Origin: a virus
DNA: 21,280 nt
Reading direction: 5' to 3' (one strand)
Virus record (IMG/VR): IMGVR_UViG_3300000116_000299
Location: 1-21,280 of that record
Part shown: one piece after another, positions 1-21,280 of the stretch
Layout: each line of letters begins with the position of its first letter
Numbering within the stretch: position 1 is the first letter of the stretch
Program-made: the position numbers and the translations under genes
Notes under the pieces: model-generated
Seen by the model: only the letters and a program-made list of their open reading frames with translations
What the model was told of the DNA's origin: nothing
The model's database searches: none

Positions 1-1984
1 GTCTAGAACCTACAGCAAATGCTGTACCAACATTTGTACTATCCATTTGAACTGTTCCTTCTTTATTTAAAATTTGTTTTAATAACATATTTGTTTCATT
101 CATATTAGCATTACCTCCTGCTCCACCTTGTGTGTTTATATTAGGAGAAACTGCTAAACCATCACCTGCTGCTGTTACTGTAGTAGCACCAAATTTATCT
201 GTAATTGTAAATGGTCCTGATCCTGGGGGTGCAACACCATCTGCTACTGTTGATGCTATACCCCCAATAGCAGCTCCTGCAAGTGCTATCCCTGCTAATA
301 TAGGTAAAGAAGCAACACCAAATGTCATTGCAATTGCAACTGCTGCCGCGGCTGCTGCTGCTACTAATAGATATTTACCAAAAGATTGAACTCCTTCTGA
401 TAATTTTTCCATTGCTCTAGTTTGTTTTTCTGTTAGAGATTGCATTTGTTCATTTGCTTTTACTTCCTCTGCTTTTCTATCTAAATCAGCTTGTGCCTGG
501 GTGGATAATGCTTCTTGGCTTACTAAACTATCTGCTAATTGATCAGCACTCATTCCTAAAGCTCCAGCTAATGCTTGCTGTGCAAGAACATTCATACTTT
601 GTAAATCTTCTAAACTACCTGCTTCTTCAACTAAGGCTTTTGCTAAGGCTTCTTGATCTCCTGCTAAAGCTGCTGATCTTGCTTTTTCTAAATTTAGGTC
701 TCTACCTATTAATAATTCTGCTTCTAATTCTTTTTGAATAGAAGATTCAAAATCTAATAATTGGCTAGCAGAAGAAGCAACTGCACTCATTTCGATACCT
801 AAAGATTTAGCTGTAGCAACAGCTTTTGTTAAACCACCTTCAATACCCATAGCATTAACTCGGGCTAAACCTGTTATTTTATTAGCTTCATCTAAAACAT
901 CTGATAATTTTAATCTAATACCAAATTCTCTTTCAGCATCTAAAACTCCTTTTGCTTGTTCTTTTTCTAATGCTTTAAAACTTTTACCCGCAATCATAGC
1001 TTGTTTAGCCATGTTACCTACTGCTTCTTCTGATAATCCAAGTAATGCAAGAGATTCAGCTGCCCCTTCTCTAATATCTTTATCAAACGCAATTGCAGTG
1101 CCACCTAAAGATTTATTTAGGGACATTACTGCTTTTTTCTGTTCTTTTATAGTAATACCAGTAAGTCCTGCTGCCTTACTAGATTCATACATTTCGTTTT
1201 TAAATTCCTTAGCTTCCTTTTTGGACATACTAAGGCCACGAGCGATTTCAGTTGTAGATTGATCTGCTTTTTTAAATTGTTCAAATAAAGCACCTGCTAA
1301 TTTAAATAAAAGACCTGCTCCTAAAGCTGATTTATCTATACTTTTTACAATATTACCTGAGACTACGGATACTTTTTTAAATGCACCTACATTTCCTTCA
1401 TTTTGTTCTAAAAACTTTTTAGACTTAGCGTTTGCTTCATCTAGGTTAAAAAGTTTATTAAGGTCTCCCATTCCAAGTTTACTTAATAAACCAGTAAATG
1501 CTCCTGAGATTTTACCAACAGCACCTAAAGATTTTTCTTGGGCCTTAGCTCGTTCTTCAATAGCAGCTGTAATTTTATTTTGTTTTTTAAATGTTTCTTC
1601 TAAATCAACTAATTCTTCGGCATTTAAAACAATTCCTTCTTGTTTAGCTTGTTCTATTTTTCGTAAAGTTACTAATTGTGCTCTTTCAGCTTTTGCTAAT
1701 TGCTTTTGTTGAGCTAAAGAAATTTTATTCCCTTGATTAAGACTAGCTTGTATATCTTCTAGTATTTCATTTTGTTTACTAGCTTCTTTAATACCTTTTG
1801 TTAAATCTTGGGAATAACTTTTTGCTAATTTTTGGGCTTCAATATTAGCATCTTTAGTTTGATTAGTAATGCTTTCTGCAAATGTAACGGCTAAAGATTT
1901 AAAAGTAGAATCCAAATCCATAATAATTTGTTGGAATTCCTGTGCTTCTATTTTACCTTTTTTAATGTCGTCTCCTAATGCCAT
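1..1984 (-). CDS. Tape-measure-like tail protein (partial, C-terminus outside window)
   Basis: An open frame of 661 codons starts with ATG at 1984 and runs off the window at base 1. The predicted protein is mostly alpha-helical, rich in Ala, Glu, Lys and Gln, with long coiled-coil-like stretches over the first 200 residues. A very hydrophobic Ala/Gly/Ile segment lies at about residues 537-580, followed by a Gly/Pro/Thr-rich tail. Long helical proteins with hydrophobic patches encoded just after the tube and tail chaperones are typical tape measures, which set tail length and may enter the host membrane. T4 gp29 is 590 residues, so this one is longer. A late-promoter-like element lies at 1991-2007, only 12 bases before the ATG, and no Shine-Dalgarno is visible. 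The call rests on position and composition, not on a recognised signature motif. Confidence 0.72.
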   Translation of the reverse strand, partial: MALGDDIKKGKIEAQEFQQIIMDLDSTFKSLAVTFAESITNQTKDANIEAQKLAKSYSQDLTKGIKEASKQNEILEDIQASLNQGNKISLAQQKQLAKAERAQLVTLRKIEQAKQEGIVLNAEELVDLEETFKKQNKITAAIEERAKAQEKSLGAVGKISGAFTGLLSKLGMGDLNKLFNLDEANAKSKKFLEQNEGNVGAFKKVSVVSGNIVKSIDKSALGAGLLFKLAGALFEQFKKADQSTTEIARGLSMSKKEAKEFKNEMYESSKAAGLTGITIKEQKKAVMSLNKSLGGTAIAFDKDIREGAAESLALLGLSEEAVGNMAKQAMIAGKSFKALEKEQAKGVLDAEREFGIRLKLSDVLDEANKITGLARVNAMGIEGGLTKAVATAKSLGIEMSAVASSASQLLDFESSIQKELEAELLIGRDLNLEKARSAALAGDQEALAKALVEEAGSLEDLQSMNVLAQQALAGALGMSADQLADSLVSQEALSTQAQADLDRKAEEVKANEQMQSLTEKQTRAMEKLSEGVQSFGKYLLVAAAAAAAVAIAMTFGVASLPILAGIALAGAAIGGIASTVADGVAPPGSGPFTITDKFGATTVTAAGDGLAVSPNINTQGGAGGNANMNETNMLLKQILNKEGTVQMDSTNVGTAFAVGSR

Positions 1985-1990
1985 AAGGGT

Positions 1991-2007
1991 ATTTTGTTAT
2001 AAATATT
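1991..2007 (-). promoter_or_regulatory. Late-promoter-like element before the tape-measure-like gene
   Basis: The coding strand reads AATATTTATAACAAAAT, a full match to the repeated element of this window. It sits in the 36-base gap after the gp51-like frame, with its TATAA 12 bases from the ATG. Promoter function is inferred from recurrence and position. Confidence 0.6.
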
Positions 2008-2020
2008 AAAAAGAATAATT

Positions 2021-2314
2021 TTACTTATAACTAGACTTGTTTTGAAATGTGGGGCGGTTAACTTTACCTGATGAGTCTACCATAGATTTTTTACCTTTCC
2101 CTTTACTTGCTTCTTCTGCTTTTTTATTTTGGTTTTTATTATACTCATTTATTTCATGAAAAGTAAATTTACGAAGCCAAATAGGCATATTGTATATCGT
2201 AAACCAATCATAGCCCCCATTTCCATGGAAGACTATGTTGTGTATTTGGGTAAATAAGTTTTTTCTGTATGTTTGGCTATTTTCCAAAGTCAGGCCAAAA
2301 AAATCCAACCCCAA
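2021..2314 (-). CDS. gp51-like tail/baseplate chaperone frame, probably made by frameshift from gp26-like
   Basis: This 97-codon frame overlaps the end of the gp26-like gene by 38 bases in the +1 (equivalently -2) frame. Its only start near the beginning is TTG at 2314, with no convincing ribosome binding site, so independent initiation looks unlikely. The protein has an aromatic Ile-His / Gly-Gly-Tyr-Asp-Trp segment, then PIWLRKFTFHEINEY, then a Lys/Ser-rich hydrophilic tail. That layout resembles the small proteins encoded after gp26 in T4-like phages (gp51 position, baseplate hub assembly). Position between tube and tape measure is that of the T part of G/G-T chaperones. A shift at the T-run (2297-2303 on the plus strand) would give a fusion of about 329 residues. 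Assignment to gp51 is from memory of family features and is moderate. Confidence 0.65.
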   Translation of the reverse strand: MGLDFFGLTLENSQTYRKNLFTQIHNIVFHGNGGYDWFTIYNMPIWLRKFTFHEINEYNKNQNKKAEEASKGKGKKSMVDSSGKVNRPTFQNKSSYK

Positions 2315-3011
2315 TTGGAATTGTTTTTGTTGTTTCGCTACCAGAGGGAAAAAAAGTTAAATCTATATCTGGTGAAATGGATTTAATGTGTTCTCTTAAG
2401 GCACGAGCATCTCGCGCCAGTAAGTATTTATCTACAAACTCTCGAATATCTTTTTTATCCGTTTTTCCTTCTACAGATAAAATCATATGTTTTAATCTAG
2501 TAGTAAGAGTAGGATCTTCATTTTTATTTACTTTTTTTAAACTATCTAATTCACGTTGGATTTTCATTTCATCCCCGTGATTTAATAATTTAAACGTAAT
2601 TTCATTACCTGAGTGAGGAAATGTAAAGTTAAATTCATTTTTACCAGATTCAAATAATTCATCATTAATTTCGATATTATTTACTTCTGTTAGGTCAACT
2701 GTTTCCTCTACTCCTTCATATGTAAAATTATAATCTTTACCATACCCTAAAATACGGGCTGCAATCATAATTGCATTTTTATCTCCAATTAATAAATCAT
2801 TATAATTTATTTTGGAAACAATTAATGATTGGAATAGTTTATCTAGTACAGTTCCTTTTTGAATGTAAGAAGAATTAGTAAGAATATCTTCTTCTTTAGC
2901 AGTCATATATTTAATTTCAATTTTTCCTTCTGCTAAAGGAGAATCTTTAGAATATAAATATCCTTTTGAGGGTAAATCTACAACTTCAGTAGCTAATTTA
3001 AATTCGGCCAT
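2277..3011 (-). CDS. gp26: gp26-like baseplate hub / tail assembly chaperone
   Basis: A 244-residue protein starting with ATG at 3011. It begins with a short segment containing LPSKGYLY and a Thr-Ala-Lys-Glu-Glu-Asp stretch, has a basic helical middle, and ends in an aromatic IPIGVGFFWPDFGK. This pattern is characteristic of the T4 gp26/gp51 baseplate-hub assembly family (Pfam T4_baseplate); T4 gp26 is 208 residues. Such proteins act in the cytoplasm during tail assembly and are not clearly retained in the virion. It follows the tube gene and precedes the tape measure, the place where long-tailed phages encode G/G-T chaperones. The final codons contain a seven-T run where the gp51-like frame could be entered. 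The upstream region holds a terminator and a degenerate promoter over a perfect palindrome. Confidence 0.8.
   Translation of the reverse strand: MAEFKLATEVVDLPSKGYLYSKDSPLAEGKIEIKYMTAKEEDILTNSSYIQKGTVLDKLFQSLIVSKINYNDLLIGDKNAIMIAARILGYGKDYNFTYEGVEETVDLTEVNNIEINDELFESGKNEFNFTFPHSGNEITFKLLNHGDEMKIQRELDSLKKVNKNEDPTLTTRLKHMILSVEGKTDKKDIREFVDKYLLARDARALREHIKSISPDIDLTFFPSGSETTKTIPIGVGFFWPDFGK
2297..2303 (-). other. Candidate programmed frameshift site (T7 run)
   Basis: The coding strand reads GGA TTT TTT TGG in the gp26-like frame (codons 236-239). Phe codon 238 could re-pair one base forward (+1) or two bases back (-2) on the seven-T run, and either move enters the gp51-like frame at GGC CTG. The gp26-like stop follows six codons later. 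No stimulatory structure was established by eye. Confidence 0.5.
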
Positions 3012-3040
3012 AATCTTTATTTATTAATAACGTTTTATCG

Positions 3041-3054
3041 TTGATACATATCAA
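3041..3054. promoter_or_regulatory. Perfect palindrome over a degenerate late-promoter element before gp26-like gene
   Basis: TTGATACATATCAA is a perfect inverted repeat (six-base arms, two-base spacer) 30 bases before the gp26-like ATG. On the coding strand it contains ATATGTAT followed by CAACGATAAAAC, which resembles the promoter element with a short insertion. It could be a weaker or regulated promoter, or a protein-binding site; the sequence alone does not decide. Confidence 0.35.
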
Positions 3055-3057
3055 TAT

Positions 3058-3084
3058 AAGAAAAAGCTTGACCGAAGCCAAGCT
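3058..3084 (-). terminator. Intrinsic terminator after gp19 (UUCG tetraloop)
   Basis: The coding strand forms AGCTTGGC-TTCG-GTCAAGCT: an eight-pair stem with one G-T wobble closed by the very stable C(UUCG)G tetraloop. It is followed by TTTTTCTT and lies 30 bases after the gp19 stop codon. This would end tube transcripts and insulate the chaperone gene. Confidence 0.85.
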
Positions 3085-3113
3085 ATTTTCCAAATCAGGG
3101 GTGGGTAAAATTT

Positions 3114-3602
3114 TTAGAAATTTAAGATACAATAATCTGGTTGTACCGTTAATTCTATATTTTGAGCAGTATCTACAGAATCCCAATTATATTCTCCAAA
3201 TCCTGCATTTGTAATAAATGCACCTTTAATAATCCATTCTGATACAATATCTCCTACAGGGCCAAGTACATTGAAAGTAAGATCTTTCTTATAGAAGTCA
3301 CTATACCCATCACGACCAGTTACTGATTCATGATGCAAACGTACCCATTCCATAACGGCTTGGGCTCCTGATGGTGTAATTGGATCAAATAATGTTAATG
3401 AGATAGGATCCCAAACTGTTTTACCTTTTACATATCTTGATACATTAATATGATTTAATTCAACTGTACCTTGTGATACGGATACAGCTCCAACTCCTTT
3501 TACCACATAAGCAGGAATACCATCTACATAGAGGATAAATCTATTCTGCTGTTTTGGCTCAAAAGCTGTGAAAAATATTTCGTTTGGATCTAATACTGCC
3601 AT
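3114..3602 (-). CDS. gp19: Tail tube protein gp19
   Basis: A 162-residue protein, almost the length of T4 gp19 (163). It shows the family features: an N-terminal NRFILYVDGIPAYVVK beta segment, a central VWDPISLTLFDPI stretch with a Trp-Asp-Pro-Ile motif, and a C-terminal beta-rich half ending in QNIELTVQPDYCIL. Hexameric rings of this protein stack to form the inner tube of the contractile tail. It lies immediately downstream of the sheath gene, the conserved 18-19 pair. Its own promoter-like element begins 11 bases upstream and the UUCG terminator follows, so it can be made as a single-gene transcript, consistent with the high copy number needed. The leader is A/T only. Confidence 0.95.
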   Translation of the reverse strand: MAVLDPNEIFFTAFEPKQQNRFILYVDGIPAYVVKGVGAVSVSQGTVELNHINVSRYVKGKTVWDPISLTLFDPITPSGAQAVMEWVRLHHESVTGRDGYSDFYKKDLTFNVLGPVGDIVSEWIIKGAFITNAGFGEYNWDSVDTAQNIELTVQPDYCILNF

Positions 3603-3613
3603 TTTATTTTTTT

Positions 3614-3630
3614 ATTTTATTATAAATATT
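3614..3630 (-). promoter_or_regulatory. Late-promoter-like element before gp19
   Basis: The coding strand reads AATATTTATAATAAAAT, an exact consensus match, with the TATAA 17 bases before the gp19 ATG. The intervening leader is composed only of A and T. Confidence 0.62.
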
Positions 3631-3644
3631 TATCTTCTTAATTT

Positions 3645-6011
3645 TTATGCTGGGAATGTTGCTCCAGTTGGTAATACATTAAAATCTAGTATTACAAATT
3701 CAGCTGTTTTCGTTGGTTGTAAAAATATCTGACCTACTAATTCATTCCTATCTATTGTTGTTGGTGTATTATTAGTATCATCCATTACTACTTTAAAAGC
3801 ATACAATCCTTGTCTTTGTTGAACTCCTTCTAAATAAGGATTAACTACACTTAAGAAATTGTTTCTTGTTGCTATTGTATTTTGTTCAAATACTAAACCA
3901 TCAGCTACACCTGAAATAAATCCTTTAAGAGATATTAACAATCTACGTACATTTACTCTATCTAAAGCACTAGCACGTTTTTGTAATGTTTTCTGACCAA
4001 ATACAACTACTCCACTTTGTGGGAATGTTGCAAGTGGGTTAACATTTGCTTCATATAAAGTATCTCTATTAGTTGCAGATAATTTTCTTTCAGCTCTAAC
4101 TACTTGACCTAAAGCTCCTCTAGTTAATCCAGCGGGTGCAAACCATGGTTCGCTTGAAGCATCTGTAAATACATACACTCCTGGGATTACTGTTGAAGCT
4201 GGTGAGTAAACTAATTCTCCAGTTTGTGGATCTATCATTTGAACCCATGGCCAATAAGTTGCAGCATAACTGTTATCAAAAGCAGAAGCTGCTTGTGAAA
4301 CTGATGAAATTGAACTACCATATTTTACTAAATCTAGTACAGCAATTGCATCACCTCTTTGGATTGTATTTGATAATAAAGCTGTTGTTTGAGTTGCGTG
4401 AGTTGCGTTAAGTAACCCAGGAGCACTAATAACATTATATTGGTATTCATCTACATTTCCTAATAGAGCAATTGCGTTAGTATAATTACTACCAGTTAAT
4501 CCTTGTGTATCAAATGCAGCACCATCTCCTATGTTTCCATAAAAATTAGCAACACGTCCTGAAGTGGCTGTTGTTATATTTTCTCCACCTGCCCCATTAA
4601 ATGAACCAGAAGCTACTGCTGGTAAAGAACCTGTAAATTCTGATTTTGCTTGACCATTATTATCAAAATAATTTGGTGTTTTTAAATTTACTGATTTTAC
4701 TCTTACATATCTTGATAGATTAGCATATGATCCTGATTCTTGGATAAAGTAATCTGCTCCCTCATTAACTAAGTTTTTATTAATATCACCAATTTGTGCT
4801 GATATATAATTTGGTTGGTATGGGTCTAGTGATAGGTTATTATATTGTTCTAATACTACTTGTTGGTTTGTATTATCATTACCTCTACGGATAAGTAAAC
4901 TAAATGTTCCCGAGGCTGTATTTACTGAGGGAATTGACCAACGAACATTTTCTGCAGATCCAGTTGCTAAGGCACCTCCTGATAATTCAGTTGTTCCAGT
5001 ATTCATTACTGCTCCTTCAGAAATTGTTTCAAGTACAAATGGTGAATTACCATCTGCTAAATCAGCTGCTGTTAAAGTAATAACAGCTGTATCAGCATTT
5101 AATTCACTAGCTGTAAGAGTTAATTCAAGTGTTCCTGTTCCTGCTCCTACTGTTGCTAATAAAGCATCTTGGGATAATGAAAGTGTAGTTCCAGCTTTTA
5201 ATCCTTCTCCTTTTCCTGATACGGTTGCTATAACATTTGTTATAAGATCACTAGCAACAGTAATTTCAACTTGAACACCTGTAACTCCTGCTGCTCCTGT
5301 TCCTCCTACTATTAAATCTGTAGCTGCTGTTGCTCCTTGAGTAAATGTATAATCTCCATCATTTGCAGCTGTTGCGGCATCAAAAGTATTTGTACTAACA
5401 GCACCAAAAATTGTAGTTGCAATTAAAGGTGAACCACCATTATCGTTAGAAGAAAATGTAATTGTATCTCCTACTTCATATCCATTCCCTGCAGCTGAAG
5501 CTGTAACAGCAGTAACAACACCTGCGTTTGTAACTAAGTTAAATGTAGCACCTGTACCACTACCATTTGCTGTAAATGTAGCACCTGTATAAGTTACTTC
5601 ACCTGATCCCGTAAAAGCAGTACTATTTGTTGTTATAGAATTAAATAAAGTGCCTGCATTTGAGTCACCTGTTTTTAAAGCCGAACCATCTACTGTACTA
5701 ATAAATGAACTTGTAGCAGAAGTAAATGTTTCTGGAGTTACCCTAGTTACTAATAAACTGGTTCCACCACTTTGAAAATAATTATTAGCTGCTAATGAAG
5801 TCAAATATGAATAAGCAACTGATGCACTTTGTACGGTAGTACCAAAAATTGCTGTATATTCACTAAAAGAAGTAACCAGTGTAGGTACTTCAACAGGTCC
5901 TAAAGCAGCTGGTCCTATAATAGCAGCACCAATTTCCGCTGGTTGTTGAGTAATAAATGATTGGTCGTTTTCTCTAGCTAATACACCTGGAGATAATAAT
6001 GTTTCTGCCAT
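3645..6011 (-). CDS. gp18: Tail sheath protein gp18 with an added beta-rich insertion
   Basis: A 788-residue protein; T4 gp18 is 659. The N-terminus (LLSPGVLARENDQS, then GAAIIGPAALGPVEVPTLV) and the C-terminal domain (RRLLISLKGFISGVADGLVFEQN at about 689-711, then QIFLQPTKTAEFVILDF) are classic contractile sheath features. The C-terminal domain builds the inner sheath layer around the tube, and the protein contracts to drive the tube into the cell. Residues about 140-315 are a Gly/Thr/Ala-rich beta insertion with repeated GAGTG- and GNGY-GDT-type turns, probably exposed on the outside. It lies between the 83-residue gene and gp19, and its promoter-like element at 6035-6051 is the most distant from its ATG (29 bases). 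Confidence 0.95.
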   Translation of the reverse strand: MAETLLSPGVLARENDQSFITQQPAEIGAAIIGPAALGPVEVPTLVTSFSEYTAIFGTTVQSASVAYSYLTSLAANNYFQSGGTSLLVTRVTPETFTSATSSFISTVDGSALKTGDSNAGTLFNSITTNSTAFTGSGEVTYTGATFTANGSGTGATFNLVTNAGVVTAVTASAAGNGYEVGDTITFSSNDNGGSPLIATTIFGAVSTNTFDAATAANDGDYTFTQGATAATDLIVGGTGAAGVTGVQVEITVASDLITNVIATVSGKGEGLKAGTTLSLSQDALLATVGAGTGTLELTLTASELNADTAVITLTAADLADGNSPFVLETISEGAVMNTGTTELSGGALATGSAENVRWSIPSVNTASGTFSLLIRRGNDNTNQQVVLEQYNNLSLDPYQPNYISAQIGDINKNLVNEGADYFIQESGSYANLSRYVRVKSVNLKTPNYFDNNGQAKSEFTGSLPAVASGSFNGAGGENITTATSGRVANFYGNIGDGAAFDTQGLTGSNYTNAIALLGNVDEYQYNVISAPGLLNATHATQTTALLSNTIQRGDAIAVLDLVKYGSSISSVSQAASAFDNSYAATYWPWVQMIDPQTGELVYSPASTVIPGVYVFTDASSEPWFAPAGLTRGALGQVVRAERKLSATNRDTLYEANVNPLATFPQSGVVVFGQKTLQKRASALDRVNVRRLLISLKGFISGVADGLVFEQNTIATRNNFLSVVNPYLEGVQQRQGLYAFKVVMDDTNNTPTTIDRNELVGQIFLQPTKTAEFVILDFNVLPTGATFPA

Positions 6012-6034
6012 CTTTATATGTTATTTTTAATATT

Positions 6035-6051
6035 GTTTTATTATACATATT
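6035..6051 (-). promoter_or_regulatory. Late-promoter-like element before gp18
   Basis: The coding strand reads AATATGTATAATAAAAC, consensus with G in the variable sixth position. Its TATAA is 29 bases from the sheath ATG, the longest spacing of the set, which would give the longest leader. Confidence 0.58.
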
Positions 6052-6069
6052 AAAGATTTTCTCAAAGAA

Positions 6070-6321
6070 CTATTCTGATTTAATGAATTCTCCTTTTTCT
6101 AAATCAATATTACCTTCTCCATATTTTTCTTGTAATTCTTTACCTGCTTTTTCTTGGTCCTGGAGGAGTGATTGGTATTGGTTTTGAAGATTTTGTTTAT
6201 CTCTTTCTAAAAATACTTTTCTTAATTCAATTTGACCTAAGGAAAAAGTAATTTCATTTTCTGATCTTTGAAAATTTCTTAATTGTTGTAACTCTTCTGT
6301 TGATAACTTTAGTGTACTCAT
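6070..6321 (-). CDS. Small coiled-coil protein, unknown function
   Basis: An 83-residue hydrophilic protein, with a Gln/Glu/Lys/Leu heptad-like pattern over roughly residues 8-67 and an acidic end GNIDLEKGEFIKSE. I do not recognise a characterised family, although similar short coiled-coil proteins occur among T4-like structural genes. It is clearly expressed as a unit: it has its own late-promoter-like element 12 bases before the ATG, lies directly upstream of the sheath gene, and has no Shine-Dalgarno, like its neighbours. A role as a virion or tail-assembly component or scaffold is possible but is inferred only from location. No signal peptide, membrane segment or catalytic motif is visible. 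Confidence 0.7.
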   Translation of the reverse strand: MSTLKLSTEELQQLRNFQRSENEITFSLGQIELRKVFLERDKQNLQNQYQSLLQDQEKAGKELQEKYGEGNIDLEKGEFIKSE

Positions 6322-6326
6322 TTTTT

Positions 6327-6344
6327 ATTTTGTTTATAAATATT
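6327..6344 (-). promoter_or_regulatory. Late-promoter-like element at the end of the accessory island
   Basis: The coding strand reads AATATTTATAAACAAAAT, one A longer than consensus. It overlaps the stop codon of the reductase gene (6343-6345), so the structural unit restarts exactly where the island ends. Confidence 0.55.
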
Positions 6345-7077
6345 AATAAAATTCTTTTAATGCAATTATTTGTTCTTTTAATGGTAATGTTTTTATTGTC
6401 CCTACTAAACATTTATTAAATACAGGAATATCAATAGGGTTAATAATAATATTTTTATTATATACTTCTTTTAATAAAGAAAGCAATTCATATTTAGATA
6501 CACATTCTCCCTCTAATATATTTTCTGTAGGTAATTCATTCCAATGAAACATTAAATATAAACAGTACTGTGCCCAGGTTAAAGTAGAATTACCATTCCA
6601 ATAATATTCAGAATACCCATTTATTTTACCTTCTTGTGATAAAAACCATTCCATTAAGCTTGCCTTAGTATTTAACTCAGGCCCAAATATTGATGTTTTA
6701 ATAATTTTTGTATTTTTAGCCTCTTCTTTAATCCATTCAGCTGCTATTCTTTTAGAATTACCATAATCATCATTATCCATTTCACAATCAGTTCCTGGGT
6801 GTATAATTCGGGGTTGATGGTTTTCAATATATTTAGATGCATTTGTTTCTAACCATTTAGGTAACTCCCAATTTATTTGAAAATCTGTTGTTCTTTGGTG
6901 TATAGCTCCTATACAATTAATAATATAGGCACCATCAAAATTTTGTACTGATTGTTTAAAACAAGTTGAGGGCCACCTGCAATCTGCAATGGTTATACAT
7001 TCTATTCCTTTACTTTCAAAAAATTTATGGACCATATGTCCTAACATTCCTTTATGTCCTAATATTAATACTTTCAT
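6343..7077 (-). CDS. RmlD-type sugar-nucleotide reductase (SDR family)
   Basis: A 244-residue short-chain dehydrogenase. The N-terminal GHKGMLGH (G7, G10, G13) is the Rossmann NAD(P)-binding glycine motif. HPGTDC at 93-98 corresponds to the STDC-type active-site strand of RmlD, and YGNSK (Y105, K109) is the catalytic Tyr-x3-Lys. The family reduces 4-keto-6-deoxy nucleotide sugars; relatives are RmlD (dTDP-rhamnose) and the reductase domain of WbjC/CapF/FnlB (L-FucNAc pathway). The length fits a reductase without the C-terminal cupin domain of CapF. Its ATG overlaps the TGA of the dehydratase gene (ATGA), indicating translational coupling and a two-step pathway. Predicted substrate: the 4-keto product of the upstream enzyme. 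The exact sugar cannot be told from sequence. Confidence 0.82.
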   Translation of the reverse strand: MKVLILGHKGMLGHMVHKFFESKGIECITIADCRWPSTCFKQSVQNFDGAYIINCIGAIHQRTTDFQINWELPKWLETNASKYIENHQPRIIHPGTDCEMDNDDYGNSKRIAAEWIKEEAKNTKIIKTSIFGPELNTKASLMEWFLSQEGKINGYSEYYWNGNSTLTWAQYCLYLMFHWNELPTENILEGECVSKYELLSLLKEVYNKNIIINPIDIPVFNKCLVGTIKTLPLKEQIIALKEFY

Positions 7078-8015
7078 GGTTTAAAATAATTATAACAATT
7101 TAAAATTTTAGTTAATTCTTCTTTAGATACACACACCTTATCACTTGTAAATTCTTCATTTATACAACGATCAGCTATAGGTACAGTGTCTTTATAATGC
7201 ATATAAAATGTATTTTCATCAAATTCATAATGAGTTCTAGGTGTTTCTTCATTTGAAATCATCATTTCATGGAGTTTTTCTGAAATTCTAGGTTTACCTA
7301 TTGTATATTTAAGGTTAAATTTTTCTTGATATATTTCAAATAAATCTTTTACTCTAAATGATTTTAAATTAGGGATAATATTATATCCACTAGTTTGAAG
7401 TCCTAATTCAATTAAGTCCATTGCTTCCTCTATATTAATCATAAAACGAGTCATTTCTTCTGAATACAAAGTAAGTGGGTAGTTTTTATTAATAGAATCC
7501 CATATTAATGGGATTATACTACCAGTTGAATTTAATACATTTCCGTATACTGCTGTAGATAATTTAACATTTGATTTTTCAGCATTTACTATAAATGACT
7601 CTCCTGCTACAAATTTCATTGCACCATATAATGTAGTAGCTGCTCTGGATTTATCTGAAGATATAAAACACGCTGCTTTAAAATTATTTTCTTCAGCTGC
7701 TCTTCTTGAATTAAGAGCTCCATCTACTAATACTCTAACACTTTCTTCTACATTTTGGTCTACGGCACCTATTTGTTTTAATGAAGCAGCAAATATACCA
7801 ATATCATGCCCAGCAGATGCTCTTTTCAATAAATCAAAATTACGTATATCTCCAATAATACAGTTTATATTTGGAAATTCTTGTTTTAAATAATAATGTT
7901 TTGCTTCATCCCTGCTGTAGATAGTAATTTTATTATCTTTATAATAACGTCTAACTAGATTTTTACCTAAAAACCCAGCCCCTCCAGTTATAAATATTTT
8001 TTTATTTTTAATCAT
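7074..8015 (-). CDS. UDP-GlcNAc 4,6-dehydratase/5-epimerase-like enzyme (FnlA/WbjB/CapE type)
   Basis: A 313-residue extended SDR protein. GGAGFLG at 11-17 binds NAD(P); SSDKS at 119-123 holds the characteristic Ser-Asp-Lys of the CapD/PseB/WbjB group; YGAMK (Y130, K134) is the catalytic Tyr-x3-Lys; EMTRFMI at 187-193 and EKLHEMMIS in the C-terminal third are substrate-domain signatures of this family. These enzymes convert UDP-GlcNAc to a 4-keto-6-deoxy sugar, PseB and the WbjB/FnlA group with C5 inversion. Followed by a RmlD-type reductase in coupled overlap, it would supply a 6-deoxy-N-acetylhexosamine donor such as an L-talo/L-fuco derivative. The usual third enzyme, a C2 epimerase (FnlC/WbjD), is not in the window. 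Distinguishing FnlA-like from PseB-like needs a phylogeny. Confidence 0.88.
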   Translation of the reverse strand: MIKNKKIFITGGAGFLGKNLVRRYYKDNKITIYSRDEAKHYYLKQEFPNINCIIGDIRNFDLLKRASAGHDIGIFAASLKQIGAVDQNVEESVRVLVDGALNSRRAAEENNFKAACFISSDKSRAATTLYGAMKFVAGESFIVNAEKSNVKLSTAVYGNVLNSTGSIIPLIWDSINKNYPLTLYSEEMTRFMINIEEAMDLIELGLQTSGYNIIPNLKSFRVKDLFEIYQEKFNLKYTIGKPRISEKLHEMMISNEETPRTHYEFDENTFYMHYKDTVPIADRCINEEFTSDKVCVSKEELTKILNCYNYFKP

Positions 8016-8964
8016 TAGTATCTATAGATGTTGTTCTTTTTTCCTTAAATATATAAGTTAGGTCAATGTACGAATCATTTAACCAATACCCAAATGAATT
8101 TATTTCTGAATATTTTATGTTAAAAAATGGATCTGTTATTAAAATTTCTTTATTATTAATATTTATTTTTAGATCTTCTTGTATATCATAAATTAAAATA
8201 GAAGGTTCTGTTTTATAGACTTTAGAATCTGTAACACTTTGGTAAAATAATTTAAACAAATCATTATCTTTATTAAAATTGAAAGCATCCTGAAAGTCTA
8301 TATACATAATTTGGTCTTTAACTACTTCAGGATAAACTTCATAATTAAATACAGATATTAAATGTCCTAAATAAGTTTCAGCATCCTTAAAATCCTGATG
8401 TTCTGTAGTAATTGACCCAGCAATGTATTGTTCTTTTGAAATTAAAGGGAGTAATTTTTTTAAATTTTTTTTACTTAAGATATTAAACATAAAACTAGGA
8501 AACCTAAAACCCTTTTCGTTTTCTTTAGCATAAACTTTACTAGTAATAAAATCTTGAGGTGATTTTAAAGTTTCAAATATTAAAGGTGTAAGTATAGTAT
8601 CATAATTAATAAAACTATATTGGTCATAATCTAAAGATAACCCTAAATGGCTTGAAGTTAAAAATTGGTTAAAAGCAGTCCACCCATAATCTGGGAGAAT
8701 GTTAACTAGATCATAACTTTCTTGATCTAATGTAATAGTTTTCCAATATACCATTCCTCTTTGGGGCCAGTGTAGTATAGGATTACTTTTATCATATATA
8801 AAATATTCTATTTGAGATTGAATACTTTTAGGTAAAGGAACATGGGATGTGAGTAATATATCAAAACCATTAGATTTTAATTGTTTAATATTATCATCTA
8901 ATATGTTAATTTTTTCTTCAGTGTCACAATGACTTAAAATTATTATTAAATTTTTATTTGTCAT
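8008..8964 (-). CDS. Putative glycosyltransferase (viral-type GT-A-like)
   Basis: A 318-residue protein that begins with a beta-strand and IIILSHCDTEEKINIL, then a nucleotide-binding-like alternation (IKQLKSNGFDILLTSHVPLP, then FIYDKSNPIL). This start is familiar from a group of glycosyltransferase-like proteins in phages, giant viruses and some polysaccharide clusters. An INYD at about 119-122 could serve as the DxD-like metal site, but a canonical DxD is not clear. It overlaps the large glycoenzyme gene by 11 bases and the dehydratase gene by 8 bases, so it is translated as part of the same island. The likely role is sugar transfer using the donor made by the downstream dehydratase and reductase. 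Donor, acceptor and linkage are unknown. Confidence 0.68.
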   Translation of the reverse strand: MTNKNLIIILSHCDTEEKINILDDNIKQLKSNGFDILLTSHVPLPKSIQSQIEYFIYDKSNPILHWPQRGMVYWKTITLDQESYDLVNILPDYGWTAFNQFLTSSHLGLSLDYDQYSFINYDTILTPLIFETLKSPQDFITSKVYAKENEKGFRFPSFMFNILSKKNLKKLLPLISKEQYIAGSITTEHQDFKDAETYLGHLISVFNYEVYPEVVKDQIMYIDFQDAFNFNKDNDLFKLFYQSVTDSKVYKTEPSILIYDIQEDLKININNKEILITDPFFNIKYSEINSFGYWLNDSYIDLTYIFKEKRTTSIDTND

Positions 8965-11900
8965 AACATGCGATATAAGGGGTTATGTCTTTATTTTTAT
9001 CATACCTAGTAATAGATTCATACTCTATATAATTGGTATCAGAATTACTTTTAAACCAATCACCATTTTTAGTTAATAATTGGTTAATAATAGGCTGTTC
9101 TGATTTGTATAATTTTAGAATTTCTAATTTTTTATCTAAGATATCTTGAGGCAATTTTATATTTGATTTACTAAACACATAAAAATCTTTAGTTGATCTT
9201 ATTATAGATTCAAAAATTGCTTTATGTTGGGGGTGACCATATTCCCCTATGGGGTTATGTGTAACAATTTTTTTCCAACTTTTAGAAATTAAAATAGAAT
9301 GCAAATCAAATCCTTCAGTAAAATTTAATTTATCTTCATAATCTAACATTTCCCAAGAACCAACATTTAATTCTTTCATTACATTTTCAAATTCTTTACT
9401 TCGAATTTTATTTGATTTATTAGTTAAACAAATAACTTTATATTCAGGGCCATGTTTTATTAGTTCTGCTCCCCCAAATATTAGTTCATCATCAGGGTGT
9501 GCTACTATCATTAATTTATTTATTTGATAATCTTTGAAAGCTTTTAATAATGTATTAGCATTTTTATTTTTAACAGAAGGATCAGGACCATGAATAAAAT
9601 AGGGTTCAAAATTATGTTCATTATACATAACATCAAATCCCTGATTGAGAAAATAATTATCTACTTTTTTTTCTTCAATACTGCTATAATAGTTATTCCA
9701 AGTAACAGGAAGATATTCTTGTTTATTTTCTTCCCATAAAATATTATTTGCTACTCTCTCTTCAGAAAATGCATTATCATCAACATATACTTTTACATTA
9801 TAATTATTTAATTCTTTATTCCATTTTAAACACTTTTCAAAAAATGCTTTACTATTTTTGTTATAAAAGTAAAAACCAGTTGCTATAATTCTTCGGTTAG
9901 GATTTCTAGTTAGATTTTTAATGGAAGCTAATTCACTACCATAATTTCCTTCTAATTTTATGTTATTATAATATCTCCATTGATTAATATCTTCATGGAA
10001 ATACCTCATAAATAAAGGATAATCTTTTAAATTATTTAAATATTTTAAAGATTTATCTATATTTTCAGTTACAAAAGCATCTCCATCAACCCAAGCAAAA
10101 CTATTATAATTTTCATTTAAAGAATCTAAACTTGCTAAATATTTAGCAAAGTAAATAGAATAATCTTTATTGAATAAATCAGGTTCATTAGAAGATTGAA
10201 CTGTAGGTTTAGGTCTATAATTTATTCTTTTATTTATTACATTAGGTAAATTAATATTAGAATCACAATTAAACCCATATACTATTAATTTATGTTTAGA
10301 ATACTTTAATAAACTTTCAGCTAATACTTTTATCATAGGAAGATAAGATTCATTACCTCCTGTTATCCACACAAAATTATCGTTTTTTTTTGGATTAAAA
10401 TAATTTATAACTTCACTATAAACCTGGTCTACTGTAATTGATTTTTGGCATATATGTTGTAAATCTGTTCCTTGATGTTCGCCACACCAATCCCAATCAC
10501 CTGCATCAAATACTAATTCTTTACTTACCCAACAATTATTACATACACTATGGTTTTCTATTTTAGTTAAGTTATGAGTAAATTCATACCCATAAGGAAT
10601 AAAATTATTAATCATTACAGTATGTTTATCTAATACCCAATTTACCCAGGATAAACCAGATCCTAATCCTATAAATAAATCTGCATGATATAAATGGTTT
10701 AGAGTATCTTCCCATTTTAAATTTTTCTTATCTACTATATTTGTTCCTTTAAATCCCTCTTTAGATAAATTAACTACTTTATATCCTTTACTATGTAACT
10801 TTTTTGCTAATTTTTTCCAATTTTCATAAGGCCATTCTTTTAACCCAGCTGTTGATTTAGGACCAATGCAAATATATTTACCTTTTATAGGTCTTTTTTT
10901 AGGGGTGAATTTAATACCATAGTGTAATTCTTTATAGGGTAAGCCTAAAATATCAGATGCTGCTTGAATTAATGGAATTGTATTTACTTGGGTTGGATGA
11001 TTGTTAAAATTTTTCCACCCTCCATCTTCATCTCTAAACCAACCTATTTCATATATAGCATAGGCATTATATACAGACCCAGGGTTTATAAATGTTAAAT
11101 CTTTGTATTCTGGAAGTGTTTCAAACCAATTATTATGGTAAGTACTCACAATAACTTCACATTTATGTTTTTTATAAAATTCTAAAACTTGAGGTATCCA
11201 TGCTATTGTATCCCCAATTGATTTAGATTCAAAGTTAATCCTAACTTTTTTTCCTCCCAGATTAAATTTATGAACAACTTTACCATTTATTTTAATTATC
11301 CAAGGAATGTGATAACTTTTACTACATTTAGTCCACATATTATTACTTATGGTATCACTATGTATAACTTCATTAGTATTACCATCTATAAACTCAACAA
11401 AATATTTATTCTTATGATGTCCTAATACTTCTACTTTTGGGCCCTTATCAAAACTTACTTCTACCTTATTTTTAGGTAAATTATCTAATAAATTTTCTAT
11501 TTCTTTGCCTGCTATTTTAGCAGCATTTTCCCAAGTAAACTTTTCTCTAATTATTTTAGATTCTTCTAATGCTTTTTGTTTATGATGTTTATAATTTTCA
11601 TAAGCATCTCTCATTACCTTTTTTAAATGGTCAAAATCAGGTTCATAAAATTCCCCCGCTAATAAAGATTGAGAAAAACTACTATATTCCCCTAGTTTTG
11701 CTTCTGATGTAGATTTTATATTTACAGGTAACCCTAGTCCCTCTGCAAATTCTAATTGGGCGCTACAGTTAGAATATATTGATGGGGTACCACATGCCAT
11801 AGCTTCAATTAGGGGTAAATTCCATCCCTCAGCTCTAGCACAGGATAAAAATACATGACCTTTTTGTAAATAATTTATATATTCTTCTCTGGTAGGGAAA

Positions 11901-12676
11901 TGTTTTATTTTGATCCTGGGGTCATTTAATTTGTAATGTTTTAATCTATCTTCGGTTGATTTAAATTTATCTTGAGCATATGGGTTATCAATTGATACTA
12001 TTAAATCAATGGGTTCATCTTCATTAAACTCCTGTAGGAAAGATTCTATTACTTCTTTTGTTGCTTTTCTATAGTCCCATCTACCAAATAAAACAAATTT
12101 AAATCTTTTATCACTATATTCAGGTAAAGTAACTTGTGAATTTGGTCTAAATGTAAGTCCATCTACAGCTTCGGGTACTACTTTTACTTTAGTAGGATCA
12201 ATACCTTGCTCAATTGTGCAGTCCCTTTGCCATTTTGAGGCAACCCAAACCTGGTCAAATGTTTTTAATTGGTTAAAAAACTCTTCTGGTTGTCTTGTAG
12301 ACTCCCAAACATTATATGCTATCTTAGGACCATCGTAATTTTGATAAAAGAAATGATGATTTGTTTCATTTAAAACTATATTTACATTATGATCAAAACT
12401 ATTAGGGTAATTATTATAAAAAGATTTATGAATTAAGTTATCCCCTTCCCAAAGAGATTGTTCAACTAATAATTTTTTATCTAAACCATCAATATAATCT
12501 TCTCCATTATGGGGTTCTTCATTATGTCCTTCCCATGATTTACCTACAGTATAATTCCTAACCCTTAAATCATAAAGATTAGAAAGTTCTCTATAAAATG
12601 CTCTTGTATGGTTATTGTAACCCGTAGTTCCTATATAACTACCATGTGCAAAAATTTTAGGTTTTTGTTCTAGCAT
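8954..12676 (-). CDS. Four-domain glycoenzyme: GT4 + iron/Cys GT9 + GT-A + PIG-L deacetylase
   Basis: A single 1240-residue frame. Residues 1-400 are a GT4 (GT-B) transferase with FGRWDYRKA at 197-205 and the E-x7-E region ending in EAMACGTP at 291-298. Residues 410-475 are a beta-rich linker. Residues 475-760 are a GT9 heptosyltransferase-like domain (SIGDTIAWIP, then GPKSTAGLKEWP at 605-616) with cysteines 712, 715, 731 and 743, resembling the iron-binding cysteines of TibC-type autotransporter heptosyltransferases. Residues 765-1050 look like a GT-A domain with a DGD (864-866) metal motif. Residues 1052-1240 are a PIG-L/LmbE deacetylase with AHPDDE (1059-1064) and GHPQH (1147-1151); H1060, D1063 and H1151 are the expected zinc ligands. 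The key residues of all four units are present, so each may be active. It overlaps both neighbouring genes. It probably assembles and trims a glycan on a protein or lipid acceptor. Confidence 0.88.
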   Translation of the reverse strand: MLEQKPKIFAHGSYIGTTGYNNHTRAFYRELSNLYDLRVRNYTVGKSWEGHNEEPHNGEDYIDGLDKKLLVEQSLWEGDNLIHKSFYNNYPNSFDHNVNIVLNETNHHFFYQNYDGPKIAYNVWESTRQPEEFFNQLKTFDQVWVASKWQRDCTIEQGIDPTKVKVVPEAVDGLTFRPNSQVTLPEYSDKRFKFVLFGRWDYRKATKEVIESFLQEFNEDEPIDLIVSIDNPYAQDKFKSTEDRLKHYKLNDPRIKIKHFPTREEYINYLQKGHVFLSCARAEGWNLPLIEAMACGTPSIYSNCSAQLEFAEGLGLPVNIKSTSEAKLGEYSSFSQSLLAGEFYEPDFDHLKKVMRDAYENYKHHKQKALEESKIIREKFTWENAAKIAGKEIENLLDNLPKNKVEVSFDKGPKVEVLGHHKNKYFVEFIDGNTNEVIHSDTISNNMWTKCSKSYHIPWIIKINGKVVHKFNLGGKKVRINFESKSIGDTIAWIPQVLEFYKKHKCEVIVSTYHNNWFETLPEYKDLTFINPGSVYNAYAIYEIGWFRDEDGGWKNFNNHPTQVNTIPLIQAASDILGLPYKELHYGIKFTPKKRPIKGKYICIGPKSTAGLKEWPYENWKKLAKKLHSKGYKVVNLSKEGFKGTNIVDKKNLKWEDTLNHLYHADLFIGLGSGLSWVNWVLDKHTVMINNFIPYGYEFTHNLTKIENHSVCNNCWVSKELVFDAGDWDWCGEHQGTDLQHICQKSITVDQVYSEVINYFNPKKNDNFVWITGGNESYLPMIKVLAESLLKYSKHKLIVYGFNCDSNINLPNVINKRINYRPKPTVQSSNEPDLFNKDYSIYFAKYLASLDSLNENYNSFAWVDGDAFVTENIDKSLKYLNNLKDYPLFMRYFHEDINQWRYYNNIKLEGNYGSELASIKNLTRNPNRRIIATGFYFYNKNSKAFFEKCLKWNKELNNYNVKVYVDDNAFSEERVANNILWEENKQEYLPVTWNNYYSSIEEKKVDNYFLNQGFDVMYNEHNFEPYFIHGPDPSVKNKNANTLLKAFKDYQINKLMIVAHPDDELIFGGAELIKHGPEYKVICLTNKSNKIRSKEFENVMKELNVGSWEMLDYEDKLNFTEGFDLHSILISKSWKKIVTHNPIGEYGHPQHKAIFESIIRSTKDFYVFSKSNIKLPQDILDKKLEILKLYKSEQPIINQLLTKNGDWFKSNSDTNYIEYESITRYDKNKDITPYIACYDK

Positions 12677-12875
12677 TTACCCCAAATTTACTAAATTTAT
12701 ACCAAATTCTTTCGTGGAGGAAATATAATACCATTTTAGTAATAACTTCTACACCTCCTATAGCTAAACCTAATTCCCACGATCCTGTAATTAATCCAGA
12801 GAGAACTATTGTATCAATAGTGCCAATAATTCTCCAAGATATGGTTTTAGCAATGTGTCTTTTATAGCTTACCAT
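12657..12875 (-). CDS. DUF2061 small membrane protein
   Basis: A 72-residue protein with the DUF2061 signature: KTISWRIIGTIDT near the N-terminus, a hydrophobic hairpin (VLSGLITGSWELGLAIGG), then VEVITKMVLYFLHERIWYK. Two membrane segments are likely, at about residues 19-32 and 35-54. The biochemical function of the family is unknown, but in bacteria it is often encoded next to sulfate-activation genes such as cysC/cysD/cysN. Here too an APS-kinase-like gene lies three genes upstream, so the association is repeated in a phage. It overlaps the nucleotidyltransferase gene by 14 bases and the large glycoenzyme gene by 20 bases. Its product would sit in the host inner membrane. Confidence 0.87.
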   Translation of the reverse strand: MVSYKRHIAKTISWRIIGTIDTIVLSGLITGSWELGLAIGGVEVITKMVLYFLHERIWYKFSKFGVNARTKT

Positions 12876-13260
12876 CTTCTTTCATTTTAGCTCTAATTTT
12901 AGTTGCAGATACTTCTCTTATCTCATCTGGTGGTACGTGTTCTATTATATCGTAACCTACTCCTCGTCCTATATTAATAGATTCGATATCAGGAAGAATA
13001 GCTATAGCTATCCTACCTTCTTCTATTAAATCTTTTAATTCAATTTTAAGGTTAGCTTCAACTTCTTGAGCAGTCCATGGGTTTTTTGTATCGGGTTCAA
13101 TATCTCTAATACATATTAATATGTTTTTCCCGTCATTTAAACGCTGGTCTATTAACCATCTATGTCCCTTATGCCATGGTTGCCATCTACCGATATACAT
13201 TGAATATTTTACTTCACTATCTGAAGATTTAAATGAGGCTTGTGCTAGGTATTTTTTCAT
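12862..13260 (-). CDS. HxGH-family nucleotidyltransferase
   Basis: A 132-residue protein with the nucleotidyltransferase fold of the cytidylyltransferase/NMNAT group: GRWQPWHKGH (HxGH at H30-H33) for triphosphate binding, NPWTAQEVE in the middle, and SATKIR at 118-123, the equivalent of the ISSTxIR motif. Such enzymes join a phosphorylated small molecule to an NMP from CTP or ATP and release pyrophosphate. The start codon overlaps the stop of the HAD gene (ATGA). It lies with a kinase-like and a phosphatase-like gene, which suggests making an activated CDP- or AMP-linked intermediate for the glycan genes downstream. The substrate cannot be deduced. Motif spacing fits NMNAT/GCT-like proteins rather than ATP sulfurylase. 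Confidence 0.85.
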   Translation of the reverse strand: MKKYLAQASFKSSDSEVKYSMYIGRWQPWHKGHRWLIDQRLNDGKNILICIRDIEPDTKNPWTAQEVEANLKIELKDLIEEGRIAIAILPDIESINIGRGVGYDIIEHVPPDEIREVSATKIRAKMKEDGKL

Positions 13261-13595
13261 ATTCCTTTATCTCTTTCTAAATTAATTGCTATTGCTCTTT
13301 CTCCTGGATTATTTGGGTCCATATCGTTAATTAAATAACGAGGTCCTCTTTCAATCCCCATAATTAATCTATGGTAAGGTACTTCGTTTTCATATAATTC
13401 TACTTCAGTATGTACCCTTAAATATTCAGGGCGAGCTGTAGTTAGAATTATCATATGTCCTTCATTTACTGCTCTATCTAAATATTCTATGGTGGACTCT
13501 ATACCTTCAGCTTTAGAAGTCTCGTATGTTTCAAATTGACGGTATTTTAGAATAGTACCATCTATATCACAAAAATATGTATTTTTTTTCTCCAT
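13257..13595 (-). CDS. HAD-superfamily phosphatase-like protein
   Basis: A 112-residue minimal HAD domain. Motif I is CDIDGTI (D10, D12), the nucleophile and acid/base aspartates; motif II is LTTARP at 51-56; the C-terminal motif is RYLINDMDP with D91 and D93 for Mg2+. There is no large cap domain, so it resembles small capless HAD proteins such as polynucleotide-kinase-phosphatase-like or sugar-phosphate phosphatases. It starts one base after the end of the APS-kinase-like frame and overlaps the nucleotidyltransferase start, so it is translated with both. It probably removes or edits a phosphate on the same small-molecule intermediate. The Gly-Pro-Arg after motif II gives a conserved-looking basic residue (R86) in the usual motif III region. 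Confidence 0.8.
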   Translation of the reverse strand: MEKKNTYFCDIDGTILKYRQFETYETSKAEGIESTIEYLDRAVNEGHMIILTTARPEYLRVHTEVELYENEVPYHRLIMGIERGPRYLINDMDPNNPGERAIAINLERDKGI

Positions 13596-13596
13596 A

Positions 13597-14109
13597 TTAA
13601 TTGTCTAATTGGTAATCTGAAGGTGGTAGTTCATTTAGTAAAGACCCTTCAGGGTATTTTTTATCTAAACCAATTTTTTTAGCTATTATATCTAATGATT
13701 CTTCCGGTGTTTGATTTGTTGTATCTACATCAGTATAATCAAAGTCTGGTTTTTGGAATTGGGATACGTGGTAATTTTCTCTACCCCTAAGTCCTTTATC
13801 TAAATTGTAATGTACAAAAATTTCATGTAATTGCCACTTCATTATGTCTTTAAATTCTTCTCTTTGGTCTAAGTAAGGAGAAACTAAAGATACAATAACA
13901 TCTTTACCTTGATTATGTAAATAATGAGCTATTTTTTGGGCGGCATCTACATTAGTTATTCTACCTTTTATAGAATAATCTTTATTTGTAAATAATTCTC
14001 TCATTTCATCCCCATCTATTCGATAAGCATGTGGGAGGTATTTTTCTTTAAGCATGTTTGCTAATACAGTCTTCCCAGAACAGGGTTGACCCGTAAACCA
14101 ATATATCAT
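13597..14109 (-). CDS. Adenylylsulfate kinase-like P-loop kinase (CysC-like)
   Basis: A 170-residue protein with a Walker A motif GQPCSGKT (7-14), IDGDEMRELF at 31-40 (typical of APS kinase and relatives), then GRITNVDAAQKIAHYLHNQGKD and VSLVSPYLDQREEF, corresponding to the SPY/F-R-R/D-x-R-E segment of CysC. APS kinase phosphorylates adenylylsulfate to PAPS, the donor for sulfotransferases. The typical GLSGSGKS is replaced by GQPCSGKT and the last 50 residues diverge, so a different small-molecule kinase activity is possible. It is the first gene of the accessory island and follows gp15 after a 52-base gap. Neither an ATP sulfurylase nor a sulfotransferase gene is visible in the window. The DUF2061 gene downstream supports a sulfate link. 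Confidence 0.78.
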   Translation of the reverse strand: MIYWFTGQPCSGKTVLANMLKEKYLPHAYRIDGDEMRELFTNKDYSIKGRITNVDAAQKIAHYLHNQGKDVIVSLVSPYLDQREEFKDIMKWQLHEIFVHYNLDKGLRGRENYHVSQFQKPDFDYTDVDTTNQTPEESLDIIAKKIGLDKKYPEGSLLNELPPSDYQLDN

Positions 14110-14161
14110 ATAACGTTATTTTTATAACCATAATGTATGTAACTAATTTAACTAATCCAAA
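14110..14161 (-). promoter_or_regulatory. Junction between gp15 and the accessory island
   Basis: A 52-base AT-rich gap with no terminator. On the coding strand it contains GTTATAAAAATAAC, a perfect 5-base inverted repeat with a 4-base loop, followed by the palindrome ATAACGTTAT next to the ATG of the kinase gene. The TTATAAAAATA resembles the late element only loosely. It may be a weak promoter or a junction scar; I cannot decide. Confidence 0.3.
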
Positions 14162-15085
14162 CTATTCTTCTCTAGTTTGACCACCAGGAAAAGTTCTAAT
14201 TCCAGGTTTAAATGTATCAACATTACTGGTGGTTTCAAAATTAATTGTAACTTTAGATTTGCTATTCCATTTATTAATTGAATTCATTTCTTTCTGGATA
14301 GTGTCGGGTATAATATAACCTCTTAACTGTATATTAAATGTACCCTTTACTAATCTATCCTTACCCGTTGTTAATTCAGTTGCTGTTGTAAACTGATCTA
14401 TAAAAGCTCTAAATTTAAATCTTTCAGGATTACCCCAATAAGCATCAGAGGCATACTCACAAGCTTCAATAATTTTATTTAACTGTTCCATATAATAAGT
14501 TTGAATAATACAACTATATTCTAAAGTAACAAAATCGGGAACAGCAACCGCATAATGTTCTTTTACTGCTTTTTTATTGTTTAATACCGAAAAATTATTA
14601 TAAAAATTATTAGGGCTATATTTTTTCTGGAATGAACTATATAGGTTTACCCCATTAGCATCTAATTTATTATAAACAGATCTATCTTTTGCTATTGAAT
14701 CTCTTTTTACAACAATAATAGGTAACATTATAGCACCTTTTTTATCTCTATAATAACCATCCCTTTGAAATGATTTCCACCTTTCGGGAGATCCATAAAT
14801 TATAGGTACATTTCTTCTTTCACCATTTTGATATACAAAAGGCTTAATAACTTCTTTAAAGTAATAAAATACAGCTTCATCTAAATCTTGAAGACCAATA
14901 GAAAAAGGTTTAGTACTATCATCTTTAAAACTTAATTTAGTTGATCTATTAAAATCAATTCCCGTTTCTGATTCATTTGGATTAATACGAGCATTAGGAT
15001 TACCTCTTTCAGTATCAAAAGCAGTTTGCTGTTCAACACTTAATTCTCTTTGGGTTTTTGGTATTGGTTTTCTAATTTTACTCAT
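14162..15085 (-). CDS. gp15: gp15-like tail completion / sheath terminator protein
   Basis: A 307-residue protein with a hydrophilic N-terminus, then an alpha/beta core: DEAVFYYFKEVIKPFVY, RNVPIIYGSPERW (T4 gp15 has a comparable V-PI-YAS segment), GAIMLPIIVVKRDS, then DFVTLEYSCIIQTYYMEQLNKIIE and LVKGTFNIQLRGYIIP. This order matches T4 gp15 (272 residues), which caps the sheath and tube and joins the tail to the neck. It directly follows gp14, sharing the A of TAATG, as in the T4 order 13-14-15. In T4 it is followed by terminase genes 16 and 17, but here by the accessory island. Weak sequence similarity makes the call dependent on order as well as motif layout. Confidence 0.75.
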   Translation of the reverse strand: MSKIRKPIPKTQRELSVEQQTAFDTERGNPNARINPNESETGIDFNRSTKLSFKDDSTKPFSIGLQDLDEAVFYYFKEVIKPFVYQNGERRNVPIIYGSPERWKSFQRDGYYRDKKGAIMLPIIVVKRDSIAKDRSVYNKLDANGVNLYSSFQKKYSPNNFYNNFSVLNNKKAVKEHYAVAVPDFVTLEYSCIIQTYYMEQLNKIIEACEYASDAYWGNPERFKFRAFIDQFTTATELTTGKDRLVKGTFNIQLRGYIIPDTIQKEMNSINKWNSKSKVTINFETTSNVDTFKPGIRTFPGGQTREE

Positions 15086-15600
15086 TACATTCTTTCTTGA
15101 TATGGAGAAATTGCTACTTTATCTGCTGGTATATAATAGGTTGATATTAATATTGATAAATTACTTCCAAAATATTCTAACCCAGGATTTAATGGGTTTA
15201 CATTATTTGGATAATCCGGGTTTTTACCTCCAAAGTATTGGTTTGCTACTGTACTTTGTACTCCATAATAACCTTCTTGGTATAAAATTATATCACCGAC
15301 CTCAGGTACTACATCAGCATCTACTAAATCAGCCCTTAAGAAATAAAAATCTATGGGCTGGCCAAATTGGATTCCTTCTTCATCTTCCCCATATTCTTCA
15401 TTTGATCTATTAATTAAAACATTGAATAAAAATGGGCCATTATAAAATTTAGAACCAGCAGCTTCGCCATATATATTAACTTTTGTTTCTTCTAATTTAA
15501 ATTGATACAAAGCACATTGTTGAGTAATAATATTACCCATTAATTCTCTATTTAATTTTCTCACCAGAGAGACATCTCTCTGTCCTGTAAACATTGCCAT
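15085..15600 (-). CDS. gp14: gp14-like neck protein
   Basis: A 171-residue protein. The start RDVSLVRKLNRELMGNIITQQCALYQFKLEETKVNIYGEA parallels the segment of gp14 in T4-like phages that precedes the metal- and portal-binding beta domain. The middle has FGQPIDFYFLRADLVDADVVPEVGDIILY, where gp14 also has a GDLIYF-like motif. T4 gp14 is 256 residues, so this is a shorter version lacking the long acidic tail. Gp13 and gp14 form the neck that closes the head and joins it to the tail. It is one base away from the gp13 stop and overlaps the gp15 start. An AGGA five bases before its ATG is one of the few Shine-Dalgarno-like sequences in the window. Confidence 0.78.
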   Translation of the reverse strand: MAMFTGQRDVSLVRKLNRELMGNIITQQCALYQFKLEETKVNIYGEAAGSKFYNGPFLFNVLINRSNEEYGEDEEGIQFGQPIDFYFLRADLVDADVVPEVGDIILYQEGYYGVQSTVANQYFGGKNPDYPNNVNPLNPGLEYFGSNLSILISTYYIPADKVAISPYQERM

Positions 15601-15601
15601 A

Positions 15602-16774
15602 TTATCCTATAAAAATTGTCCAAGGGACTTGTTGTAATTCTACCATTTTAGATTCTGCTTCTTGTGCTTTTCTTTCTAATAAAGCTTTTCTAGAAGTTTC
15701 ATCAAGATAAGCTCTTAATCTTTCTATTAAAGCCGTTTTTTCTGCTGTAGCAGCTGCTAATAAATCTTGTTGGTTTAAGTTAACTTCAGCATTTGGGATT
15801 GGTATACTTCCATATTTACCTCTAACATACCCTAACATTTCTTTAGAAATAGCTAAAGTCATTTCAAATATCCATTGTCTACCAATTGAATTAATTAATG
15901 AATATTTAGGGTTTTTAAAATTAGCATTACTAACATTATTAACTTGATCTTCAGCACATTTTACTCCTCCTCTATCTTTTTCAAAAATATACTGAAACCA
16001 AATTTTACCTAATCCATTTCCACCAGTATCACTTTTTCTAGGGATAGGGAACACTTTTAAATCATTAGCATGTATTTCAAAACTATAATCTGCCCATCTA
16101 ACCATTTCATTCATTTCAATTGATTGAATGACTTGCATATCATAGCTAAGAGGCATCATCATATATCCCATATCGCCTCCAAATCCTCCAACACCTACTA
16201 ATCCAGCTGCTATTGCACCACCAAACCCAAATCCTGTGTAAGGATCTAAATATTGTGCTGATGCGGGAACAGGGCGTTGCCAAAATACTCTTTTTACTTC
16301 AATTCCTTCTGAGTACGCAGATCCTGTAAATCCACTAGCTGTCATGAAAGTTTCAAAACTATAATTTTGTTCACCATCAACAAGATCAAATGAACCAGAA
16401 TACCAAGGAATTGTACCTCCTACTCCTGCTTCATCAGCATATTGTTGGGTTAATCGAACTATTGTTTTCATACTAGGAGTAATAATAGTTTCGTTTAATT
16501 CTTCAAATATAGAAAGACCTTCTAAATCCAAAAAATTATCTCTGATTATGTAAGCCCAAATTTCATTTCCATATATAGTTACAGCTTCTTCAAATGCAGT
16601 ATAAAAGGACCCTGATTGTAATTCTATATCAACTAGGGGGTAACCCATTCTATTAGCACAAAAAACAGATACTTTATCTGCGTCTCTTCTAAATTCAGCA
16701 TCATTATCATAAAAACCAAAAGGTGTTTCTCCTGGTGCGAATGAACTTGAACCAGCCCAAATAGGTATATTCAT
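15602..16774 (-). CDS. gp13: gp13-like neck protein
   Basis: A 390-residue protein. RMGYPLVDIELQSGSFYTAFEEAVTIYGN corresponds to the LGAP-INVELT... ALELYG region of T4 gp13. The C-terminal end has SIGRQWIFEMTLAISKEMLGYVRGKYGSIPIPNAEVN, a helix with LIERLRAYL, and a final PWTIFIG like the T4 end PFGILVG. T4 gp13 is 309 residues; the extra length is in a Gly/Met-rich middle (about residues 180-215) and a long helical segment near the C-terminus. It forms part of the neck, connecting portal to gp14. It has its own promoter-like element just after a terminator and begins the gp13-14-15 plus island unit. The leader has no Shine-Dalgarno. Confidence 0.88.
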   Translation of the reverse strand: MNIPIWAGSSSFAPGETPFGFYDNDAEFRRDADKVSVFCANRMGYPLVDIELQSGSFYTAFEEAVTIYGNEIWAYIIRDNFLDLEGLSIFEELNETIITPSMKTIVRLTQQYADEAGVGGTIPWYSGSFDLVDGEQNYSFETFMTASGFTGSAYSEGIEVKRVFWQRPVPASAQYLDPYTGFGFGGAIAAGLVGVGGFGGDMGYMMMPLSYDMQVIQSIEMNEMVRWADYSFEIHANDLKVFPIPRKSDTGGNGLGKIWFQYIFEKDRGGVKCAEDQVNNVSNANFKNPKYSLINSIGRQWIFEMTLAISKEMLGYVRGKYGSIPIPNAEVNLNQQDLLAAATAEKTALIERLRAYLDETSRKALLERKAQEAESKMVELQQVPWTIFIG

Positions 16775-16781
16775 AATTTAT

Positions 16782-16798
16782 GTTTTGTTATAAATATG
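16782..16798 (-). promoter_or_regulatory. Late-promoter-like element before gp13
   Basis: The coding strand reads CATATTTATAACAAAAC, starting within 6 bases of the preceding terminator stem and with TATAA 13 bases before the gp13 ATG. As the only clear element upstream of 14109, it would also drive the accessory island. Confidence 0.6.
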
Positions 16799-16824
16799 AA
16801 AAAAAGGACTCATATTGAGTCCTT
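16797..16824 (-). terminator. Intrinsic terminator between the 150-residue protein and gp13
   Basis: AAGGACTCA-TAT-TGAGTCCTT forms a perfect nine-pair stem with a three-base loop. On the coding strand the stem is followed by a T-run that merges into the gp13 promoter element. A T-rich stretch on the other side (16825-16834) means it could also work in the opposite direction. Confidence 0.85.
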
Positions 16825-16851
16825 AATTTTTTTTATGTAATATGTTTATTT

Positions 16852-17304
16852 TTATTGAGATACTTTAATAACATAGTCGGCTGAAGCATCTACCCATAAG
16901 CCTCCAGCAACACCAGGATCTGAAGTTGGTAAGCCAACTAATAATGATGAACCTGTTACTTCTATACCACCATCAAAACGTGCTGATTTATCAGAATTTA
17001 CAGATGCTGTAACATTTAATTGATATGAAACGTTATAATTTGTAAAATCTTTAAAACCAATTTCTACTTCTTTTTTTAATTTAGTTTCATCTTCTACTCT
17101 TAAATCATCTCCTACAACAACATCATCTTTAAATGTTGCTGAACCTGTTACTTCAAAAGCAGGAGCAATACCATCTGAACCTGAAATTATAACTGGACCT
17201 GCAGATGCGGTTATTGCATGTGATCCTGTGAAATATCTAAAGTTATCATCTAGTTCGTTAATTGTTAATGCTGAACCTTTTACTGATCTATAAGTTAATG
17301 CCAT
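16852..17304 (-). CDS. Probable small virion fibre/decoration protein, unrecognised
   Basis: A 150-residue protein with no family I can name. It starts ALTYRSVKGSALTINELDDNF, a start seen in tail-fibre-like and other virion proteins of marine phages. It then has repeats of Val/Gly/Ser/Thr-rich beta segments (VIISGSDG, EVTGSATF, DVVVGDDLRVED), and ends LPTSDPGVAGGLWVD... The composition suggests a beta-helical or fibrous surface protein. It has its own promoter element and a strong terminator immediately after, so it can be expressed as a single-gene, probably high-copy transcript. The stop is 48 bases before the hairpin stem. Whether it sits on capsid, neck or tail is unknown. Confidence 0.68.
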   Translation of the reverse strand: MALTYRSVKGSALTINELDDNFRYFTGSHAITASAGPVIISGSDGIAPAFEVTGSATFKDDVVVGDDLRVEDETKLKKEVEIGFKDFTNYNVSYQLNVTASVNSDKSARFDGGIEVTGSSLLVGLPTSDPGVAGGLWVDASADYVIKVSQ

Positions 17305-17319
17305 TTTTATTTTAATTTA

Positions 17320-17336
17320 ATTTTATTATAAATATT
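17320..17336 (-). promoter_or_regulatory. Late-promoter-like element before the 150-residue protein
   Basis: The coding strand reads AATATTTATAATAAAAT, an exact consensus match, with TATAA 21 bases before the ATG. It overlaps the stop codon of the preceding gene by two bases. Confidence 0.62.
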
Positions 17337-17877
17337 AAGAAGAAGCTACAAAATATTCTATTTGAATATCTTTAGTATCTGCTTTTGCTTTTATTGATGT
17401 TAATGAAGCAAAACCACCAATATATTGTTCATCAACATATCCTTCTACAACATAATCATAGTAGTTATTACTATCAAATTGACCATTAGAAAACACCATT
17501 GACTTACCCGGGTCTAATTTGAATAGACCATCATCACCAGAACCAAAATCAGTTGTATTTGGATTTTGAGCATCAGGACTATCTTGAATTAAGTAAAGAG
17601 AAACAAAATTAGATGAACATAAATTTGTAAATCTCATATATTTAACTGTATCTCTTACAAATGAACCTGCTGTTTGTTGTTCTTCAGAATCAACAAATCT
17701 TAAGATTTCAACTCCACTACCACTAAATGTAGTTGAGATTGTATCTACTCTTCTTACTGTTTGATTTATGCCAGGTATTGTAACTTCATTAATACAAACT
17801 TCTTCGTTTTTATTTGGTAATCTTATACTTTCTTGTATAAGAACTTTTAAAGATCCACTAGTTACGCATTTTGCCAT
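17335..17877 (-). CDS. Probable virion protein, unrecognised
   Basis: A 180-residue protein with no membrane segment or catalytic motif. It is beta-rich: VLIQESIRLPN, VTIPGINQTVRRVDTI, EILRFVDSEEQQ, VKYMRFTNL, FVSLYLIQDSPD, then KLDPGKSMVFSNGQFD and DIQIEYFVASS. This is a compact jelly-roll-like or immunoglobulin-like alternation, but I cannot assign a family. It lies between PhoH and the 150-residue gene, with its own promoter element, consistent with an abundant structural component such as a head decoration protein. That role is an inference from neighbours and layout. Its leader is AT-only and there is no Shine-Dalgarno. Confidence 0.68.
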   Translation of the reverse strand: MAKCVTSGSLKVLIQESIRLPNKNEEVCINEVTIPGINQTVRRVDTISTTFSGSGVEILRFVDSEEQQTAGSFVRDTVKYMRFTNLCSSNFVSLYLIQDSPDAQNPNTTDFGSGDDGLFKLDPGKSMVFSNGQFDSNNYYDYVVEGYVDEQYIGGFASLTSIKAKADTKDIQIEYFVASS

Positions 17878-17883
17878 TTTATA

Positions 17884-17900
17884 ATTTTATTATAAATATG
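17884..17900 (-). promoter_or_regulatory. Late-promoter-like element before the 180-residue protein
   Basis: The coding strand reads CATATTTATAATAAAAT in the 23-base gap after PhoH, with TATAA 12 bases from the ATG. A similar sequence at 17911-17926 inside the PhoH end makes a tandem pair. Confidence 0.62.
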
Positions 17901-18641
17901 TTATTGGTTTTTATTATTATAAATATATGAACCAGAAATAGTAATGCTTGCTCCTTTATCTACAGCTTCATTATAATAATCTAGTAAGTCTTCAACTATT
18001 TCATTTCTATGGTTAGCTGTTAATGTAATAGCTTCTAAATTTTTAATTTTTCTTGCAGCAGAATAAAGAAATTTAAAACCTGAATCTGATTTTTTCTTTA
18101 AGTCTGTTTGATGTTGGTCACCACATATCATCATTTTACTTCTTAAGCCTAAACGAGAAGTAATCATTTCCATTTGTTCATGTGTAACATTTTGTGCTTC
18201 ATCTACAATAATCATAGAGTCTAAAAATGTTCTGCCTCTCATAAATGATACGGGTACAATTTCTATTTTACCATCATCTATAAGTTTTTCAACTTTAATC
18301 TTATCATATAAAGCAAAGAAATTTTGGTAAATAGGTTGAACCCAAGGATCCATTTTTTCTCTTAAATCACCAGGTAAGAATCCTATTTCTTCTTTTGATA
18401 CTGTAGGTCTAGTGATTATAATTTTATCATATTGTCTTCGTAACAATCCGTCTAATGCAACATTACATGCTAATAATGTTTTACCACTACCTGCACTCCC
18501 TCCCAAGAGTGTGATTGTATTATCGAGGATAGATGATTTAGCTTCTTTTTGTTCGGCATTAAGTTGTAGTTTGAACTTAATTGGGTTTTTAGGAATTCTC
18601 TTAGGACGATATACATCGTCCGTATGGGGTTTACTTGCCAT
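17901..18641 (-). CDS. phoH: PhoH-family P-loop NTPase
   Basis: A 246-residue protein with Walker A GSAGSGKT (48-55), the PhoH motif IITRPTVSKEEIGFLPG (75-91), Walker B MIIVDEAQN (143-151) and TANHRN near the C-terminus. The family binds and hydrolyses ATP and is linked to RNA metabolism; PhoH genes are common in marine and aquatic phages, where their function is uncertain. Length is normal for the phage type. It lies directly downstream of the capsid gene and its terminator, with a promoter-like element 118 bases before the ATG and a long leader, unlike the other late genes. The start at 18641 is preferred because the conserved domain begins soon after. It may act in host takeover or RNA handling, not in the virion. 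Confidence 0.95.
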   Translation of the reverse strand: MASKPHTDDVYRPKRIPKNPIKFKLQLNAEQKEAKSSILDNTITLLGGSAGSGKTLLACNVALDGLLRRQYDKIIITRPTVSKEEIGFLPGDLREKMDPWVQPIYQNFFALYDKIKVEKLIDDGKIEIVPVSFMRGRTFLDSMIIVDEAQNVTHEQMEMITSRLGLRSKMMICGDQHQTDLKKKSDSGFKFLYSAARKIKNLEAITLTANHRNEIVEDLLDYYNEAVDKGASITISGSYIYNNKNQ

Positions 18642-18758
18642 AAATTCTTGAAATTAGGGATTACACATTGATTGAATAAAACCGTTGTAAATACGTTAAA
18701 AAACAGTAAATTTTGAATATAGCTATATAATGAGATAAATATAGTTTTAGTATAACGC

Positions 18759-18775
18759 ATTTTATTATACATATG
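18759..18775 (-). promoter_or_regulatory. Late-promoter-like element after the capsid terminator, upstream of phoH
   Basis: The coding strand reads CATATGTATAATAAAAT, 14 bases beyond the terminator stem. It is 118 bases from the phoH ATG, much farther than other copies, suggesting a long untranslated leader. Confidence 0.58.
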
Positions 18776-18781
18776 AAAAAC

Positions 18782-18809
18782 AAAAAAAAACCCGGTCAAA
18801 GACCGGGTT
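18782..18809 (-). terminator. Intrinsic terminator after gp23
   Basis: AACCCGGTC-TTT-GACCGGGTT on the coding strand is a perfect nine-pair, GC-rich stem with a three-base loop. It is followed by an uninterrupted run of T, 29 bases after the capsid stop codon. It is the strongest terminator in the window. Confidence 0.93.
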
Positions 18810-18837
18810 AATTTATTGGATATTGATTAAGCTCTTA

Positions 18838-20487
18838 TTATAGAGTCTCTAAACCAGATACTTTAATCAATCCGTAGAATTCAGGACGTACCATTTTCTT
18901 AGCATAACGAGTCATCAATCCTTTACGTGGTGTAAAGGTAGATGGATCGTAGATAAGTGGAGTCATGATTAATGGAATATATGGAGCAAATACAGCACCT
19001 GTTTCCAAGAACTGAGCACCTCTAAATCCTAATAGGATTTGGTTTTCAGTCATGTAAGGATTTTTGTATACTTTATATCTTCCGTTAAATGCACCTACTT
19101 TTTGTACACCAAAGGCATAAGTAGATTTAGACACATCTCCATCAGCATCAGCAGCATATCCAGGAATTGATTCCAAGATAGTACCAATTGTTGGAGAAAT
19201 TACCATAAAGTTAGCACCACCACGTAGAGTTTTCTGGTGAATGATGTTACTTAGTTTTTGGATTTTAGTTCCAAGTGTTTGGAACCACTGTCCTTGGCTG
19301 TTATAGAAGCCTAGATCTGAAAATGTACCATTAGCACCATTGTCTACAATAGATTGGTTATTTACAGCTGACCATACTTCAGTTCCAGCAGCAGCTGATT
19401 CCTGTAGCATATCTAAAATTTCCATATCAATTTCTAGTGAAATGTACTCACTTAAGATAGAAGTCAATTCTGCTTCAGCATCTAAAGCGTGGTAAGCATT
19501 TAAGTCTTGTGCGAACTCAGGAGTCCATACAGCTTTTAGCTTACGAGTTTTAGCTACGATAGCAGATGATTGCATCTGTACATTAATTTCAGGAATTGAA
19601 ATTGGGGAATTATTACCATTTAGGTTATCATTTCCATCTTCAAAATCACCTCTTTCATAATCTAATGTTTTTAGTGAATAAGAAATTGAAGTTGCAGAAG
19701 CAGGATCAAAAGAACCTGATTCAACTATCAATTGAAGGTTTGTACCTACGATTTTTGTAAATTGTGGGTATTGTTGTGCTACTGTAGGAGCATTTGCACC
19801 TTCTAAATAGAAACTTCTAATTGCTTCTGGGTCGTAATTTGCATCAAGAGAAGCAAGTGGAATTGGGCATGTAACAATGGAAGCATTTCCTCCAGCAGAT
19901 GCACCAATAGAAGCTGTAAATAATGAATTAAAATTAACATCAGCTTGAGTAACATCTGAACCAGTTGTTACTGTAGCTACGGCAGATGCTGTTGTGTTAA
20001 TAGAATATCCATATCTTCCTTGTCCATAAAGACCACCTGAATTAGTGTTCCCGAAAGGGGCAGTTGAAGGACTAGTTCCTGCATCTCCATATAGAGAATC
20101 AGTTGCTGCAAATGGAGTTTTTCCTGTTCCGTATTGGAAATCTAGATAGAATACAAGACCAGAAGGTAAGTTCATTGGTTGAACGCTAACGAATTCTTTC
20201 GCTGCGATTTGACCAAATACTTTTCTTACCAATGGTAAAGCAACACCAGCCCACTGTGCACCAGTACCAGGCTGGAATTGTCCAGCTCCAGCACCACCAC
20301 CAGTATTAGATTCTTCTACTACAAGTTGTTTAGCTTGGTTTTCAAGAATAATTCCCATGTTGGATTTATTTGATCCTTGTAAACCTTCTAGCAAACCTGT
20401 TTTTTCCCATTTCGATGCCAATTTGGCTGCGTCACTCTGCATAGAGTGGTATGGGTTTGCGCTTTCTAAAAGAGTATTTAAGCTCAT
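18838..20487 (-). CDS. gp23: Major capsid protein gp23
   Basis: A 549-residue protein (T4 gp23: 521). Signatures are ALPLVRKVFGQIAAKEFVSVQPMNLPSGLVFYLDF near residues 83-117, LKAVWTPEFAQDLNAYHALDAEAELTSILS in the middle, and a C-terminal RKGLMTRYAKKMVRPEFYGLI. These are standard for T4-type capsid proteins, which form the hexamers of the prolate head. The helical N-terminus is the usual propeptide removed by the prohead protease; candidate (L/I)xE sites are LLE at 32-34 and ILE at 47-49, before a Gly-rich linker (62-70). It follows the gp22-like gene as in T4 and is closed by a strong terminator. The start lies after an A-run with no Shine-Dalgarno. Codons look richer in G/C than in the accessory island. 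Confidence 0.97.
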   Translation of the reverse strand: MSLNTLLESANPYHSMQSDAAKLASKWEKTGLLEGLQGSNKSNMGIILENQAKQLVVEESNTGGGAGAGQFQPGTGAQWAGVALPLVRKVFGQIAAKEFVSVQPMNLPSGLVFYLDFQYGTGKTPFAATDSLYGDAGTSPSTAPFGNTNSGGLYGQGRYGYSINTTASAVATVTTGSDVTQADVNFNSLFTASIGASAGGNASIVTCPIPLASLDANYDPEAIRSFYLEGANAPTVAQQYPQFTKIVGTNLQLIVESGSFDPASATSISYSLKTLDYERGDFEDGNDNLNGNNSPISIPEINVQMQSSAIVAKTRKLKAVWTPEFAQDLNAYHALDAEAELTSILSEYISLEIDMEILDMLQESAAAGTEVWSAVNNQSIVDNGANGTFSDLGFYNSQGQWFQTLGTKIQKLSNIIHQKTLRGGANFMVISPTIGTILESIPGYAADADGDVSKSTYAFGVQKVGAFNGRYKVYKNPYMTENQILLGFRGAQFLETGAVFAPYIPLIMTPLIYDPSTFTPRKGLMTRYAKKMVRPEFYGLIKVSGLETL

Positions 20488-20521
20488 TTTTTTAAGTTTT
20501 AATAGGGTTAAAATTAGTTTT

Positions 20522-21280
20522 TTAAATTAATCCAGCAAGTTTACGCATACGATTGTATACATCATTGCTTTCAATAATAGGTTTTTTAGCTTCAGTTATT
20601 GTTCCAGTTGCTTTAGATGCACTACCTTTTGGTCTTGCAGGAGCAGCTGTTTTAGACACTAAACCTTCGTTTAATGTATCAAAAATAACTTTAGCTTCTT
20701 TTACTGTTGACGCTTTGTCAAATGCTTTAAGCACTTTAACTTTTTTGTCTTCAGATAAGTTTTTAGATTTGAATACTTTGTTTGTGTAAAGTAACTTAGC
20801 GTTAAGTAAATTAACTTCTTGTAATTCAACTTTAAGAGCTTCGATTTCATCTAATGCTTCTTTAAATCTCATTTTTTCAGTTTCTTTCTCAACTTTGGAG
20901 TCATCTTTGTCTCCATCTTCGTTTCCAACACCTTTTTCGCCGTCAACTGCTTCGTCGATTTCTACATCAACATCCACATCGTCTTCAACTTCAACTTCGT
21001 CTTCAACATCTTCCTCTTCGAAATCTTCGCCAGCTTCAATTGTTCCGTCTGTTACTAAATCTTTAATAACATCCTCAATGAATCCTTTTAAGTCATCTTC
21101 TGACATATCTTCGAGGTCAATTTCCTCGTCGTCTTTGTCATCCATGTCTTCTTTTTCGTCCTTCATACCATCCAAGTAGCCTTCTTCTTCAGCATCAGTT
21201 CTAGCATCTTCAGTAATTTCTTCGGATACTTCTTCTGATACTTTCATAGATTTAAGTTCTTTTTCGATGTCGTCTTTAGC
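20522..21280 (-). CDS. gp22: Prohead core scaffold protein, gp22-like (N-terminus outside window)
   Basis: The frame is open to the window edge: 11 further codons lie before the internal ATG at 21247, so the true start is probably beyond base 21280. The visible 252 residues comprise a very acidic Glu/Asp-rich region (about 90 residues, with runs such as EEEDVEDEVEVEDDVDVDVE), then a coiled coil (MRFKEALDEIEALKVELQEVNLLNAKLLYTN), a Lys-rich helical segment, and an Ala/Pro/Lys linker ending RKLAGLI. Acidic, helical scaffolds placed just before the capsid gene are gp22 of T4-like phages (269 residues), degraded during head maturation. The gp22 to gp23 gap is 34 bases, without a promoter element. 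Confidence 0.8.
   Translation of the reverse strand, partial: AKDDIEKELKSMKVSEEVSEEITEDARTDAEEEGYLDGMKDEKEDMDDKDDEEIDLEDMSEDDLKGFIEDVIKDLVTDGTIEAGEDFEEEDVEDEVEVEDDVDVDVEIDEAVDGEKGVGNEDGDKDDSKVEKETEKMRFKEALDEIEALKVELQEVNLLNAKLLYTNKVFKSKNLSEDKKVKVLKAFDKASTVKEAKVIFDTLNEGLVSKTAAPARPKGSASKATGTITEAKKPIIESNDVYNRMRKLAGLI

Follow-up and report, generated by a model that had tools for sequence, protein, structure and literature searches.

Gene neighborhood of the island

The window, i.e., the whole 21,280-bp stretch of DNA that was analyzed, is a complete viral record in which all the real genes are on the minus strand. They follow the order gp22-like, gp23, PhoH, two small structural-type genes, gp13, gp14 and gp15, followed by an island of eight minus-strand ORFs (14109-6343), after which the series continues with a small ORF (6321-6070), gp18, gp19, gp26 and the tape measure. 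The nearest cultured relatives are the Flavobacterium phage immuto (53% identity in gp18 and 56% in gp23) and the Microcystis phage Mel-JY01, from which we infer a T4-like phage of a Bacteroidota (Flavobacteria-type) host. Both phages have the gp13-14-15-small ORF-gp18-gp19 synteny in common with the window; however, where the window has its sugar island, immuto has fiber and lysozyme genes and Mel-JY01 has almost nothing in the slot; a GT4-TibC fusion is encoded at another place in the Mel-JY01 genome. The slot in the window is made up as follows:

14162..15085, minus strand: gp15, the left slot edge (position from synteny with immuto)
13597..14109, minus strand: APS-kinase-like P-loop kinase, 170 aa, the first island gene (PF01583, 62 bits)
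13257..13595, minus strand: small HAD phosphatase, 112 aa (PF08282, PF25109, phrog_1238/415, DIDGT motif)
12862..13260, minus strand: NMNAT-type nucleotidyltransferase (NTase), 132 aa (NMNAT models, PDB 2qjo)
12657..12875, minus strand: DUF2061 small membrane protein, 72 aa (PF09834, 80.5 bits)
8954..12676, minus strand: 1240-aa fusion protein (PF00534, TIGR04414, TibC 4rap, PF02585)
8008..8964, minus strand: GT-A-fold glycosyltransferase, 318 aa (AF2 model, pLDDT 86)
7074..8015, minus strand: PseB/FlaA1-type NDP-HexNAc 4,6-dehydratase, 313 aa (PF02719, PDB 4tqg and 2gn4)
6343..7077, minus strand: RmlD-like reductase, 244 aa (weak PF04321 match, GxxGxxG and YGNSK motifs)
6070..6321, minus strand: small conserved ORF, the right slot edge (at the edge in most relatives)
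3645..6011, minus strand: gp18 tail sheath

The eight genes are tightly packed between gp15 and gp18, as an earlier note on this DNA had described: the successive spacings are +1, -4, -14, -20, -11, -8 and -4 nt, i.e., a single gap of 1 nt and otherwise overlaps (4-20 nt), with 52 nt between gp15 (end 14162) and the island and 21 nt from the island to the ORF starting at 6321. The same note held that the island replaces the terminase genes 16 and 17 of T4. This is contradicted by immuto, Mel-JY01 and G001 (a 120-kb relative carrying the complete island), where the terminase is encoded upstream of gp20 (in immuto it precedes gp20, in Mel-JY01 it precedes the capsid genes, and in G001 it is at 68,973); moreover, relatives with an empty slot are also without a terminase at this position.

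Comparison of the slot across relatives

We gathered ~160 IMG/VR loci around relatives of gp18 and gp15 and mapped the stretch from gp15 to the small ORF or gp18; the island itself was compared across ~120 related viral contigs. The slot is empty, with a length of 53-300 bp, in ~25 loci (e.g., L021, L069, L079 and L130); in L018-L027 it spans 2.2 kb and contains a GT4 gene and a TibC-type gene. Much of the 70-77% clade is typified by a long fiber-type array, with collagen-like GSSGTSG repeats and products of up to 2744 aa, followed by glycosyltransferase, sulfotransferase and kinase-cassette genes in the same slot. The window clade (gp15 86-99%) has sugar cargo of 3.3-8.2 kb, in which the GT4-TibC fusion and the 318-aa-type glycosyltransferase are kept in every locus with a complete slot, and the kinase cassette, HAD, PIG-L, PseB and RmlD are variably present. 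Thus, at a single site of the virion operon the contents differ among relatives, and the island is variable cargo, not a core set common to them all, in agreement with the earlier note.

Two loci with the same neighbors, L088 and L090, are distinguished by the clean presence or absence of a 1-kb kinase-NTase-DUF2061 block. The kinase of L122 is 91% identical to that of the window with gp15 at 73%, and the kinase of L005 is 60% identical with gp15 at 89%; these identity contrasts indicate that module movement is uncoupled from the backbone. There is good support for a modular glycosylation cargo that can be exchanged and, judged from the mapped loci, the gp15-gp18 slot is a true recombination hotspot with mobile, mosaic cargo. 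No relative was recovered when the 1240-aa protein was used as a query against genome contigs, and no convincing bacterial source was found for the NTase in 395 Bacteroidota genomes or for TIGR04414 in 296 genomes (two partial, weak matches).

Glycosyltransferases and nucleotide-sugar enzymes

The 1240-aa fusion combines a GT4 domain (residues ~1-400), a TibC/Aah-type domain (404-756), a GT-A-like domain with a DGD motif (~765-1045) and a PIG-L deacetylase domain (1055-1156) in which the HPDDE motif is kept. Residues 404-756 score 197.6 bits against TIGR04414 over model positions 11-371 of 374, which is 2.4 bits short of the cut-off of 200, and the middle of the fusion matches the TibC structure 4rap with an E-value of 5.6e-33. 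The catalytic Asp110 of TibC and its iron-finger Cys339, Cys342, Cys358 and Cys370 are all aligned and identical in the fusion; Asp110 was mutated to obtain the ligand-bound structure, and mutation of the iron-binding cysteines abolishes heptosylation (PMC4358343). Enzymes of this type modify proteins (PMC4358343), the family transferring heptose onto autotransporter proteins. As the score falls under the equivalog cut-off, heptose is only a candidate donor for the phage enzyme. The target repeat of TibC, TIGR04415 (SLS repeats), has no match in 13 related contigs, which are mostly fragments; hence, we file the region as a TibC-type domain rather than as a proven TibC/Aah member. It has the beta-barrel and the GT9-type catalytic domain in common with TibC/Aah (BAHT, TIGR04414) but differs from them in its fusion to GT4, GT-A and PIG-L domains, and whereas TibC/Aah have an SLS-repeat autotransporter target, none was seen for the phage domain in those contigs. 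A phage entry in UniProt is already named Aah/TibC.

The 318-aa protein is without a Pfam match. Its AF2 model matches GT-A enzymes, including a PBCV-1 glycosyltransferase and LH3; in a structural comparison with viral proteins it is closest to a phage protein annotated as an Aah/TibC glycosyltransferase. In a 735-kb phage, homologs of the TibC-type enzyme and of this glycosyltransferase are encoded 1.3 kb apart, and in L005, L012 and L096 the GT4-TibC, GT-A, PIG-L and 318-aa-type domains are joined in other ways; this reshuffling of domain fusions argues that these enzymes belong to one pathway. The PseB-like protein scores 147 bits against PF02719 and presents SSDK and YGAMK, with the SDK and YxxxK catalytic residues; however, its 171 bits against the TIGR03589 equivalog are below the cut-off of 407.75 and its substrate is therefore not assignable. 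The RmlD-like protein scores 16.5 bits against PF04321, below the cut-off.

Phage glycosyltransferases often act on DNA (in the literature cited in PMC12619734), and by that precedent those of the island could hypermodify the phage genome. With no nucleotide-modifying gene in the island and a central domain that falls in a protein O-glycosyltransferase family, we consider this very improbable.

The kinase-HAD-NTase-DUF2061 cassette

The kinase matches 21 solved APS kinases, and its P-loop, DGDxxR and SPY...R motifs are kept throughout an alignment of 9 phage kinases. In an alignment to 7yq0, no canonical C-terminal APS-binding motif (of the FTGIDSPYE type) can be recognized, and the score of 60 bits against TIGR00455 is below the cut-off of 138.7; on both counts we do not claim membership in the APS kinases (CysC). 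The HAD protein resembles the 3'-phosphatase domain of PNKP. The NTase displays the motifs GRWQPWHKGH and SATKIR, with NMNATs as its best matches; AF2 run without an alignment gave a pLDDT of 46.

The kinase is followed by the NTase in 65 of 65 non-redundant viral loci, with the HAD gene between them in 30, and DUF2061 lies downstream of the pair in 49 of 62, these being counts over relatives that are not independent. Sulfotransferase is the commonest family among the upstream neighbors of the cassette; of 29 kinase-bearing contigs 10 encode one, versus 0 of 21 that lack the kinase (nominal Fisher p 0.002, the contigs being related). 2OG-oxygenase and DUF1599 neighbors occur as well. The window's island has no sulfotransferase, and that of G001 is in the fiber region, 40 kb from the island. 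In Bacteroidota, DUF2061 adjoins cysN in 57 of 80 loci, and homologs stand beside cysC, cysD and cysN. The bacterial cysQ-DUF2061-cysC-cysD-cysN loci, like the phage cassette, have an APS-kinase-type gene beside DUF2061; they differ in that the phage might use an NMNAT-like NTase for CysD/CysN and a HAD phosphatase for CysQ. The cassette is a mobile unit resembling sulfate (PAPS) activation, and sulfation as an addition to glycosylation is plausible.

A competing view is that the cassette makes NAD-type cofactors or another 3'-phosphonucleotide-activated group and is unrelated to the glycan genes. In five isolate phages, relatives of the NTase lie near DNA-metabolism genes where inspected and, together with the 2OG-oxygenase and DUF1599 neighbors, this means that the cassette may not serve sulfate; the NMNAT-like matches of the NTase and the missing C-terminal motif of the kinase point the same way. 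Set against this are the APS-kinase motifs retained in the kinase and the associations with sulfotransferase and DUF2061, and we regard a non-sulfate role as quite possible, if somewhat short of even odds. Activation of such another group would have a parallel in Campylobacter, where phosphoramidate synthesis uses an APS-kinase-like enzyme. A kinase-NTase fusion is found among the NTase relatives (PHROG 10255).

The description of the island as a self-contained glycosylation module holds in so far as it mainly encodes glycosylation functions (a TibC-type glycosyltransferase, two GT-A enzymes, an NDP-sugar dehydratase and reductase and a deacetylase). That it is self-contained is doubtful, because the sulfotransferase, which fits best as partner of the kinase cassette, is outside the island in G001, the closest 120-kb relative, and donor synthesis is incomplete.

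Promoter-like elements and timing of expression

Two classes of promoter-like elements bear on the expression of the island, and the following are relevant in the window:

16804..16824, minus strand: terminator-like hairpin before the gp13 box
16789..16796, minus strand: late-type box before gp13
14125..14172, minus strand: island promoter candidate of the early (host sigma-A-like) type, conserved in clade leaders
8058..8105, minus strand: candidate early-type promoter internal to the island, inside the GT-A gene and 42 nt upstream of the PseB start
6335..6342, minus strand: late-type box (coding strand: TATTTATA) that adjoins the RmlD stop and precedes ORF 6321

The T4 octamer TATAAATA has 10 matches in the window, all on the plus strand, a bare count near chance (7.7 expected). 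A T4-type late promoter with TATAAATA on the coding strand is absent before the late genes, where the octamer occurs on the opposite strand only; the coding-strand form of the box is TATTTATAA(T/C)AAAA. It lies 13-22 nt upstream of the start codons of gp13, gp19, ORF 6321 and the two small structural-type genes, its position is conserved in relatives (92 of 97 for gp13 and 94 of 95 for gp19), and the same box is present in immuto. The late element reported at the island stop codon is thus real as a promoter-like box abutting the RmlD stop, with TATAAATA there on the plus strand only. Within the island, relatives have no late box before the kinase (0/25), NTase (0/13), DUF2061 (0/24), fusion (0/40), 318-aa glycosyltransferase (0/32) or PseB (0/9) genes, the sole exception being RmlD (5/14).

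Relatives conserve a second class, TTTGG-N20-TAYATTA, both between gp15 and the island and upstream of PseB; as a class it is written TTTGG-N20-TTCGTATATT. Its sequence is similar to TAnnTTTG, the sigma-A consensus of flavobacteria (PMC9723704). Of 113 upstream regions in G001 and G002, 37 carry the late box and 21 the second class, none of them both. A position weight matrix trained on 19 early-type sites outside the island places the gp15-island leader among the four best coding-strand sites of every clade locus checked, and at the top in most; empty slots and most fiber-type slots score far lower. The window's own leader, TTTGG-N20-TACATTA, scores only 3.8 bits, third best in the window. 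The site upstream of PseB reaches 11.7 bits in the window and 12-27 in window-clade relatives carrying PseB, a conservation that protein conservation alone could explain. This site includes a TCG codon, which is rare (2.8% of Ser codons). Another site, at 3093-3046 before gp26, scores 13.9 by the same matrix and overlaps a hairpin with a T-run; hence, it may be a terminator.

The earlier note had seen no clear internal promoter or terminator and therefore placed the island under the gp13 late promoter, with late, structural-type expression. There is indeed no terminator between gp15 and the island, which makes late read-through possible; the conserved second class of promoter-like element speaks against the promoter half of that statement. 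A late module run from gp13 only, serving virion decoration, would fit this continuity, the common orientation of the genes and the late boxes before gp13 and directly after the island, but sits poorly with the lack of late boxes at the island genes other than RmlD and with the different element that relatives keep at the head of the island and upstream of PseB. Late-only expression is therefore unsupported, and we hold this version to be distinctly improbable. Rather, the motif comparison suggests that the island likely has an early-type start of its own and that its expression is probably not restricted to the late phase.

Functional prediction

Taking these observations together, we propose, with a probability of about one in two, that the island directs cytosolic glycosylation, sometimes with sulfation, of virion fiber or tail proteins. 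The PseB-like dehydratase and RmlD-like reductase, soluble cytosolic enzymes, would supply a modified HexNAc nucleotide sugar; the GT4, TibC-type O-glycosyltransferase and two GT-A domains would build a short glycan on protein Ser/Thr, and the PIG-L domain would deacetylate the assembled glycan. The kinase-HAD-NTase-DUF2061 cassette would activate a small group, for which sulfate (as PAPS) is the likeliest candidate; the sulfotransferase using it would be encoded by the host or by another part of the phage genome. Transcription would probably proceed from the island's own host-sigma-type promoter, supplemented by late read-through from gp13, such that the enzymes would be ready ahead of virion assembly.

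The choice of acceptor is what separates this proposal from remodeling of the host surface, whereby the O-antigen or capsule would be altered during infection, against superinfection or the loss of progeny on debris. Surface polysaccharide loci typically contain NDP-sugar genes, glycosyltransferases and sulfotransferases, and the early-type element would suit such a role. However, searches by family and hydropathy found no flippase, polymerase, ligase or Gtr/membrane glycosyltransferase in the island, whose only hydrophobic product is DUF2061; furthermore, TibC-type enzymes act on proteins, and fiber genes use the same slot. Host-surface remodeling thus appears rather unlikely to us. The reading that fits best is a protein acceptor in the cytosol, given that export machinery is missing and the core enzyme belongs to a protein-glycosyltransferase family, and virion fibers are favored since the slot alternates with fiber genes. 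The likeliest acceptor would be a virion surface protein, either the GSSGTSG-repeat fibers or exposed tail-sheath insertions.

Such a function would bear on why tailed phages of aquatic bacteria carry many glycosyltransferases and sulfotransferases, the role of the latter having been termed unclear (PMC10580990). It would also bear on the diversification of virion surfaces via cargo swaps at a fixed tail-gene slot and on whether slot cargo has early expression as opposed to expression with the virion genes, and it provides a protein glycosyltransferase of the TibC type whose acceptor would be cytosolic and open to testing. A bolder version, in which a compact, phage-specific sulfate-activation cassette of kinase, HAD 3'-phosphatase, NMNAT-like adenylyltransferase and DUF2061 is coupled to TibC-type protein glycosylation to yield sulfatable fiber glycans, is unlikely; if true, it would amount to a viral system that glycosylates and sulfates proteins in the cytosol of the bacterium.

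Glycosyltransferases of mycobacteriophages have likewise been proposed to act on virion proteins (Freeman et al. 2023, as cited in PMC12619734). The island, which would act in a like manner, differs in having other glycosyltransferase families and in forming a whole modular unit with sugar synthesis and sulfate-type activation.

Promoter-like sequences

The late-type box on the coding strand, TATTTATAA(T/C)AAAA, which is the T4 late octamer in reverse complement, is found group-wide, in the Flavobacterium phage immuto (L001), the window and their relatives. The DUF7936 gene carries its own late box, present with it in 21 of 23, and its insertion point is either before the APS-kinase-like gene or where fibre loci end. 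Examples are:

L012:1477-1785, DUF7936 gene
L326:2608-2916, DUF7936 gene

In the two genomes used for promoter-class comparison, G001 and G002 (L324-L335), the early-type promoter class TTTGG-N20-TTCGTATATTTA precedes small non-structural genes. In the gp19-gp26 interval, window positions 3093-3046 form a hairpin with a T-run, and the same site matches the early-type promoter matrix.

Gene arrangements in relatives

Several relatives display apparent adjacent tandem copies of the tail-sheath gene gp18:

L150:12233-16382, apparent tandem gp18 copies
L067:1018-5126, apparent tandem gp18 copies
L083:3906-7997, apparent tandem gp18 copies
L003:35256-40418, apparent tandem gp18 copies

In the related contig L008 (1-10000), both the island and gp15 are interrupted by small frameshifts, several in all, that are probably assembly errors. 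In a 735-kb metagenomic phage (LR756501, 580171-583528), the coding sequence for a TibC-type domain lies next to that for a protein related to the 318-aa glycosyltransferase.

What the first reader, a model, noticed from the sequence alone, without database searches (positions are those of the whole stretch)
8954..12676. Four-enzyme fusion: three glycosyltransferase modules plus a PIG-L deacetylase in one phage protein
One uninterrupted 1240-residue frame carries GT4, GT9-like, GT-A-like and PIG-L/LmbE domains with their motifs intact: EAMACGTP 291-298, Cys 712/715/731/743, DGD 864-866, AHPDDE 1059-1064, GHPQH 1147-1151. Fusing transfer of up to three sugars with N-deacetylation suggests a processive assembly line making a short glycan with a free amino group. 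I do not know a described phage enzyme with this exact order. It sits in a late operon with neck genes, which points to modification of virion proteins.
Basis: partly seen in the sequence, partly recalled or inferred. Interest (0 to 1): 0.85.

Follow-up and report, generated by a model that had tools for sequence, protein, structure and literature searches.

The report
Phage enzyme for sugar-coating collagen-like fibres
A marine phage protein fuses four enzymes around a relative of TibC, the bacterial enzyme that coats adhesins with sugar, and related phages tend to carry it together with Ser/Thr-rich collagen-like tail fibres, which are therefore its most likely target; the genomic evidence is strong but no activity has been tested.

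Summary
Window 8954-12676 (minus strand) is one intact 1240-residue frame with four domains. The second is not merely 'GT9-like'. It is homologous to TibC, the iron-finger autotransporter O-heptosyltransferase family (BAHT): TIGR04414 E=3e-58, PDB 4rap E=6e-33, and TibC as top fold match. The four cysteines align with TibC's iron ligands. The third domain is a GT-A fold nearest glycogenin/LARGE; the fourth is PIG-L. All are under purifying selection.

The order is not unique: 24 fused relatives exist in IMG/VR, and the protein splits repeatedly at the BAHT/GT-A junction. The widespread core is GT4-BAHT, found in at least 598 viral stretches but confirmed in only 2 bacterial genomes.

The likely acceptor is not the neck but Ser/Thr-rich collagen-like (GSSGTSG)n fibres. 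Contigs with such repeats carry the BAHT module in 21 of 42 cases, against 0 of 44 random contigs. Where the neighbouring collagen lacks Ser/Thr, a 2OG-Fe(II) oxygenase is always present (7/7 versus 1/15). PseB/RmlD-like sugar genes occur only with PIG-L.

Best reading: a multi-enzyme O-glycosyltransferase decorating collagen-like tail fibres, a new variant of known kinds. Donor sugars, order of action and the window phage's own fibre are inferred. Heptose itself is doubtful.

The parts
8954..12676 (-). 1240-aa fusion protein gene (GT4-BAHT-GTA-PIG-L), ATG at 12676, stop included at 8954
   Evidence: dN/dS 0.09-0.28 per module
11477..12676 (-). Module 1, residues 1-400: GT-B retaining GT4 with EX7E motif (E283...E291), R199, K204
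   Evidence: PF00534 E=5e-11, phrog_2170 E=4e-31; residues invariant in 18 rows; fold matches 3oy2, MshA, PimA
10397..11467 (-). Module 2, residues 404-760: TibC/Aah-like O-glycosyltransferase (BAHT-like), D489, T609, K613, W677 = TibC D110, T226, K230, W305
   Evidence: TIGR04414 E=2.9e-58 (197.6 bits, cut-off 200); PDB 4rap E=6e-33; Foldseek TibC E=4e-19; four residues 100/100 invariant
10448..10543 (-). Iron-finger cysteines C712, C715, C731, C743 (TibC C339/C342/C358/C370)
   Evidence: alignment; 96/100 homologues keep all four, the other 4 lose all four; TibC function from PMC4358343
9521..10381 (-). Module 3, residues 766-1052: GT-A glycosyltransferase, glycogenin/LARGE-like, DGD 864-866, H1029 (HGPDPS)
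   Evidence: no significant Pfam hit; AlphaFold model matches glycogenin, LARGE1, LH3; motif invariant in 17 rows
8957..9520 (-). Module 4, residues 1053-1240: PIG-L/LmbE de-N-acetylase, AHPDDE 1059-1064 and GHPQH 1147-1151
   Evidence: PF02585 E=5e-10 above cut-off; fold matches diacetylchitobiose deacetylase 3wl3; H1060, D1062, D1063, H1148, H1151 invariant
8008..8964 (-). Downstream gene, 318 aa, probable fourth glycosyltransferase ('GTx'); its homologue replaces PIG-L in a 602-aa relative
   Evidence: no library hit; homologous domain fused to GT-A in L021/L022/L025/L028/L067
7074..8015 (-). PseB/FnlA-like UDP-GlcNAc 4,6-dehydratase family SDR (nucleotide-sugar supply)
   Evidence: PF02719 E=9e-43, PseB TIGR03589 E=3e-50, FnlA E=2e-31, both below curated cut-off
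6343..7077 (-). RmlD-like SDR (short, 244 aa), probable nucleotide-sugar reductase
   Evidence: PF04321 E=0.005, weak; with PseB seen only in loci that have PIG-L, 18/29 vs 0/35

Best explanation
The protein is a phage-encoded multi-enzyme O-glycosylation machine. Its TibC-like module places the first sugar on hydroxyl groups of a collagen-like (Gly-X-Y) tail fibre, on Ser/Thr where these are abundant. The GT4 and GT-A modules lengthen or branch the glycan. The PIG-L module removes an acetyl group from an N-acetylhexosamine supplied by the neighbouring PseB/RmlD-like genes. Shown by sequence or model: the identity of all four modules, intact catalytic residues, purifying selection, repeated splitting at one junction, and genomic linkage to collagen-like fibres. 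Inferred: the acceptor, the donor sugars, the order of action, and activity of each module. TibC's adenine-contact Arg and its thumb are missing, so the donor need not be ADP-heptose and the TibC dodecamer contact cannot form in the same way.
For: Module identity. Invariant catalytic residues and all-or-none iron-finger cysteines. dN/dS 0.09-0.28. Viral contigs chosen for (S/T)-rich Gly-X-Y repeats carry the module in 21/42 cases against 0/44 random contigs (Fisher 9e-9). Among contigs sharing the window's T4-like major capsid protein, the strict repeat pattern is in 5/6 with the module and 1/26 without (p=1.7e-4). A collagen-like gene lies upstream on the same strand in 20/62 module loci, 0/93 downstream, against 5/80 random loci. 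These genes match Pfam Collagen, and two of the four fibres scanned carry the S74 endosialidase chaperone. Both long close relatives of the window (119 and 120 kb) contain such fibres. A 2OG-Fe(II) oxygenase is present in 7/7 loci with Ser/Thr-poor collagen and 1/15 with Ser/Thr-rich collagen. PseB/RmlD-like genes only with PIG-L, 18/29 vs 0/35.
Against: No fibre lies in the window, and relatives in the window's own subclade lack one within 8 kb upstream. Tests corrected for ancestry have too few independent changes to be significant (2 concordant, 0 discordant). Contigs are fragments. Half of the repeat-bearing contigs lack the module. The neighbouring N-acetyl-sugar genes would also suit modification of host lipopolysaccharide or another glycan.
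Confidence: 0.6

Rival explanations
1. The enzyme modifies other virion proteins (capsid, neck, sheath) rather than fibres, as the first reader proposed and as shown for mycobacteriophage capsid and tail tube proteins.
For: Gene sits between neck/head-tail adaptor genes and tail sheath/tube genes; mycobacteriophages glycosylate capsid and tail tube proteins (PMC12363180).
Against: Synteny with the tail cluster is shared by relatives whatever the module set; the co-occurrence signal is with collagen-like fibres.
Confidence: 0.15
2. The enzyme remodels the host surface polysaccharide (LPS/capsule) to exclude superinfecting phages, the usual reading of glycosyltransferases in marine myophages.
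For: GT4, GT8-like and PseB/RmlD-like genes are typical of LPS pathways; this role was proposed for pelagimyophages (PMC7029224).
Against: The central module belongs to the family whose characterised members glycosylate protein Ser (PMC4358343); no lipid-carrier or membrane GT was recognised in the operon; gene lies among virion assembly genes; linkage to collagen genes.
Confidence: 0.17
3. The protein is partly decayed or an assembly artefact, so the fusion has no coordinated function.
For: A few relatives have split frames, and L017 and L071 look frame-shifted.
Against: 24 fused contigs, dN/dS 0.09-0.28 in every module, invariant motifs, and splits located exactly at a domain boundary with adjoining or overlapping intact genes.
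Confidence: 0.03

Closest known systems
TibC / Aah, bacterial autotransporter heptosyltransferases (BAHT; TIGR04414; PDB 4RAP, 4RB4)
   Same: Residues 404-760 align over almost the full length; catalytic D110, T226, K230, W305 and four iron-finger Cys conserved; first fold match.
   Different: Fused to GT4, GT-A and PIG-L; no beta-hairpin thumb; TibC R286 (adenine contact) is Thr here and Arg in only 2/100 relatives; carried by phages; linked to collagen-like fibres, not autotransporters.
PBCV-1 A064R and A111/114R (chlorovirus three-domain glycosyltransferases; PMC9614988)
   Same: Virus-encoded single proteins that chain several GT domains (A064R with a methyltransferase) to build a glycan on a virion protein.
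   Different: Different domain set and order, no TibC-like and no PIG-L module, N-glycan on a eukaryotic virus capsid protein.
Mimivirus L230 (collagen lysyl hydroxylase-glucosyltransferase; PMC9614988)
   Same: Viral enzyme that glycosylates collagen-like proteins after hydroxylation; parallels the loci here with Pro/Lys-type collagen plus a 2OG oxygenase.
   Different: Different domain set; the window protein has no hydroxylase domain; acceptor here probably Ser/Thr.
Mycobacteriophage Che8 gp110 / Corndog gp38 virion glycosyltransferases (Freeman et al. 2023, cited in PMC12363180)
   Same: Phage-encoded virion glycosylation.
   Different: Single enzymes acting on capsid and tail tube; homology to the window protein was not tested.
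GT4-BAHT protein with GTx and methyltransferase inserts of Microcystis phage Mel-JY01 (PP395634)
   Same: GT4 and BAHT modules at 51% and 42% identity, in one 1226-aa protein two genes from a (GSSGTSG)n collagen-like ORF.
   Different: Carries a GTx-like and a methyltransferase-like segment between GT4 and BAHT; lacks GT-A and PIG-L; annotated only as 'methyltransferase FkbM'.

Membership tests
BAHT / TIGR04414 (TibC, Aah) | Profile score above curated cut-off (200 bits) | tested here: not met
   197.6 bits for the window protein; 8 of 12 relatives pass, best 233. Just short, so 'BAHT-like'.
BAHT / TIGR04414 (TibC, Aah) | Catalytic/sugar-binding residues D110, T226, K230, W305 | tested here: met
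   D489, T609, K613, W677; invariant in 100/100
BAHT / TIGR04414 (TibC, Aah) | Arg-286 contact to adenine of ADP-heptose | tested here: not met
   Thr at the aligned position; Arg in 2/100 relatives
BAHT / TIGR04414 (TibC, Aah) | Four-Cys iron finger | tested here: met
   C712/C715/C731/C743; 96/100 relatives, all-or-none loss in the rest; metal itself not testable
BAHT / TIGR04414 (TibC, Aah) | Beta-hairpin thumb needed for the dodecamer | tested here: not met
   region of TibC 257-275 is about 9 residues shorter and no long hairpin is modelled there
BAHT / TIGR04414 (TibC, Aah) | ADP-heptose transfer to Ser of an autotransporter passenger | not testable with these tools
   no gmhA match in ten records including the window and the two long relatives; rfaE domain II-like in three other records only
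GT4 (GT-B, retaining) | EX7E motif plus donor-site Arg/Lys | tested here: met
   E283/E291, R199, K204 invariant; PF00534 above cut-off
GT8-like GT-A (glycogenin/LARGE) | GT-A fold with DXD and C-terminal His | tested here: inconclusive
   fold match E about 5e-8 to 4e-6, but mean pLDDT only 77 and low in several loops; DGD and H1029 invariant; no significant Pfam hit
PIG-L / LmbE de-N-acetylases | HPDDE and GHxxH zinc-site motifs; family score | tested here: met
   PF02585 40.5 bits against 28.2; motif residues invariant

The most novel reading that the evidence does not exclude
A large, mostly viral branch of TibC-like enzymes forms a general phage system for O-glycosylating collagen-like tail fibres: directly on Ser/Thr in (GSSGTSG)n fibres, and on hydroxylated Pro/Lys made by a partner 2OG-Fe(II) oxygenase in Ser/Thr-poor fibres. 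Exchangeable GT, methyltransferase and deacetylase modules diversify the glycan between phages.
Probability: 0.45. Interest if true: 0.85.

Novelty: new variant of a known kind. Interest (0 to 1): 0.72.

Why it matters
TibC-type enzymes were described for bacterial adhesins; here a branch of them is found far more often in viral contigs than in the bacterial genomes searched, and is linked to phage collagen-like fibres. If confirmed, it would assign a function to an abundant class of marine phage glycosyltransferases usually read as host-LPS modifiers. It would give phages a collagen-glycosylation system, and show how phages could vary the sugar coat of their receptor-contacting fibres by swapping enzyme modules. 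It makes concrete predictions testable on a cultured phage (Microcystis phage Mel-JY01).

Tried and rejected
Heptose supply by the phage: gmhA absent in ten records; rfaE domain II-like genes in three records that do not include the window or its two long relatives, so heptose is not favoured. The kinase/HAD/nucleotidyltransferase trio upstream was considered as an ADP-heptose pathway; the better matches are to APS kinase, HAD and NMN adenylyltransferase families, so not claimed. Neck proteins as target: no signal beyond synteny. 'Unique architecture': rejected (24 fused relatives). Collagen near the two bacterial homologues (L138, L139) is short (18 and 42 triplets), kept as suggestive only. 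The downstream 0/93 control is not independent because the tail cluster is syntenic. Phylogenetically independent pair tests lack power. Within 9-kb stretches around the repeats only 6/80 carry the module, so the link is mostly at contig level. No paper reporting BAHT in phages was found, but the library is incomplete.

Full report
WHAT IS THERE. The frame at 8954-12676 is on the minus strand, 1240 aa, ATG at 12676, without internal stops. It lies in a T4-like virion gene cluster. On the minus strand run major capsid protein, PhoH, unassigned genes, a head-tail adaptor match and two more unassigned genes, then a metabolic island (APS-kinase-like, HAD, nucleotidyltransferase-like, DUF2061), the fusion, a 318-aa gene, a PseB/FnlA-like and an RmlD-like gene, then a small gene, tail sheath and tail tube. 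The record is a 21,280-base virus contig. Its capsid protein is closest among cultured phages to Flavobacterium phage immuto (56%), then Microcystis phage Mel-JY01 (48%).

FOUR MODULES. Residues 1-400 are a GT4 enzyme. Residues 404-760 are a TibC-like enzyme: TIGR04414 E=2.9e-58 (197.6 bits, cut-off 200), PDB TibC E=6e-33, and the AlphaFold model's best PDB matches are all TibC chains. TibC is a protein O-heptosyltransferase whose 1Fe-0S finger uses Cys-339, 342, 358 and 370, and whose Asp-110, Thr-226, Lys-230, Arg-286 and Trp-305 bind or activate (PMC4358343). Across 100 homologues, D489, T609, K613 and W677 never change; 96 keep all four cysteines and 4 have lost all four. Arg-286 is replaced (Thr here; Arg in 2/100), and the beta-hairpin thumb region is shortened. 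Residues 766-1052 match no sequence family significantly, but the model matches glycogenin, LARGE1 and the LH3 glycosyltransferase part. Residues 1053-1240 are PIG-L. Confidence of the models is moderate (mean pLDDT 75 and 78). All modules show dN/dS 0.09-0.28 against five relatives.

NOT UNIQUE, BUT MODULAR. A viral-contig scan returned 32 loci with 63-86% identity. Among 95 distinct loci there are 24 fused four-module genes, 9 in which GT-A/PIG-L is a separate gene overlapping or abutting GT4-BAHT, 5 where PIG-L is replaced by a homologue of the window's downstream 318-aa gene, 34 GT4-BAHT alone and 22 BAHT alone. Some of these are cut by contig ends. Fused/split needs at least 5 changes on the BAHT tree. 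Mel-JY01 has GT4, a segment resembling the 318-aa gene, a methyltransferase-like segment, then BAHT. The patterns came from viral sequences, so bacterial relatives are under-counted.

THE LIKELY ACCEPTOR. Reading upstream of relatives showed giant (GSSGTSG)n proteins, e.g. 2745 aa in L015, 800 bases from the fusion. Pfam calls them Collagen; two of the four fibres scanned (L026, L113) end in the S74 endosialidase chaperone typical of tail fibres and spikes. Tests: (i) contigs of at least 30 kb picked only by a DNA pattern for (S/T)-rich Gly-X-Y carry the module in 21/42 cases against 0/44 random contigs (p=9e-9); the random contigs are somewhat shorter (at least 20 kb). In several positives the two genes are on opposite strands, so shared operon polarity does not explain it. 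(ii) Within contigs sharing the window's capsid protein, 5/6 with and 1/26 without the module hold the strict pattern (p=1.7e-4). (iii) Upstream collagen-like gene in 20/62 loci, 0/93 downstream; 5/80 in random loci (p=9e-5). (iv) Loci with Ser/Thr-poor (GPIGPQG-type) collagen carry a 2OG-Fe(II) oxygenase in 7/7 cases, Ser/Thr-rich ones in 1/15. This is what one expects if hydroxyl acceptors must be made when Ser/Thr are missing. (v) The two bacterial homologues and one 735-kb phage also have Ser/Thr-rich Gly-X-Y ORFs nearby. The window itself contains no such fibre, but both long close relatives do, elsewhere in their genomes.

LIMITS OF THESE TESTS. Contigs are incomplete and related. With ancestry taken into account only 2 informative pairs remain for (iv) and 2-3 for PseB/PIG-L, all in the expected direction, none significant.

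SUGARS. PseB/RmlD-like genes are found in 18/29 loci with PIG-L and 0/35 without, fitting an N-acetylated dideoxyhexose that PIG-L would deacetylate. A heptose donor is not favoured by gene content or by the lost adenine contact. The order of action is unknown; the TibC-like module is proposed as the initiating one because its characterised relatives act on protein Ser.

COMPARISON. Works like TibC for first-sugar transfer and like PBCV-1 A064R or A111/114R for chaining enzymes in one virion-glycan protein; mimivirus L230 is the known viral collagen glycosyltransferase (PMC9614988). Phage virion glycosylation is known in mycobacteriophages (PMC12363180). The combination, the viral dominance of the branch and the link to collagen-like fibres were not found in the papers searched. 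I file it as BAHT-like, not as a BAHT member, since three defining features are not met.

Noticed in passing
L034:2-3052 (PP395634.1 Microcystis phage Mel-JY01): A 1016-aa collagen-like (GSSGTSG)n ORF on the + strand is unannotated; the record instead has two 'hypothetical' genes on the opposite strand there.
   Followed up: partly
L034:4750-8430: The record names this 1226-aa GT4/GTx/methyltransferase/BAHT protein simply 'methyltransferase FkbM'.
   Followed up: yes
L011, L082, L083, L125: BAHT modules that have lost all four iron-finger cysteines together while keeping catalytic residues.
   Followed up: partly
window:12862-14109, minus strand: APS-kinase-like, HAD-like and NMN-adenylyltransferase-like small genes in a row; purpose unknown, phrog_10255 joins the kinase and transferase.
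   Followed up: no
window:12657-12875, minus strand: 72-aa DUF2061 membrane protein overlapping the start of the fusion gene; not in the mechanical ORF list because it is short.
   Followed up: no
L115:4320-8814: Loci with GPIGPQG collagen also carry a GT4-GT25-like protein (weak OGFOD2-like match) and a 2OG-Fe(II) oxygenase, resembling a collagen hydroxylation-glycosylation set.
   Followed up: partly
L138:8651-9079 and L139:3375-4850: The only two bacterial genome loci with the BAHT-like gene have a Ser/Thr-rich Gly-X-Y ORF within about 1 to 5 kb.
   Followed up: partly
L002 versus window: Synonymous divergence differs between modules (0.19 in GT4, 0.62 in GT-A), suggesting recombination of modules.
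   Followed up: no
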